Origin: Ureibacillus massiliensis 4400831 = CIP 108448 = CCUG 49529
GTDB taxonomy: Bacteria; Bacillota; Bacilli; Bacillales_A; Planococcaceae
DNA: 64,000 nucleotides
Direction: 5' to 3'
NCBI RefSeq assembly: GCF_000772965.1
Contig: NZ_JPVQ01000014.1
Location: 1-64,000 of the forward strand
The position numbers and the translations under genes are program-made. Shown piece after piece: positions 1 through 64,000 of the stretch (positions within the stretch are counted from its first letter, which is position 1; each line of letters opens with the position of its first letter). The notes beneath the pieces were generated by a model that was not told the origin of the DNA, made no database searches, and worked only from the letters and a program-made list of their open reading frames with translations.

Positions 1-42
1 AAAAGTTATCCACAAAGCGAAATTTTATAATTTCCTTAACAA

Positions 43-72
43 TAAAAAAGCCTAACCATGCTCGGTTAGGCT
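43..72 (-). terminator. Rho-independent terminator after secG
   Basis: Perfect 9-bp arms AGCCTAACC (49-57) and GGTTAGGCT (64-72) are followed, reading the minus strand, by a run of six T at 43-48. It lies just past the secG stop codon. Confidence 0.85.
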
Positions 73-91
73 CACATTATTTTTATTCAGA

Positions 92-319
92 TTATAATTT
101 AACAACTAATAATGCCAATATAAAGAATATTACTGCAAGAACAATCGTTAATCTATGTAAAACTAAATCCATACCTCTTGCTTTTTGCTTTCCAAAAAGT
201 TGCTCAGCTCCACCAGAGATGGCCCCTGATAATCCCGAACTTTTACTTGATTGCAATAATACAACTGCAATTAGTGCTAAGCTGTCGATTAGTAATAATG
301 TTAAGAATAGTGTGTGCAT
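92..319 (-). CDS. secG: SecG, preprotein translocase subunit
   Basis: SecG is the small non-essential subunit of the SecYEG channel and helps SecA-driven export across the cytoplasmic membrane. The 75-residue product has two hydrophobic segments (about residues 2-22 and 52-73) joined by a Ser/Gly/Lys-rich cytosolic loop containing [17 protein letters not shown], the typical SecG pattern. I start at the ATG at 319 because AGGAGGTGG lies just upstream; a frame extension to 349 would run across that ribosome-binding site. It lies downstream of eno, as in other Bacillales, but the repeat array and two genes now separate them. It has its own promoter and terminator. Confidence 0.93.
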
Positions 320-359
320 ATACTCCACCTCCTGAAATAGAAACTTCACAACAAAATAT

Positions 360-388
360 AGTATACCAAAAGTAGGCTACATTGACAA
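360..388 (-). promoter_or_regulatory. SigA-type promoter for secG
   Basis: On the minus strand TTGTCA (383-388) is separated by 17 bp from TATACT (360-365), about 40 bp upstream of the secG start. Confidence 0.6.
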
Positions 389-565
389 TGTTCAAAGCAA
401 ATAATCAATTGGATAGCAATAATTTAAGTATTTCACTTGATTAGATTTTTATTAAGGGAATTTTTATAATTTGGCATTTTCACTATTTTAACAGTATTAA
501 TTGTCTATAATTATCTACAATTGACTTTGTCATGTAAAATAGTCTGTTAATTTTTCTGAATTTTG

Positions 566-594
566 TTGTAATTCTGAATCTACTTAACTATAAT
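566..594 (+). promoter_or_regulatory. SigA-type promoter for the symporter gene
   Basis: TTGTAA (566-571) and a consensus TATAAT (589-594) are separated by 17 bp. The gene starts 37 bp further on. Confidence 0.55.
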
Positions 595-631
595 AATACA
601 AAAATATATATAGGAAAGAGGTAACACAATA

Positions 632-1651
632 ATGGGAGCTTTACAGAAAATCGGGAAATTTGCGGGGGATACATTTGCCCTATGGGTATTACTAGCTGCA
701 GGACTAGCGATGTGGATTCCAGAAAACTTTACGTGGCTTAGTGCATATATTACTCCTTTACTTGGTATTGTTATGTTTGGTATGGGGATGACTTTAAAAT
801 TGAATGACTTTAAATTAGTCGTTAAATACCCAAAAGGTGTAATTCTTGGTGTTCTAGCGCAATTCATCATTATGCCATTACTTGCATTTGGATTAGCAGT
901 TGCTTTCCAACTACCACCTGAGCTTGCTGTTGGTGTAATTTTAGTAGGTTGTTGTCCTGGTGGAACGTCATCAAACGTTATGACATTACTTTCAAAAGGG
1001 AATGTGGCATTATCTGTAACGATCACTTCTTTCACTACTTTATTAGCACCAATCATGACACCTGCATTAATCTATTTATTAGCAAGTGCATGGCTACCTG
1101 TAGACTTCATGGCAATGTTAATGTCTGTTGTTCAAGTTATTTTAGTACCAATTGTATTAGGTTTCATCGCGCAAGTATTATTTAAACCAATTGTTGCAAA
1201 AAGTATTGATATTCTTCCAGTTGTATCGGTTATAGCAATCGTTTTAATCGTAGCAGCTGTAGTTAGTGGTAGCCGCGATCGTATCATCGAATCAGGTTTA
1301 TTCATTTTAGCTATCGTTGTTCTTCATAATGGTCTTGGCTATTTAGTCGGCTATGGCGTAGGTAGATTATTTAATTTAAAATATGAAGACAAAAAAGCAG
1401 TAGCCATTGAAGTGGGTATGCAAAACTCTGGCTTAGGTGCTTCATTAGCAACTGCACACTTTGAACCAATCACGGCTGTTCCTAGTGCGATTTTTAGCTT
1501 CTGGCACAATATTTCAGGGCCGATTCTTTCAACATATTGGTCTGCTAAAGCAAGTCGAATGGGAAGTAATAAGGATCAGGATGATGACGTGGATTCTGAT
1601 TCAAATTCAAATGTGGACGAAGCTGCGGTTGAAGTTACTAGTTCGAAATAA
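632..1651 (+). CDS. BASS-family sodium:solute symporter (YocS-like)
   Basis: Predicted integral membrane symporter of the bile acid:Na+ symporter (SBF) family. The 339-residue protein is almost entirely hydrophobic, with eight to ten membrane helices, and carries the family patterns GMGMTLKLNDF (about residues 50-60) and GVILVGCCPGGTSSNVMTLLSKGN (about 101-124), where the crossed-helix Na+ sites lie. Another family motif is EVGMQNSGLGASLA near residue 260. The last 40 residues are an acidic Asp/Ser/Asn-rich tail, unusual in composition and probably a cytosolic appendage. AGGAAAGAGG at 612-621 supports the ATG. The transported substrate cannot be told from sequence; bile acids are unlikely in a bacterium of this type. 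Monocistronic. Confidence 0.88.
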   Translation: MGALQKIGKFAGDTFALWVLLAAGLAMWIPENFTWLSAYITPLLGIVMFGMGMTLKLNDFKLVVKYPKGVILGVLAQFIIMPLLAFGLAVAFQLPPELAVGVILVGCCPGGTSSNVMTLLSKGNVALSVTITSFTTLLAPIMTPALIYLLASAWLPVDFMAMLMSVVQVILVPIVLGFIAQVLFKPIVAKSIDILPVVSVIAIVLIVAAVVSGSRDRIIESGLFILAIVVLHNGLGYLVGYGVGRLFNLKYEDKKAVAIEVGMQNSGLGASLATAHFEPITAVPSAIFSFWHNISGPILSTYWSAKASRMGSNKDQDDDVDSDSNSNVDEAAVEVTSSK

Positions 1652-1679
1652 AGATTTCATGTTTAATTGTTTTTTCTTT

Positions 1680-1720
1680 AACTGTTCCAAAATAATATTT
1701 TGGGGCAGTTTTTATTTTTT
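1680..1720 (+). terminator. Terminator after the symporter gene
   Basis: Imperfect hairpin with arms AACTG..CCAAAAT and ATTTTGG..CAGTT followed by a T-rich tract. Confidence 0.75.
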
Positions 1721-1772
1721 TCTTTAAATTCCTTTTTGTGGATATTATTATTCTATTTGAGGAGGTGAAACA

Positions 1773-2735
1773 TTGTTATTGCTTGAACGAGAAAAGTCGA
1801 AGTCACTCATCGTGGCAGATGCGCTATTACGTCGACTTGAAACAAGTGATGACGACTACCCTTACTTTTACGAGGTCTCAAAACGTCTACATGCTGGGTT
1901 CGAAGGTGAAAAAATGGTTGATCGACATTGGTTCGAAATGACCAATCTCGAAAAACACAGTCTCTTTTTCAATTATGAACTTATGAATGAATTTGGATTT
2001 CCCCACCAAATTGACACACTTCTCCTCACTCCGAAATTTCTTTTCATCCTGGATATTAAACATATGAGTGGCCGTGTTGATTATGAAGAAGAGAAAAATC
2101 AATTTATTCGTACCCGACAAGATGGCGTTATTGAAAGTTTTTCAGATCCCGTAGCTCAAGTTTTGCGTCATGGGCAATATTTTGAAAGACTTTTCACCAA
2201 TTTGCAAATTACATTACCTATTGAATATGCAATTGTCTTTTCAAATCCTTCTACAATCATTGGACAAGTTCCGAAGAGTGTTCCCTTCTTCCATACAAGC
2301 GGTCTACGATTTCATGTTTCAAAATTACTATCAAAGCATTCACCTGTCCTGACCGAGAAAAGCTTAAATAAACTATCTAAGTTATTGTTGTCTTCTTTAA
2401 AAAGAAAGGATACAAAACCAGCTATCAGCATAGATCGCATTAAAAAGGGCGTGTTATGTGAAGCATGTAATTATCAAGTTCAAATGATTTATAAAAACAG
2501 AACTTGGTGCTGTCCAAAATGTGGCGTTCAAAACAAAAAGGCTTTTTATCAAGCATTAGATGACTATCGAATCCTCATTAACGATCGCATTAAAAACAAC
2601 GAGTTTCGTGACTTTTTTGAAATTGATTCTATGCAAATTGCTTCCAAAATTTTATCGCGGTTGGGGTTAGTAGCTGTAGGAGATAAAAAAGGGCGATACT
2701 ATATCATTCCAGAAAATATTGCAAGTAGGATTTGA
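1773..2735 (+). CDS. NERD-domain protein with C-terminal zinc ribbon
   Basis: The N-terminal two-thirds (about residues 35-150) resembles the nuclease-related domain (NERD): GFEGEKMVDRHW, FPHQIDTLLLT and FLFILDIKHMSG give the E...D...(E/D)xK pattern of the PD-(D/E)XK nuclease fold, here ending in DIKH. Residues 225-255 hold CEACNYQ and CCPKCG, a likely four-cysteine zinc ribbon. The role is unknown; NERD proteins are suspected DNA or RNA processing enzymes. TTG start is chosen because GAGGAGGTGAA lies just upstream. Single gene with its own terminator. The NERD assignment is firm from pattern, the nuclease activity is inference. Confidence 0.82.
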   Translation: MLLLEREKSKSLIVADALLRRLETSDDDYPYFYEVSKRLHAGFEGEKMVDRHWFEMTNLEKHSLFFNYELMNEFGFPHQIDTLLLTPKFLFILDIKHMSGRVDYEEEKNQFIRTRQDGVIESFSDPVAQVLRHGQYFERLFTNLQITLPIEYAIVFSNPSTIIGQVPKSVPFFHTSGLRFHVSKLLSKHSPVLTEKSLNKLSKLLLSSLKRKDTKPAISIDRIKKGVLCEACNYQVQMIYKNRTWCCPKCGVQNKKAFYQALDDYRILINDRIKNNEFRDFFEIDSMQIASKILSRLGLVAVGDKKGRYYIIPENIASRI

Positions 2736-2744
2736 TGTTAGGAT

Positions 2745-2778
2745 AAGAACCATTCTTGATTGGGTGGTTCTTTTTTAT
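2745..2778 (+). terminator. Terminator after the NERD gene
   Basis: Arms AAGAACCA (2745-2752) and TGGTTCTT (2765-2772) run into a T tract. Confidence 0.8.
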
Positions 2779-2845
2779 TTTTGGTGTGATTGTGATTGTG
2801 ATTGAGGTTGGGGTTATGCAGGGGGAGTCGAACTCTTTTCGGCTT

Positions 2846-3259
2846 TTGTCTATTATCTGCTTCCGTTTGTCTATTATCCCACTGCTTTTGTCTATTATCT
2901 CGAGCTCGCTTCTGCTCTTGTCTATTATCCACTCCTGTTTGTCTATTATCCCGCCACTTTTGTCTATTATCTTAAAGCCGCTTCTGCTCTTGTCTATTAT
3001 CCACTCCTGTTTGTCTATTATCTGCCCTAGTTTGTCTATTATCCCGCCACTTTTGTCTATTATCTCGAACTCACTTCCGCCCTTGTCTATTATTCGTCGC
3101 CGTTTGTCTGTTATCTGCCCCAGTTTGTCTATTATCCCGCCACTTTTGTCTATTATCTTAAAGCCGCTTCCGCCCTTGTCTATTATTCGTCGCCGTTTGT
3201 CTATTATCTGCCCCAGTTTGTCTATTATCTCGAACTCTCTTCCACTCTTGTCTATTACA
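2846..3259. repeat. 18-copy phased direct-repeat array, core TTGTCTATTATC
   Basis: Eighteen copies of the 12-bp core TTGTCTATTATC (minus strand GATAATAGACAA) lie head to tail. Core-to-core distances are 21 bp (twelve times) or 30 bp (five times) and nothing else. Two cores vary at their last base (TATTATT), one reads CTGTTATC, and the last is truncated to TATTAC. Spacers are GC-richer than the genome and themselves recur (CCGCCAC, CCACTCCTG, TGCCCCAG, TCGTCGCCG), giving a higher-order unit of about 93 bp (21+21+30+21) repeated roughly three times. The core has no dyad symmetry. The array sits in the convergent gap between the NERD gene terminator and the eno terminator. Confidence 0.95.
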
Positions 3260-3334
3260 GATCTAGAATTCTCTAAATCCGGAAGCTCTTTCTACTTCCG
3301 CTTATGATCCAGAATTACTCGCTTCTCAAAAGCA

Positions 3335-3366
3335 TAAAAAAACCGGGCTCCGCTACGGAACCCGAT
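3335..3366 (-). terminator. Terminator after eno
   Basis: Arms CGGGCTCCG (3344-3352) and CGGAACCCG (3356-3364) with one G-T pair; a T run follows on the minus strand. Confidence 0.85.
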
Positions 3367-3379
3367 TTCGAAAACTTAC

Positions 3380-6234
<2,855 letters not shown>

Positions 6235-6235
6235 T

Positions 6236-6991
6236 TTACATTGCCGCCTCCAATAATTTCAAATAGGAATCCACTTGTAAACTTGCACCACCTACAAGTG
6301 CTCCATCAATATGTTCTTTTGAAAGTAATTCTTTAATATTTTCTGGTTTCACACTGCCACCATATTGAATACGAATTTTTTCAGAAGTATCACGTCCATA
6401 TAGTTCTTCCACCACGTTTCGAATTGCTCCACATACTGTATTCGCATCATCAGCAGTTGCTGTTTTACCAGTACCGATTGCCCAAATTGGTTCGTAAGCA
6501 ATGACCATATGTTCCACTTCTTCTACTGTAAATCCATCAAGAGCAGCTTTTACTTGCTTCTCTACTTTTTGCTCTGTTTGGTTTGCTTCACGTTCTTCCA
6601 ATGTTTCTCCACAGCAAATAATTGGAACGATTCCATGATTCATCGCAGCACGCACTTTTTTATTTACTGCTTCGTCTGTTTCGTTAAAATATTCTCTACG
6701 TTCTGAATGCCCGATAATGACATAATCAACATTTACTGCTGATAATTGGGCAGGACTGATTTCTCCAGTAAATGCACCTTCATTTTCAAAGTGCATATTT
6801 TGTGCACCAATTGCTAAATCAGTTTCAAAGGCAATATCAACTAATGTAGGTAAATATAATGCAGGTGCACAAATTACTGCGTCCACGATTTCTTCAGATG
6901 GAATTTTATCGCGCACCGCTTCTACAAATTCAGTCGCTTCATCAAAGGTTTTATACATTTTCCAATTTCCAGCAATGATCGGTTTACGCAT
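6236..6991 (-). CDS. tpiA: Triosephosphate isomerase
   Basis: Interconverts dihydroxyacetone phosphate and glyceraldehyde 3-phosphate. The 251-residue TIM barrel shows [13 protein letters not shown] (catalytic Lys), [11 protein letters not shown] (catalytic His), [17 protein letters not shown] (catalytic Glu and flexible loop) and [11 protein letters not shown] (phosphate loop). The frame is open to 7015, overlapping pgk, but AAGGGAGG lies directly upstream of the ATG at 6991 and the family begins [11 protein letters not shown], so I start there. Confidence 0.97.
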
Positions 6992-7004
6992 GAGTAAGCC
7001 TCCC

Positions 7005-8189
7005 TTATTTATCATTTAATGCAACGATACCTGGAAGTTGTTTACCTTCCATTAATTCAAGTGATGCTCCTCCGCCTGTAGAGATATGATCCATTTTTTC
7101 TGCAACGCCAAACTTTTCAACTGCTGCAGCAGAATCACCACCACCAATAACTGTGTAACCTTCTGTTTCAGCCATTGCAAGTGCTACTGTTTTTGTACCA
7201 TTTGCAAATGGCTCCATTTCAAATACACCCATTGGACCGTTCCAAATGATTAATTTAGAATTTTTAATGATTTCTGCGTACTCACTAGCTGTTTTTGGTC
7301 CGATATCTAGTCCCATCCAAGTTTCTGGGATACTATCGATATCTACCGTTTTTCTTTCAGCATCTTTGGAAAATTCGCTTCCAACAATTGCATCAACAGG
7401 TAAATGTAATTGCACACCCTTTTCCTTTGCTTTTTGAATAAAGTGTTGTGCTAATTCAATTTTATCTTCTTCTAATAAAGATTTACCAATCGAGTAGCCC
7501 ATTGCTTTACTGAATGTATAGGAAAGCCCACCACCGATTAGTAGGTGATCTACTTTATCGAGTAAATTTTCAATAACGCCGATTTTATCCTTCACCTTTG
7601 AACCACCAATAATTGCTGTGAATGGTCTATCAGGATTCGATAGAGCTTTTCCTAACACCACTAGTTCTTTCTCTATTAATAAACCTGATACCGCTGGAAT
7701 GTATTTTGCGATGCCTTCTGTTGAAGCATGAGCTCTGTGAGCAGCCCCAAAGGCATCATTTATATAAATATCAGCTAGAGCAGCAAAACTTTTTGCAAGC
7801 TCTTCATCATTTTTTTCTTCACCTTTATGGAAACGAACATTTTCAAGAAGTACAATGTCGCCTTCTTTCATATTCGCTACTGTTTCTTCAACTTTTGTTC
7901 CGATTGATTCGTCCAGTTTTGTAACTGGTTTGCCAATTAGTTCAGAAAGACGTACTCCAACGGCTGTTAATCGCATTTCTTTTTTTACTTCACCTTTTGG
8001 TCTTCCTAAGTGAGAAGCTAAAATAACTTTTGCGCCTCTGTTAACTAATTGTTCTATTGTAGGAATCGCAGCACGAATTCTTGTTTCATCTGTAATGGAC
8101 CCATTTTCCATCGGTACATTAAAATCAACTCGAACAAATACACGTTTTCCTTGTACATCAATATCATTCATCGTCTTCTTTGAAAACAT
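7005..8189 (-). CDS. pgk: Phosphoglycerate kinase
   Basis: Produces ATP from 1,3-bisphosphoglycerate. The 394-residue, two-domain protein shows [59 protein letters not shown] and the nucleotide-binding [20 protein letters not shown] precedes the ATG at 8189; the frame extends to 8225 without a better site. First gene of pgk-tpiA-gpmI-eno. In B. subtilis gapA is cotranscribed with these genes; here a terminator at 8250-8288 lies between gap and pgk, so pgk needs either readthrough or a promoter that I could not define. Confidence 0.97.
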
Positions 8190-8249
8190 GAAGAAAATCC
8201 TCCTAATTTTACGAAAGGCGATCAACCATTCTAATATTTCTATATTTAT

Positions 8250-8288
8250 TTAATAAAAATAAGGAGCGGGCGTGTACACCGCTCCTTT
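8250..8288 (-). terminator. Hairpin terminator between gap and pgk
   Basis: Perfect 9-bp arms AAGGAGCGG (8261-8269) and CCGCTCCTT (8279-8287), read on the minus strand, are followed by ATTTTTATT. It would end gap transcripts before pgk. Confidence 0.8.
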
Positions 8289-8401
8289 TACCCTCCATCA
8301 TTATAAATGGAAAAATATATTAAGGCTATACTTAATATAGAAAAAAAGTTTTAATATGTTACACTTTTTCACAATTTGTCAAAAAGTATAACACATTTAT
8401 A

Positions 8402-9406
8402 TTAGAAGCCTTGTTCAGCTATATATAGTGCCAAATCCATTAAACGTGTGGAATAACCTATTTCGTTGTCATACCACGCAAGTACTTTTACCATATTATC
8501 TTCTAAAACCATTGTTGAGAGACCATCGACAGTTGAAGAATTTGAATTACCGTTATAGTCAATTGAAACGAGCGGTAATTCGTTATAACCAAGTATTCCT
8601 TTTAGCTCTCCATTTGCCGCATCTTTTAATACGCCATTTACTTGTTCTATTGTTACGTTTGAATTTAATTCAACTACAAAGTCAACACATGATACGTTTG
8701 GAGTTGGGACGCGAATCGAAAACCCATCTAGCTTGCCTTTTAATTGTGGTAATACTTTCGCCACTGCAATCGCTGCACCAGTTGTTGTCGGAATCATAGA
8801 AACCGCACCAGCTCGAGCACGTCTTGGGTCACTATGTGGGAAGTCTAAAATACGCTGATCATTTGTATAGGAATGAACCGTCGTCATTAATCCACGTTTA
8901 ATTCCGAATTTTTCATCTAAAACCTTTGCCACAGGGGCTAAACAATTTGTAGTACAAGAAGCATTTGAAATGACGTTCTCTGTTTTTGAATAGTTCGTAT
9001 GATTAACCCCCATAACATAGGTAGGCATTTCACCTTTTGAAGGGGCAGATAATATCGCTTTTTTCGCTCCTGCTTGCACATGCTTAGAAACTTCTTCCAT
9101 TGAACGGAATCTTCCTGTTGATTCAACTACTACATCAATATCAAGTTCTCCCCAAGGAAGCTTTGCAGGATCTTTTTCTGAAAGAACTTTAACTCTATTC
9201 CCGTTTACAATAAATGCATCATCTTCTGATTGCACATCCGCATCGTAGATTCCATGAACGGAGTCAAATTTTAAAAGATGGGCTAATTGATGAGCATCTG
9301 TTAAGTCATTGACAGCAACTACTTCAAATTGATCATGTTTCATCGCCTCACGAAACACTAATCTACCAATACGTCCAAAACCATTAATCGCAATTTTCAC
9401 AGCCAT
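8402..9406 (-). CDS. gapA: Glyceraldehyde-3-phosphate dehydrogenase, glycolytic NAD type
   Basis: Oxidises and phosphorylates glyceraldehyde 3-phosphate with NAD+. The 334-residue protein has the Rossmann start INGFGRIGR, the catalytic ISNASCTTN (Cys151) and TTVHSYTND (His178), and WYDNEIGYS. AVNDLTD (Asp34) and the Pro in ILDFPH favour NAD and hence the GapA type rather than gluconeogenic NADP-using GapB. GGAGG lies upstream of the ATG at 9406; the frame extends to 9427 across it. No cggR lies upstream, where a glutaredoxin-like gene is found instead. Confidence 0.96.
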   Translation of the reverse strand: MAVKIAINGFGRIGRLVFREAMKHDQFEVVAVNDLTDAHQLAHLLKFDSVHGIYDADVQSEDDAFIVNGNRVKVLSEKDPAKLPWGELDIDVVVESTGRFRSMEEVSKHVQAGAKKAILSAPSKGEMPTYVMGVNHTNYSKTENVISNASCTTNCLAPVAKVLDEKFGIKRGLMTTVHSYTNDQRILDFPHSDPRRARAGAVSMIPTTTGAAIAVAKVLPQLKGKLDGFSIRVPTPNVSCVDFVVELNSNVTIEQVNGVLKDAANGELKGILGYNELPLVSIDYNGNSNSSTVDGLSTMVLEDNMVKVLAWYDNEIGYSTRLMDLALYIAEQGF

Positions 9407-9522
9407 AAAATTACCTCCAATAAACAATACTTTTATTGTACAACTACATTTTTACCTTAAGTAGATAATATTAACCTTCATTCATTATGACCTTAAAAGA
9501 TAAAGCTTATTTTTATTTCTTG

Positions 9523-9759
9523 TTAATTTTCTGCTAGGCCTTCGTAAAGCGAAACATAATCTAAATTGCCGTATTGCACAACTTCACCATTACATTCGAC
9601 TACAGGAATCATGAGCATATACTTTTCATGCATTTGATCGTTTTCTTCAATGTTAATGATTTCAATATCGAAATGTAGCTCTTCTTGAACTAATTTTAAT
9701 ACAGTAAAACCTTCTTCGCATAATAAACAATCTGGTCTGCTGTAATACTTTATTATCAT
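9523..9759 (-). CDS. Glutaredoxin-like thioredoxin-fold protein (DUF836)
   Basis: A 78-residue protein with the redox-type motif CLLC (residues 11-14) after a first beta strand, then IPVVECNGEVVQYG, the cis-proline segment of the thioredoxin fold. Probably a small thiol-disulfide protein; partner unknown. In Bacillus relatives a gene of this kind lies directly before cggR-gapA, so its presence here marks the place where cggR would be expected. GAGGGG precedes the ATG. Confidence 0.8.
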   Translation of the reverse strand: MIIKYYSRPDCLLCEEGFTVLKLVQEELHFDIEIINIEENDQMHEKYMLMIPVVECNGEVVQYGNLDYVSLYEGLAEN

Positions 9760-9877
9760 TTATATAACCCCTCGCTTATTACCAATTATTGTATCAAATT
9801 TTTCAATGAATAATCAAAAATAAGCTACACAAACTAATCTGCGAACGACCTTAATTTTATTAAAAGGAGGATAATTT

Positions 9878-10498
9878 ATGAACAATAACTTTATGGATCA
9901 AACTCAATCCACTCAATCGAATATGCCCCTTTCAATGAATCATGGTGCACATGAAGTACTAGATGTTCATGAAGTGTTAAGTGCTGGAATCGGCGCGTTA
10001 AATACTTTTATCTTTTTACGTCCTCATGTTCAAGACCAAGAGCTCTTAAATATTTTGGATAGACAATATGCTTTTATGCTTGATGAGTACAACATTACTG
10101 CAGAATGCTTTAAAACAGGACAAGACCCTAGTCACCCAACACGCTCTTATAAAATGCAAATGGGTAACGATTCAAAATACGGTCTAACACCTGGTCAACC
10201 AAAAAAACCGATGCAATCTGCTAATGAAATTAATGACGGCATTATCTCAGGTTGGTTGCTAAACTGCCACAAAATGAGTGCAACAGGTAAAACGACAGCC
10301 GCTTTAGAAGCGACAAACCCTGTAGTACGCCGTGTATTACAAGATTCCATTCCAAACTGTATTGAGATGGCTTATGAGCTCTCACTTTACCAAAACAAGC
10401 AAGGCTACTATCAAATCCCACAATTATCTACTCAAGATATGCAAGCAATGTTAAATATGTATGGTCAAGCAGACAAAGCAAAGGATATGCCTAACTAA
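9878..10498 (+). CDS. CotF-like spore coat protein
   Basis: A 206-residue protein with the Coat F pattern: a Gln/Asn/Ser-rich N terminus, a helical DVHEVLSAGIGALNTFIFLRPHVQDQELLNILDR stretch with ferritin-like spacing (shown in outline; about residues 28-64), DEYNITAECFKTGQ, and a C-terminal EMAYELSLYQNKQGYYQIPQL. Expected to be made in the mother cell or deposited in the spore, so the organism is likely a spore former. Strong AAAGGAGG before the ATG. Monocistronic. No sigma-E/K promoter could be fixed by eye. Confidence 0.85.
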   Translation: MNNNFMDQTQSTQSNMPLSMNHGAHEVLDVHEVLSAGIGALNTFIFLRPHVQDQELLNILDRQYAFMLDEYNITAECFKTGQDPSHPTRSYKMQMGNDSKYGLTPGQPKKPMQSANEINDGIISGWLLNCHKMSATGKTTAALEATNPVVRRVLQDSIPNCIEMAYELSLYQNKQGYYQIPQLSTQDMQAMLNMYGQADKAKDMPN

Positions 10499-10541
10499 AT
10501 CTCGATGCTACCCATACCTAGCTCATATCATGGGTAATATT

Positions 10542-10585
10542 AAAAATCCATTCAGTGAATATTTTTCACTGAATGGATTTTAACT
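10542..10585. terminator. Bidirectional terminator between cotF-like gene and glnQ-like gene
   Basis: Perfect 17-bp arms at 10543-10559 and 10565-10581 (AAAATCCATTCAGTGAA and its complement) with A and T runs at the two ends serve both convergent genes. Confidence 0.85.
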
Positions 10586-10587
10586 GT

Positions 10588-11370
10588 CTATAAAACCTTA
10601 CTTAAGAATGCTATCGTTCGTTCATTTTGGGGATTTCCAAATACATTTTCAGGTTTACCTTCTTCAACTATGTATCCACCATCCATAAAAATGACACGAT
10701 CGGCAACTTCTCTGGCAAAGCCCATCTCATGGGTAACAACAACCATTGTCATACCTTCATTAGCTAATTGCTTCATAACATCTAAAACCTCTTTTACCAT
10801 CTCAGGGTCAAGAGCGGATGTTGGTTCATCAAAAAGCATAATTTTAGGCTTCATCGCAAGTGCCCGTGCAATTGCAACACGTTGTTGCTGCCCACCTGAA
10901 AGTTGCTGAGGGTAGTTGTAGGCTTTTTCTTTAAGCCCAACTTTATCTAATAAAGATAACGCCAATTCTTCAGCATCTTTCTTATTCATTTTACGTACTT
11001 CGATTGGTGCCATTGTTACATTATCAATTACCATCATGTGAGGGAATAGATTAAACTGTTGGAAAACCATCCCAACTTCAGTACGAATTTCATTAATATC
11101 TGTACTTGGATCGTTTACTTTGACATCCTCAATATAGATGGAGCCATCTGTAACCTCTTCAAGTAAATTAATACATCTTAAAAATGTACTCTTTCCTGAA
11201 CCTGATGGACCGATAACACAAACAACTTCACGTTCATCGATATCGTAGTCGATGCCTTTTAATACATCAAGCTTACCAAAAGACTTTTTTAAACCTTCGA
11301 TTCGAATAAGGCTACTTTTGTGATTTTTGGCATCCAGTTCTTTTTTATCTAAACCTTCAACTGTACTCAT
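10588..11370 (-). CDS. Polar amino-acid ABC transporter, ATP-binding protein
   Basis: GlnQ/TcyN-type ATPase that powers amino-acid uptake. In 260 residues: Walker [10 protein letters not shown] (about 54-62), Q loop [13 protein letters not shown], signature [15 protein letters not shown], Walker [15 protein letters not shown] and switch VTHEM. The first 20 residues (Lys/Asp-rich) are longer than in most homologues. Its ATG overlaps the permease stop by 4 bp (ATGA), so the two are coupled. Likely inactive as a system if the binding-protein frameshift upstream is real. Substrate within the polar amino acids not decidable. Confidence 0.93.
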
Positions 11371-12077
11371 GCTGCTAGCCGCCCTTCTCTTCGATTTTTT
11401 CGAGGGTTGTAATCGTTGCTAAATCGTTTTTCAACCATTCCAATAACTTTTGTTAATACATAAGTTAAAATTAGATATAACAATGCAGCAGCTAAATATG
11501 GCTCCCAGAAGCTAAATGTTGCTCCAGCCGCCATTTTCGCAGCGAATAAAATATCATTAGCTGCAATAACAGTTACAAGTGACGAATCCTTTAGTAACGC
11601 TATAAATTCATTCCCTAATGGTGGAACCATGCGACGAAATGCTTGCGGTAAAATAATTTTACGCATCGCTTTACCGTGTGATAAACCTAGTGAGCGTGCA
11701 GCTTCCATTTGGCCTTTATCTATCGACTCGATACCTGCTCTAATAATTTCCGCTATATATGCAGAACTATTTAAAATTAACGCTGCAATACCTGAAACCA
11801 TAAATCCGAATGATTGACCGAAAACCGATGGTATTAACGCTAAGTCTATAATTAAAATTTGAACTAGCATCGGTGTACCACGGATTAGGTCTACATATAT
11901 TTTACATGGCCAATAAAACAACTTCTTTTTCGAAGTTTTACCAAGCCCAAATAATACCCCTAGTATGATACCACCAAGAAAACCACATACGGTTAAAACA
12001 ATCGTCACCCAGATACCATTAATGAAAAAATCACGGTAGTTCCAGACAATTTCCCAGCGCATATCAAAGATGTTCAT
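11367..12077 (-). CDS. Polar amino-acid ABC transporter, permease
   Basis: HisM/GlnP-type membrane subunit of 236 residues with about five membrane helices, the N-terminal [20 protein letters not shown], the EAA-loop region [25 protein letters not shown] (about residues 145-170, shown in outline) that docks the ATPase, and [24 protein letters not shown] lies before the ATG at 12077; a GTG at 12086 is inside that site and is rejected. It sits 21 bp after the binding-protein gene and overlaps the ATPase gene. Confidence 0.92.
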
Positions 12078-12098
12078 CTGAAACACTCCTACTCAATT

Positions 12099-12943
12099 TT
12101 ATTCAAGCTCTTGACCTGTAATTTCAGCTAACTTACCGCTTTCTTTAAGCTTTTGAATACCTTCATTTAATAGATCTAGTAATTCTGTATTACCTTTTTT
12201 CACCATTAATCCGTAGTATTCACTTTCAAAGCTATCATCTTCAATTGTGATAAGGTTTGAATCTGGATTTGTTTTAGTAAATTCGATTAATACTGCATTA
12301 TCACCGATAACCGCATCAACAGTACCATTGATCATTTGTTGAATTGCGATTGGTGTTGTTTCATAAGTTAAAATATTTGTACTTGCTTGACCTTGTAAGT
12401 CTTGAGCAGCATAGTGTCCTGTTGTGTTAATTTGTACACCGATTTTCTTATCTTTTAAATCTTGTAATGAAGTAATGCCTGAATCTGCTTTTGTAATGAT
12501 TAATTGAGTAGCTTCATAATATGGATCTGTAAAGTCAAATGTTTCTTGGCGTTCTTCTGTAATTGTAATTGCAGAAATACCAAAGTCTACTTGACCATTT
12601 GTTACTTGAGTAAATAATGGCTCCCAGCCTACATGTTGAACTTCAGCTTTAATGCTTATTCTTCAGCAAGTGCATTAACGATATCCACATCGATACCTAC
12701 AATATTTCCGTTATCATCCATTGACTCAAATGGTGCATATGCAGCATCTGTACCTACTAGTAATTCTTTAGTTTCTGCTGGTTCTTCTGTTTCAGACGAA
12801 GTACCCTCTGTTTCAGTAGTAGGCTCTGATCCATTTGTACCTTCACTACTATTACTATTATCACTGCTTGTTCCACATGCTGCTAGTACAAACGTTAATG
12901 CTGCAAGAACTAGTAACATAAGAAGACTATTTTTCTTTAACAT
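12099..12943 (-). pseudogene. Amino-acid ABC transporter substrate-binding lipoprotein, frameshifted
   Basis: The first part (12943-12656) encodes a lipoprotein signal with lipobox LAAC, a Ser/Thr/Glu-rich linker, and the start of a type 3 periplasmic-binding domain ending IVNALAEE then a stop. The next frame continues directly as KAEVQHVGWEPLFTQVTNG and runs to the family's end (GQELE, stop at 12099). Joining both frames after adding one base near 12657 gives 281 residues, a normal length. The likely original reading is AEE-V-SIKAEVQHVGW, with one G lost. Either a recent inactivating deletion or an assembly error. ATG with GGGGG-type site at 12944-12953. Confidence 0.85.
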
Positions 12944-13216
12944 AAATGAAACCCCCTAAAATAATAAAATTGTTTTCAAACTAATATCTATCTTTGAAAA
13001 CACTTGTAATCTATTTCATTATATTTATTAACCATTTTTTGCACAATACTTAATTTTCAAAATAATAACTTTTTATTAATTTTAATGAATACTATTTAAT
13101 GTATCCAACACCTCTTAATGTTAGATTTCCTATTATATTTATTATCCTAATAGAACATTGCTATATGACTATTTCAAAATTCTAAAAGTAGTAATATGTA
13201 ATGACAAAGTAGTGTA
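12944..13216. other. AT-rich upstream region of the amino-acid transporter
   Basis: About 270 bp with no open frame of note and no riboswitch or T-box I can recognise. It must hold the transporter promoter. Confidence 0.4.
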
Positions 13217-13258
13217 AACAAAAAACCGCCATACTCAAGGCTATTGAGTACGGCGGTT
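13217..13258 (-). terminator. Strong minus-strand terminator with no gene before it
   Basis: A 15-bp stem with one A-C mismatch (13224-13238 and 13244-13258) ending in GGCGGTT on the minus strand is followed by six T. The nearest minus-strand gene upstream is tRNA-Arg, 540 bp away, so the transcript it ends is either a long tRNA precursor or an unannotated RNA. Confidence 0.8.
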
Positions 13259-13369
13259 GCTATTGTTAAAACCTTAAAACTAAAATAATACTTCTATCAT
13301 CGATCATAAATGATTGTTTTTTATATGAAAAGATATTTTTATCATCACTAGTTTATTCTAGAATGAATG

Positions 13370-13407
13370 GGGATAAAATGTTTCGGTACAGTTAAACATT
13401 TTATCCC
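13370..13407. repeat. Long perfect inverted repeat A
   Basis: 14-bp perfect arms GGGATAAAATGTTT (13370-13383) and AAACATTTTATCCC (13394-13407) around a 10-nt loop. No T tract, so not a terminator. Confidence 0.9.
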
Positions 13408-13420
13408 ATATTCTCATCCC

Positions 13421-13457
13421 CTTGATTTCTATAGGCTGCTAAACTATAGAAATCAAG
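13421..13457. repeat. Long perfect inverted repeat B
   Basis: 14-bp perfect arms CTTGATTTCTATAG (13421-13434) and CTATAGAAATCAAG (13444-13457) around a 9-nt loop, 13 bp after repeat A. Confidence 0.9.
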
Positions 13458-13529
13458 TTAAGGTCTTTCTTATGAAAAATATAATTTAAAACAGTAAAAT
13501 GGCGCCCCTTTAAGGGCATGTTAGGATGC

Positions 13530-13608
13530 GATTAATGAAAAACAGCTACAATTCAAAACGATTTGTAGCCTGATGTTTGTTTAAATTATTACTTGATATT
13601 CATTAATC
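13530..13608. repeat. Nested inverted repeat C
   Basis: Outer arms GATTAATGA (13530-13538) and TCATTAATC (13600-13608) enclose inner arms GCTACAA (13545-13551) and TTGTAGC (13563-13569). Confidence 0.7.
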
Positions 13609-13796
13609 ATTACAGCCTATATTAATTTACTAATTTTCGAGACAATTATCAACCTTTTTCTAAAAAAAATATTATTTCACTAAGTATTCACATTATTAAT
13701 AGAAAATATGTAGTGAAATAAGAATTAGAAAAACCTGTTAAATAGTAGTATATACTCCCATTAAATTGGTAAAATTAATAAAGTATCATTTACTAA

Positions 13797-13871
13797 TGGC
13801 GCCCTCGGAGGGAATCGAACCCCCAGCGGAAGAACCGGAATCTTCTGTGTTATCCATTACACCACGAGGGC
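13797..13871 (-). tRNA. tRNA-Arg (anticodon CCG), CCA encoded
   Basis: Minus strand folds as a full cloverleaf: acceptor GCCCTCG/CGAGGGC, D arm GTGTAATGGATAACAC, anticodon stem GAAGA/TCTTC with loop TTCCGGT (anticodon CCG), T arm with TTCGATT, then GCCA. It lies upstream of clpP and divergent from it, as trnQ-Arg does in B. subtilis. Confidence 0.97.
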
Positions 13872-13918
13872 ATGAAGACATTTACAAATGAGTAGTACCT
13901 TTTAAATGCGACTTTTTC

Positions 13919-13947
13919 ATTATACAAATGTTACACTTTGAATTCAA
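13919..13947 (-). promoter_or_regulatory. Promoter for tRNA-Arg
   Basis: On the minus strand TTGAAT (13942-13947), 17 bp, consensus TATAAT (13919-13924), about 48 bp before the tRNA. Confidence 0.65.
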
Positions 13948-14064
13948 CTTTTATGTAATATATTTATTTGCAATTATTTAATAGAAATTTATAGTTTTAA
14001 ATTCTATAAGTTGAACATAGAATAATTGTAATGAATCTAATGGTCAAATAGTTAGGTGTTTATA

Positions 14065-14095
14065 TTTGACCTTTCTTGACTATTCTGTGTATCAT
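14065..14095 (+). promoter_or_regulatory. CtsR operator and promoter of clpP
   Basis: TTTGACCTTTCTTGACT (14065-14081) is, on the other strand, a match with one mismatch to the CtsR heptad repeat RGTCAAANANRGTCAAA. It covers a probable -35 TTGACC (14066-14071) with -10 TATCAT at 14090-14095. A single extra half-site GGTCAAA lies at 14042-14048. CtsR repression of clpP is established in Bacillota. Confidence 0.8.
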
Positions 14096-14160
14096 ATGAA
14101 TGAAGCTGAAATAAGCAATATTTCAGATGAATACTTATAACCTTTAAGGAGGATTTTATT

Positions 14161-14751
14161 ATGAATTTAATTCCTACAGTTATTGAACAAACTAGTCGCG
14201 GCGAACGTGCTTATGACATTTACTCTCGTTTATTAAAAGACCGTATTATTATGCTAGGTAGTGCCATTGATGACAATGTTGCTAACTCAATCGTTGCACA
14301 ATTGTTATTTTTAGCAGCAGAAGATCCAGATAAAGATATTTCTTTATACATTAACTCTCCTGGTGGATCTATTACTGCTGGTATGGCTATTTTCGATACA
14401 ATGCAGTATATTAAACCGAAAGTATCTACAATCTGTATCGGTATGGCTGCTTCAATGGGTGCATTTTTACTTGCTGCTGGTGAACCTGGTAAACGTTTTG
14501 CATTACCAAATGCAGAAGTGATGATTCACCAACCACTTGGTGGCGCTCAAGGGCAAGCAACTGAAATTGAAATCGCTGCAAAACGTATTTTATTCTTACG
14601 TGATAAATTAAATGGTATTTTAGCTGAACGTACTGGTCAACCACTTGAAACAATTGCAAAAGATACAGACCGCGACAACTTCATGACTGCTACGCAAGCT
14701 AAAGAATATGGTTTAATCGACACTATTATTACTACTATTGAAGAAAAATAA
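14161..14751 (+). CDS. clpP: ATP-dependent Clp protease proteolytic subunit
   Basis: Serine peptidase that forms the ClpP tetradecamer and degrades proteins fed by ClpC, ClpX or ClpE. The 196-residue length is typical. The triad is Ser98 in GMAASMGAF, His123 in VMIHQPLGG and Asp in KDTDRDNFM (about 172); [16 protein letters not shown] is the oxyanion region. AAGGAGG precedes the ATG. Monocistronic, with a CtsR operator upstream and a terminator at 14785-14828. Confidence 0.98.
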
Positions 14752-14784
14752 TAATTAAATAACTATAAGAACTTACCCATATTT

Positions 14785-14828
14785 AAAAATCTGCTATTCC
14801 TTTTATAAAGCGAATAGCAGATTTTTTG
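14785..14828 (+). terminator. Terminator after clpP
   Basis: 14-bp perfect arms at 14786-14799 and 14812-14825 (AAAATCTGCTATTC) followed by TTTTTT. Confidence 0.88.
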
Positions 14829-14842
14829 TCTTCTAAACATAT

Positions 14843-14892
14843 AAAAACGCTCGCATTTCCTGGCCAAAAATGCCATTGAGTTGCGAGCGTTT
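14843..14892 (-). terminator. Terminator after crh
   Basis: Arms AAACGCTCGCA (14845-14855) and TGCGAGCGTTT (14882-14892) with a 26-nt loop, then T residues on the minus strand. Confidence 0.7.
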
Positions 14893-14909
14893 ACATCTTG
14901 GGTTATTGA

Positions 14910-15167
14910 TTACTCTTGCTTTTCGATGATTTTAGAAAGTCCTTCGATAGCTTCATTCTCATCATTGCCGTCAGCAATTAGGGTAATTGTTGTGCCTCTT
15001 GCAATGGCTAAGCTCATAATTCCCATAATAGATTTAGCATTTACTTTCTTTTCATCTTTTTGAAGGTATACCTCTGATTTATATCGATTTGCTTCCTGTA
15101 CAAATAAGGCCGCTTGTCTAGCTTGTAAACCTGTTTTCAACTTAACTTCTAAATTGGTTTCAACCAT
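14910..15167 (-). CDS. crh: Crh, HPr-like catabolite repression protein
   Basis: HPr paralogue of 85 residues. The PTS histidine of HPr is replaced by Gln15 (TGLQARQ), so it cannot carry phosphate for sugar uptake, while the regulatory Ser46 is kept in NAKSIMGIMSL. In Bacillus, HprK phosphorylates Ser46 and Crh-P then acts with CcpA in carbon catabolite repression. The gene ends the nudix-rapZ-yvcK-whiA-crh cluster; hprK itself lies 14 kb further on. Confidence 0.95.
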   Translation of the reverse strand: MVETNLEVKLKTGLQARQAALFVQEANRYKSEVYLQKDEKKVNAKSIMGIMSLAIARGTTITLIADGNDENEAIEGLSKIIEKQE

Positions 15168-15263
15168 TTAATATACTCCCTTTCACAACCGTTCATCAAT
15201 ATATATTTTTATCTTATCGAAATTACCAAAAAAGAACAATAATGTTCTCCTTATTTTTTCAAT

Positions 15264-16208
15264 TTAGTTTACTTGTTCACCGCGTCGAAGCGCTTCGGCA
15301 ATCTCATCAATTTTTCTTAGCCTGTGATTGACACCGGATTTGCTTACTGTTCCTGTCGATACCATTTCCCCAAGCTCTTTTAATGTGACATCTTGGTATT
15401 CAACTCGTAATCTTGCAATTTCTCGAAGCTTTTCAGGTAACTGGTCCAATCCAATGGCATTTTCAATAAATCGAATATTTTCCACCTGTCTAATAGCTGC
15501 ACCAATTGTTTTATTTAAATTGGCTGTTTCACAATTGACTATACGATTTACACTATTACGCATATCTCTTACAATTCGAACATCCTCAAACTTTAACATC
15601 GCTTGGAATCCACCAACTATTCCTAAGAAATCAGATATTTTCTCTGCTTCTTTTAAGTATGTGACAAATCCTTTTTTTCGTTCAATTGTTTTAGCGTTTA
15701 ATTTAAACGTGTTCATTAGCTCTGCCAACGCATCGCCGTGTTCTTTATATAGTGAGTAGATTTCAAGATGATATGATGAGGTTTCAGGGTTATTAACTGA
15801 GCCACCTGCTAAAAATGCACCACGCAAATATGCACGCTTTTCATTCTTATTACGAATAAGTGTTTTCGAGATAGAATGATTGAACTGAAAATCTTCAGAG
15901 ACAATCTCAAGATCCTTTAGTAAATCGCGTGCACCCTCACGAACCCGACAGATGTATACATTATTTTTCTTCAGTCGCATTTTTTTACGAACTAATAATT
16001 CGACATTATATCCATAAAGTTTTTTTATAATCGTATAGAGTCTACGGGCAATCGCTGCATTTTCCGTTTGTACATCTAAACTAAGTTGCCTATTTGCAAA
16101 TGATATAGAGCCGTTCATACGGATTAATGCGGATACTTCCGCTTTTAAACAGCTATCATTTGCTTCAATTTGGGTTAGTTCCTTCTTTGTTTCTGATGCA
16201 AATGACAT
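15264..16208 (-). CDS. whiA: WhiA, sporulation/cell-division DNA-binding protein
   Basis: A 314-residue protein fusing an inactive LAGLIDADG homing-endonuclease-like domain (about 1-200) to a C-terminal helix-turn-helix (about 225-310: [27 protein letters not shown]). It starts [16 protein letters not shown], as in the family, and holds [14 protein letters not shown]. In Bacillus it affects cell division and chromosome segregation; in Streptomyces, sporulation. AAGGGGGG lies before the ATG. Spaced 57 bp from yvcK in a conserved order. Confidence 0.96.
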
Positions 16209-16265
16209 CCATTATAACCCCCCTTTCAAACTATGTATGAAAATTATAATATCACATACTTAGTA

Positions 16266-17231
16266 CTAAATAACATATTTAGGTGCATAATCACTTAACC
16301 ATTGTGCAACTCTCGTTGATTCATGACGAACTACACCTGATTGTATAATGGCGATATCCTTTTTAATGACTTCTAATCCCATCATTTCCAGTTTATGAAC
16401 ATCCACAGATACTGGTTCTGCATTCTCTTCTTTATAATTTTCCTTAATCGGTGAAGGTAATTCAAAGTTATTAACTAAAATCGAATCCAGGCAAGGCTTT
16501 CCTACATGATCATAAATTGCTTGAACATGATCACAGGCATTGTATTTAAGTGTTTCACCTTTTTGAGTCATTAAATTACAAATATAAATCTTCCGCCCTT
16601 TTGCTTTAACGACTGCCTCGCCAATTTCATTTACTAATAAATTCGGAATAATGCTTGTATATAAACTTCCTGGTCCGATTAAAATAATATCAGCTGTTTG
16701 AATTGCTCGTATCGCCTCAGGAAGCGGTTTCACATGTTTTGGTTCTAAAAAGACTCTTTTAATAGGCAAATGGGAGCTTGGAATTTTTGATTCGCCTACA
16801 ATAAAGGAGCCATCTATTAATTCAGCATTTAACGTAATTTTTTTATTTGCTGCTGGTATCACTTTTCCATGCACATTTAGTACTTTACTCATTTCAGCAA
16901 TCGCGTGGCTAAAGTCTCCTGTTATATCCGTTAGAGCTGTAAGCATTAGGTTTCCTAACGAATGTCCGCCAAGATCTACTGAATGAGCGAAGCGATATTG
17001 GAACATTTGTTCAACTAATGGTTCTGCATGAGAAAGAGCTGCGATGACATTTCGAATATCACCTGGTGGCGGAATATCGTAGTCATCACGAAGGCGTCCG
17101 GAAGATCCTCCATCATCCGCAACAGTCACGATTGCTGTTATATCAAAGGGATATTTTTTTAATCCGCGCAATAATGTGGATAATCCAGTTCCACCTCCGA
17201 TCACTACGATACTCGTTTTCTTTTTCTTCAT
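16266..17231 (-). CDS. yvcK: YvcK, gluconeogenesis factor (CofD-like)
   Basis: CofD/UPF0052 family protein of 321 residues that binds UDP-sugars and is needed for growth and cell shape on gluconeogenic carbon sources in B. subtilis. Signature: VVIGGGTGLSTLLRGLK at the N terminus, VADDGGSSGRLRDD (about 38-51), PPGDIRNVIAALS, and ILIGPGSLYTSIIPNLLV. AAAGGATT precedes the ATG, 4 bp after rapZ, suggesting translational coupling. Confidence 0.96.
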   Translation of the reverse strand: MKKKKTSIVVIGGGTGLSTLLRGLKKYPFDITAIVTVADDGGSSGRLRDDYDIPPPGDIRNVIAALSHAEPLVEQMFQYRFAHSVDLGGHSLGNLMLTALTDITGDFSHAIAEMSKVLNVHGKVIPAANKKITLNAELIDGSFIVGESKIPSSHLPIKRVFLEPKHVKPLPEAIRAIQTADIILIGPGSLYTSIIPNLLVNEIGEAVVKAKGRKIYICNLMTQKGETLKYNACDHVQAIYDHVGKPCLDSILVNNFELPSPIKENYKEENAEPVSVDVHKLEMMGLEVIKKDIAIIQSGVVRHESTRVAQWLSDYAPKYVI

Positions 17232-17235
17232 TACT

Positions 17236-18120
17236 TCAATCCTTTCTGCGGTCTATATCTCTATGGGTGATTACAGTTTGATAGCTTTGTTTAAATAGTT
17301 TTCCGTAATATTCTGCTAATGTGACTGAACGATGCTGTCCTCCAGTACATCCAAATGCAATGACTAATTGCGACTTTCCTTCATGTATATACTGAGGAAT
17401 CATAAAGCTAAATAAATCCGTTAGTTTTTCAATTAATATTTTCGTTTCATCTGTTGCTAATACATATGATGATACTTCTTCTTGTAATCCTGTTTTATAA
17501 CGTAACTCTTCTACATAATATGGATTTTTTAAAAATCTGACATCAAATACTAAATCGGCATCAATAGGTATGCCATTTTTATAGCCAAAAGACATCACGT
17601 TTAGTGAAAATTGTGGACCAGCTAAGCTGGAAAACTCATTTGCAATACGTTCTCTTAGTTCTCTTGGCTTCGTGGAAGATGTATTATAAACATAAGTTGC
17701 TCGTCCTCTTAGTTCAGAAAGGAGCATTCTTTCCTTTTTTATGCCATCAAGAGGCAATCCATTCGGTTCAAGAGGATGCGATCTTCGTGTTTCTTTATAA
17801 CGTCGAACAAGTGTCTCATCATCTGCATCTAAAAATAAAACGCGTGTGACAAGATCTTCTACTTTTTCTAACTTATCAAGAGCATCGATTAAAGAGTCAA
17901 AAAACTCTCCACCGCGCATATCCATTACAGCAGCAACACGAGTAATTTTTCTCTCCGACTCTTTCATAAGTGCTAAAAACGTTGTTAATAATTCGGGTGG
18001 TAAGTTATCAATACAGTAATAACCTAAATCCTCAAAGCTTTGAACTGCTACTGTCTTTCCTGCCCCACTCATCCCAGTGATAATGACAATTTCATGTGTA
18101 AAGCGATCACTTCTACCCAT
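17236..18120 (-). CDS. rapZ: RapZ/YvcJ nucleotide-binding protein
   Basis: A 294-residue P-loop protein (Walker [11 protein letters not shown], about residues 13-22; [13 protein letters not shown] follows) with the family's C-terminal [20 protein letters not shown]. It is a GTP/ATP-binding protein; in Escherichia coli RapZ controls glmS mRNA, in B. subtilis YvcJ affects competence. AAAAAGGAG is correctly spaced from the ATG at 18120, while the ATG at 18129 overlaps it. It follows the nudix gene by 16 bp. Confidence 0.95.
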
Positions 18121-18136
18121 GATCAACATCTCCTTT

Positions 18137-18604
18137 TTAATGTTCGTTCGACGTTTGGATTCTTTTACTTAGCAATTCAAAATCTTCTGTGTATTCAAAG
18201 GTGCCATATTGAATTCCTTCATTTAATGCAGCAAATAGTAAATTCGTGCGATCACCTTCAGCCATTGGTAAAGAGTGAAGGCTTTCTATCGAATGCCATG
18301 CTAATTTCCCTTCCCTTGTTTGTTCGAAAGGAGTTCCCTCTATTCCGTGAGAAACAAAAGTGTATAGCATCCATTCATCGACTACTTCATCATTCTCTTT
18401 AATGACCATCGTAAAAATTCCCTTTAAATGGACATTTTTTGGTGTAGCGTTCGTCTCCTCATGAAACTCTCGTATAGCAGCTTCATAGATGGACTCGCCA
18501 CTTTCCATTTTTCCCCCTGGGGCTACAAACCAACCTCTTCTTGGTTTTTGAAGAAGCAGAACTTTTCCATCCTGTACTGCTAATAAATTTGCAATTCTCT
18601 GCAT
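18137..18604 (-). CDS. Nudix hydrolase (YvcI-like)
   Basis: A 155-residue MutT/Nudix pyrophosphohydrolase with the box [20 protein letters not shown] plus ETNA (about residues 30-53), matching Gx5Ex7REUxEExGU. Substrate unknown; dGTP-like or other nucleoside diphosphate derivatives are possible. First gene of nudix-rapZ-yvcK-whiA-crh, AGAGGTG before the ATG. Confidence 0.9.
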
Positions 18605-18709
18605 AACAACACCTCTAATCTACCTACGACTTAAACTATTTCTATTATAACTGCATTAATCCATTGGTTACATAATAATATGATTTATTTACGAAATAAA
18701 AACAAATTC

Positions 18710-18747
18710 AAAAAAAAGGTTGTTTCCAAATTGTTTCGGAAACAACC
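18710..18747 (-). terminator. Terminator after trxB
   Basis: Perfect arms GGTTGTTTCC (18718-18727) and GGAAACAACC (18738-18747), then seven T on the minus strand. Confidence 0.88.
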
Positions 18748-18846
18748 AAATCTAAATCACACAAAAAGGGGGATAACGTTTATAAGACCATTATAGCCCT
18801 TTAATATTTCAAAGAAGTTACATTCAAGTTAAAACCTTATTAAAAA

Positions 18847-19821
<975 letters not shown>

Positions 19822-19871
19822 TTACTTTATTTAATCGTAGTGCAACTTTCACCTGACTTCAAATATATTGC

Positions 19872-21398
19872 TTACTTAGAGTCAAAGGGTAAGTATTCGA
19901 TTAAATCTTCTACATATTTTGTCAATGTTGCAACAGATATATTATATTTCGCCGCATATTCCTTTTTCGTAACACGATTACTGTTAATCGTTGAGTAAAA
20001 CATAAACTCAACTGCTGCCGCTAAAGCTTTTATATTTTTAAATTCATAGGAATTTTCTAATGCTCTTTCACATAAAACAAACCACATTTGATACAAATAT
20101 TGAATTTCTGGAGTAATGCTTCCGCTTTTTTCATAAAGCTGTTCTGCAACTTCCATTGCTCTTACGAAGAATTTTTCAATTTTATTGTCTTTGTTAAATT
20201 TGTGGTTTAGTGCATAAGCCAACGAAAGCTTTTCTAAACCATTATATTTAGTAAGATCAACCCAAGTTGGGTGTGCAATGATTTCTTGCTTATGGGCAGA
20301 CTTGCTTAATAAGAAGAAACCAAACATACGATGTGCACTATATTTACTTGTGATTTTTTCGATAATCACATCTCGATTTTGTTCAAGGGCGTTAGTTTCA
20401 ACACTTTTACTTATATGCCGCCACGGTTCTAACCCCTTTTTGGAAGGGTCCATTTCAACTAATGTTTTCCAAGCATTTTCAGCTATCTCTTCATGACCAC
20501 TAAAATAGGCTGATTGTGCTAACCAAAAATAAAAACCAGTATCACCCTCAAAACCACGTTTATTCATGCTACGTAACCAGTTAAAGGCTAATTCATGCTC
20601 ACCTATTAAAGATAGTGTTGCACCTAATTTATAACGATTTTCCCAATCAAATGGATTGATTTTTTTTAGCAGTTTAACTAAATCTGCTAATTGCTCTTCT
20701 TCCTTTTCGTAATAAGCGATGACAGCTAAATTACAGATTGCATGAAGGTTGCCATGATTTTCTCGTAAGACATGGTTTAAAAGAGCCTTTGCTTGATCGA
20801 TTTCTCCTGTATAGAAATAAGCCAGGGCTAAATTGTTATAAGCAGGCCAAAGATCCGGGAATGTTTCGATTAGTTGCTCTAACACTTCAATAGCTTCTTT
20901 AAATTGGCTATTTTCCATTAAACGTCGAGCCTTTTCCTGAGCAACAAATTTTTCACCATCTTCTTCGTCTATTGGTTCAAATTCTTCTTCGAACTCTACA
21001 AAGTCAAGAATTTCATTTGCTTCAAAGGCATAAAGTCCATCAGGCTCCATCTGTAAGTACATCTCTGCATATTTTCTTGCATCAGACACGATTCCCATAC
21101 AACCAGAAACTTCCGCTAAGAAAAATACGAACTCTGATTCGCTTGGTTCTAAGCTATGTGCGGTATGGATATGTTCATAAGCACTTTCGAAATTTTCTGC
21201 ATCCATTTCCATTATGCCAAACTGCATCAGTATATGGGCATCATCTGGGCTTAGCTCTGCAGCTCGTTTCATGTATTTATAAGCTTTTGCCATTTGATCT
21301 TGTTCTATAGCTTTTAGTGCTTTTTTAAAGTAATAATCACCATTTGGAATAAACGAAACGATATTATTCTCTTGCTTTTTTCTACGTTGATTTTCCAA
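19872..21398 (-). CDS. Tetratricopeptide-repeat protein (YvcD-like)
   Basis: A 508-residue soluble helical protein. Roughly the first 300 residues form TPR-like helix pairs, e.g. AYKYMKRAAELSPDDAHILM, ESAYEHIHTAHSLEPSESEF and AYNNLALAYFYTGEIDQAKA. The C-terminal part (about 440-505) contains a helical segment ITKKEYAAKYNISVATLTKY that reads like a helix-turn-helix (first two residues approximate). No signal peptide. Function unknown; position between trxB and his matches Bacillus yvcD. TTG start after TGGAGGAAT. Confidence 0.85.
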   Translation of the reverse strand: MENQRRKKQENNIVSFIPNGDYYFKKALKAIEQDQMAKAYKYMKRAAELSPDDAHILMQFGIMEMDAENFESAYEHIHTAHSLEPSESEFVFFLAEVSGCMGIVSDARKYAEMYLQMEPDGLYAFEANEILDFVEFEEEFEPIDEEDGEKFVAQEKARRLMENSQFKEAIEVLEQLIETFPDLWPAYNNLALAYFYTGEIDQAKALLNHVLRENHGNLHAICNLAVIAYYEKEEEQLADLVKLLKKINPFDWENRYKLGATLSLIGEHELAFNWLRSMNKRGFEGDTGFYFWLAQSAYFSGHEEIAENAWKTLVEMDPSKKGLEPWRHISKSVETNALEQNRDVIIEKITSKYSAHRMFGFFLLSKSAHKQEIIAHPTWVDLTKYNGLEKLSLAYALNHKFNKDNKIEKFFVRAMEVAEQLYEKSGSITPEIQYLYQMWFVLCERALENSYEFKNIKALAAAVEFMFYSTINSNRVTKKEYAAKYNISVATLTKYVEDLIEYLPFDSK

Positions 21399-21431
21399 AT
21401 TGATTCCTCCAAAACATTTTCGTATAACACG

Positions 21432-21462
21432 AAAGAAGGAACGTAAAAATACGTTCCTTTAA
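21432..21462 (-). terminator. Probable terminator of the his operon
   Basis: Arms AAGGAACGTA (21436-21445) and TACGTTCCTT (21450-21459) with an AAAA loop. The T tract is interrupted, so weaker than others. Confidence 0.55.
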
Positions 21463-21513
21463 AATCCTTAATATTATAACATAATTAAATGATTCTTCAT
21501 TATATCAGATGTG

Positions 21514-22146
21514 TTATTTTTTTGTACTTGCACGCTTTTCTTCATGACGCGTTTTTAGCACTGCTAATACGTCATACACACTAATTTTTTGTTCTTGTAG
21601 TAGTACAAGTAAGTGATAAATTAAATCTGCTGCTTCCCATGTTACTTCTTGTGCATCGCGATTTTTTGCACCAATTACTACTTCTGTCGCTTCCTCTCCG
21701 ACCTTTTTACAAATTTTATCGATTCCTTTTTCGAATAAATATGTAGTATAGGCACCTTCAGGCATATCAGCTTCTCGTTTACGGATGATCTCTACTAATT
21801 GAGGGATGATATCAACAGAGCCTACAGATTCTTTTTCAACAACTTGTTCTGTAAAGCAAGATGTAGTCCCATTATGGCAAGCAGGGCCAGCTGGAATTAC
21901 TTCTACCACTAAAGCATCTTGATCACAGTCTGCTTTAATTGAAACAACCTTTTGTATATTACCACTTGTTGCTCCTTTATGCCACAATTCTTGACGAGAG
22001 CGTGAGTAAAACCAAGTTTCACCTGTTTCAATCGTTTTTTGTAATGATTCTTCATTCATATATGCAACAGTTAATACTTCTTTTGATTGTGCATCCTGTA
22101 CGACTGCTGTTATTAAACCTTTTTCGTCAAATTTTAAACCGTCCAT
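21514..22146 (-). CDS. hisIE: Phosphoribosyl-AMP cyclohydrolase / phosphoribosyl-ATP pyrophosphatase
   Basis: Bifunctional enzyme for steps 2 and 3 of histidine synthesis. Residues 1-110 are the HisI domain ([25 protein letters not shown] in outline, [19 protein letters not shown] with metal-binding Asp/Cys, HNGTTSCF); residues about 115-205 are the HisE MazG-like domain ([32 protein letters not shown]). 210 residues is normal. ATG overlaps the hisF stop. Last gene of the operon. Confidence 0.96.
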
Positions 22147-22904
22147 TATCTTACATAAACTCCTTTATCCCGTAGATAGCCTTTAACTTCTGCTACACTC
22201 GTTTCTTTGTAGTGGAAAATCGATGCTGCTAGAGCTGCATCTGCATCAACATCTTGTAAAACCTCTAAAAAGTGTTCTGCATTACCTGCCCCTCCACTTG
22301 CAATTACTGGTACAGTTACTGCCTCTCGAACTGCTTTCGTAAGTCCTAAGTCGAATCCACTTTTTTCGCCGTCTTGGTTCATACTAGTTAGCAAAATTTC
22401 ACCAGCACCTAATCGTACTGCCTCTTTTGCCCAATCTACTGCTTTCCATTCTGTTTTATTGCGACCACCGTGGGTATATACCATCCACGTTCCATCTTCT
22501 TCACTGTATCTTGCATCAATCGCCACAACAATACATTGAGCACCGAAGAAATCCGAGCCTTCTTTTATAAGCTCTGGTCTTAATAATGCTGACGTATTCA
22601 CTGACACTTTGTCAGCACCTGCACGAAGAATGCGTTTCATGTCATCGAGCGTTCGAATTCCTCCACCAACCGTAAAGGGAATCGCTAATGCTGAAGCCGT
22701 TTTTCTAACCACATCGACCATTGTTTCTCGCCCTTCGTGGGATGCGGAAATATCTAAAAATACTAATTCATCTGCACCTTGTTCATCATAAAATTTGGCC
22801 AGTTCTACAGGATCTCCTGCGTCTCGTAATTCAACGAATTGAATGCCTTTTACAACGCGCCCTTCTTTCACATCTAAACAAGGAATAATTCTTTTTGTTA
22901 ACAT
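22146..22904 (-). CDS. hisF: Imidazole glycerol phosphate synthase, cyclase subunit
   Basis: TIM-barrel subunit that closes the imidazole ring using ammonia from HisH. The 252-residue product starts [20 protein letters not shown], with catalytic Asp in CLDV and Asp in [12 protein letters not shown], and [10 protein letters not shown] as phosphate loop. GGAGGTG lies before the ATG at 22904; the open frame upstream is out of register with the family. Overlaps hisH by 7 bp. Confidence 0.97.
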
Positions 22905-23527
22905 GCAGACACCTCCACACCACGTAGCCATTGCTCTAGCAAATACATGCCAAACTTACCTGATTTTTCTGGATGGAACTGCATACCTGTAAAACTTCCA
23001 CTTTTCATTATCCCTGGAACTTTCACACCTTCATAATCAGCATACGCCACTAGTTCATCTTGTGCAAACTCTGTTGCATAAAAGGAATGTACAAAGTAAA
23101 CGAATCTTTCCTCAGGCATTGAATTTTCAACTAGCCATTCTGGAACTGAAGTAAATTGAAGCTCATTCCACCCCATATGTGGAATACGTGATACACCTTC
23201 AAATCGTTTAACATGTCCTTTGAAAACGCCAATACCTGCTGTCAATTCGATTTCATCGCTTTTTTCAAAGAGCAGCTGCATTCCTAAGCAAATTCCTAAC
23301 AGTGGTTTGTTTCGTTTTTTTTGCTCTACTATAAATTCATTTAGTTTTGTTTCATTTAATCGTTTCATCGCATCTGGAAAAGCACCTACACCCGGTAAAA
23401 TTAATGCGTCACAAGCTTCTAGCACTTGAAAATCAGAAGAAATAACTGGTTCACAGTTTAGACGTTTCAATGCTTGTTCTACACTAAATAAATTGCCCAT
23501 TCCATAATCAATTACGCCAATTTTCAT
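22898..23527 (-). CDS. hisH: Imidazole glycerol phosphate synthase, glutaminase subunit
   Basis: Class I glutamine amidotransferase that feeds ammonia to HisF. In 209 residues: [12 protein letters not shown], oxyanion PGVGAFPDA, nucleophile in [11 protein letters not shown] (Cys about residue 80) and the His/Glu pair in FHPEKSG. Overlaps hisB by 4 bp and hisF by 7 bp. Confidence 0.97.
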
Positions 23528-24129
23528 GTTAACAATCCTTTCGTTGAAGGCACACCTTTTACACGTGGGTCAATTTGTACTGCATCATCAATACTTCTAG
23601 CTAGTGCCTTAAAGATCGCTTCAATAATATGATGTGTATTATGACCGTATGGAACAAGTACATGAACATTCATACGTGCTTCTAATGCAAATTTCCATAA
23701 AAATTCATGGACAAGCTCTGTATCAAAGGTTCCGACTTTTTCAGTTAATGTAGGAGTAACACGGTATTCCAAATGGGGACGATTTGAGCAATCGATGACT
23801 ACTTGTGCTAGTGCATCATCCATTGGAACAAAGGCATTTCCATATCGTTTAATCCCTTTTTTATCTCCTAGCGCTTCTCGGATTACTTGACCTAATACGA
23901 TTCCGATATCCTCTGTTGTATGGTGGTCATCAATATGAGTGTCGCCGTGAGCAAGTATCTTACCATCAAAAAGACCATGTTTAATGAAAAGGTCTAACAT
24001 ATGGTCCATAAAAGGAACCCCTGTATTAACCTCTGCTTTTCCTTCGCCATCTAAGTCTAATTCAACACTGATTTTCGTTTCGTTTGTCATGCGCTCGATT
24101 TTTGCAACTCTTCTTTTTAATTCGCTCAT
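23524..24129 (-). CDS. hisB: Imidazoleglycerol-phosphate dehydratase
   Basis: Mn2+ enzyme of histidine synthesis step 6. The 201-residue, monofunctional form shows GVPFMDHMLDLFIKHG, DTHIDDHHTTEDIGI and PYGHNTHHIIEAIFKAL, the His-rich metal motifs. GGAGAG lies before the ATG, 3 bp after hisD. Confidence 0.97.
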   Translation of the reverse strand: MSELKRRVAKIERMTNETKISVELDLDGEGKAEVNTGVPFMDHMLDLFIKHGLFDGKILAHGDTHIDDHHTTEDIGIVLGQVIREALGDKKGIKRYGNAFVPMDDALAQVVIDCSNRPHLEYRVTPTLTEKVGTFDTELVHEFLWKFALEARMNVHVLVPYGHNTHHIIEAIFKALARSIDDAVQIDPRVKGVPSTKGLLT

Positions 24130-24132
24130 TTT

Positions 24133-25410
24133 TTACTCTCCTTTAGACCAACCACGAGATTCTACTGCACGAGCATGACCTTCAAGACCTTCCATTCTTG
24201 CAAGTCGAGCAATTTTAGGTGCATTTTGTTCCCATGTTTTTTCGCTATAATAAACAACATTTGTTCTTTTTATAAAGTCATCTACATTTAAGCCACTTGC
24301 AAACCTTGCTGTACTATTTGTCGGTAAGACATGATTTGTACCTGCAAAATAATCTCCAACCGGTTCTGAGCTATATCGACCGATAAATACAGCACCCGCG
24401 TGGCGAATTTTTTCAGAAATATCGACTGCATCTTTTGTAATCACTTCTAAATGCTCAGGTGCTAACGAGTTTACTGCTTCAATTGCACGATCTATATTTT
24501 CAGCAATATAAATTTGACCAAAGTTTTCAATGGATTTTCGAGCTATCTCTTCTCGCGGAAGTCCTGTAAGCTGTTTTTCAACTTCTTCTTTTACTTCTTT
24601 GGCTAGTCTTTCACTTGTTGTGATTAACACAGCACATGCTAATGGATCGTGTTCTGCTTGAGATAATAAATCTGCCGCCACTTCATCAGCAAAAGCTGAA
24701 TCATCAGCTAATACACAAATTTCACTTGGACCAGCAATCATGTCAATGGCTACTTCCCCAAATACTTCACGTTTGGCAAGGGCTACAAAGATGTTACCTG
24801 GTCCTGTTATTTTATCAACTGGTGCAATCGTTTCTGTACCGTAGGCAAGGGCTGCTATTGCCTGCGCACCACCGACTTTATAAATTTCTGAGATTCCTAG
24901 AATTGAAGCAGAAACTAAGACTGCTGATGGAAGCAAACCATCCCTTCCAGCAGGAGATGTGATGACAATTCGTTCAACGCCCGCCACTTGTGCAGGGATT
25001 ACATTCATTAGAACGGAAGATGGATATGCAGCAGAACCACCTGGTACATATAAACCAACTGCATCGAGTGGAATAATTCGTTGTGACAGCCAAGAGCCAT
25101 CCGCTAAAGGAAGCTTATAGCCGTCTCGTTTTTGCGCTTCATGATAATAACGAATATTTTCAGCTGCCTCTACTAAATCTTGTTTTAATTGTGGATCGAA
25201 GCCTGCAACAGCCTCATCAATTTCTTCTTGTGAAACACGAAAATCACTAAGTGAAATACCATCCCACATCTCACTATATTTTCGAACAGCCTCATCGCCA
25301 TTGTCGCGAACATCTTGCAAAACTTGGCGAACAGTTTTTAACTGCTCTTCATTGCCACCTTCTAGTTGTCTTTTTAATGATATAGCATCAGTTAGCTTTG
25401 TAATTTTCAC
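24133..25410 (-). CDS. hisD: Histidinol dehydrogenase
   Basis: Zn2+- and NAD+-dependent last enzyme of the pathway. 425 residues with YVPGGSAAYPSSVLMNVIPA, KVGGAQAIAALAYG, ITGPGNIFVALAKR, SEICVLAD, SQAEHDPLACAVL and catalytic FIGRYSSEPVGDYFAGTNHV in outline, followed by LPTNSTARF. GTG start after AGGAGT. Confidence 0.97.
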   Translation of the reverse strand: MKITKLTDAISLKRQLEGGNEEQLKTVRQVLQDVRDNGDEAVRKYSEMWDGISLSDFRVSQEEIDEAVAGFDPQLKQDLVEAAENIRYYHEAQKRDGYKLPLADGSWLSQRIIPLDAVGLYVPGGSAAYPSSVLMNVIPAQVAGVERIVITSPAGRDGLLPSAVLVSASILGISEIYKVGGAQAIAALAYGTETIAPVDKITGPGNIFVALAKREVFGEVAIDMIAGPSEICVLADDSAFADEVAADLLSQAEHDPLACAVLITTSERLAKEVKEEVEKQLTGLPREEIARKSIENFGQIYIAENIDRAIEAVNSLAPEHLEVITKDAVDISEKIRHAGAVFIGRYSSEPVGDYFAGTNHVLPTNSTARFASGLNVDDFIKRTNVVYYSEKTWEQNAPKIARLARMEGLEGHARAVESRGWSKGE

Positions 25411-25425
25411 AAGTACTCCTTCTCT

Positions 25426-26049
25426 CTAATTAACTAGTTTTTTTAATCGGGATACGATTTCTTGGATACGGGCACTTTTCATTCGATAACTTACTGGATT
25501 TGCAATTAATCGAGAAGAAACGTCGGTTATATGTTCATATTCAACAAGTCCATTTTCCTTTAACGTTCTACCTGTTGATACGATATCAACGATGCGATCA
25601 GCCAATCCAATCATCGGTGCAAGCTCGATTGAACCGTTTAATTCAATAATCTCTACTTGTTCGCCAATTTCTTTATAATAATTCATCGCAATATTCGGAT
25701 ATTTTGTTGCAATACGTGGTGCAATTTCGTTCATCGTTGTATTCGGTAATCCTGCAGAAGCGATGTAGCATTGACTTATTTTCAAATCTAATAATTCATG
25801 AACATTTCTTTTAAGCTCTAGTAATGTATCTTTCCCTGCTATGCCGATATCCGCTACCCCGTGTTCAACATATACGGGTACATCCATTGGTTTTGCTAAT
25901 ATAAAACGAATTTTTTCTTCAGGAATTTCAATCATTAGTTTGCGGGACATTTCCACTTCCTCAGGCAAGTTAAATCCTGAATCAATCAACATTTGGTATG
26001 CTTCCTCAAAAATTCGTCCTTTCGGCATTGCAATTGTTAATTCTGTCAT
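25426..26049 (-). CDS. hisG: ATP phosphoribosyltransferase, short form
   Basis: First enzyme of histidine synthesis, feedback-regulated. The 207-residue short form lacks the C-terminal regulatory domain and so needs HisZ, whose gene overlaps it (ATGA). Motifs: [28 protein letters not shown], and [21 protein letters not shown]. Confidence 0.97.
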
Positions 26050-27212
26050 TGCTCAACATCCTCCTGGCTTACATAAACAACTTCATCAAATAATTTGATA
26101 AATGCTTGTTCGTCTAAAAGTCCTTCCTTCGCTTGTAATGTTACAAGTTTACCTTCAGTTCGTAATGAATTAGCAATCCCTAATGCTTTTGTAAACTGTG
26201 CATTTTCAAAAATAACAAGAGATGTTTGTTCTTCTTTTTGTAGTGCAGGGAGTATTTCAAGTAAGCGGTCAACACGAAGCCCAAAGCCTGTAGCCCCAAC
26301 ATCGTTACCAAAGCGTTGCAATAGTCCATCATAACGTCCGCCATTACCAAGAGGGAAGCCACTTCCTTCTGCAAACACTTCAAAAAGCATTCCTGTATAG
26401 TAGTTCATGTGACTAGAAAGCGTGAAATCGAATGAAACATACTCAGATAAATCAGCAGCCTCCATAATTTCAGCCAGCTGTCTCATATATAAAAGAGCAT
26501 CATTTTTGGATACATACTTTTCAATTTGCTGTATTGATTCAATATTTGTAGCCTCGTTTATAAACTCTAATAATGCATTTGATTTTGTTTTAGGTAAATC
26601 AAAAGCTACAACTGCTTCCTCAAAGCCAACATAGTTTCGCTCTACTAATAGTGAGCGTAGTTTATTTGCTTGCTCTTCACTCTCTGTATAATCTCTTAAA
26701 ATGCAGTTTAAAACACCTGCATGCCCGATTGTTACTTTAAAAGAATGAATACCATAATTTTGAAGAAGTTTAATAGCCGTAATTATTACTTCCGAATCTG
26801 CAAAAACTGTCTTATCTCCAATAATTTCAACACCCATTTGGTCAAATTCTGCCGGGCGCCCTCCTTCTGTTTGCTGTGCTCTAAAAACATTTGCGAAGTA
26901 AGCTAAACGTAAAGGAATTTTTTCTTTTAATAATTTTGACGTCGCAACACGTGCAATTGGCGTAGTCATATCTGGTCGTAAAACAAGAGTATTTCCTTGC
27001 GTATCCACTAATTTAAATAATGAAGCGTCATATATAGCGGATGCTTTACCAACAGTATCGTAATATTCTAATGTCGGCGTTTTGATAAAATCAAAGCCAC
27101 GTGCACGAAGAAATTTACGTCCAATTTGTTGCATAGCCTCCATCTTTTCATATGTAATCGGGAACGTATCTCGCATCCCTATTGGTTTTTCAAACATTTT
27201 AATCGATGACAT
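26046..27212 (-). CDS. hisZ: ATP phosphoribosyltransferase regulatory subunit
   Basis: A catalytically inactive class II histidyl-tRNA synthetase paralogue that completes and regulates short HisG. The 388-residue protein shows [50 protein letters not shown], and [13 protein letters not shown]. The ATG at 27212 is chosen after GGTGGGAAG; a TTG at 27230 would overlap this site. First gene of hisZGDBHAFIE; hisC and the histidinol-phosphatase gene are not in the operon. Confidence 0.94.
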
Positions 27213-27351
27213 TTTTCCACTTCCCACCAATTTTACTTTAGTATGCTAGAGTGTTAGAGAACTAGTTTATGAAAGTATTGTATCTAATTATGATTATTTC
27301 GTCAATTCATTTATTCACTTTTACAGGTTTAACTACTTTTAGAGCTATAAA

Positions 27352-27388
27352 ACAATAAAACCCACTATTTAGAAAATAGTGAGTTTTT
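27352..27388. terminator. Terminator after the acyltransferase gene
   Basis: 14-bp arms at 27357-27370 and 27374-27387 (AAAACCCACTATTT) with a 3-nt loop and T-rich flank on the minus strand. Confidence 0.75.
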
Positions 27389-27397
27389 ACTTTGCAC

Positions 27398-27931
27398 TCA
27401 TGCATTCTGCCATATTGGAACATCGTTCTTTTTTCGTTCTGCCATTTCTTCTGCTGTATAAATAATACGCATTGGATTCCCACCGCACATCGATCCAGCT
27501 GGCACATCTTTATGAACTAATGTTGCAGCAGATACAATCGCTCCATCACCAATTTCCACACCAGGTAATATCGTTGAATTTGCACCTATCATGACATTAC
27601 TGCCTATGTTTACATCTCCTAACCGATATTCATCAATTAAATATTCATGTGCTAATATCGTTGTATTAAACCCGATAATAGTGTTATCTCCAATTGAAAT
27701 GCGCTCTGGAAACATTGAATCTGGCATAACCATTAAAGCTAACGATGTTTTTTGACCGATTTTCATTTTTAAACAGCTACGATAAATCCAATTTTTCCAA
27801 CTCATAAATGGTGTAATACGTCCAATTTGGATGAAAATAAAACATTTCATCACTTTCCAAAAGGAAACGGTTCTATATACATGCCATAATGAGTTAGCCC
27901 CTTCTACTTTGTATCGTTCCGTTCTCCTCAT
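27398..27931 (-). CDS. Left-handed beta-helix acyltransferase (YvoF-like)
   Basis: A 177-residue hexapeptide-repeat acetyltransferase. After a basic, partly hydrophobic N terminus (about 1-60), repeats such as ISIGDNTIIGFNTTILA, VNIGSNVMIGANSTILPG and VEIGDGAIVSAATLV form the beta-helix, closing with DVPAGSMCGGNPMRII. Acceptor unknown. Order hprK-lgt-ppaX-yvoF-hisZ is the same as in B. subtilis. 7 bp after ppaX, AAGGGG before the ATG. Confidence 0.9.
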   Translation of the reverse strand: MRRTERYKVEGANSLWHVYRTVSFWKVMKCFIFIQIGRITPFMSWKNWIYRSCLKMKIGQKTSLALMVMPDSMFPERISIGDNTIIGFNTTILAHEYLIDEYRLGDVNIGSNVMIGANSTILPGVEIGDGAIVSAATLVHKDVPAGSMCGGNPMRIIYTAEEMAERKKNDVPIWQNA

Positions 27932-27938
27932 AAACTAA

Positions 27939-28571
27939 TTACCCCTTCACAATCGACAATAAATCAGACATATGATAAAGAATATAATCTGGATTAAATT
28001 GTTTTAAAAACGCTTCACCTTTTAATGACCATGAAACACCAGCAGTTTTTACTCCTGCATTTTTCCCTGCTTCGATATCATGGTAATTGTCTCCAATCAT
28101 CATCACTTCACCTTTATCGACCCCTAATTTTTCGATTGCTAGCAACACAGGTTCCGGGTCTGGCTTAACATTTGTGACATCTTCAATACCGATCCAAAAC
28201 TCAAAGAAATGGCGGGCTCCCATAATATCTAATCCGCGCTCAATCGTATCACGCCTTTTTGTTGAAACGATGGCTAGTCGAATTCCTTGAGACTTTAATT
28301 GTTCTAATGTCTCAATTACACCTTCATACTCTGTCACTAATTCATCGTGGTGCTCATGATTCCAAGTGCGATATTTTAAAATCATATCCTCCACTTCATC
28401 AGGTGCAATCTCCTCAAAGGTTTCTTTTAAGGATGGTCCTATAAATTGAATACAATCTTCTGGCTTGTACATCCCAGGAAATCTTTCCTCTAAGACGTGC
28501 ATAAATGTTTGAATGATTAAGTCATTCGTATTCAGCAATGTACCATCGAAATCAAAAAGTATAGCTTTCAT
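27939..28571 (-). CDS. ppaX: Pyrophosphatase PpaX (HAD family)
   Basis: HAD-superfamily phosphatase of 210 residues: LFDFDGTLLNTNDLI (nucleophile Asp about residue 8), AIVSTKRRDTIERGLD (motif II Ser/Thr and Lys), and MIGDNYHDIEAGKNAG (motif IV). PpaX hydrolyses the pyrophosphate released when HprK dephosphorylates Ser46-P of HPr or Crh by phosphorolysis, which fits its place next to hprK. AAAGGAG before the ATG. Confidence 0.93.
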   Translation of the reverse strand: MKAILFDFDGTLLNTNDLIIQTFMHVLEERFPGMYKPEDCIQFIGPSLKETFEEIAPDEVEDMILKYRTWNHEHHDELVTEYEGVIETLEQLKSQGIRLAIVSTKRRDTIERGLDIMGARHFFEFWIGIEDVTNVKPDPEPVLLAIEKLGVDKGEVMMIGDNYHDIEAGKNAGVKTAGVSWSLKGEAFLKQFNPDYILYHMSDLLSIVKG

Positions 28572-28632
28572 TATTTCTTAACTCCTTTGTTAACCAAAGT
28601 GAAGCATGAATGGATTTTATATTTTACGTAAA

Positions 28633-29460
28633 TTATTTATCTTTATATCTCACGACTGGACGTACTTTAAGTCTTCGATAAACAATTCCAATAACACCGA
28701 TTACTATACATAAAATAGATACTACCTGTGCTGATCTCAAATCAAGTCCAAATAAATATAGACTATCTGTTCTTAAACCTTCGATAAAGTATCGACCGAT
28801 AGAATACCATATTAAATATGAGAAAAAGATTTCGCCTCGATGTAAATTCACTTTTCGTAATAATAATAAAATGATAAGTCCCACTACATTCCATAAAGAT
28901 TCATATAAGAATGTTGGGTGGAAATAGGATAGCCCATATACTGGATCATTGATATACATTTGATTGATAATCCAATCCGGCAACATTAGACTGCGTATAA
29001 ACTCTTCTGAAACTGGGCCACCATATGCTTCTTGGTTCATGAAATTGCCCCATCTACCGACAATTTGGCCGATTAAAATACTTGGAGCTGCAATATCAGC
29101 GACTTTAAGAAAACTGATACCCTTTTTACGACAGAATATAAATGCAGTAATAATAGCACCAATCAGTGCCCCATGAATGGCAATACCACCATTCCAGATT
29201 TGAATGATTTTATCGGGATTTGCACCATAATAATCCCATTCCATCGCTACATAATAGATACGGGCAGAAATGATTGAAATAGGAATAGCCCAAATAAGTA
29301 AATCTGCAAAGAAGTCCTTTGGCAAACCTCTTTTCTTCCCTTCATATTGGGCAACCACATATGCTATAACAATACCAGAAGCTATTAAAATTCCATACCA
29401 TCGTACTGGAATACTCCCGATGGTGAAAGCAACTGGATTGATATCAAGTAATAAACTCAT
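28633..29460 (-). CDS. lgt: Prolipoprotein diacylglyceryl transferase
   Basis: Membrane enzyme that adds diacylglycerol to the lipobox cysteine of prolipoproteins. 275 residues, seven predicted helices, with [25 protein letters not shown] (catalytic His) and the family signature [23 protein letters not shown] before the ATG. Needed for the lipoproteins found elsewhere in this window (PrsA, cytochrome c551, the YtkA-like and propeller proteins). Confidence 0.97.
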
Positions 29461-29499
29461 TCCTTGTCTCCTCTCTAGCCTAAAATAGATCTTTATTTA

Positions 29500-30438
29500 T
29501 TAATAATCATCTAGATCATCTTGCATTGAAATTACTTCATCTAAACGGCGTGAAAACTCCTGAGCTGCATTTACACCAAGTTTTTTCAATCGATAGTTCA
29601 TTGCCGCCACTTCAATAATTACTGAGACGTTTCGTCCTGGTTGAACAGGAATCGTTAATTTCGTAATTTCTGTATCGATTATTTTCATCTTTTCTTCATC
29701 TAGACCTAGTCGATCATAGACTTTTTCTGGATCCCAGTTTTCTAGTTCTACAATAAGTGTAATTCGCTTTTTAGGTCTTACTGCACTAGCACCGAACAGT
29801 GTTATAATGTCAATTATTCCAATTCCACGAATTTCTAAAAGGTGTTCTAATAAAGGCGGTGGACTACCAACGATTAAATCCTCTGCTTCTTGTCGTATTT
29901 CCACACAGTCATCCGCTACTAACCGATGACCTTTCTTAATCAATTCAAGAGCTGTTTCACTTTTCCCTACACCACTTTTTCCGATGATTAATACACCAAT
30001 ACCATATACGTCCACTAGTACACCATGCATTGCTGCTGAAGGTGCCAACTTACTTTCTAAAAAGTTCGTTAATCTACTTGAAAAACGTGTCGTTTTCATC
30101 GATGTAGTAAGTACTGGTACACTATTTTCATTGGAGGCTTGAATCAGCTCTTCCGGCACTTCCATCCCTCGAGATATGATAATAGCAGGAGTGTCTTGTG
30201 AACAAAGCTTTAACATGCGTTCATATTTTAAATTTGATGGAAGCATATCAAAAAACGATAATTCTGTTCGTCCAATTAATTGTACACGGTTTGCCGGATA
30301 ATGTGTAAAATATCCCGCCATTTCTAATCCAGGGCGAGAAATGTCACTTGTAGTTATGTAACGACCGATTCCTTCATTTCCACTTACTAAATTTAAATTA
30401 AATTTTTCCATAACATCCTTTGACGTAACTTGTATCAT
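29500..30438 (-). CDS. hprK: HPr kinase/phosphorylase
   Basis: Bifunctional sensor of glycolytic flux that phosphorylates HPr and Crh on Ser46 and reverses this by phosphorolysis. 312 residues; P-loop [15 protein letters not shown] (about 152-166), [15 protein letters not shown], and the family motif [13 protein letters not shown] at 30438 follows AAGGGGTG; a GTG at 30447 lies within that site. Head of hprK-lgt-ppaX-yvoF. Confidence 0.97.
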
Positions 30439-30586
30439 GTTTAACACCCCTTACCTTAATTGACATACTGTACTTATTTTAGCATGTTATAGTAGAAATG
30501 AAATCAATTATGTCGAATCGATATAAATAAACAGAACTCCCATTACTCTATTAGAATAATTTCCCCAAAAGTTTATTAAAGAAAGT

Positions 30587-30622
30587 AAAAAAACGACAAA
30601 ATCTCTATGAAAGATTTTGCCG
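30587..30622 (-). terminator. Terminator after the cytochrome c gene
   Basis: Arms CGaCAAAATCT and AGATTTTGcCG (one mismatch) followed by seven T on the minus strand. Confidence 0.8.
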
Positions 30623-30633
30623 CTTGAAAAAAA

Positions 30634-31047
30634 TTATTTCAATGTTGATAAGTAAGCTGCTGCAGCTTGTGCTTCATCACCTTGAACAATATTAGGAGGC
30701 ATGCCACCTTGTCCATTTTGGATAACGTTTAAAATCTCTTCTTCTGAAAGACGAGAACCAACATTATTTAAAGCAGGGAAGCTACCCATACCTTCTAAAT
30801 TTTGACCATGACAAGATATACAATTTTTTTGTACAACTGCTTGACCATCTGCTGCTGCTTGATCAGTAGTACCATCATCAGTTGTACCTTGCTCTGTTCC
30901 ATCAGTAGCATTGTCATTCGTAGTATCTTCGTCAGTAGGATTTGTTTGCTCTGTGTCTGTTCCATTATTAGTTGCTTCATCTCCGCCACCACAAGCAGCT
31001 AAGAAAATTGCTGAACCAAACACAAGTGCAAGCCATGCTTTTTTCAT
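30634..31047 (-). CDS. cccB: Membrane-anchored cytochrome c551
   Basis: Small lipid-anchored c-type cytochrome of the respiratory chain. Lipobox LAAC puts the mature N terminus at Cys19; a 50-residue Asp/Thr/Asn-rich linker follows; haem attachment is CISCH (Cys76, Cys79, His80) and the likely axial Met is in GGMPPN near residue 115. 137 residues. GGAGGGG before the ATG. The linker is made of near-repeats (GTDTEQTN, ATDGTEQGT). Confidence 0.92.
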   Translation of the reverse strand: MKKAWLALVFGSAIFLAACGGGDEATNNGTDTEQTNPTDEDTTNDNATDGTEQGTTDDGTTDQAAADGQAVVQKNCISCHGQNLEGMGSFPALNNVGSRLSEEEILNVIQNGQGGMPPNIVQGDEAQAAAAYLSTLK

Positions 31048-31367
31048 TTGTACCCCTCCATTGTATAAATTTTGTTACTAAGAAAATAATATCCTTTTTA
31101 GTAACCGTTTTCTTTGATTTCACAAATCTTTTAGAAAAACGTCAAATATTATATTACCATATTTGGAATCATTTTTTCATTCAATCAGCCTCAAACGGTA
31201 AAAGGATATAAATATTCAGTTACGTTATTTTTTTCGTAACAGCAAAGTTTTATACATGATACCTTCGATAATGAAAATATTATTTTTAAAAAAATTTATT
31301 CTCGGTTATGCACACCAACATAAAACAACAAAAGAAACATAAGTTGGTAAAAAGGGGTGTGTGAATT
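31048..31367. other. Divergent intergenic region, cytochrome c / crotonase
   Basis: 320 bp, AT-rich, with no recognisable RNA element, repeat or small gene. It must carry two divergent promoters, which I could not place with confidence. Confidence 0.4.
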
Positions 31368-32144
31368 TTGGGAACATTATTATTTGAAGTGAAAAATCAT
31401 ATTGCCTACATAACATTAAACCGTCCAGAGGTTTTAAATGCATTTAATTACGAAATGTTAGTGGAATTAGAAATAGCGGTTGAATCTATACTTCAGGATT
31501 CTGAAATTAGGGCAGTAATATTACGAGGAGCCGGAGAAAAGGCATTTTCAGTTGGTGCTGATTTAAAGGAACGGAAACATTTACCGGATTCACTTGTTAT
31601 TCGAAACTTAAATAAGTTTGGACAAGTTTTTAACATGATTGAACAACTACCACAAGTAACCATTTGTATTTTGAACGGATACGCATTTGGCGGTGGTCTT
31701 GAATTAGCACTTTGTTGTGATTTCCGAATTGCCTCATCTAACGTAAAAGTAGGTTTAACAGAAACAAGCTTAGGAATTACACCCGGCGCTGGAGGAACAA
31801 TACGGTTACCAAAGCTCATTGGGCAAACAAAAGCCATGGAGCTAATCCTGACAGCAAAACATATAACAAGTGAGGAAGCTTATCAGATTGGTCTTATTTC
31901 AAAAATTAGCACTGCTGAAGAGCTTGATCAAACAGTTGAGGATTTTGTTCAATCGATTCTAAAAAATGCACCTATCGCCCTTCTACAAGCAAAATTTGCA
32001 GTGAAACATGGTATGAATGTGGACATACAAACAGGCTTACAAATAGAGCGTAAAGCATATGAATTAACATTAAATAGCGAAGATCGGATCGAGGCTTTAC
32101 AAGCATTCGCGGAGAAACGGAAACCGGTTTTTAAAGGAAAATAG
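31368..32144 (+). CDS. Enoyl-CoA hydratase/isomerase family protein
   Basis: Crotonase-fold protein of 258 residues, probably acting in fatty-acid or branched-acid breakdown. Oxyanion-hole segments are GAGEKAFSVGADLKE (about 55-69) and NGYAFGGGLELALCCDFRIAS (about 103-123, in outline), followed by GLTETSLGITPGAGGT, which holds the Glu used for water addition in true hydratases. TTG start after AAAGGGGTG. Monocistronic. Exact substrate unknown. Confidence 0.9.
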   Translation: MGTLLFEVKNHIAYITLNRPEVLNAFNYEMLVELEIAVESILQDSEIRAVILRGAGEKAFSVGADLKERKHLPDSLVIRNLNKFGQVFNMIEQLPQVTICILNGYAFGGGLELALCCDFRIASSNVKVGLTETSLGITPGAGGTIRLPKLIGQTKAMELILTAKHITSEEAYQIGLISKISTAEELDQTVEDFVQSILKNAPIALLQAKFAVKHGMNVDIQTGLQIERKAYELTLNSEDRIEALQAFAEKRKPVFKGK

Positions 32145-32180
32145 CCACTTTTGCAAATCGCAAAGTGGCTTATATATATC
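32143..32180 (+). terminator. Probable terminator after the crotonase gene
   Basis: Arms AGCCACTTTTG (32143-32153) and CAAAGTGGCT (32161-32170); only a TA-rich tail follows. It begins at the stop codon. Confidence 0.6.
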
Positions 32181-32183
32181 CCT

Positions 32184-32825
32184 TTATTTACGCTTCCTTG
32201 ATTTCAATGCGCCGAAAATTGCTGGTAATACGGAAATAAATATAATTAATAAGATAACAATCGAGAAGTTTTCTTTAATAATTGGAATATTTCCGAAGAA
32301 ATAACCTGCTAAAGTACAAATAAGTACCCATAGAACTGCGCCAATTACATTGTAAATGAGAAAATATCTATAATTCATTCGACTTGCGCCTGCTACAAAT
32401 GGGATAAATGTTCTTATAAATGGCATGAAGCGAGCAAATACGATTGTTTTACCACCATGTTTGTTAAAGAAGCGTTGGGCTGCTTGCATTCTTTCCTCAT
32501 TAATAAAACGGCCAAGAAATGAATTTGGTGAAATAGCTAGTCCTACCTTTTTCCCAATATGATAATTAAGTGTATCACCTAGTATAGCTGCTGATATAAA
32601 CAGTACGATTAAAGCAAATAAATTAAAAGCCCCTAGAGCAGCTAATGTACCACTAGCAAATAGTAAAGAATCTCCAGGTAAAAACGGCATGATTACGACA
32701 CCAGTTTCTACAAAGACGATGGAAAAGATAATTCCGTATGCCCATCCTCCAAATTGCTGAATAATTTCAACAAGATGCTCATCAATATGTAGAATGAAGT
32801 CGATTAACCCTTGAATAAATGACAT
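32184..32825 (-). CDS. DedA/SNARE-associated family membrane protein
   Basis: Polytopic membrane protein of 213 residues, five or so helices. Family motifs: FVETGVVIMPFLPGDSLLFASG, GDTLNYHIGKKVG, FFNKHGGKTIVFARFMPFIRTFIPFVAG (in outline, with the conserved F-x-R-x3-PxxR), and NVIGAVLWV. Related proteins act as lipid or undecaprenyl-phosphate flippases; which one here is unknown. The ATG at 32825 after AAGCGAG gives the usual length; the open frame to 32897 adds an atypical Lys/Ile-rich N terminus. Confidence 0.88.
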   Translation of the reverse strand: MSFIQGLIDFILHIDEHLVEIIQQFGGWAYGIIFSIVFVETGVVIMPFLPGDSLLFASGTLAALGAFNLFALIVLFISAAILGDTLNYHIGKKVGLAISPNSFLGRFINEERMQAAQRFFNKHGGKTIVFARFMPFIRTFIPFVAGASRMNYRYFLIYNVIGAVLWVLICTLAGYFFGNIPIIKENFSIVILLIIFISVLPAIFGALKSRKRK

Positions 32826-32935
32826 AATGTTCTCGCTTTCAATGAAATAATATATTATTTTTATTTTACTTGTTACATAGTAGTCTGTCATCTTCACTTT
32901 AGAAGAATCATTTATTAGTTAAACGTTAATTTTGT

Positions 32936-34480
32936 TTAAAAGTTCATTTCCTTTAAAGTTCTTCGAAGAATTTTTCCCGTTGAGCTTTTTGGTAATGCTT
33001 CTAAAATTTTTATCACTTTGGGAATTTTATATTTGGCTAGATGCCTTGAGCAGTATTCGATTAATTCCTCCTGCAAAATTCCATTATCCTTTAATACTAC
33101 AAAGGCATATACTACTTCCCCAAAGTCTTCATCTTCCTTACCAATAACAGCTGCTTCTAGAACCTCGGGAAATTGATATAATACTTCTTCAACCTCCCTA
33201 GGATATACTTTAAACCCACCAACATTAATCATATCTTTTTTTCGATCAACAATATAAAAATAGCCTTCGTCATCTTTTTTAGCTAAATCCCCTGTATACA
33301 ACCAACCATCTCGTAAGGTTTTTGCCGTTTCCTCAGGCATTTTATAATAGCCCTTCATCACGTTAGGACCACGAACAATTAATTCCCCTACCACATTTGG
33401 CGGCAGTTCACATCCTTGTTCATCTACTACTTTATTTTCAACATTTGTGATAGATTTTCCGATAGATCCTACTTTCCGTTCAGCATCAAGTGCATTAAAA
33501 CATGTTACAGGAGATGCTTCAGATAATCCGTAGCCTTCTGAAATTCGCACATTAAATTTCTCCTCAAAATTATGAAGAACTTGATGTGGGAGTGGAGCTC
33601 CACCGGATATGGCCATACGCAATGTTGAGAAATCTTGCGCATTCCCTTTAGGGTATTGATATAAGAAATTATACATTGTCGGTACACCTGCAAAGACTGT
33701 TGCTTCTTGGCTTTTTGCTAAAGTAAATATTTCACTCGGACTAAAACGAAGAGCTATTAATATTGTTGCCCCAACAAATAATGGAGCATTTATGACAACT
33801 GTAAGTGCAAATACATGGAAAATCGGTAATGTTGCAATCACTCGATCCTCTGCAGTAAATTTCATAAAATGGGCAACATCTCGAGCATTAGCAAATAAAT
33901 TTACATGGGTAAGTTCCGCACCCTTTGGCTTTCCGGTAGTACCCGAAGTATATAAAATGATAGCAGTATCCTCATCTTGAATATCAAAGGTCTCTATCAA
34001 ACTCGACTCACTTAGGAAATCCGAAAAGAAATGAAGTCTATTTTTCATCTCTTTTGAAATTGAGTCTAAGTTTATTAATGGATCGTTAGATGATTCGCAA
34101 ACAATAAATGTCTCTACCTTAGGATAGTTTAATTTTCCCTCATCAAGCATTGGTAATAGAGTATCATGTGCAATCACGCTTTTTATATCACCGTTATTAA
34201 AAATATAACTAATCTCATCTAAAGTAAAAATTGGATTAATCGGAACTGCTGTTGCTCCAATTCTCATACAAGCATATAAGGATATTAAAAAATCTGGAGT
34301 ATTTCCTAACAAAAATGCAATATGGTCACCTTTTTTTATCCCTACTTTTTGTAATGAAAAAGCCAATGTCCCAACTAGCTGGTCAAATTCAATATAGGAA
34401 GTATCTTTCCCTTGATAATGATAGGCCTTTTTATGCGGAGTACTCATTACAATTTGTTTTACTTGTTCAGCTAAATTCAA
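32936..34480 (-). CDS. Long-chain acyl-CoA ligase (AMP-forming)
   Basis: ANL-superfamily ligase of 514 residues that activates carboxylic acids to CoA thioesters. P-loop YTSGTTGKPKGAELTH (about 173-188), motif GYGLSEASPVTC, core motif DGWLYTGDLAKKDDEGYFY and DRKKDMINVGGFKVYPREVE hinge, C-terminal PKSSTGKILRR with the catalytic Lys. Resembles B. subtilis LcfB/YhfL; fatty-acid substrate is inference. TTG start after GGGTGGGG. Separate from the Bce operon upstream by 32 bp, with no terminator seen between, so readthrough is possible. Confidence 0.92.
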   Translation of the reverse strand: MNLAEQVKQIVMSTPHKKAYHYQGKDTSYIEFDQLVGTLAFSLQKVGIKKGDHIAFLLGNTPDFLISLYACMRIGATAVPINPIFTLDEISYIFNNGDIKSVIAHDTLLPMLDEGKLNYPKVETFIVCESSNDPLINLDSISKEMKNRLHFFSDFLSESSLIETFDIQDEDTAIILYTSGTTGKPKGAELTHVNLFANARDVAHFMKFTAEDRVIATLPIFHVFALTVVINAPLFVGATILIALRFSPSEIFTLAKSQEATVFAGVPTMYNFLYQYPKGNAQDFSTLRMAISGGAPLPHQVLHNFEEKFNVRISEGYGLSEASPVTCFNALDAERKVGSIGKSITNVENKVVDEQGCELPPNVVGELIVRGPNVMKGYYKMPEETAKTLRDGWLYTGDLAKKDDEGYFYIVDRKKDMINVGGFKVYPREVEEVLYQFPEVLEAAVIGKEDEDFGEVVYAFVVLKDNGILQEELIEYCSRHLAKYKIPKVIKILEALPKSSTGKILRRTLKEMNF

Positions 34481-34512
34481 TAAAGCCCCACCCTTCTACA
34501 AAAAGATACTCA

Positions 34513-36444
34513 TTAATCTCGAACATGAGCAAGATAACGCCATCTGATCAAATAAAAATAAACAACCTGAAGTAATACTAAGAAAATAAAAGCAAACAGA
34601 ATTTCATTTAAAATAGAAATATCTGCAATATCCTTCATAATATTTTGCAATGCTAAAAAGGCAAACAAGCTATGCAACATTGCAAGTCCCCATGGTAAAA
34701 AGAATTGAGGTACCAAGTAAGAATTAACTAATTTTTTTAATTCCTGATCTGTTAACCCCATTCGTTTCAGCACTTCGAACTTTTTCTTTTCGAACTCAAG
34801 ACTTGTATGTAGCTTAAAGTAAATAAAGCTTCCCGCTGCCAACAAAAATACAGCAGCAACTAAAAGTCCTAATAATGTAAACAAAGAATATGTGGATAAA
34901 ATATAAGAATAATTTAATCCTGCATTTTCAAAGTAATAAGGTAATTTATATTCTTCTTTTAAATACTCTCTCGACACCATATAGGAAATAGTTAAGCCTA
35001 TATCCGTTGTTTCAATCCATTGGGGTATATCAAATGTAAACAAATGATAGCCCGGTTCAACATCTGGATGCCCTCTGTATGGGTGAACCAATTTTCTATA
35101 ATCCTCATCACTTACTATGATTGAGTTCAAACTGATAATTGAGCTCGGGAAAATTAATTTCGGGTAAACTTGATCTATCGTAATGGGAACATTGTTTTCA
35201 ACTAGTACCGTTTCAACCTTCTTAGTAGAAAGCTCTTTAATCGATTCCTCTGAATATGGTATAAACATTGATTCACCAGGGTCTAATCGAACCATTGGAT
35301 ATCCATATGAAAAAAGTAAACTATTAATATCTGATTCCCTAAACACTTCTACCTCATATTGAGTAAAGGAAGACGTTTGTTTTTTCACTTCAAAACGTGT
35401 CATATGGTAAGAGAGCCCTTTTTCCTGTAGCTCTCGAATAATCGAAGTAATGTGCTTATTTTCATAAGGATTATCCGTATGCCCTTTATAAATAAGTCCA
35501 AGTGGATTTACCTTATCAAATTGGGACGTATAAGAGGATAACGTTGCCAGCAAGCCAACACAAAGAAATGCTAAAGCTGTGACCATCGTCACCACAAAAA
35601 ACATCTTTGCGTTATTTTTCATAATCAAGGACTGCTCCGCAACAGATAACACACGATAATTTTTCCAATAAAATTGCTTCCGATTTCGTATTTTATCCAA
35701 GATCATTTGTGTCGTATCTGTAAAGAAAAAGTAAGTCCCACAGGAAATAAAGATAATGACAAGAATTGTAAAGCCAACAATTGTCATACGAGTAGTAAAT
35801 AGCAGTAAAAAATAGCCTGTACAAATAAATACAATACCAAGCATTGCTTTTTTAACCGAATAATTTGACTGCACTTTTAACTCATTAATGCCTTTAATAA
35901 AATCTATTAGCGTTCTTTCCGACCTAAAGTTCGCACTAAATAATGATATGAAGATAAATGCACTTAAATATACTGTAATGGTTAAGACAAATGGTTCCCA
36001 TGAGAAGTACAGTGGAAGTTCTTCGAGCATTAAAATTTCCCTAACAATCATAAAGAAAAACCGTGAAAAGGCATAACCGAACAATAGCCCTATAACAATC
36101 GAAACCGTTCCAATCAGCATCGTTTCTAAAAATATCAATTTATTTAATTGTTTTTTTTCCATTCCTAAATGAAGCAATATGGCAAACTCTTTTGACCGCG
36201 CTTCTAAAAATGCCTTCATGGAATAAAAGATAAAAAACCAAGAGAACAGCACTAACGTTATTTCAGCCACTATCATTCCAACAATCGAAACATTTCCTAA
36301 AAATCCATTTTCTATTTCAGGATGGAACATTAGCATTGAGTAAATGAAAAAGACAAATACAGAAAATAAGCTTGCTAAGAAAAAAGCTGCGTATATTCGA
36401 GTATTTCGTACAACATTACGGTAAGCGAATTGATGAAAGGTCAC
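34513..36444 (-). CDS. BceB-type ABC transporter permease
   Basis: FtsX-like permease of the peptide-sensing and detoxification (Bce/Psd/Yts) class. 643 residues, ten predicted helices, starting MTFHQFAYRNVVRNTRIYAAF as the class does, with the diagnostic large extracellular domain of about 200 residues (roughly 315-515) between helices 7 and 8. In B. subtilis such permeases free lipid-linked cell-wall intermediates from peptide antibiotics and signal flux to the kinase. The start overlaps the ATPase gene by 29 bp. Ligand unknown. Confidence 0.92.
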   Translation of the reverse strand: MTFHQFAYRNVVRNTRIYAAFFLASLFSVFVFFIYSMLMFHPEIENGFLGNVSIVGMIVAEITLVLFSWFFIFYSMKAFLEARSKEFAILLHLGMEKKQLNKLIFLETMLIGTVSIVIGLLFGYAFSRFFFMIVREILMLEELPLYFSWEPFVLTITVYLSAFIFISLFSANFRSERTLIDFIKGINELKVQSNYSVKKAMLGIVFICTGYFLLLFTTRMTIVGFTILVIIFISCGTYFFFTDTTQMILDKIRNRKQFYWKNYRVLSVAEQSLIMKNNAKMFFVVTMVTALAFLCVGLLATLSSYTSQFDKVNPLGLIYKGHTDNPYENKHITSIIRELQEKGLSYHMTRFEVKKQTSSFTQYEVEVFRESDINSLLFSYGYPMVRLDPGESMFIPYSEESIKELSTKKVETVLVENNVPITIDQVYPKLIFPSSIISLNSIIVSDEDYRKLVHPYRGHPDVEPGYHLFTFDIPQWIETTDIGLTISYMVSREYLKEEYKLPYYFENAGLNYSYILSTYSLFTLLGLLVAAVFLLAAGSFIYFKLHTSLEFEKKKFEVLKRMGLTDQELKKLVNSYLVPQFFLPWGLAMLHSLFAFLALQNIMKDIADISILNEILFAFIFLVLLQVVYFYLIRWRYLAHVRD

Positions 36445-37192
36445 CTACATTTCCTCCTCCTAATAAACTAAGAACATTTAATATTCGTTGGAAAAATGTT
36501 TGACGTCGTTCATCGCGATAGATTTCATTAAAAAATTCGCCGTCTTTAATAAATAAAACACGATCACAGAAACTTGCTGCAATCGGATCATGAGTAACCA
36601 TAATAATCGTCGCAAGCCTCTCCTTGTTAATGGCACTTAATAATTCAAGTACCTCACGAGAATTATTCGAATCTAGATTCCCAGTCGGTTCATCCGCCAA
36701 TATTACAGTCGGTTCATGTATTAAAGCCCTTGCAATGGCTGTTCGTTGTGCCTGTCCCCCAGATATTTCGTTTGGTTTTTTATGAAGAAAATCATTTAAA
36801 CCAAGCTTCTCTGCTAAATTTGCAATTCGCTCCTCCATCAATGCAATCGGCTTTTCATCAAGTGTTAGTGGTAAAACAATATTTTCCTCTACCGTTAACA
36901 TTGAAAGTAAATTGAAATCCTGAAAAACAAACCCAAGCTGTCTTCTTCTAAACAGGGCAAGCTCTTGTTTATTTAGCTTTGAAGGTAAAATGCCATTAAT
37001 GATAATTTCACCTGAAGTTGGTTTATCGATCGTAGAAATTAAATTTAACAATGTCGTTTTCCCACTGCCGGAAGGTCCCATCACAGCTAAAAATTCGCCT
37101 TTTTCTACTTCAAAGCTTAATTGATTCAATGCTCGATGAGTAACTTTTCCTTCATATACTTTTGTTAAGTCTTCAATTTGCAAGATTGGCAT
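36416..37192 (-). CDS. BceA-type ABC transporter ATPase
   Basis: ATPase partner of the permease. 258 residues with Walker A GPSGSGKTT, Q loop LGFVFQDFNLLSM, signature ISGGQAQRTAIARAL (Leu to Ile at the first position), Walker B VILADEPTGNLDS and VTHDP. GAGGGA before the ATG. A C-terminal extension of about 25 residues (RRQTFFQRILNVLSLLGGGN...) is longer than usual and includes the bases that overlap bceB. Confidence 0.93.
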   Translation of the reverse strand: MPILQIEDLTKVYEGKVTHRALNQLSFEVEKGEFLAVMGPSGSGKTTLLNLISTIDKPTSGEIIINGILPSKLNKQELALFRRRQLGFVFQDFNLLSMLTVEENIVLPLTLDEKPIALMEERIANLAEKLGLNDFLHKKPNEISGGQAQRTAIARALIHEPTVILADEPTGNLDSNNSREVLELLSAINKERLATIIMVTHDPIAASFCDRVLFIKDGEFFNEIYRDERRQTFFQRILNVLSLLGGGNVGDLSSIRLP

Positions 37193-37219
37193 ATCAGGTC
37201 CCTCATTTATAGTTAGTTT

Positions 37220-38197
37220 CTAAAAGGTTAGAGTTACAGTAGTCCCTTTCCCAACTTCGGATTCGATCGTTAACTTAATCCCTAGTTTTTCACATATTTC
37301 ATTCGCTAGATACAGTCCCATTCCTGTAGATTCCCCTGTTTTCCGGCCATTTTCTCCTGTGAAAAATGGTTTTGTTATACGGGATAAGTCGGATTTGGGA
37401 ATACCGATTCCTTCATCCTTAATATGTAACTGGACTGTATCATTGTTTTTCTCAGCAGAAATAACTATTTTCTTATTCTCTTCAAATGTGTACTTCACCG
37501 CGTTCGTTATAAATTGACCAAGAGCAAATTTCAACCATTTCGAATCACTTGCAACAATTATTTCCTCTTCAACTCGAATGACAGGAAAAACATGTTTTGT
37601 TATAAATAAACGTTTATTATCATTAATAGTTGCTTTTACAAGCTCTCCTAACTGTACTTGCTCCACTTGCATGTCCTCTTCGAATTTCTCAATTCGAGCA
37701 TTAACAAGGACCATATCTAATCCACGTTTTAATCTGTCTACTTCTTCTTGGACACTTTTTTTATCAAGCTGTTCATCATTTTGGAGCAGCAATTCTAAAA
37801 CTGAGATAGGTGTCTTCATTTGATGAATCCATTGGTTTAGAAACTTTTCTTGGCGAATTTGATTGGCATATAATGCTTGTACTTCCATTTGATAAACATG
37901 ATACAGCTCATGCAAATATTGCTCCGTTTGAATATATTCCACAGTTTTAGCATTTTTCTGAAGTGCATCCTCCATGACATTTGGAAGCTGTGTAATTTTA
38001 TTTAAATAATTACGTCTAACGAAATAACGCATCGCCAGAAATGAGAACAATAGCATTACACTAATAATAATGGAGTAAAGAGCAGTATTAATGTTTCGAA
38101 ATCCATCTAGCCAATAAAGGGATAATATAAAAAGTACTACACATAATTCAAAGAGAATAAAAGATATATGTTCTTTAATAAATAAACGTAATCCCAT
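37220..38197 (-). CDS. BceS-type intramembrane-sensing histidine kinase
   Basis: 325-residue kinase with two N-terminal helices (about 10-28 and 35-56) joined by only a few residues, so no extracellular sensor domain: the intramembrane-sensing class that reads the transporter. H box in FLNQWIHQMKTPISVLE, N box LGQFITNAVKYTFEENK, G1 DEGIGIPKSDL, G2 GESTGMGLYLANEI. Its ATG overlaps the response-regulator stop (TAATG). Confidence 0.94.
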   Translation of the reverse strand: MGLRLFIKEHISFILFELCVVLFILSLYWLDGFRNINTALYSIIISVMLLFSFLAMRYFVRRNYLNKITQLPNVMEDALQKNAKTVEYIQTEQYLHELYHVYQMEVQALYANQIRQEKFLNQWIHQMKTPISVLELLLQNDEQLDKKSVQEEVDRLKRGLDMVLVNARIEKFEEDMQVEQVQLGELVKATINDNKRLFITKHVFPVIRVEEEIIVASDSKWLKFALGQFITNAVKYTFEENKKIVISAEKNNDTVQLHIKDEGIGIPKSDLSRITKPFFTGENGRKTGESTGMGLYLANEICEKLGIKLTIESEVGKGTTVTLTF

Positions 38198-38901
38198 TAC
38201 ACTTCCTCCGGACTTAACACAAAACGATAGCCTGCTCCACGCACTGTTTCTATCACAGAGGTCACTCCATACTCTGCTAATTTTTTGCGTACTCGTGTCA
38301 TATTAACATTTAATGTATTTTCATCAACAAATGCTTGATCATCCCAAAGCTCTTCAAGTAACGTTTCCCGAGATACAACCTTTGGGGATTGTCCCATTAA
38401 AAGCTCCAATATAATGCATTCCTTTTTTTGCAGTGGAATGTCCACCTCTTTCGCGTTCAATTCCATTCGTTCAAGATACAGCGTTAGTTGACCTAGTTTT
38501 ATCGTTCTTTCTTCTTGTCTTGACGAATATTCTCCGTAGGTTCTACGTAAATGGCTTTTGATTTTTGCTAAAACAATTTCATAATTGAAAGGCTTCGTGA
38601 TGAAATCATCCCCACCATTTTCCAAAGCAAATATTTGATCCATCTCACCTGACCTGGCAGATATGAAAATGATTGGACATGTCGTATGCTGTCTTAATTG
38701 TCGACACCAGTAATATCCATCATAAGAAGGTAGGTTTATATCAAGCAATACTATATGGGGACTAAAGGATAAGCATTCTTCAACTATTTCTTCAAAATTT
38801 TCTGCAATGGCTACGTTGTATTGATACTTTCTTAAATGTTCTGCCAATAATGTAGCAATTTTAATATCATCTTCCACGATGAATATACGATGATGATCCA
38901 T
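38197..38901 (-). CDS. BceR-type OmpR-family response regulator
   Basis: Receiver domain (1-120) with phospho-acceptor Asp54 in IVLLDINLPSYDG and KPFNYE, followed by a winged-helix DNA-binding domain (about 130-232: VVSRETLLEELWDDQAFVDE, RGAGYRF). 234 residues. AGGGGGG before the ATG. Expected to activate bceAB-type genes; no clear BceR operator was found by eye in 38902-39175 or in the 27 bp before the ATPase gene. Confidence 0.94.
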   Translation of the reverse strand: MDHHRIFIVEDDIKIATLLAEHLRKYQYNVAIAENFEEIVEECLSFSPHIVLLDINLPSYDGYYWCRQLRQHTTCPIIFISARSGEMDQIFALENGGDDFITKPFNYEIVLAKIKSHLRRTYGEYSSRQEERTIKLGQLTLYLERMELNAKEVDIPLQKKECIILELLMGQSPKVVSRETLLEELWDDQAFVDENTLNVNMTRVRKKLAEYGVTSVIETVRGAGYRFVLSPEEV

Positions 38902-39175
38902 ATGATGAAGTACCCCCCTTATATATTGTTTAAAATTTTTATGTATGTACCTTTATTGTAACTGTTCCAAAATTTCTCGCCAAATTAAAACTTTATGACG
39001 ACTATTAAGTATCGATGATTTTAGTTTACTTGTCTATTTTTTCACGCTATTAGTGTATTCGAAAAATTTTTTAAAAAATTCCTCTTTTCATATTGACGAA
39101 CCAAAACTGTTATAATACAATGATTACAACAAAGGGTTATAATATAACAGATGTCCAGAAGGGAGGACAATACAC

Positions 39176-39301
39176 ATGTTAGAAAATGTTGTTGAGTTTT
39201 TCAAAAACTTACCTGAAAAGGTTTGTGTTCAATGCGGAGACAAAATTGAAGAACAAAGCGAATGCTACAATAATACTTGTGACAAATGCCACTCCCTATA
39301 A
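39176..39301 (+). CDS. YhfH-like zinc-finger small protein
   Basis: A 41-residue protein starting MLENVVEFFKNLPEKVCVQC, with five cysteines at 17, 20, 30, 35 and 38 (CVQCGDK and CYNNTCDKC). The amphipathic start followed by a four-Cys zinc knuckle matches the Bacillales YhfH family from memory; no function is known. GGGAGG is well placed before the ATG. It stands alone between the Bce operon and the YtkA module, transcribed opposite to both. Confidence 0.8.
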   Translation: MLENVVEFFKNLPEKVCVQCGDKIEEQSECYNNTCDKCHSL

Positions 39302-39447
39302 TATAAATTTCTATAAATATTGCTTACACCTTATTTATAAATGAATCTATAATTAAATTGCTTATTAGAAAAACACGACTCGGAATCAAATAGGTCGAGC
39401 GGATGTCTTTTCTTATGCGGTTTCAAAAAATTATACTTTCCTAACCG

Positions 39448-39490
39448 CAAAAAAACCTCAAAGCTATGCTCAAGCTTTGAGGTTTTTATT
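39448..39490. terminator. Bidirectional terminator, yhfH-like / YtkA-like genes
   Basis: Perfect 15-bp arms 39451-39465 and 39473-39487 (AAAAACCTCAAAGCT) with A and T runs on the two sides. Confidence 0.88.
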
Positions 39491-39494
39491 ATTT

Positions 39495-40025
39495 CTAATG
39501 GCCTTCATGCATTTCAGAGGATTCCATTTCTGATGAATCCATTTCAGAAGAATCGTGTCCTTCCATATCATCCATATTCATTGTAGAATCGTCATTTGTA
39601 TCTTCAATCACTTTACTCATATCGGGATTTCCAACAGTCATTTGATGCTTCGGCATTACATGCATTCCACGAGCTGTAGTATGTGCATACATATAGTATA
39701 CGCCGTCATGATCAAAAGTAATTTCGGCTACATATTTCCCATCACCTTCTAATGTTCCTTCAATCATTTGTCCTTGATCACGGAACCCAGATTCCCAAAC
39801 TTCAAATTTAACCCATTCAGCATCATCCACATTTTCACCATTTTGTTGTACATGTGCTACAAGTTGAACCGGTTCATTCACTTCAACTTTTTCTGGTGTT
39901 AATATTTCTACTTTTACTTCTAATGCCGCAACATCAATCTCATCTGTAGCAGCCGGCGTTTCTCCTGATGAACAACCTACAAGTAATACTGAAATCACAA
40001 ATAAACTAATTAACCAATTTTTCAT
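39495..40025 (-). CDS. YtkA/FixH-like lipoprotein with Met/His-rich tail
   Basis: 176-residue secreted lipoprotein: lipobox VGCS (Cys18), then a single beta-sandwich domain (about 35-130) of the YtkA/FixH type (VEILTPEKVEVNEPVQLVAH, KFEVWESGFRDQG, YVAEITFDHDGVYYMYAH). It ends HVMPKHQMTV and a low-complexity tail with MNMDDMEGH and three SSEM units closing HEGH, a typical soft-metal or copper-binding composition. Last gene of the four-gene module, 2 bp after the kinase. Metal binding is inference. Confidence 0.82.
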   Translation of the reverse strand: MKNWLISLFVISVLLVGCSSGETPAATDEIDVAALEVKVEILTPEKVEVNEPVQLVAHVQQNGENVDDAEWVKFEVWESGFRDQGQMIEGTLEGDGKYVAEITFDHDGVYYMYAHTTARGMHVMPKHQMTVGNPDMSKVIEDTNDDSTMNMDDMEGHDSSEMDSSEMESSEMHEGH

Positions 40026-40027
40026 TT

Positions 40028-41413
40028 TTATTCCTCCAGTAATGGAACTGTTATTGTAACAGTCGTTCCTTTTCCTTCTTCACTTTGAATAAATAATTTA
40101 CCATGATGCAGTTTAACTAATTGGTCTACGATAGATAAACCTAATCCACTTCCACCATCAGCCCTACTTCTAGCTTTATTTACTCTATAGAACTTTTGAG
40201 TTACATATGGTAAATCCTCTTTAGGGATGCCGATACCCTTATCAGCAATTTCAACAATAGCATTTCCTTTGATTGACTTCGTTAGTACGTTAATAGTGGA
40301 CTCTTCATTTGAATAGCAAATGGCATTTTCAATAACATTGATAAATATTTGTTTTAATTTTTCTTCATCACCTTGTACAATGATGCTCTCATCTAAATCA
40401 GTCTGTATATAAATCTCTTTTTTCTGCGCAAGATGCTCTAAAAGAGTAATACTCTCACGTATAGTTTCAGCAAGGACAATTGGATATAAGTTGATAGCCT
40501 CTTGTTCCTTTGAGCGAGCCAGCTCGAGAATTTCGTTCGTTAATCTTTCCATTCGGTTGGCTTCTCGATTTATTAATTTGATGGCTTCTTCTCGCTCTGC
40601 ACCTTCGATAAAATCATTTTGTATCGCTTCACTATAACCTTTTACATAGCTAATCGGTGTTCGCAATTCATGGGATACAGTTGCTAAAAAGATTTTCCGC
40701 TCTTCATCCTCACGCTGGATAGCGTCTGCCATTTCGTTAAAAGCCTTTGAAAGCTTGCCAATTTCATCAGAAGACGCAACTTGAACACGTGTATGATAAT
40801 CTCCTTCAGACATTTTTTCAACAGCTTGGTGAAGTTCGTTCAGCGGTCTCATAATACGCCTTAACCCTTTATGTACAAAGAATGCGATCAGCATTGAAAA
40901 TAGTACAACACTAGTGATTAATACTAATACTTCTGTATTAGCTAACTCTGATATTTTAGCTAAAGGGTAATAGAGGTAAAGAATACCTTCTAAACGATTT
41001 TGATCTGTAAAGGGTAAAATAACCGATATCACTTCACGATCAAATCGCTGTTCATAACCTATTTTCGTGATGGATTTACCTTGAAGTAATTGTTGTCTTT
41101 CATCCGGACCTATTAGAGTATCGTAATCAATTTCAAAAGGTACACAGGCACTTAATTCTCTCGGATTTCGAACAGCAAATACATTGAAATTTGAAAACAG
41201 GTTATACTCTTCAATTTTATCTACTAATTCATCCGTAACCTTTCCACCTTTATATAAGGACTGGAGCTTTTCGCCCACTTCAATCATCGACTGCTCTGAA
41301 TCGCTTACATATAAGCGTTCATATAAAAAATCAGTAAACAATACCATAAAGATGACAGTGACAGTTAAAAATAGTAATATCAACAACCATATTTTTGTTG
41401 AAAGCTTTTTCAT
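40028..41413 (-). CDS. Sensor histidine kinase (EnvZ/PhoR type)
   Basis: 461 residues: helix 1 (about 8-28), an extracellular sensor region of about 130 residues, helix 2 (about 163-185), HAMP (PLNELHQAVEKMSEGDY), HisKA with the phospho-His in FLATVSHELRTPISYVKGYS, and a complete ATPase domain (FINVIENAICYSNEE, DKGIGIPKEDL, GGSGLGLSIVDQL). Its start overlaps the regulator gene by 4 bp. The sensor region carries one Cys-containing stretch (NPRELSACVPFEIDYD), ligand unknown. Confidence 0.94.
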   Translation of the reverse strand: MKKLSTKIWLLILLFLTVTVIFMVLFTDFLYERLYVSDSEQSMIEVGEKLQSLYKGGKVTDELVDKIEEYNLFSNFNVFAVRNPRELSACVPFEIDYDTLIGPDERQQLLQGKSITKIGYEQRFDREVISVILPFTDQNRLEGILYLYYPLAKISELANTEVLVLITSVVLFSMLIAFFVHKGLRRIMRPLNELHQAVEKMSEGDYHTRVQVASSDEIGKLSKAFNEMADAIQREDEERKIFLATVSHELRTPISYVKGYSEAIQNDFIEGAEREEAIKLINREANRMERLTNEILELARSKEQEAINLYPIVLAETIRESITLLEHLAQKKEIYIQTDLDESIIVQGDEEKLKQIFINVIENAICYSNEESTINVLTKSIKGNAIVEIADKGIGIPKEDLPYVTQKFYRVNKARSRADGGSGLGLSIVDQLVKLHHGKLFIQSEEGKGTTVTITVPLLEE

Positions 41414-42105
41414 TTACTTTTTTCAAAGCGATATCCAACGCCCCACACCGTTTGAATATATTCGCTTGCTTCCTTTGATTCTTTTGCTAGCTTTAATCTT
41501 AATGTTTTAATATGGGTATCAACGGTTCTTGTACCACCTGCATAATCCATATCCCATATTCTATCGAGTAATTGTTCCCTTGAATAAACAATATTCGGGT
41601 TTTTTATAAATAGATAGAGCAGTTCGAATTCTTTGAGCGTTAAAGGTACACTGTTTTCATTTACATATACTTTTCGTGAGATTTCATCTAATTTTATAAT
41701 CCCACTTTCAATTAATTTTTGTTTAGGTGAAACCGTCATTTCTCCACTCGTTCTTCTTAATACTGCATTTATTCTTGCTACAAGCTCACTTGCTGTAAAG
41801 GGTTTAACGAGATAGTCGTCTGCTCCAATCGTTAAACCCTTTACTTTATCATCATTAGCGTCTCGTGCAGTTAAGAAAATAATAGGTATTGGTGATAATT
41901 TACGGATATTTTGACATACTGTAAAGCCATCTTCACCAGGCATCATTACATCCAATAAAACGAGGTCAATTCCGCCATTATCAATTTCTATATAGGCATC
42001 AATACCATTTGAAACAGCGATTGTTTTCATATTTGATTTTGATAACATGACTTCCACTAAATTTCGCATATCCTTTTCATCATCAACAACTAATACTGTA
42101 GTCAC
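41410..42105 (-). CDS. OmpR-family response regulator
   Basis: 231 residues: receiver with Asp52 in LVLLDVMMPGEDG, Thr in FLTARD, Lys in LVKPF; winged helix from about 130 with NIVYSREQLLDRIWDMDY and VWGVGYRFEKS. Overlaps both neighbours by 4 bp (ATGA), placing it in one translational unit with the propeller lipoprotein and the kinase. Confidence 0.94.
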   Translation of the reverse strand: MTTVLVVDDEKDMRNLVEVMLSKSNMKTIAVSNGIDAYIEIDNGGIDLVLLDVMMPGEDGFTVCQNIRKLSPIPIIFLTARDANDDKVKGLTIGADDYLVKPFTASELVARINAVLRRTSGEMTVSPKQKLIESGIIKLDEISRKVYVNENSVPLTLKEFELLYLFIKNPNIVYSREQLLDRIWDMDYAGGTRTVDTHIKTLRLKLAKESKEASEYIQTVWGVGYRFEKSK

Positions 42106-43061
42106 GATTTAACCTCCCTTACGAGTAGCTGAAAAGGTCCCCTACCTGTTTCGACTGTTTTGATAATCTTTTCATCCTTCAAAAAGTACAATTTATGATC
42201 ATCAAAGCCTGCTACAACAACTTGTTCATAAAAGGATGCAATGGCAAATGGATTTGCTCCAACTTCACATTTCCATAACAATTCTCCATTTAAATTGGTG
42301 GCATATAATTCATTGGCACCATGATTAATAATGTAAATTTCATCGTCATTTCTTGCAAAACCTACAGGCATTATGGATACATCAATTTGGCCTAGAAGCT
42401 TTCCATTTGTTAAATTAAGAACACTTACCGACTGATTTGCATGACTCCCCTCACCATGCCCACCTATCCACACTTCATTTTTTTCAGGTATGATGAGTAT
42501 TCCATTAGACGATTTTTCTATAGTCCATTCTTCTTCTATTTCCATTGTCTTGATGTTTATAATTGATAGCTTCGTGTCTTTATAATTAATGACATACAGT
42601 TGTCCATTATATGATGTCATAGACATTGGATAGTCACCTAACGTACATTCCTTAAGCAAATTCCCATGTTCATCGAAGCTCGTGACTGTATTCGTATGAC
42701 TATTTGCTAAAAACAATATTTTGTGAGCTTCATCAAAATAAGCATTGGTGATGCCTACCCCAGTATCAATGGATTTTAAATGCTTTCCAGATGAAAGTTC
42801 ATAAATATCGACCTTCGTCAGCTGATGGCCATAAAGCAATAATCGATCTTGCTGAAGAAGAACTCCACCTGTATAACTATTATCAAAAGACCATTTTGCT
42901 ATTTCTTCTCCTCTATGATCGTAAAATGCAATGGATGGATCTGAAATGTTTATTGATGCTACAAAGGACTGATGATAATTAATAGGTGTGAAGCTGTCTT
43001 TCGAACAGCCTGATATGATACTTAAAACAAAAAGTAGCGAGAATACAATTGCTTTTTTCAT
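42102..43061 (-). CDS. Beta-propeller (YVTN-like) lipoprotein
   Basis: 319-residue lipoprotein: signal peptide with lipobox ISGC (Cys19), then repeats of about 40 residues with strands such as SIAFYDHRGEEIAKW, KVDIYELSSGKHLKSID, TVTSFDEHGNLLKEC, LSIINIKTMEIEEEW, SVSVLNLTNGKLLGQID and ELYATNLNGELLWKCE, i.e. six or seven blades. No catalytic motif. First gene of the module, so possibly the ligand-binding or inhibitory partner of the kinase; that role is inference. Confidence 0.82.
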   Translation of the reverse strand: MKKAIVFSLLFVLSIISGCSKDSFTPINYHQSFVASINISDPSIAFYDHRGEEIAKWSFDNSYTGGVLLQQDRLLLYGHQLTKVDIYELSSGKHLKSIDTGVGITNAYFDEAHKILFLANSHTNTVTSFDEHGNLLKECTLGDYPMSMTSYNGQLYVINYKDTKLSIINIKTMEIEEEWTIEKSSNGILIIPEKNEVWIGGHGEGSHANQSVSVLNLTNGKLLGQIDVSIMPVGFARNDDEIYIINHGANELYATNLNGELLWKCEVGANPFAIASFYEQVVVAGFDDHKLYFLKDEKIIKTVETGRGPFQLLVREVKS

Positions 43062-43091
43062 ACGATGGACATCACCTCTACTAAAAATCTT

Positions 43092-43109
43092 ACTTCATAT
43101 TTGTGAAGT
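43092..43109. promoter_or_regulatory. Candidate operator of the propeller-RR-HK module
   Basis: Perfect inverted repeat ACTTCA-6-TGAAGT lies 31 bp before the first start codon of the module. Its size suits a dimeric regulator, but assignment to the encoded regulator is a guess. Confidence 0.35.
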
Positions 43110-43167
43110 TTAAATGAAAAAAATAGGGCAATATGTTGATACACTGCAATAAAATCATTTAAGTAAG

Positions 43168-43209
43168 AAAAAAGTAGACAAAGTCTGCTACGACTTTGTC
43201 TACTTTTTT
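43168..43209. terminator. Terminator after hemY
   Basis: Perfect 17-bp arms 43168-43184 and 43193-43209 (AAAAAAGTAGACAAAGT), usable in both directions. Confidence 0.88.
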
Positions 43210-43214
43210 AAAGC

Positions 43215-44627
43215 TTAAATAAATTGCTTTTCAAATATCGACTCAATCATTTCCAAAGCAGCCTTTTTCCCCTGCGATATGCAATCAGGTATACTGATGC
43301 CATCATAAGAGCTCCCGACCAATTTAATTTGAGGATATTCTTCAGTTAAAGACTGTTTCAACTTTTCCATTCGCGATTCATGCCCTACCGCATACTGTGG
43401 CATCGCTTGTTTCCATCGCGAAACAACTGTAAATATTGGTGATTCCATTATACCAATGGATTTTTGTAGATCGCTTAATACTGTCTTTTCAATATCAGTA
43501 TCTGACAAGTCTACAATTGCTTCATCACCGAGTCGACCAATATAAACACGGAACAAGTCGTAACCTTCTGGAGCTACATTATTCCATTTATGATTACACC
43601 ATGTACATGTTGTAATCGCGTAATTACTATTGCGTGAAACGAAAAACGTCATAGCATCCTTTTTCAGTAGATTTTCATCTCTCTTAAAAGCCATTGTCAC
43701 AGTAGCAATTGTTGAATAATTCATTTTTGGCAGTTCATCTAAAATGTTAAAATCTTTGAGAATATCTTTTGCCACATTGTATGGTGTCGTTAATATGACA
43801 GAATCACATTTTATAGGCGCCATATTATTTAAATGAATTTTATATTGTTCATTTTCTTCTTCAATCTTTTCAACTTTAACACCTTTAAAAATTGATTTAG
43901 CTTGAAGATGCGATTCCAATGATTCGATTAACGTTGCTAATCCATTATGAAATGTTTCATAGGATTCTGCGACTTTTTTATTTTCAGATTGACTTTCCTT
44001 TTTCAATCCAACTATTAGGCTTCTATGCTGTTTTTCAATCTCATAAAAATGTGGAAACATTGCCTGGATACTTAAATGATCGATATCACCAGCAAATGTA
44101 CCCGCTAGAAGCGGCTCTACAAGATTTTCAACAACTTCCTGACCAAATCTTCTTCTGAAGAAATCCCCTATTGGCTCATCCTCCACTTCCTTTTTCGGAA
44201 GTATCAGATCACCCGCAGCTCGAAGCTTTCCACTTAAAGATATTAAGCCTGAAGTCATAAAGGAGGAAACACCGAGTGGTCCACCAAACATTAAGCTATT
44301 TGGAATGGGATACAACCCACTACCTACCGCAACATACGTTTTCCCTTCGTTGTTCCTAATTAATTGATCTTCAATATCCAAATCACGTGCTAATTCTCGT
44401 ACATTCTTTGAATAGTCTAAAAAGGATTCGGGGCCTCGTTCAATAATAAAACCATCTTTCCTTAAGGTTTGTATTTTACCTCCTAGGCGTAAAGATGATT
44501 CTATTAAAATAATGTCTAACGGCAAGTTATTTTGCTCTGCTATTTTTTGCAAATAAAACGCTGCCGTTAAACCAGTTATCCCACCGCCTATAACGGCAAC
44601 TTTTTTTCTATTTAAAGTCACCTTCAT
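43215..44627 (-). CDS. hemY: Coproporphyrinogen III oxidase, oxygen-dependent (CgoX/HemY)
   Basis: FAD enzyme that in Bacillota oxidises coproporphyrinogen III to coproporphyrin III. 470 residues, equal to the B. subtilis protein as I recall it. FAD-binding VAVIGGGITGLTAAFYLQK, FIIERGPESFLDY, EPLLAGTFAGDIDHLS, and C-terminal VGSSYDGISIPDCISQGKKAA. ATG at 44627 after AGGAAG. Third gene of hemE-hemH-hemY, 10 bp after hemH. Confidence 0.95.
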   Translation of the reverse strand: MKVTLNRKKVAVIGGGITGLTAAFYLQKIAEQNNLPLDIILIESSLRLGGKIQTLRKDGFIIERGPESFLDYSKNVRELARDLDIEDQLIRNNEGKTYVAVGSGLYPIPNSLMFGGPLGVSSFMTSGLISLSGKLRAAGDLILPKKEVEDEPIGDFFRRRFGQEVVENLVEPLLAGTFAGDIDHLSIQAMFPHFYEIEKQHRSLIVGLKKESQSENKKVAESYETFHNGLATLIESLESHLQAKSIFKGVKVEKIEEENEQYKIHLNNMAPIKCDSVILTTPYNVAKDILKDFNILDELPKMNYSTIATVTMAFKRDENLLKKDAMTFFVSRNSNYAITTCTWCNHKWNNVAPEGYDLFRVYIGRLGDEAIVDLSDTDIEKTVLSDLQKSIGIMESPIFTVVSRWKQAMPQYAVGHESRMEKLKQSLTEEYPQIKLVGSSYDGISIPDCISQGKKAALEMIESIFEKQFI

Positions 44628-44640
44628 CACGCTTCCTAAA

Positions 44641-45573
44641 TTAGTTAGCTATTCTTCTAAAAATCGCATCCACCATCGCGTCGATAAATAATGGGTGTGT
44701 ATTTGGCATAGGAGGTCTACGATAATTTGCACCTAATTCTTCACATACTACTTTACACTCATAATCATTATCATATAGTACTTCTAAATGTTCTGTTACA
44801 AAGCCTACAGGTACGTAAACAAATGAACGGAATCCTTTTTCTTCAAACAATTCACGTGTTAAATCTTGAACGTCTGGTCCTAACCAAGGTTCTGGTGTTT
44901 GACCAGCTGATTGCCAGCCTACTTCAACATTTTTCACACCAGTTGCATCTTTAATCAATTTTGCTGTAGCAAATAATTGATCTTCATATGGGTCACCAGA
45001 TTGTTTGATTTTTTCCGGTAGAGAATGGTTTGAAACGATTAAACAAGCTTTTTCTCTTTCTTCTTCCGGCATTTCAGCAAATGCTGCATCCACAGCCTGT
45101 TTCCAATACTCGATAAATTTTGGTTCATCATACCATGCTTCTACAGAAGTTAATTTTAATGAGCTTCCTAATTTATCGATTGTTTCCTGTGCACGACCAT
45201 TATATGTTTTGATAGAGAAGGTTGAGAAGTGTGGAGCAAGAACAATTGAAACTGCTTCTTCAATACCGTCTTTTACCATTGCTTCTACTGCATCTTCAAT
45301 AAACGGCTCAATATGTTTTAAACCAATATATAATTTGTATTCCACTTCGTCCTGCACCTCGTTTAGACGTTCACAAAGTGCCTGAGCTTGTTTTTCTGTC
45401 ATTTTCGCAAGTGGAGATAACCCTCCAATTGCTTTATAACGACTTTTCAAATCTTCTATATGTTCTTCAGATGGTTTACGACCATGTCGAATATGTGTGT
45501 AATATCTTTCGATGTCTTCTTCTTTGTATGGCGTTCCGTATGCCATTACTAGTAGTCCATGAACTGGTTTCAA
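44641..45573 (-). CDS. hemH: Coproporphyrin III ferrochelatase (CpfC/HemH)
   Basis: Inserts Fe2+ into coproporphyrin III. 310 residues, the B. subtilis length. Starts [21 protein letters not shown], with [23 protein letters not shown] (catalytic His) and [12 protein letters not shown] (conserved Glu). The TTG at 45573 follows GAGGTG at proper distance; a GTG at 45582 falls inside that site. Confidence 0.95.
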
Positions 45574-45591
45574 TGTTTTCACCTCAAAATA

Positions 45592-46644
45592 TTATTGTCC
45601 TAGTTGAGCAACTTTTTCTCTACTATAATCATGTATAAATGTTGTTAGTCGTTTTAAAACTGCTGGATCCACTTCCGGGAACACACCGTGGCCCAAATTA
45701 AAAATATGACCAGGTATTTCAAGACCTTGATCAATAATATCTCTCGCACGTTGTTCAATCACTGACCAATTTGCAAGTAATAAAGTTGGATCTAAGTTTC
45801 CTTGAACAGCTTTTGTAACGCCCATTTCACGAGCTTTTCGAATCGGCATACGCCAATCTAATCCTAATACATCAATCGGAAGGTCATTCCATTCATTAAC
45901 TAAATGACTTGCCCCTACTCCAAATAATATTAATGGTACATTTTCTTTTTGTAATTCTGCAAATATTCTAGTCATAATCGGTTTAATAAACACACGATAA
46001 TCTTCAACGCTTAAAGCGCCAACCCAAGAATCAAATATTTGAATTGCTTTTGCTCCTGCCTCCACTTGCGCAGTAATATCTGCAATGACCATATCGCCTA
46101 ACTTATCCATTAAGGCAAACCATGCAACTGGCTCTGACACCATAAAGGATTTTGTTTTCGCATAGTTTCTTGAAGGTCCTCCTTCAATCATATAGCTAGC
46201 TAGTGTAAATGGTGCACCCGCAAATCCGATTAAAGGTACATTTAGCTGTTCTTCCGTTAGTAATTTAATTGTTTCCAAAACAAAAGGTGTATGCGCTTTC
46301 GGGTTAAATTCACCTAGGCGTTCAATATCCTTCATTGAACGAATTGGGTTTGAAATTACCGGTCCAACTCCTGCTTTAATTTTCACATCTACACCAATCC
46401 CAGGAAGTGGCGTTACAATATCTTTATATAAAATTGCAGCATCAACGTCATAATTTTCAACAGGTAGACGTGTCACATATGCGCACAATTCTGGTTGATG
46501 TGTAATTTCTTCTAAAGAGTATTTTTCTTTAATCGCTCTGTATTCAGGCTGTGAACGACCCGCCTGTCGCATATACCAAACAGGTGTATATTCCGTTCGT
46601 TCCCCTCTTGCAGCACGCAATAATGTGTCATTAATTGCTCTCAT
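45592..46644 (-). CDS. hemE: Uroporphyrinogen decarboxylase
   Basis: Decarboxylates uroporphyrinogen III to coproporphyrinogen III. 350 residues with [15 protein letters not shown] (active-site Arg), [29 protein letters not shown] (Asp), GLDWRMP, and [21 protein letters not shown] before the ATG. First gene of the hem operon; the promoter must lie in 46645-46900. Confidence 0.97.
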
Positions 46645-47061
46645 TTTAAACTATTTCCTTCCCTCAAAGTTTCAATGAAATTTAGTAATAATGCTTGAAA
46701 ACTCATTTTTATTCTAACTTTTAAGTTAAACCTACTTTTTTCTACTTACCATTGTTATCCGTTCTCCAATATAAACTTTTCCTATTATATTGTATAGTTT
46801 TATGGACTAAATGTCATAAAATTGTTCATTAATTAGTAACAATTCTGTTTCATTTTACTATACAAAAAACTCAATTTAATTGAAATATGATGCAAAATAT
46901 CGAACTAAATCATAGCGAATATTGACACCCAAGAAATTAACAGTACAAAAGGATTAAATGTGGATACAAGACTTATTCTATCCAATTAGAATATAATATC
47001 GGTGAGTTGATTTTATTTTATGACAAATTACTTGATATTCATTGGATCGGAGGTTAAACAA
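46645..47061. other. Divergent intergenic region hemE / hmoB
   Basis: 417 bp, AT-rich. No riboswitch, hairpin or clean Fur/PerR box seen. An open frame extension of hmoB to 47020 lies here but carries no ribosome-binding site. Confidence 0.5.
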
Positions 47062-47574
47062 GTGTACTTATATCTTACTTTTGGCACACCTGATTACATG
47101 GAGAAAATATTAAAACAACATGAAAATGAAACAATGTTTATTTTATATGGGTCAGACAAAACCGCGCTACTCCATGAAACTGAAGGGAAAACCGTATTTA
47201 CTACACCACGTAAGTTTGAGGTAATCGATTCTGTTAATGACATTCAACAAAAGGGATACTTTGTATTCAACAATATTCCTGTGGCTGATGAGGGGCGTCC
47301 AATTTTCGAACAACGTTTCCTCAACCGATCAAGAGATATCGAAAAAATGAACGGTTTTGTTGCATTTCGACTATTACGTCCGATTAAAGATGATACTTAT
47401 ATTGTGTTAACACAATGGGAAAATAAACAGGCTTTTGATGCATGGAAACAATCAAAATCCTTTGCAAATGCACATGCAAAGCCTGCTACTGCTACTGGCA
47501 TAAAAAAACAAAATATTTTCAATGCAGCTAGTTACGTAACGACATTTTCTGGAAAGCTTCCCGATAAAAAGTAA
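47062..47574 (+). CDS. hmoB: Heme-degrading monooxygenase HmoB
   Basis: ABM-fold enzyme that opens haem to release iron. The 170-residue product has an N-terminal ferredoxin-like half (VYLYLTFGTPDYMEKILKQH) and a C-terminal ABM domain with NRSRDIEKMNGFVAFRLLRP, YIVLTQWENKQAFDAWKQS and SYVTTFSG, closely like B. subtilis HmoB (YhgC), which also lies divergent from hemEHY. GTG at 47062 after GGAGG is preferred over an ATG at 47020 because it matches the family start. Confidence 0.9.
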   Translation: MYLYLTFGTPDYMEKILKQHENETMFILYGSDKTALLHETEGKTVFTTPRKFEVIDSVNDIQQKGYFVFNNIPVADEGRPIFEQRFLNRSRDIEKMNGFVAFRLLRPIKDDTYIVLTQWENKQAFDAWKQSKSFANAHAKPATATGIKKQNIFNAASYVTTFSGKLPDKK

Positions 47575-47618
47575 ACATACAGTAACGCCCTCCCCTTCTC
47601 AAAGCTGGCGTCAAATAC

Positions 47619-47662
47619 AAAAAGGACCAGAATTTTTAAAGCTTTCTGGTCCCCCTATTTTT
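47619..47662. terminator. Bidirectional terminator hmoB / cyclodeaminase-like gene
   Basis: Perfect arms GGACCAGAA (47624-47632) and TTCTGGTCC (47644-47652), T tracts on both sides. Confidence 0.8.
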
Positions 47663-48644
47663 ACACTTCAATTGCTAACCCTTTATTTAAATCTATCGCT
47701 TTTTTATAGACACCTTTTGCTACGGCTAAATCGTAATAGGATGCTCCGACTGATTTAAAGAAGGTGATTTCTTCTTTATTTTCTCTGCCTTTTAATTGCC
47801 CACTAACTAATGATTCTAGTTCACCATACACACTGGTGAATGACCATACTCCATTTTCCTCAGCATCTATTAATTCTCCCGCTTCGTCTTTTGCACCATG
47901 AATGTCATCAACGACAATTTTCGAAGACTTTGAAATGGTCGTTCGATCAATCTCATGCATATGAGGCAAATAGGAGCCTACACCATTCACATGCGTTCCT
48001 GGTCTTAAAAACTTGCCATCAAACACTGGTGTATTCGATTTTGTTGCACAGCATACAATATCTGCGCTACTAACAGCTTCATTCACACTTGATGCAATTA
48101 CAATTGGAATATCTACGCCAAATCCTTTTAATTTTTCACTAAATTGATGTGCTTTTTCAATTGTTCTGTTAAATAAAAGGAGTTGATTGATATTTCGAAT
48201 AGCTAAAACACCGATAGTTTGTTCAAAAGCCATTTCACCTGTGCCAATTACCGTTAATATATTAGCATCTTTTCTTGCAAGTGAATCGGTTGCTAAGGCA
48301 GTCATTGCACCTGTTCGAAGTCTTGTTAAATAGGAAGCATTCATGACTGCAAGATGTTCCCCATTTTCAGTACTTGTTAATACAATAATACCTTGTGTTG
48401 TAGGGAGCCCCTTTGATGGGTTGTTAGGGAAAATCGTAACAACCTTTACTGCCGCCACATCATTTTCTAAATCAGCACTCGGCATATAAATGGATGTTGC
48501 ACCCTTCTGCGGAAACTCCAATACTGTTCGATGTGGCGATTGCACCTTACTTTCTACTTTCGCTAATAGAGTATCTCGTACATCCTTTATGGCATCTTTC
48601 ATATGGTAAAAACTCATAATCTCTTTTTGATTTAGAACGATCAA
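47661..48644 (-). CDS. Ornithine cyclodeaminase/mu-crystallin family protein
   Basis: 327-residue Rossmann protein: N-terminal dimer domain with [31 protein letters not shown] and [17 protein letters not shown], then NAD(P) site [14 protein letters not shown] and LLFNRT, ending [15 protein letters not shown]. Members include ornithine cyclodeaminase, ketimine reductases, alanine dehydrogenase and opine-forming enzymes, so the reaction is open. TTG at 48644 after GGGGTG is preferred; a GTG at 48653 sits inside that site. Probably cotranscribed with the transporter gene before it. Confidence 0.85.
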
Positions 48645-48674
48645 TTGACACACCCCGATGACATTAAAATTTTT

Positions 48675-50017
48675 TTAATTTATTACTGTAGTTTCATTGT
48701 TTTCTACTATGGATTTTTCTATTGAATTCTCCTCTTCGAACTCATCTAGCTCTTGATTGCTCTTCTCTTTTACCGCCCAAACTGCCAACAATGAAATAAG
48801 AGAAGTCAAAATAATATACAACGCTACTGGGATATAGGAATTGTGAACTGTACAAGTAGTGCAGTCGCCACTAACGGCGCTGTACCACCTGCAACAGCCG
48901 CACCAATTTGATAACCTAAAGATACTCCAGTATAACGAACTTTCGCATCAAAAATTTCAGAAAACATCGTACCTAACACAGCTGTAATCGGTGCCCAAAT
49001 AATCCCCAATCCTAAAATTGTAGCTATTAGCAAAGTTGCAAAGGTTCTTTGTTCTAATAACCAGAAATACGGGAATGCATAGAGTAGCATCGCAACTGTT
49101 CCAAAAATGTAAACCTTCTTACGGCCAAACTTGTCAGAAAGCCCACCCATAAACGGCATAAGAATTGTTGTAATAATTGTAGCAATCATGACCGCTACCA
49201 ATACTTCCGTGTTAGAGAACCCTAAATTGTTCGTACCATAAGAAACGATGAAGGTAGCAAAAATGTAAAATGGCGCTGTTTCTACAACTTTACCACCTAC
49301 TGCAATAAATACTTCCTTCCATTGAGTTTTAAAAATATCAACGATTGGCAATTTAGGTATATTTCCAGATTCTTGTACCTTTTTAAAGGATGGTGTCTCA
49401 TCAAGTCCTTTACGTATCCAAAGCCCAAAAACAACTAATAATGCACTAGCAATGAAAGGTATTCTCCAGCCCCATGCTACAAAGGCTTCAGGTGAAACAA
49501 CGGAAGTAATAAAGGTTAATGCCCCAGACCCTAGAAACATCCCGATTGTTACCCCCATCTGTGGGAAGGCACCAAAAAAGCCACGTTTGTCTTTAGGGGC
49601 ATATTCAACCGCAAGTAATACTGATCCTCCCCATTCACCCCCGATACCAATACCTTGTATTAATCGCAGTGTAATTAAAAGTATAGGAGCAGCAACACCA
49701 ATCGCTTCATAAGTCGGGAGTAGTCCCATTAAAACTGTTGCAACTCCCATTATTGTGAGTGTTAAAACAAGTGTTTTTTTCCGTCCAATTCTATCCCCAA
49801 TATGACTGAAAATGATTCCACCTAACGGACGAATAAAGAATGCTAAAGCAAATGATGCATAGGCCAACATTAAACCAACAGTCGGATCCTCAGCTGCAAA
49901 GAACATTTGGTTAAATACCAGTGCGGCAACAGTACCATAAAGGAAATAATCAAACCATTCAATCGAACTACCTACTAAACTAGCGATCCAAACTCTCGTC
50001 ATTTGACTTTTACTCAC
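48675..50017 (-). pseudogene. MHS-family (MFS) metabolite:H+ symporter, C-terminal frameshift
   Basis: The intact part encodes 397 residues of a metabolite:H+ symporter: SSIEWFDYFLYG, GGIIFSHIGDRIGRKKTL, GIGIGGEWGGSVLLAVEYAP and GGLSDKFGRKKV. Near 48840 the frame slips: it ends VQFTIPISQ at 48824, whereas the -1 frame continues NSYIPVALYIILTSLISLLA plus an acidic tail ending at 48675. One added base restores 447 residues, a usual length, with helix 12. GTG start after AAGGAGG. Substrate unknown. The truncated protein might be non-functional, or the deletion could be an assembly error. Confidence 0.82.
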
Positions 50018-50227
50018 AATAATCCTCCTTATTTTTTATAAATTGAAGTGCTACTTTAATTTTTGGATAAAAAAATAAATAAAATTGCGGTGAATTAAAG
50101 CAACACTTTAAATCTACAATTAAATTATTATTCTATTCTTATTTTTCAGTCAATATTTTAATTTTAGTTTGAGTATAAAATAATACTAGAGTATAATTTT
50201 TTTAATTATTTTTTAGGATGTGTTCGT

Positions 50228-50725
50228 ATGACAATTGGTGAACAGCTACGATATTTAAGAAAAACACATAAAATGACCTTGAAAACTCTTTCTGAAAAAA
50301 CAGGTGTTTCCATAAGCTTCTTATCACAGGTTGAAAGGAATAAATGCAATGTGACATTGGAGTCATTAAGGAAAATAAGTGATGCCCTTAATGTTAATCC
50401 AAGTATATTTTTCGCTAACAGTAAACATGATAGTTCAACTAATAATTTTCCCTTTTTTTATGAAGACTTATCAAAGAATATTAAAGGTGCATCCTTCCAT
50501 CCAATTCTCGTAACTCTCCAACCAAAAGAAAATCAAGGCACTGAATTTACCCATTTTGGCCATGAATTTATTTATGTTTTATCTGGTGTCCTAACTGTTT
50601 CAATTGAAGGGAAAATATACGAATTAAATGAAAGGGATTCCATTATGCTAGATTCAAGCAAAAATCATTACTGGTGGAATAGTAGTAATACAGATGTTCA
50701 ATTTATCCTTGTTTCAACTCTATAA
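50228..50725 (+). CDS. XRE-family regulator with cupin domain
   Basis: 165 residues: helix-turn-helix at about 5-60 (IGEQLRYLRKTHKMTLKTLSEK, in outline; TGVSISFLSQVER) and a cupin at about 95-160 (GTEFTHFGHEFIYVLSGVLTVSIEGK in outline, SIMLDSSKNHYWWNSS). This class senses a small ligand and controls adjacent genes. It is divergent from the transporter/cyclodeaminase pair and is the likely regulator of it. Confidence 0.9.
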   Translation: MTIGEQLRYLRKTHKMTLKTLSEKTGVSISFLSQVERNKCNVTLESLRKISDALNVNPSIFFANSKHDSSTNNFPFFYEDLSKNIKGASFHPILVTLQPKENQGTEFTHFGHEFIYVLSGVLTVSIEGKIYELNERDSIMLDSSKNHYWWNSSNTDVQFILVSTL

Positions 50726-50726
50726 A

Positions 50727-50773
50727 TGAAAAATCCTAATCGTAAGAAAGACTCTTATGATTAGGATTTTTCC
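50727..50773. terminator. Bidirectional terminator XRE-cupin / ecsB
   Basis: Perfect 14-bp arms 50728-50741 and 50759-50772 (GAAAAATCCTAATC). Confidence 0.85.
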
Positions 50774-50774
50774 A

Positions 50775-51968
50775 TTATTGATTTGGATTTTTTGTTAAAT
50801 AAAATGTAAGCTCACTTATTAACAATATTAAAAGTGGTGGTACATAAAAAAGCGCATCTCCAATAGAACATAATAAAACAATCACTGCCTGTATAACTAT
50901 GAAAACACGAATTAATTTTTGTACAGCTTTTACTCTGGAATCTTTTGCTATAGGGAAAAGCATGTCCATTCGAAAATCACTAGAGGACAACAGAGCGTAT
51001 TTTAATTGAATTGTAGTAGCAAATGCTAATGCAGCAGTGACGATTAATATTACTATTGGAATTTCCACAAATGCTGCAACGAGGGCAGAAATTGCCGTAA
51101 GTCTTACCCATAAGTAAAAATGATCATCTGTTCGTACAAAAGTGCGGAATACTAAATAACCTTGTGTATTGTTTTTTGTGTAAGGCACAAAGAAATAAAT
51201 AAAATTCAACCAAGAGCGTTTACGAATCGCACCTTTTAAATGAGGAACATCTGTAAAATAATTCGCAAATCGATAAAATGCCTTCATCCGATTTTCTTCT
51301 AGTTTTACAAAATGCTCATACGGAATAGGTTGCTCCTTCACGCTACGTTTCCAACTAAAATAATAAAATATTAGTAAAGCCAGATATAACAGGGTAAGTG
51401 GATAAAATTCCGTTAAAATCGTTTGTATCGCTAAAATTGAAAAAACAATTCGAATGAAACGATCGAGTATTACGTTTTTCCCCCGTATTGCATACCTGAA
51501 ATTAAATTCAATTTGAACGTTTAAATATTTCAACACAATGACTAATGCTAACCCAATCCAGACTTGTGTTGGTGTTAACTCAGTCACCTTATTGAGTAAT
51601 GGAATTCCAATAATATAAACAACTGAAACGGTTAAAATTTGAGACCAAAATGTCCAATTTAGTGCTTTTTTAAAATAATTCTCCATTTCCAGCTCTAAAG
51701 GTAATAAATACACCTGATCAGGCTCTCGAAGCAATGTGACAGGGCGACTAAAACCTAAAATTAGCCCAACAATGATTGCGATTAACCATTCAGCAGGAAA
51801 TTGATTTTCAACGATTTTTAGCCATTCACTATATTGATATCCAACTGCCCCTATGACAAATACCATCACCAAAGCCAAATGCCCAGTAAAAACGAAGCGC
51901 ATATATTTTTGGACTTCATTGAGATAATATTGAAACCTTTTCGCCCAAACATGTGACAAACTATTCAT
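50775..51968 (-). CDS. ecsB: ABC transporter permease EcsB
   Basis: Membrane subunit of the Ecs transporter, linked in B. subtilis to sigma-W signalling, intramembrane proteolysis, competence and protein secretion. 397 residues, several paired hydrophobic helices (about 25-45, 58-75, 108-130, 288-325, 350-390) and basic cytosolic segments. Follows ecsA with an 8-bp overlap. Substrate unknown. Confidence 0.9.
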   Translation of the reverse strand: MNSLSHVWAKRFQYYLNEVQKYMRFVFTGHLALVMVFVIGAVGYQYSEWLKIVENQFPAEWLIAIIVGLILGFSRPVTLLREPDQVYLLPLELEMENYFKKALNWTFWSQILTVSVVYIIGIPLLNKVTELTPTQVWIGLALVIVLKYLNVQIEFNFRYAIRGKNVILDRFIRIVFSILAIQTILTEFYPLTLLYLALLIFYYFSWKRSVKEQPIPYEHFVKLEENRMKAFYRFANYFTDVPHLKGAIRKRSWLNFIYFFVPYTKNNTQGYLVFRTFVRTDDHFYLWVRLTAISALVAAFVEIPIVILIVTAALAFATTIQLKYALLSSSDFRMDMLFPIAKDSRVKAVQKLIRVFIVIQAVIVLLCSIGDALFYVPPLLILLISELTFYLTKNPNQ

Positions 51969-52701
51969 TGTCTTGCTCCTTCGTCATGGCAATGTACAAA
52001 TCATCCAGTGTAGCATTTGGCATTTGAAAGGCATTTCTTAAATCATCCATCGTTCCTTGCGCACGAACTCGTCCTTCATGAAGTAATATAATGCGATCAC
52101 AATGTTTTTCAGCAGTCGATAAAATGTGTGTTGACATTAGTATAGAAGCGCCTTCTTTTTTCTTGTTATCCATTTGATCTAGCAAAGATTGTATCCCTAA
52201 TGGGTCAAGGCCAACAAATGGTTCGTCAATAATATAAAGCAGTGGCTCAACTAAAAATGCACACATAATCATTACTTTTTGTCGCATCCCTTTTGAAAAA
52301 TGAGATGGGAACCAATTAAGACGCTTTTCCATACGAAATTCTTTTAATAATTGCTCAGAACGTTCCTTCATCGTCTTTTCGTCTATTCCATAAGCCATTG
52401 CTGTTAATTCTAAATGTTCCTTCAATGTTAGCTCATCATATAAAACTGGGGTTTCTGGAATATATGAAAATGATGAACGATAGGTTTCAATATCATCCTT
52501 TAAAGAGATGCCATTGATTTTAATATGACCTTTTTGTGGAATTAATGTTCCAATGATATGTTTGATTGTGGTACTTTTCCCAGCACCATTCAACCCTATT
52601 AGCCCCACCAATTCTCCTTGTTTAATGGTAAAAGATAAGTTATTAATTACTGGTTTCCGAGTATAGCCACCTGTTACATCTGTTAATTCTAGCAATGCCA
52701 T
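51961..52701 (-). CDS. ecsA: ABC transporter ATPase EcsA
   Basis: 246-residue ATPase: Walker A GLNGAGKST, signature-like FSKGMRQKVMIMCAFL (LSGGQ replaced by FSKGM, as in Ecs-type exporters), Walker B LYIIDEPFVGLDP, switch STHIL. ATG at 52701 follows TAGGAGTG; a GTG at 52710 lies in that site. Order hit-ecsA-ecsB with hit divergent is as in Bacillus. Confidence 0.94.
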   Translation of the reverse strand: MALLELTDVTGGYTRKPVINNLSFTIKQGELVGLIGLNGAGKSTTIKHIIGTLIPQKGHIKINGISLKDDIETYRSSFSYIPETPVLYDELTLKEHLELTAMAYGIDEKTMKERSEQLLKEFRMEKRLNWFPSHFSKGMRQKVMIMCAFLVEPLLYIIDEPFVGLDPLGIQSLLDQMDNKKKEGASILMSTHILSTAEKHCDRIILLHEGRVRAQGTMDDLRNAFQMPNATLDDLYIAMTKEQDNE

Positions 52702-52812
52702 TTTTTTCACTCCTATCCTTATATTTAGTTTAACAAAAAATGTGAATGTAATCAGTTAACATATGCTAAACTTATAATTATTACTAAAACTTGTCATGAG
52801 AGGATGTTTTAT

Positions 52813-53238
52813 ATGTCTGATTGCATTTTCTGTAAAATAATTGATGGTTCCATACCAAGCACAAAAGTTTATGAGGATGACCATGTGTTAGCGTTCATGG
52901 ATGTGTCACCACTTACGAAAGGTCATACACTTTTAATTCCAAAACAACATGTAAAAGACATCTTTGAAATGCCTGAAGATGTTGCAAGAAATTTGTATGC
53001 TGTTGCTCCTAAAATTGCTGGTGCAATAAAATCAGCATTTAATCCTGTTGGCATGAATACGTTAAATAATAACGGAGCTTTTGCAGGTCAAACTGTATTC
53101 CATTATCATTTACATTTTATCCCTCGCTACGATGAAACAGATGGATTAAAAATGAAATGGGAAACAAAACAAAGTGAATTCACTTTCGATGTCTTAGGTA
53201 CAGTCGCAGAAAAAATTAAAGAAAATTTAAATGCCTAA
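52813..53238 (+). CDS. hit: HIT-family nucleotide-binding hydrolase
   Basis: 141-residue histidine-triad protein, CIFCKIIDGSIPSTKVYED at the start with zinc-type CxxC, and the triad in VFHYHLHFIPR. Hydrolyses nucleoside phosphoramidates or dinucleotides. AGAGGA is placed before the ATG at 52813; the ATG at 52804 directly abuts it. Confidence 0.94.
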   Translation: MSDCIFCKIIDGSIPSTKVYEDDHVLAFMDVSPLTKGHTLLIPKQHVKDIFEMPEDVARNLYAVAPKIAGAIKSAFNPVGMNTLNNNGAFAGQTVFHYHLHFIPRYDETDGLKMKWETKQSEFTFDVLGTVAEKIKENLNA

Positions 53239-53338
53239 TTTAATAATAGAAAATCTCTATACTATTCTATTAAATTAGGTTGCAAAATATTTATATAACA
53301 ATTAAAATCATGAATAACTATATTTCGCTAACGGTTAC

Positions 53339-53397
53339 GAGAACACGTTAGGAAATGTAAGACAGGCAAATAGCTTAGAATAGCTTAGAGGAGAGAG
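53339..53397 (+). promoter_or_regulatory. TRAP (MtrB) binding site over the trpP ribosome-binding site
   Basis: Five (T/G)AG triplets at 53371, 53376, 53381, 53386 and 53391 are spaced by exactly two bases, and a sixth GAG is at 53395. Irregular extra triplets are GAG 53339 and TAG 53349. The last triplets form the Shine-Dalgarno of trpP. In B. subtilis, tryptophan-bound TRAP covers such triplets on trpP mRNA and blocks translation. Confidence 0.8.
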
Positions 53398-53401
53398 AAA
53401 A

Positions 53402-53932
53402 ATGAATACAAAGAATCTTGTAATAATGGCGTTATTAGTAGGGGTTGGCACAGTGTTATACTTTGTCATTCCTGGCTACGGTGGAGGAATGAAACCAGAC
53501 TTTATGGTTTTAATGATGTTCATCGGAATTTTATTATTCCCAACATTTAAGGAAATGTTTGTACTATCAATTTCTACCGGTGTGTTATCTGGTTTATTTT
53601 CAACGTTCCCTGGAGGATTTGTTCCAAATATCATTGATAAATTAATAACTGGTATCGTATTTTTAGTAGTTGTTCTATTATTAAAACATTTAGTAACAAA
53701 TCTTATCGTTTCCACTTTACTTGTCGGATTAGGTACGATTTTATCTGGAACAATCTTTTTAATTTCAGCAATACTAATTGCAAATTTACCACCAGAATCA
53801 TTTGCTGCTTTATTTGTAACTGTAGTATTAGTAACAGGTGGTTTAAATGCTCTAGCATTTTTCATCATCTATCCAATTATTACAAACATCTTAAAACGAT
53901 CAAAATTCATTACCGCAGCAACTCAGGCATAA
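53402..53932 (+). CDS. trpP: Tryptophan transporter TrpP
   Basis: 176-residue integral membrane protein with about five helices, resembling B. subtilis TrpP (YhaG) in length, in the start (VIMALLVGVGTVLYFVIPG) and in PDFMVLMMFIGILLFPTFKEM and STFPGGFVPNIIDK. The TRAP site in its leader supports a tryptophan role. It lies between hit and yhaH as in Bacillus. Confidence 0.92.
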   Translation: MNTKNLVIMALLVGVGTVLYFVIPGYGGGMKPDFMVLMMFIGILLFPTFKEMFVLSISTGVLSGLFSTFPGGFVPNIIDKLITGIVFLVVVLLLKHLVTNLIVSTLLVGLGTILSGTIFLISAILIANLPPESFAALFVTVVLVTGGLNALAFFIIYPIITNILKRSKFITAATQA

Positions 53933-53946
53933 TCAAACGAATTTTT

Positions 53947-53985
53947 AAAGAAGCTATCTAATTTATTTAGATAGCTTCTTTTTCT
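53947..53985 (+). terminator. Terminator after trpP
   Basis: Perfect 15-bp arms 53947-53961 and 53967-53981 (AAAGAAGCTATCTAA) and T tract. Confidence 0.88.
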
Positions 53986-54070
53986 TTACATTTTCATAGT
54001 ATAATTTAGCTGTTAGGAATTATAATTTTGGCAATGACTACACATAGTATCTTGTAAGGAGCTGGATGAA

Positions 54071-54436
54071 ATGAAAACGAAAACTTTTTTATTAGGGGTA
54101 ACTGCTGGATTAGTCGGAGGACTTACTGCAGCCATTTTAACTGCACCACAATCAGGTGATCAACTTCGTTCAAATATATCAAGAAATACAAAAATAGCTA
54201 AAGATAATGTAAACGATTTAATACAAAAAACAGCATCTCTCAAAGTAGCTGTTGTTCAATTGAAAAATGAAGTGAAAAATAATATCCCTAATATAATATC
54301 GGACTTAAAACAGTCCATTACCAAATATAGCCACGAAATCGAACCCGGTGCAATAAAATTAAAACAGGAATTAGAAGGTTTACAGAATTCCATTGCAGAA
54401 ATCGAGAAAAATTTAGACAAAATCAACAAGAAATAG
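54071..54436 (+). CDS. yhaH: YtxH-domain protein (YhaH-like)
   Basis: 121-residue protein: one N-terminal glycine-rich helix (FLLGVTAGLVGGLTAAILTAP) as in the YtxH family, then a long charged, probably coiled-coil region with regular hydrophobic heptads (LKVAVVQLKNEVKNNIPNII, LKQELEGLQNSIAEIEKNL). Unknown function; likely membrane-anchored. AAGGAGC before the ATG; next to hpr as in B. subtilis. Confidence 0.87.
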   Translation: MKTKTFLLGVTAGLVGGLTAAILTAPQSGDQLRSNISRNTKIAKDNVNDLIQKTASLKVAVVQLKNEVKNNIPNIISDLKQSITKYSHEIEPGAIKLKQELEGLQNSIAEIEKNLDKINKK

Positions 54437-54626
54437 TATTTTTTGAATTTTTCAAATTGTGTAAAATTACCTACATTTAACGTTCTCGATATCAATTTAT
54501 TATCTTTTTTTATGAAAAAATAACATTTTTTAATCAGAATTCAATTATTCTATTTTTCTAACTTTAAACTTTTTTCTTTTATTGCTATAATATTTTAAAA
54601 TGCCATGAAAGTAGAAGGTGATTTCT

Positions 54627-55187
54627 TTGTCTGAAGAATCTTATACATTAAAAGAAGCAATGCTTTATAGTCAAAGAATTGGACATTTATCAAAAGCTTT
54701 ATGGAAAGCTGTTGAAAAAGACTGGCAACTTTGGATTAAACCATTTGACTTAAATATCAACGAACACCATATTTTGTGGATTTCTCATCATTTAAAAGGG
54801 GCATCTATATCAGATGTTGCTAGATTTGGTGTGATGCATGTTTCCACTGCATTTAACTTTTCTAAGAAATTAGAGGAGCGAGGATATTTAAAATTCTCTA
54901 AACGTGATGACGACAAACGAAATACTTACATTGAACTTACTGAAGCTGGAGCTGAACTAATCGTTCAGATGAATAAATGTTATCTTGATACACCACATTC
55001 TATTCTTGATGGCTCTCTTCCATTAAAAGAATTGTATGGTAGATTCCCAGAGTTTCTTGATGTAATGGCTGTTATTCGAAATATTTACGGCGATGATTTT
55101 GTAGAAATTTTCGAGCGTTCCTTCAAAAATTACAACGAAGTTTTTGATAATATGCACGAGAAAGAAAAGGAAATAATCGCCAGATAG
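54627..55187 (+). CDS. hpr: ScoC/Hpr, MarR-family transition-state regulator
   Basis: 186-residue winged-helix repressor; in B. subtilis ScoC represses extracellular proteases, opp genes and sporulation. Near-identical core [60 protein letters not shown] and [19 protein letters not shown] at 54627 follows GAAGGTGA and gives a start matching the family; a GTG at 54618 is inside that site. Confidence 0.94.
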
Positions 55188-55330
55188 ATTTTGAGTGTTT
55201 ATATAACACTCTTTTTTTATTTATAGAATCAAATTACATATATTTTTAAATAACTATCCAACGAAAGTGGCATAACTTTGCTTTTTCCTTTAAAATATTT
55301 TTACTAACAAGTAAAAAAGGAGCCATTTCG

Positions 55331-55876
55331 ATGCATTGTTGGAAAACAATCAACATAAAACATGAATACGGGACAACTCGACTAACTTTGTGGGCAATTA
55401 TTGTTTTTATACTTGTATTTTCATTCTCTTTTATATTCTTTGGGTATTTTGATCCGATACAGTATACCGATAATTATGTTTGGTTGTTTTTCTTAATTGT
55501 CCTATTTCTATACCCCATTCATAAGTTTATTCATTATTTTTCACTATTTAAATATCGCAAAAATGTCCGTTTAAAAATAAAAATTGACTATCGATTTGTT
55601 CCCATTATTCGTATGCGATTAACGGAAATTATTCCTAAAACACACTATATTTTCGTGTTAATTCTACCTTTTTTACTTATAAATTCTATATTGATTTATG
55701 TAGCCTATTCCTTTCCACAATACACACATTATTCGTGCTTATTGCTTGGATGTCATTGCAGTATTTGTTTAATCGACATACTATATGTTAAAAATTTGTT
55801 GCGTGCACCACGCAATGCCATGATTGAAGAAACACCTAGAGGCTATGAAATTTTAGTACCTCCAAATATCCAATAA
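55331..55876 (+). CDS. DUF3267-like membrane protein with altered zincin motif
   Basis: 181-residue protein with four hydrophobic segments (about 18-38, 47-63, 104-124, 130-150). The layout resembles DUF3267 putative zinc peptidases, but the HExxH motif expected after helix 2 reads HKFIH (about residues 62-66), losing the catalytic Glu. If the family call is right it is probably inactive as a peptidase. AAAAGGAG before the ATG. Family assignment is by overall pattern only. Confidence 0.65.
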   Translation: MHCWKTINIKHEYGTTRLTLWAIIVFILVFSFSFIFFGYFDPIQYTDNYVWLFFLIVLFLYPIHKFIHYFSLFKYRKNVRLKIKIDYRFVPIIRMRLTEIIPKTHYIFVLILPFLLINSILIYVAYSFPQYTHYSCLLLGCHCSICLIDILYVKNLLRAPRNAMIEETPRGYEILVPPNIQ

Positions 55877-55943
55877 TCTCTAACTTGTCACTGGAACTAT
55901 CCTTTGATATGCTAAAATGAAGCGAAAGAGGGGAGGAATAGAC

Positions 55944-56129
55944 TTGCTACTTTTAGTGATAGTGCTATTCTCATTATTTTACTTATTCCAAATAAATCGA
56001 ATGACTTATGCACTAGTAGTGCAAAAGGAAATTCCTGAAGAAAAGCATTCTAAAATATTCCGTACAATTAATGTACTGATTACTATCTTACTTGTATCTT
56101 TTTATGTTGAGGTTTCTTTAGCAATGTAA
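55944..56129 (+). CDS. Small two-helix membrane protein
   Basis: 61-residue protein from a TTG preceded by GAGGGGAGG. Hydrophobic segments at about 2-14 and 42-58 are separated by a charged stretch (QKEIPEEKHSKIFR). No family recognised. An ATG at 55917 is in frame but has no ribosome-binding site and would add MKRKRGGID. Confidence 0.7.
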   Translation: MLLLVIVLFSLFYLFQINRMTYALVVQKEIPEEKHSKIFRTINVLITILLVSFYVEVSLAM

Positions 56130-56171
56130 CAGATTGAAATTCGATCTTTTTGTTAATGTTATTATTAGCAT

Positions 56172-56208
56172 TGAAAAGAGCTAAAGGCATCTATCTGCCT
56201 CTAGCTCT
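56172..56208 (-). terminator. Terminator after the YjcZ-like gene
   Basis: Arms AGAGCTAAAGGCA (56177-56189) and TGCCTCTAGCTCT (56196-56208), one mismatch, short T run on the minus strand. Confidence 0.7.
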
Positions 56209-56249
56209 ACATCTAAGTTTGCATACCCTATTTTATGTTTTATTCTAAA

Positions 56250-56357
56250 TTAGTAGATGAACGCTGCACCAACGATAATCAATAAGATGAACAAAACAAC
56301 TAATAGCGCAAAACCAGAACCAGCTCCGTAACCGCCGCCGCTATAAGAACTGCCCAT
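56250..56357 (-). CDS. YjcZ-family sporulation small membrane protein
   Basis: A 35-residue protein beginning MGSSYSGGGYGAGSGFALLV and ending with a single hydrophobic helix and GAAFIY. The Gly/Tyr-rich head plus one transmembrane helix is the signature of the YjcZ/sporulation-associated micro-protein family of Bacillales. AAGGAGGTG is ideally spaced before the ATG. Confidence 0.88.
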   Translation of the reverse strand: MGSSYSGGGYGAGSGFALLVVLFILLIIVGAAFIY

Positions 56358-56507
56358 TCCGAACACCTCCTTTCTAACAGCTATATTATGCGGAGATGTT
56401 CATGAATCTTAGGCAATAAACTAATCACGGGCAACCATTTTGTTTTTTCTTCGTTTATGTTATAGTATCTAATGCATTTATTATGAAGTTAGGAGAGTTA
56501 AATACAA

Positions 56508-57380
56508 ATGAAAAAAACATTATTAGCAATTGGACTAGCTTCTTCTGTATTCACCCTTGCTGCATGTAACAACAATACAGAAGATAATGCAGCTGATGAG
56601 GTAGTTGTTTCAACATCTTACGGTGAAATTACAAAGGATGAATTCTACAAAGAGTTAAAAACTATGGCTGGGCCAAAATTGCTTGAACAATTAGTCGTTA
56701 AACAAGTATTAGAAAATACTTACGAAGTTTCCGAAGAAGATTTAAATAAAGAGTTTGATTCATTTAAAGAAATGTACGGCGAATCGTATAATTCCGTTTT
56801 AGAAATGTACGGTTACACTGAAGAAGCTTATAAAGATGAGCTTAAATTTGGATTACTTACACAAAAACTATCTGAAGAAGTGCAATCAAGCATTACTGAT
56901 GAAGAACTACAAAATTACTACGATCAAGGTAAATATGAACTAAATGCACGTCATATTTTAGTAAAAGATAAAGATAAAGCCGATGAAATTTACAAAAAAC
57001 TTCAAGATGGTGAAGATTTCGCTACATTAGCGAGTGAAAACAGTGTTGATACTGGCACTGCTGCAAATGGTGGAGAGCTAGGCTGGTTCTCTGTTGGTCA
57101 AATGGTTACTGAATTTAATGATGCTGCATACGCACTTGAATTAAATACAATTAGTGAGCCTGTTAAATCTTCATATGGATATCATATCATTGAAGTAACA
57201 GATAAACGTGAAGTTGCAGATTACCCTACATTTGAAGAGAAAAAAGAAGAAATTCGTCAAACTTTAATTTCTCAAAAATCAAATACAAAATTAATGGAAT
57301 TAGTTAAAGCTGCAAATGTTGACATCAAAGATGCTGATTTACAAGATACACTTGATGCTTACATGCCAACTGAAGAATAA
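56508..57380 (+). CDS. prsA: Foldase PrsA lipoprotein
   Basis: Extracellular peptidyl-prolyl isomerase and chaperone anchored to the membrane outer face. 290 residues: lipobox LAAC (Cys20), N-terminal chaperone region, parvulin domain at about 145-235 (ARHILVKDKDKADEIYKKL, NGGELGWFSVGQMVTEFNDA, SEPVKSSYGYHIIEV), C-terminal helices. AGGAGAG before the ATG. In B. subtilis prsA is also near hpr, which represses it. Confidence 0.95.
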   Translation: MKKTLLAIGLASSVFTLAACNNNTEDNAADEVVVSTSYGEITKDEFYKELKTMAGPKLLEQLVVKQVLENTYEVSEEDLNKEFDSFKEMYGESYNSVLEMYGYTEEAYKDELKFGLLTQKLSEEVQSSITDEELQNYYDQGKYELNARHILVKDKDKADEIYKKLQDGEDFATLASENSVDTGTAANGGELGWFSVGQMVTEFNDAAYALELNTISEPVKSSYGYHIIEVTDKREVADYPTFEEKKEEIRQTLISQKSNTKLMELVKAANVDIKDADLQDTLDAYMPTEE

Positions 57381-57383
57381 TAT

Positions 57384-57418
57384 AAAAAACGCGTAAACCA
57401 ATGAGTTTACGCGTTTTC
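57384..57418. terminator. Terminator between prsA and phnA-like gene
   Basis: Perfect 13-bp arms 57386-57398 and 57405-57417 (AAAACGCGTAAAC). Confidence 0.85.
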
Positions 57419-57420
57419 TA

Positions 57421-57753
57421 TTAGATTTTTTTTACAAATTCTGATTTCAGCTGCATAGCTCCAAATCCGTCAATTTTACAATCAATATTATGATCGCCAT
57501 CAACTAAGCGGATGTTCTTCACTTTTGTTCCTTGTTTTAATGCTTGTGAGCTTCCTTTAACCTTTAAATCCTTAATAACCGAAACAGTATCACCATCGGA
57601 TAAAATGTTGCCATTTGCGTCCTTTACAACAAATTCAGTTGACTCTATTTGCTCTTCTTCATTCCATTCGTGCGCACATTCAGGGCAAATATAGTTTGTT
57701 CCATCCTCATACGTATATTCAGAATTACATTTTGGGCAGTTAGGTAAATTCAC
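57421..57753 (-). CDS. PhnA/YjdM-family zinc-ribbon protein
   Basis: 110 residues: N-terminal zinc ribbon CPKC...CPEC (residues about 6-27), then an SH3-like PhnA domain ([40 protein letters not shown]). Despite the name it is not a proven phosphonate enzyme; function unknown. GTG start after GGAGG. Confidence 0.9.
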
Positions 57754-58048
57754 TTTATTTCCTCCAATATTTTATTGCATATACTATTTGTTAATAGCAT
57801 AATCCTCTTCTAGTATAAATGATATTTGAGGTTTTTTTTACTGAAGTTACAAATTTCTTAATTATAAAATAAATTTTTTCACACAAATAACACTCTTTGT
57901 TATATAGTAATGATTAAATTAATTAGTAATTTTAAGATTTTTTCTCTTCGAAATTTTGTAATTACTAATTAAATGCCTTTTTGCCATTTTTCAAAAAAGG
58001 GTTTATTATCAAACATGAAGTAAGTATTTTATGTCAAGGAGTGTTAAC
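57754..58048. other. Divergent intergenic region phnA-like / serC
   Basis: 295 bp, very AT-rich. No conserved RNA element is recognised. Confidence 0.4.
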
Positions 58049-59146
58049 ATGAGTACAACTAACAAACGAGCTTATAATTTTAATGCAGGACCTTCTGCGT
58101 TACCATTAGAAGTACTAGAAAAAGCACAGCAAGAATTAGTAAATTACAATGGTTCTGGCATGTCCATTATGGAGATGAGCCATCGTAGTAAAGACTATGA
58201 TGCAGTTCATAATGAAGCTATCGCTAGACTTAAAAAATTATTCTCTATCCCTGAAAATTACGAAGTACTTTTCCTTCAAGGTGGAGCAAGCCTTCAATTT
58301 ACAATGGTACCGATGAACTTCTTAACAGAAGGAAAAACTGCAAGCTACGTATTAACTGGGTCATGGTCTGAAAAAGCACTTAAAGAAGCAAAACTTTTTG
58401 GACAACCAGTTGAAGCAGCAAGCTCTAAAGAAAATAAATACCGAAACATCCCTGCTTTAAATGACATCAAATTTAATGCAGATGATGCTTATGTACACTT
58501 AACATCAAATAACACAATCTATGGTACTGAATGGGTTGAATTCCCTGACACTGGTGATGTTCCATTAGTTGCAGATATGTCTAGTGACATTCTTTCTAGA
58601 CCTGTAGATGTTAGTAAATTTGGCATCATTTATGCTGGTGCACAAAAGAATTTAGGTCCATCAGGCGTAACTGTTGTCATTATTCGTAAAGACCTTTTAG
58701 AAAAAGCCAATACAAACATTCCGACAATGTTAAAATACACAACTCATGCAGATTCAAACTCTTTATATAACACACCACCTGCATTCGGTATTTATATGTT
58801 AGGTGAAGTTTTAAAATGGGTTGAAAACCAAGGCGGATTAGAAGCAGTTCAAAAACGCAATGAAGAAAAAGCGAAATTAATCTATGATGTAATTGATAGC
58901 AGCAATGGATTCTATAAAGGTCATGCTACTCCAGAATCTCGCTCTTTAATGAATATTACATTTAGAGTAGCGGACGAAGAGTTAGAAAAGAAATTCCTAG
59001 CTGAAGCTAAAGAAGCAGGCTTCGTTGGATTAAACGGACACCGTTCAGTTGGTGGTTGTCGCGCATCTGCATATAACGCTGTCCCTGTAGAAACTTGTAA
59101 AGCATTAGCTGATTTCATGGTTGAATTCCAAAATAAAAATCAATAA
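58049..59146 (+). CDS. serC: Phosphoserine aminotransferase
   Basis: PLP enzyme of serine synthesis converting 3-phosphohydroxypyruvate to phosphoserine. 365 residues: RAYNFNAGPSALP, LFLQGGASLQFTMVPMN, WSEKALKEAK, HLTSNNTIYGTEW, ADMSSDILSRPVDV, PLP lysine in YAGAQKNLGPSG, and GHRSVGGCRASAYNA. AAGGAG before the ATG at 58049; the open frame to 58031 adds residues across that site. Confidence 0.97.
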   Translation: MSTTNKRAYNFNAGPSALPLEVLEKAQQELVNYNGSGMSIMEMSHRSKDYDAVHNEAIARLKKLFSIPENYEVLFLQGGASLQFTMVPMNFLTEGKTASYVLTGSWSEKALKEAKLFGQPVEAASSKENKYRNIPALNDIKFNADDAYVHLTSNNTIYGTEWVEFPDTGDVPLVADMSSDILSRPVDVSKFGIIYAGAQKNLGPSGVTVVIIRKDLLEKANTNIPTMLKYTTHADSNSLYNTPPAFGIYMLGEVLKWVENQGGLEAVQKRNEEKAKLIYDVIDSSNGFYKGHATPESRSLMNITFRVADEELEKKFLAEAKEAGFVGLNGHRSVGGCRASAYNAVPVETCKALADFMVEFQNKNQ

Positions 59147-59155
59147 GAACTCATA

Positions 59156-59190
59156 AAGACTTCGGCACTAGTTGCGAAGTCTTTTTTTTT
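59156..59190 (+). terminator. Terminator after serC
   Basis: Arms AAAGACTTCG (59156-59165) and CGAAGTCTTT (59175-59184), then a long T run. Confidence 0.88.
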
Positions 59191-59330
59191 CTTAAAAATA
59201 GGTACTTAGACTAAAATTTTTTAATTCTAAAGAATCTAGATTTTTATCACAAAAAAAGAGATAGTATTTATAGTAAGTGTTTAAAGAGTAGTGTTTAATC
59301 CTCCTTCTTATAAATGCATAGTAATAGTAC

Positions 59331-59366
59331 AAAGATAGCGGCTCCTACAATGGAGTCGCTATCTTT
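59331..59366. repeat. Orphan hairpin between serC and yhaM
   Basis: Perfect arms AAAGATAGCG (59331-59340) and CGCTATCTTT (59357-59366) plus a 3-bp inner stem. Only four T follow, so a weak back-up terminator at best. The rest of 59191-59391 holds nothing recognised. Confidence 0.6.
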
Positions 59367-59391
59367 GGTTTTCAATAGATTTTATACTTGA

Positions 59392-59446
59392 TATAAAATA
59401 AGGGACTAAATAGATTTAGCTCACTAGCTCACCCATTTAGTCCCTT
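59392..59446 (-). terminator. Terminator after yhaM
   Basis: Perfect arms AAGGGACTAAA (59400-59410) and TTTAGTCCCTT (59436-59446), T-rich on the minus strand. Confidence 0.75.
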
Positions 59447-59450
59447 TTAT

Positions 59451-60386
59451 TTAAATTATCGGCTTATAGAATGAACGATTGTCTAATGCAAATAGACGTT
59501 CTGTAAACTCACCTGGCTTTGTTTTGCCCAATGCTCTTGTTAGCATATTCATTTTCGCATCGATATTATCAATGTAATGCAGAATTTCTGCTTCTTGAAT
59601 CATCGGCTTTTTAGGGCTTCCCCACTCTTCTTTTCCATGGTGGGATAATACGATATGTTTCAGTAGTACTACTTCTTCTCCATCGATATTTAACTCTTCA
59701 GCAGCTTGGCCAATCTCATCAACCATAATCGAAATATGACCAAGTAAATTCCCCTCTACCGTATAAGTTGTTGCAATAGGACCTGATAGTTCTTTTACTT
59801 TCCCAATATCGTGTAAAATAACTCCCGCATAAATCAAATCTCGATTTAATGTAGGATATAAATCACAAATTGCTTTACCTAAACGTAGCATTGAAACAAC
59901 ATGATCTAGTAAGCCTGACGCATAGTCATGATGATTTTTTGTTGCTGCTGGAAAAACCAATATATCTGCTTGATATTTTTTTATAATATGTCTTGTAATC
60001 CTAGATATGTGAGGATTTTTTATTTCAAAGAAATATTGAGTTAGCTCCTCATAAAGCTCCTCTTTCGGAGTAGAAGCTGAAGGAACTAAATCATTAATAC
60101 TAATACCATCTTCTGGTTTTGCTATTCTGATTTGTTTTATACGAAGTTGATTTTTCCCACGATAATCGTGTATTTCGCCACCAACACGAACAATTACCTC
60201 TGCTTTATACATCTGTTCATGTTCTTCGTTGGTATCCCAAAGCTTTGCTTCTATATCTCCACTTTTATCTTGCAGCACAAGTGACATAAATGGTTTCCCA
60301 ACGGTTGTTACACCCTTTGTCGCTTGTTTAATTAATAAAAATTGATCAACTTGTTCCCCGGCCTGGAGTTTAGTAATTCCTTCCAC
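59451..60386 (-). CDS. yhaM: 3'-5' exoribonuclease YhaM
   Basis: 311 residues: N-terminal OB-fold ([20 protein letters not shown]), then an HD domain with [34 protein letters not shown] and [17 protein letters not shown]. Degrades single-stranded RNA and DNA with Mn2+/Co2+ in B. subtilis. GTG start after AAAGGAGTG. Confidence 0.95.
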
Positions 60387-60614
60387 TAGAAGTCACTCCT
60401 TTTTAATCAACTAGACTCTATATTTATAAATCTATCATTCTCTCATATTGTATCATTTGTTGACAATCCTTTGTGAGGAAAACCATATTTTTATTGAGGA
60501 TTTCACGAAATTTTTACATATATTTTTCCAACTCAAGTATATTTTTCTATGAATTTAATAGGATTATTATGTATAATTTCCTTAGCGTATTATTATTTCG
60601 AAAGTAGGGATTTT

Positions 60615-60800
60615 ATGGAGGATTATCGTTTCACGGCCTTTGAAAAAAATGGGGAAACCTTGTTTGATGAAGTTTGGAATTTTGAAAATGATTTACAAGC
60701 AAAACAAGAAGGCCAAAAGAAAATTGAGGAAATCGGTGCTGCGGAGAAAACCCATCGCTTAGTGAACTCACAAGGAAAATTAATTCTTTTCCATATTTAA
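60615..60800 (+). CDS. YhzD-like small protein
   Basis: 61-residue soluble protein (MEDYRFTAFEKNGETLFDEV ... KTHRLVNSQGKLILFHI). Length and pattern match B. subtilis YhzD from memory; no function is known. I start at 60615, where TAGGGA lies before the ATG. An ATG at 60549 would add a hydrophobic 22-residue segment with no ribosome-binding site. Confidence 0.75.
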   Translation: MEDYRFTAFEKNGETLFDEVWNFENDLQAKQEGQKKIEEIGAAEKTHRLVNSQGKLILFHI

Positions 60801-60803
60801 AAA

Positions 60804-60842
60804 TAAACGCGTTCAGTTTTTTGTGAACGCGTTCTTTTTTTA
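60804..60842 (+). terminator. Terminator after the yhzD-like gene
   Basis: Perfect arms AACGCGTTCA (60806-60815) and TGAACGCGTT (60824-60833) with a T run. Confidence 0.85.
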
Positions 60843-61622
60843 TTTACCTATAAATTTCGGCGACCTTTTTTCAACAAATGCCTGAATTCCTTCCAGATGA
60901 TCATTTGTATTTCTCATTTTCAATTGGGATACCGCTTCTTTTTCTAATGTAACTTTCAACTCGTCTAATTTTTGGCTATGCAAGATTGATTTTGTTTCAA
61001 GCATCGATGAAATTGGTGAAGCTAGTAGTTTATCAGTCAATTGGGATACGACTTGTTGACTGGACCCTTCAGGTGCAAGCTCGTCAATTAATCCAACAGC
61101 TAACGCCTCTTTCCCATTCATCATTTTCCCTTCCCAAATAATTTGTTTTGCTTTCGGTACTCCAACCCGCTCCTTCATAAAGAAGTGGCCACCACCATCT
61201 GGGATTAGTCCAATTCCTATGAAATTCATCGCTAGTTTACTAGATTCCTCTGCTACTACAATATCCGAAGCAATTGCAAGGCTAAATCCTAATCCTGCTG
61301 CAGCCCCGTGTATTTGACTAATCGTAATCATTGGTAATTGATAGTAGGCCTGAGAAATCCTTGTAATATAGTCCATGATATCTTCAAAACTAATAGCATT
61401 TTCTGTTTGAAGCATCATTTTAATATCGCCACCTGCTGAAAAGGCTTTTCCAGCGCCCTTAACAATTAGCACCTGCACTTCCTCGTTATCCTGCAAACTT
61501 TCAAAGCAATGGGCCAACTCTTTTAGCATATTTAAATCCATTGCATTCATTGCGTTTGGACGATTTAATGTTAAAGTCGCCAATCGATCTGAAATTTCTA
61601 ATTGAATTGTTTGAAACTCCAT
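60840..61622 (-). CDS. Enoyl-CoA hydratase/isomerase family protein (YhaR-like)
   Basis: 260-residue crotonase: RPNAMNAMDLNMLKEL, oxyanion GAGKAFSAGGDIKMM and HGAAAGLGFSLAIASDIVVA, and GLIPDGGGHFFMKERVG with Asp at the usual second-acid position, more like isomerase or PaaG-type members than true hydratases. The ATG at 61622 follows AAGGGGTGAG; the frame to 61670 crosses the operator. Corresponds in place to B. subtilis yhaR. Confidence 0.9.
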   Translation of the reverse strand: MEFQTIQLEISDRLATLTLNRPNAMNAMDLNMLKELAHCFESLQDNEEVQVLIVKGAGKAFSAGGDIKMMLQTENAISFEDIMDYITRISQAYYQLPMITISQIHGAAAGLGFSLAIASDIVVAEESSKLAMNFIGIGLIPDGGGHFFMKERVGVPKAKQIIWEGKMMNGKEALAVGLIDELAPEGSSQQVVSQLTDKLLASPISSMLETKSILHSQKLDELKVTLEKEAVSQLKMRNTNDHLEGIQAFVEKRSPKFIGK

Positions 61623-61641
61623 TTTCTCACCCCTTATACTA

Positions 61642-61655
61642 AATGAACGTTCATT
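61642..61655. promoter_or_regulatory. Palindromic TetR/FadR-like operator before the crotonase gene
   Basis: Perfect 14-bp palindrome AATGAACGTTCATT, with flanking bases giving TGAATGAACGTTCATTTA. This is close to the Bacillus FadR (TetR family) box TGAATGAN4TCATTCA. It lies 20 bp before the start of the enoyl-CoA hydratase-family gene. Confidence 0.6.
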
Positions 61656-61686
61656 CATTATATTTGACACCTATTTACAAATCCCT

Positions 61687-63333
61687 TTAATTACTTAAAT
61701 ATTTTCCTACCTGTCTCCCTGTAAATAAGCAGCCTCCAACAAATGTCCCTTCTAAGGAACGGTATCCGTGGACGCCACCACCACCAAAGCCACATACTTC
61801 TCCAGCGGCAAATAATCCTTTTATCGCTTTTCCTTCAGAGTTTAATACTGCCCCATTTAGATTTGTTTGCAGACCACCTAAAGTTTTACGAGTTAAAATA
61901 TTTAATCGAACAGCAATTAAAGGGCCGCATTTAGGATCTAACAGTTTATGAGGAGTTGCAACGCGAATTAATTTATCCCCTAAATAACTACGTGCACTTC
62001 GTATGCTCATAATTTGTGCATCTTTTGTGAATTTATTTTCCATTTCCCTATCCCGAGCAACGATTTGTTCTTTTATTTTTATAAAATCTAGAAGATTATT
62101 TCCTGCTAATTGATTCATACCATCTACCAATTCTTTTAAACTATCTGCAATGACGAAATCAGCACCATTGTCTTTGAATGCTTGTACCGGTGCAGGAGGC
62201 CCAGGTAAAATCCTTTTTAAAATTTGTTTAATACTTTTATTTGTTATATCAGGATTTTGTTCCGAACCTGAAAGGGCAAATTCTTTTTCGATAATTTTCT
62301 CAGTTAGGATAAACCAAGAATAATCGTAACCCGTTTTCTGTATCGCTTCTAAAGTCGAAAGCGTATCAAACCCTGGAAAGTTTGGTGCAGAAAATCGATT
62401 TCCTTCTGCATCTAACCACATCGATGAGGGTCCTGGTAAAATACGGATTCCGTGGTTTCGCCAAATTGGATTCCAGTTTCTTAATCCTTCTGTATAATGC
62501 CACATTCGATCTCGATTGACGATACGCCCACCAATGCTCTCAGTTATTTCAAGCATACGACCATCAACATAAGAAGGTACGCCTTGAACCATATATTTTG
62601 GCGGGTTACCTAAACGACTAGGCCAATTTTTCTTAACTAATTCTAAATTTGCACCGATTCCTCCACTTGCAACAATGACAGCATCCGCTTTATATTCAAA
62701 ATCTGCAATTTCGTTTCGGTTGCTTTCTTGTCCTCTTTCTATATTCGCATCTTCTAGTACTTTGCCTTGTACACCTATAACCGTTCCATTTTCAGTTAGC
62801 AGTTTATCAACACGGTGACGTGGCTTATAATCAATACCACCCTTTTTGACGGCCTCTAATACTTTATTTGCAAATGGTTCTACTATTCCAGGTCCAGTAC
62901 CCCAAACAATATGGAAGCGCGGAACTGAATTCCCATGACCCCCTGCAAGAGAACCTCCTCTTTCTGCCCATCCAACAACAGGAAAGAATTTAATTCCTTT
63001 AGATTTAAGCCAATGATATTTTTCACCGGCAGCAAATTCAACATAAGCCCTTGCCCATTCGTAAGCAAAGCGATCTTCATCTCCAATACGGTCAAATCCC
63101 GCAGTACCTAACCAATCCTGCCAGGCAAGCTCCTTACTATCTTTTATCCCCATTCTCCTTTGTTCAGGAGTATTGATTAAAAATAGCCCACCAAATGACC
63201 AAAAAGCTTGGCCACCAATCGAATTGGTTGGTTCCTGATCGACAATTAGAACTTTCTTCTTTGCATCAATCAATTCGCATGCTGCCGTTAATCCTGCCAG
63301 ACCCGCACCTACTATAATGACGTCATACTTCAT
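61687..63333 (-). CDS. FAD-dependent dehydrogenase (fumarate reductase/ketosteroid dehydrogenase-like)
   Basis: 548-residue flavoprotein: dinucleotide site YDVIIVGAGLAGLTAACEL, SIGGQAFWSFGGLF, AVIVASGGIGANLE, C-terminal LKGLFAAGEVCGFGGGGVHG-type FAD motif (read as KGLFAAGEVCGFGGGGVHGY). It belongs to the FAD_binding_2 group often annotated as putative FAD-binding dehydrogenase; substrate unknown. ATG at 63333 after AAGGGGTG. Upstream of the crotonase gene by 64 bp, possibly in one catabolic unit. Confidence 0.88.
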   Translation of the reverse strand: MKYDVIIVGAGLAGLTAACELIDAKKKVLIVDQEPTNSIGGQAFWSFGGLFLINTPEQRRMGIKDSKELAWQDWLGTAGFDRIGDEDRFAYEWARAYVEFAAGEKYHWLKSKGIKFFPVVGWAERGGSLAGGHGNSVPRFHIVWGTGPGIVEPFANKVLEAVKKGGIDYKPRHRVDKLLTENGTVIGVQGKVLEDANIERGQESNRNEIADFEYKADAVIVASGGIGANLELVKKNWPSRLGNPPKYMVQGVPSYVDGRMLEITESIGGRIVNRDRMWHYTEGLRNWNPIWRNHGIRILPGPSSMWLDAEGNRFSAPNFPGFDTLSTLEAIQKTGYDYSWFILTEKIIEKEFALSGSEQNPDITNKSIKQILKRILPGPPAPVQAFKDNGADFVIADSLKELVDGMNQLAGNNLLDFIKIKEQIVARDREMENKFTKDAQIMSIRSARSYLGDKLIRVATPHKLLDPKCGPLIAVRLNILTRKTLGGLQTNLNGAVLNSEGKAIKGLFAAGEVCGFGGGGVHGYRSLEGTFVGGCLFTGRQVGKYLSN

Positions 63334-63621
63334 CCATATCACCCCTTATCCATGATACTCTAGCATTTCCTATCTTTTTTCAATAGCTAATAATGTCAAA
63401 TAGTGTCAGTCACAAGCTTTATTTTATCTATCTCCTTACGTAATGTTGTAAAAATTCAAATTATCTGTTTCTTTTGATTTTTAATTAAATTTATTTAAAA
63501 AATCACTTCAACAAAAGGTCTAAACACGAACTTTAAGATTATTAAAGTGTCCAATAGTTCGTTTTTTTACCTTTCATGAAATCGTTTTCTCAACAATTTT
63601 TAATTTTTTCGTCAAATCCTG
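63334..63621. other. Intergenic region before the T-box leader
   Basis: About 290 bp, AT-rich, with no element recognised. Confidence 0.4.
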
Positions 63622-63651
63622 TTGACAAAAGTGAACAATCGGTATTATGAT
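63622..63651 (+). promoter_or_regulatory. Promoter of the T-box transcript
   Basis: Consensus TTGACA (63622-63627), 18-bp spacer, TATGAT (63646-63651). Confidence 0.7.
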
Positions 63652-63658
63652 GTATTCA

Positions 63659-63930
63659 AATTCAATTACGAAAAATATAACGACGGAGACATACTTAGTC
63701 GTGTGAATTTAAAGAGAGCTGATGGTTGGTGTAAATCAGCAATTCAACGGTTAATGTTCCACTCCCGAATAGATATGCTGAATTTTATAGTAGGCTTATC
63801 CGAATCATACACGTTACGTATATGCGGAGGTTGTACTAATTACTGTACAACAAATTAGGGTGGTACCACGAAGGAATGTTAACAATAGCCTTTCGTCCCT
63901 TACATTATGTAAGGGATGAAGGGCTTTTTA
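63659..63930 (+). promoter_or_regulatory. T-box tRNA-sensing leader
   Basis: Stem I shows AGAGAGC followed by a hairpin with GGTTGGTG (63714-63745), closed below by TGAATT/AATTCA. A perfect hairpin GTTGTAC/GTACAAC precedes the T-box core AGGGTGGTACCACG at 63857-63870. The terminator is a 19-bp stem (63887-63905 with 63907-63925) and T run. The specifier triplet is not certain: GUU (Val), in ACG-GUU-A before the lower helix AUGUUCC, is my best reading and UCC (Ser) the alternative. Confidence 0.92.
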
Positions 63931-63940
63931 TATTTTCTTA

Positions 63941-64000
63941 AGAGGTGATGAAAAAATAACGATCAAATCCTAATGAACTTCATTGAATCGTATCAAAATA
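63941..64000 (+). other. Start of the T-box-controlled gene, cut by the window end
   Basis: AGAGGTGATG at 63941-63950 looks like a ribosome-binding site. A frame reading MNFIESYQN runs off the end from an ATG at 63971, but its spacing from that site is long. The gene cannot be identified from so few codons. Confidence 0.35.

Follow-up and report, generated by a model that had tools for sequence, protein, structure and literature searches.

An intergenic direct-repeat array with a 21-bp pitch at the 3' end of eno in Ureibacillus massiliensis and its counterparts in related genomes

The window, the whole stretch of 64,000 nucleotides of the Ureibacillus massiliensis genome analysed here, contains a non-coding direct-repeat array next to eno. 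The array holds its pitch and a conserved core, has multiple counterparts in its own genome, recurs in position at eno and gatB in other species, and belongs to a set of arrays amplified in blocks. Our leading interpretation, to which we give about an even chance, is that it is a member of a widespread intergenic class of helically phased arrays, most likely serving as a multi-copy, one-orientation platform for one or more putative DNA-binding proteins. We infer the binding protein, its coevolution with the cores and its insulating or architectural role from these patterns.

The array and its immediate surroundings

The array was composed of TTGTCTATTATC, a non-palindromic word of 12 letters, and was flanked by the intrinsic terminators of a convergent gene pair, a NERD-domain gene and eno (Table 1). 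The initial annotation had counted 18 copies of this word. The count holds if up to two mismatches are permitted, with 14 exact cores, three carrying one mismatch (at 3083, 3104 and 3176) and the last one (at 3248) carrying two. The core-to-core steps of 21 bp (12 times) and 30 bp (five times), together with the higher-order unit, were confirmed by pattern search and TRF. At the same tolerance, the full window contained 32 matches, against 12.5 ± 3.4 expected (0/100 shuffles). The spacers had a higher GC content than the core. The initial annotation had placed all cores on about the same side of the helix, which is approximate for the 30-bp steps (2.86 turns at 10.5 bp per turn).

Table 1. Coordinates of the array and its neighbouring features in the window
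Feature	Position	Strand	Details
Phased direct-repeat array	2846..3259	+	18 TTGTCTATTATC cores; higher-order unit 93 bp = 3x21+30 (TRF)
Intrinsic terminator of NERD-domain gene, left of array	2745..2772	+	stem
Intrinsic terminator of eno, right of array	3339..3369	-	stem
eno (enolase; closes glycolytic operon), 3' end towards array	3380..4672	-	
NERD (nuclease-related) domain gene, convergent, left of array	1773..2735	+	PF08378, E 1.2e-14
183-codon open frame across array, judged spurious	2756..3307	+	no Pfam match; frame varies between arrays

Several readings of the array were tried and rejected. Folding gave no hairpin signal in the window array (z of +3.2 and -0.45), and an Rfam search returned no match in it, two sub-threshold matches falling on the eno terminator; a hairpin or an Rfam family was thereby ruled out. 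Sigma-70 promoters showed no excess in the array over shuffles, so this reading was also dropped. Intrinsic curvature was not convincing, the predicted bends being modest (22-70 degrees per 63 bp compared with 145 for phased A-tracts, under assumed wedge parameters). Plasmid and phage collections yielded no BLAST match to the array, and five pattern matches on viral contigs.

Distribution in the genome and among relatives

Exact TTGTCTATTATC occurred 98 times in the genome (62 forward, 36 reverse), compared with 0 for the reversed control. The core is therefore not confined to one site, a possibility raised at the outset, and it also forms arrays in relatives. Within its own genome it built at least nine further arrays or array remnants, the largest with 45 and 33 units and several others smaller or degenerate. 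Each of these arrays kept a single orientation, and their higher-order units measured 93 bp (3x21+30) or 102 bp (4x21+18). Arrays were also seen at or close to contig ends of this draft genome (L025 1-218 and L028 2923-2995). This suggests that the arrays break short-read assembly and are under-counted.

Arrays were also searched for by position, with no core supplied. The 3' flanks of eno were drawn from 30 relatives and their autocorrelation was measured. A lag-21 array was present in 15 of the 31 eno flanks, window included (z 3.6-7.8, 0/200 shuffles), and in nine of 23 congeners not picked for arrays, each with its own core. The same core-free measurement found lag-21 arrays in 8 of 27 gatB 3' flanks, with cores varying by species. 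The position 3' of eno recurred in other genera. The NERD neighbour was undetected in many genomes that had the eno-side array, so the array tracks the 3' end of eno rather than its neighbour. In G013, whose enolase is identical to that of the window, only degenerate copies were left at eno, which indicates that arrays are freely gained and lost. An unsupervised scan covered 1.6 Mb of G013 and G021 for at least four units with a common 9-mer core and diverged spacers at periods of 15 to 60. It returned 16 regions at period 21, six at 42 (for the most part arrays already seen at 21) and 0-3 at each of the other non-multiple periods; the hits at 18, 27, 36, 45 and 54 were traced to a single coding repeat region. 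Across 444 kb of the window's own genome, which included one contig picked for its array, period 21 alone appeared.

Other repeat types were observed in the course of these searches. A second class of array, its unit being 52 bp or about five turns of the helix, occupied the eno 3' flank in G005, G008, G014 and G024 (L164, L168, L170, L178). The portion of G013 that was sampled had it at three loci (L230, about 2-3 kb into it; G013:C1 2923657 and 2956441). At the gatB 3' flank of G003 (L196), TTGTGCATTTA-like cores alternated at 20 and 21 bp, with a best lag of 41, equal to four turns of 10.25 bp each. CRISPR-like repeat arrays (ATTTCAATCCCTCATAGGTAAGATCAAAAC, 65-67-bp period) were present at G021:C1 827-841 kb (L264, L265), within the portion of G021 that was sampled.

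The cores behaved as dialects spoken at one pitch. TTGTCTATTATC itself was found at 21-bp pitch with unrelated spacers in Ureibacillus manganicus (G011), Lysinibacillus odysseyi (G075), G013 and G090; G054 and G070 had fewer copies of it. A looser core search matched 16 of the 261 genomes of the family and brought out variants particular to lineages, including TGGCTAATA, TGTCCAATA and TGGCTATTA; most genomes lacked the TTGTCTATTATC core itself. Arrays at the 21-bp pitch with other cores were present in relatives (TTTGGCTAATA, TTTGGCGATTA, TTGGTGCGGAT, ACCGACCGATTAT and others), and the ACCGACCGATTAT dialect of G142 and G129 was exposed by chance through the reversed control pattern. G021 combined several related core families (TTGGCGGATT, TTGGCGATTA, TTGGTGCGGAT, CTTGCTCGGATA and TTGACTATTATC), and a core taken from its eno flank predicted more arrays elsewhere in the same genome. 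Overall, cores of roughly 10-13 bp were held at a 21-bp pitch, and the spacers of 9-11 bp were free. Core types can share one genome, as in Ureibacillus manganicus (L165, L103), where the eno array used TTGGCGATTA and arrays elsewhere used TTGTCTATTA. In G494, a genome from another family of the same class, three loci (G494:C1 3913335, 4193643 and 4354762) had arrays of GTGCAATTA at a 21-bp pitch, their spacers being variable; the phenomenon thus extends beyond the family of the window.

The gene context was surveyed at 42 non-redundant loci with both neighbours called, the gene calls being mechanical. A location between convergent genes applied to 14 of these loci and was not exclusive, as 23 were tandem and five divergent. 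The genes to the right of arrays included what we take, from our own reading of the sequences, to be eno, gatB, lpd (pdhD) and uvrC. Arrays initially seemed to prefer one orientation with respect to the gene downstream; after de-duplication this bias was not significant (p=0.07). The idea that orientation follows the replication direction was not supported, because two G013 arrays 33 kb apart were oppositely oriented; replication direction does not set the orientation of an array.

Constraint, growth and competing explanations

The core and the spacer evolved under different constraints. In 15 eno-flank arrays picked by gene, the best 10 positions of the unit had a mean identity of 0.93, whereas the other 11 had a mean of 0.43, and uniform decay was rejected at p<0.01 in 12 of the 15. 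The same picture emerged when G000 and G013 were compared at four orthologous array pairs. Core divergence (2-9%) was lower than that of the flanking DNA (roughly 4-11%), and spacer divergence (at least 5-32%) exceeded it in three of the four pairs. The pitch was restricted as well. Successive core distances clustered at 18-22, 29-30, 39-42, 50-51 and 60-63 bp, with almost none between. Steps quantised by the helical turn would agree with this clustering, which is taken as suggestive because shorter steps partly add up to 40, 51 and 61 and because the turn length is left unfixed: a helical-period fit of the odd steps did not discriminate between 9.5 and 11.5 bp per turn. The non-21 steps (18-19 and 29-30) were 50-100 degrees out of phase.

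These observations bear on a neutral or selfish minisatellite, which would have no host function and would grow by slippage or unequal exchange, its 10-12-bp core providing the homology for slippage. Growth by recombination had been among the options of the initial annotation, and this part was borne out. Block duplication is indicated by higher-order units (93, 102, 103 and 124 bp) whose spacers are nearly identical within an array, and copy number differed between orthologous arrays (45 vs 24, 33 vs 26 and 20 vs 7). The gain and loss of arrays at eno and their location close to contig ends in the draft assembly also fit such a process. However, duplication copies core and spacer jointly, so it cannot alone leave cores about 93% and spacers about 43% identical; this asymmetry needs selection on the core or some unknown core-restricted conversion. 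The slower evolution of cores than of flanking DNA and the single 21 bp pitch across unrelated cores are likewise unaccounted for, and we regard the minisatellite as unlikely, though not negligibly so, as the full explanation. An RNA-level element, either a Rho-loading (rut-like) stretch or a row of protein-binding RNA repeats that ends antisense or read-through transcription, seems improbable. The core-strand RNA of the window array was rich in C and showed less structure than its shuffles did (z +3.2), and the array site lies outside the terminators. Nevertheless, Rho has no need of a fixed 21-bp pitch and Rfam gave the array no match. A Rho-site composition was rejected as inconsistent across arrays, the excess of C over G in spacers ranging widely (C-G skew -0.10 to +0.73).

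Two further explanations have very little probability. If the 21 bp were seven codons, the arrays would encode heptapeptide repeat proteins. The steps of the window array are indeed multiples of three, with one open frame per strand, and some G021 arrays are open over hundreds of codons. The multiple-of-three periods did not survive as a general rule, since sister arrays had gaps of 40 and 61 bp and steps of 19, 20, 22 and 29 bp, the latter disrupting the frame. The open frame varied by array, many arrays were closed in every frame, Pfam gave no match, and differences among codon positions lacked the third-position pattern of coding DNA, so that a coding repeat is scarcely credible. It is slightly easier, and still highly improbable, to see the arrays as a molecular-drive element of the DNA-uptake-sequence (DUS) type, in which species-specific words are favoured by a transport or recombination machine. 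DUS and USS occur as scattered singles or as inverted pairs in terminators, not as direct-repeat arrays of fixed pitch, and we know of no uptake bias in the family of the window. In favour of this type, species-specific variants of a short, mainly extragenic word recall the DUS dialects (PMC3630211).

The binding platform is the reading that we prefer. An array for a directional DNA-binding protein had been suggested initially, and constrained core and pitch with free spacers are what such an array predicts, the protein itself being putative. In this model, a core of roughly 10-13 bp kept in one orientation at a 21-bp pitch (two turns of B-DNA) would line up a candidate protein along roughly one side of the helix, much as plasmid iterons do with replication initiators. 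In transcriptionally quiet DNA outside the terminators, a row of bound protein might have an architectural or insulating role, or might form a roadblock to read-through at gene ends. Array length would change as blocks of 3-6 units (about 93-124 bp) are duplicated or deleted, with selection preserving core and pitch. Core sequences differ among lineages and arrays, which is what changing recognition proteins would produce. The main difficulty is the presence of several core families in one genome (G021), which calls for several binders or a degenerate recognition rule. The loose pattern TTG-N(1-2)-C-K-R-W-T-W, our own summary of the observed cores, would be one such rule. Also counting against the platform are the free gain and loss of arrays, the out-of-phase steps, the non-significant orientation bias and the lack of the TTGTCTATTATC core in most genomes. 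More tentatively, we consider it possible that there is a family-wide undescribed system, with dozens of gene-end arrays per genome, shifting cores and a fixed 21-bp pitch, in which coevolving putative proteins would coat about one helix face and in this way insulate the ends of operons or organise them.

For more than two decades, interspersed intergenic repeats of the STAR kind have been on record without a function. Because one genomic position bears parallel arrays with differing cores in many species here, the fixed features (the 21-bp pitch and the site outside terminators) can be told apart from the free ones (the spacer and, over longer times, the core). Such a contrast points towards a protein that can be recognised, and it opens the question to testing. 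Should a coating protein exist, it would be a new addition to the factors that shape or insulate the chromosomes of Gram-positive bacteria.

Relation to described repeat systems

The element had been proposed as undescribed, and this stands for the searched literature, mostly without subscription journals, in which no published account of TTGTCTATTATC or of such family arrays was found. Among known systems, plasmid iterons (RepA, RepE, pi and TrfA origins) are initiator-bound direct repeats about two helical turns apart, in one orientation and with species-specific cores. The arrays share this pitch, and binding is predicted for them. However, they are chromosomal and spread over many loci, have free spacers and no plasmid or phage BLAST match, and the window array is neighboured by the NERD gene and eno instead of marking an origin beside a rep gene. 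REP/BIME elements of enterobacteria also occur in many extragenic copies near operon 3' ends, but REPs are hairpin-forming palindromic 20-40-mers, unlike the non-palindromic cores described here with their fold z values of +3.2 and -0.45. CRISPR arrays have palindromic repeats of 24-40 bp, unique spacers of about 30-40 bp and cas genes; the present arrays have a 21-bp unit and spacers inherited between species. Short words that differ by lineage are shared with DUS/USS, which lack direct-repeat arrays and a fixed pitch. Tandem arrays enlarged by block duplication are shared with prokaryotic satellites and minisatellites, although ordinary satellites lack both the core/spacer asymmetry and the fixed pitch across unrelated cores. 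A survey of prokaryotic satellites reported transposed non-coding families with long repeats in two species only (PMC6749651).

STAR of Staphylococcus has the core T(G/A/T)TGTTG(G/T)GGCCC(C/A), spacers of 40-44 bp and mostly single-copy loci, with dozens of loci per genome, strain-variable copy number and an abundance independent of phylogeny (PMC3532100). Its locus positions are not common to different species, and one locus flanks the glycolytic operon, upstream of gapR (PMC3532100). Both kinds consist of interspersed intergenic direct repeats with a short core, variable copy number and recurring or variable spacers, both occupy dozens of loci per genome in numbers that do not track phylogeny, and both use a glycolytic-operon flank, upstream of gapR in STAR and 3' of eno here. 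However, the 14-bp core TNTGTTGNGGCCC is replaced here by TTGTCTATTATC, the other dialects also lack TGTTGNGGCCC, and all dialects have a 21-bp unit in place of spacers of about 40 bp or more. The present arrays hold up to 45 cores, which change between lineages, and their eno and gatB positions are common to species, the eno position also across genera. Because core, pitch and cross-species positional conservation differ, membership in STAR is rejected, but STAR is the closest described kind, and the arrays are similar to it in kind.
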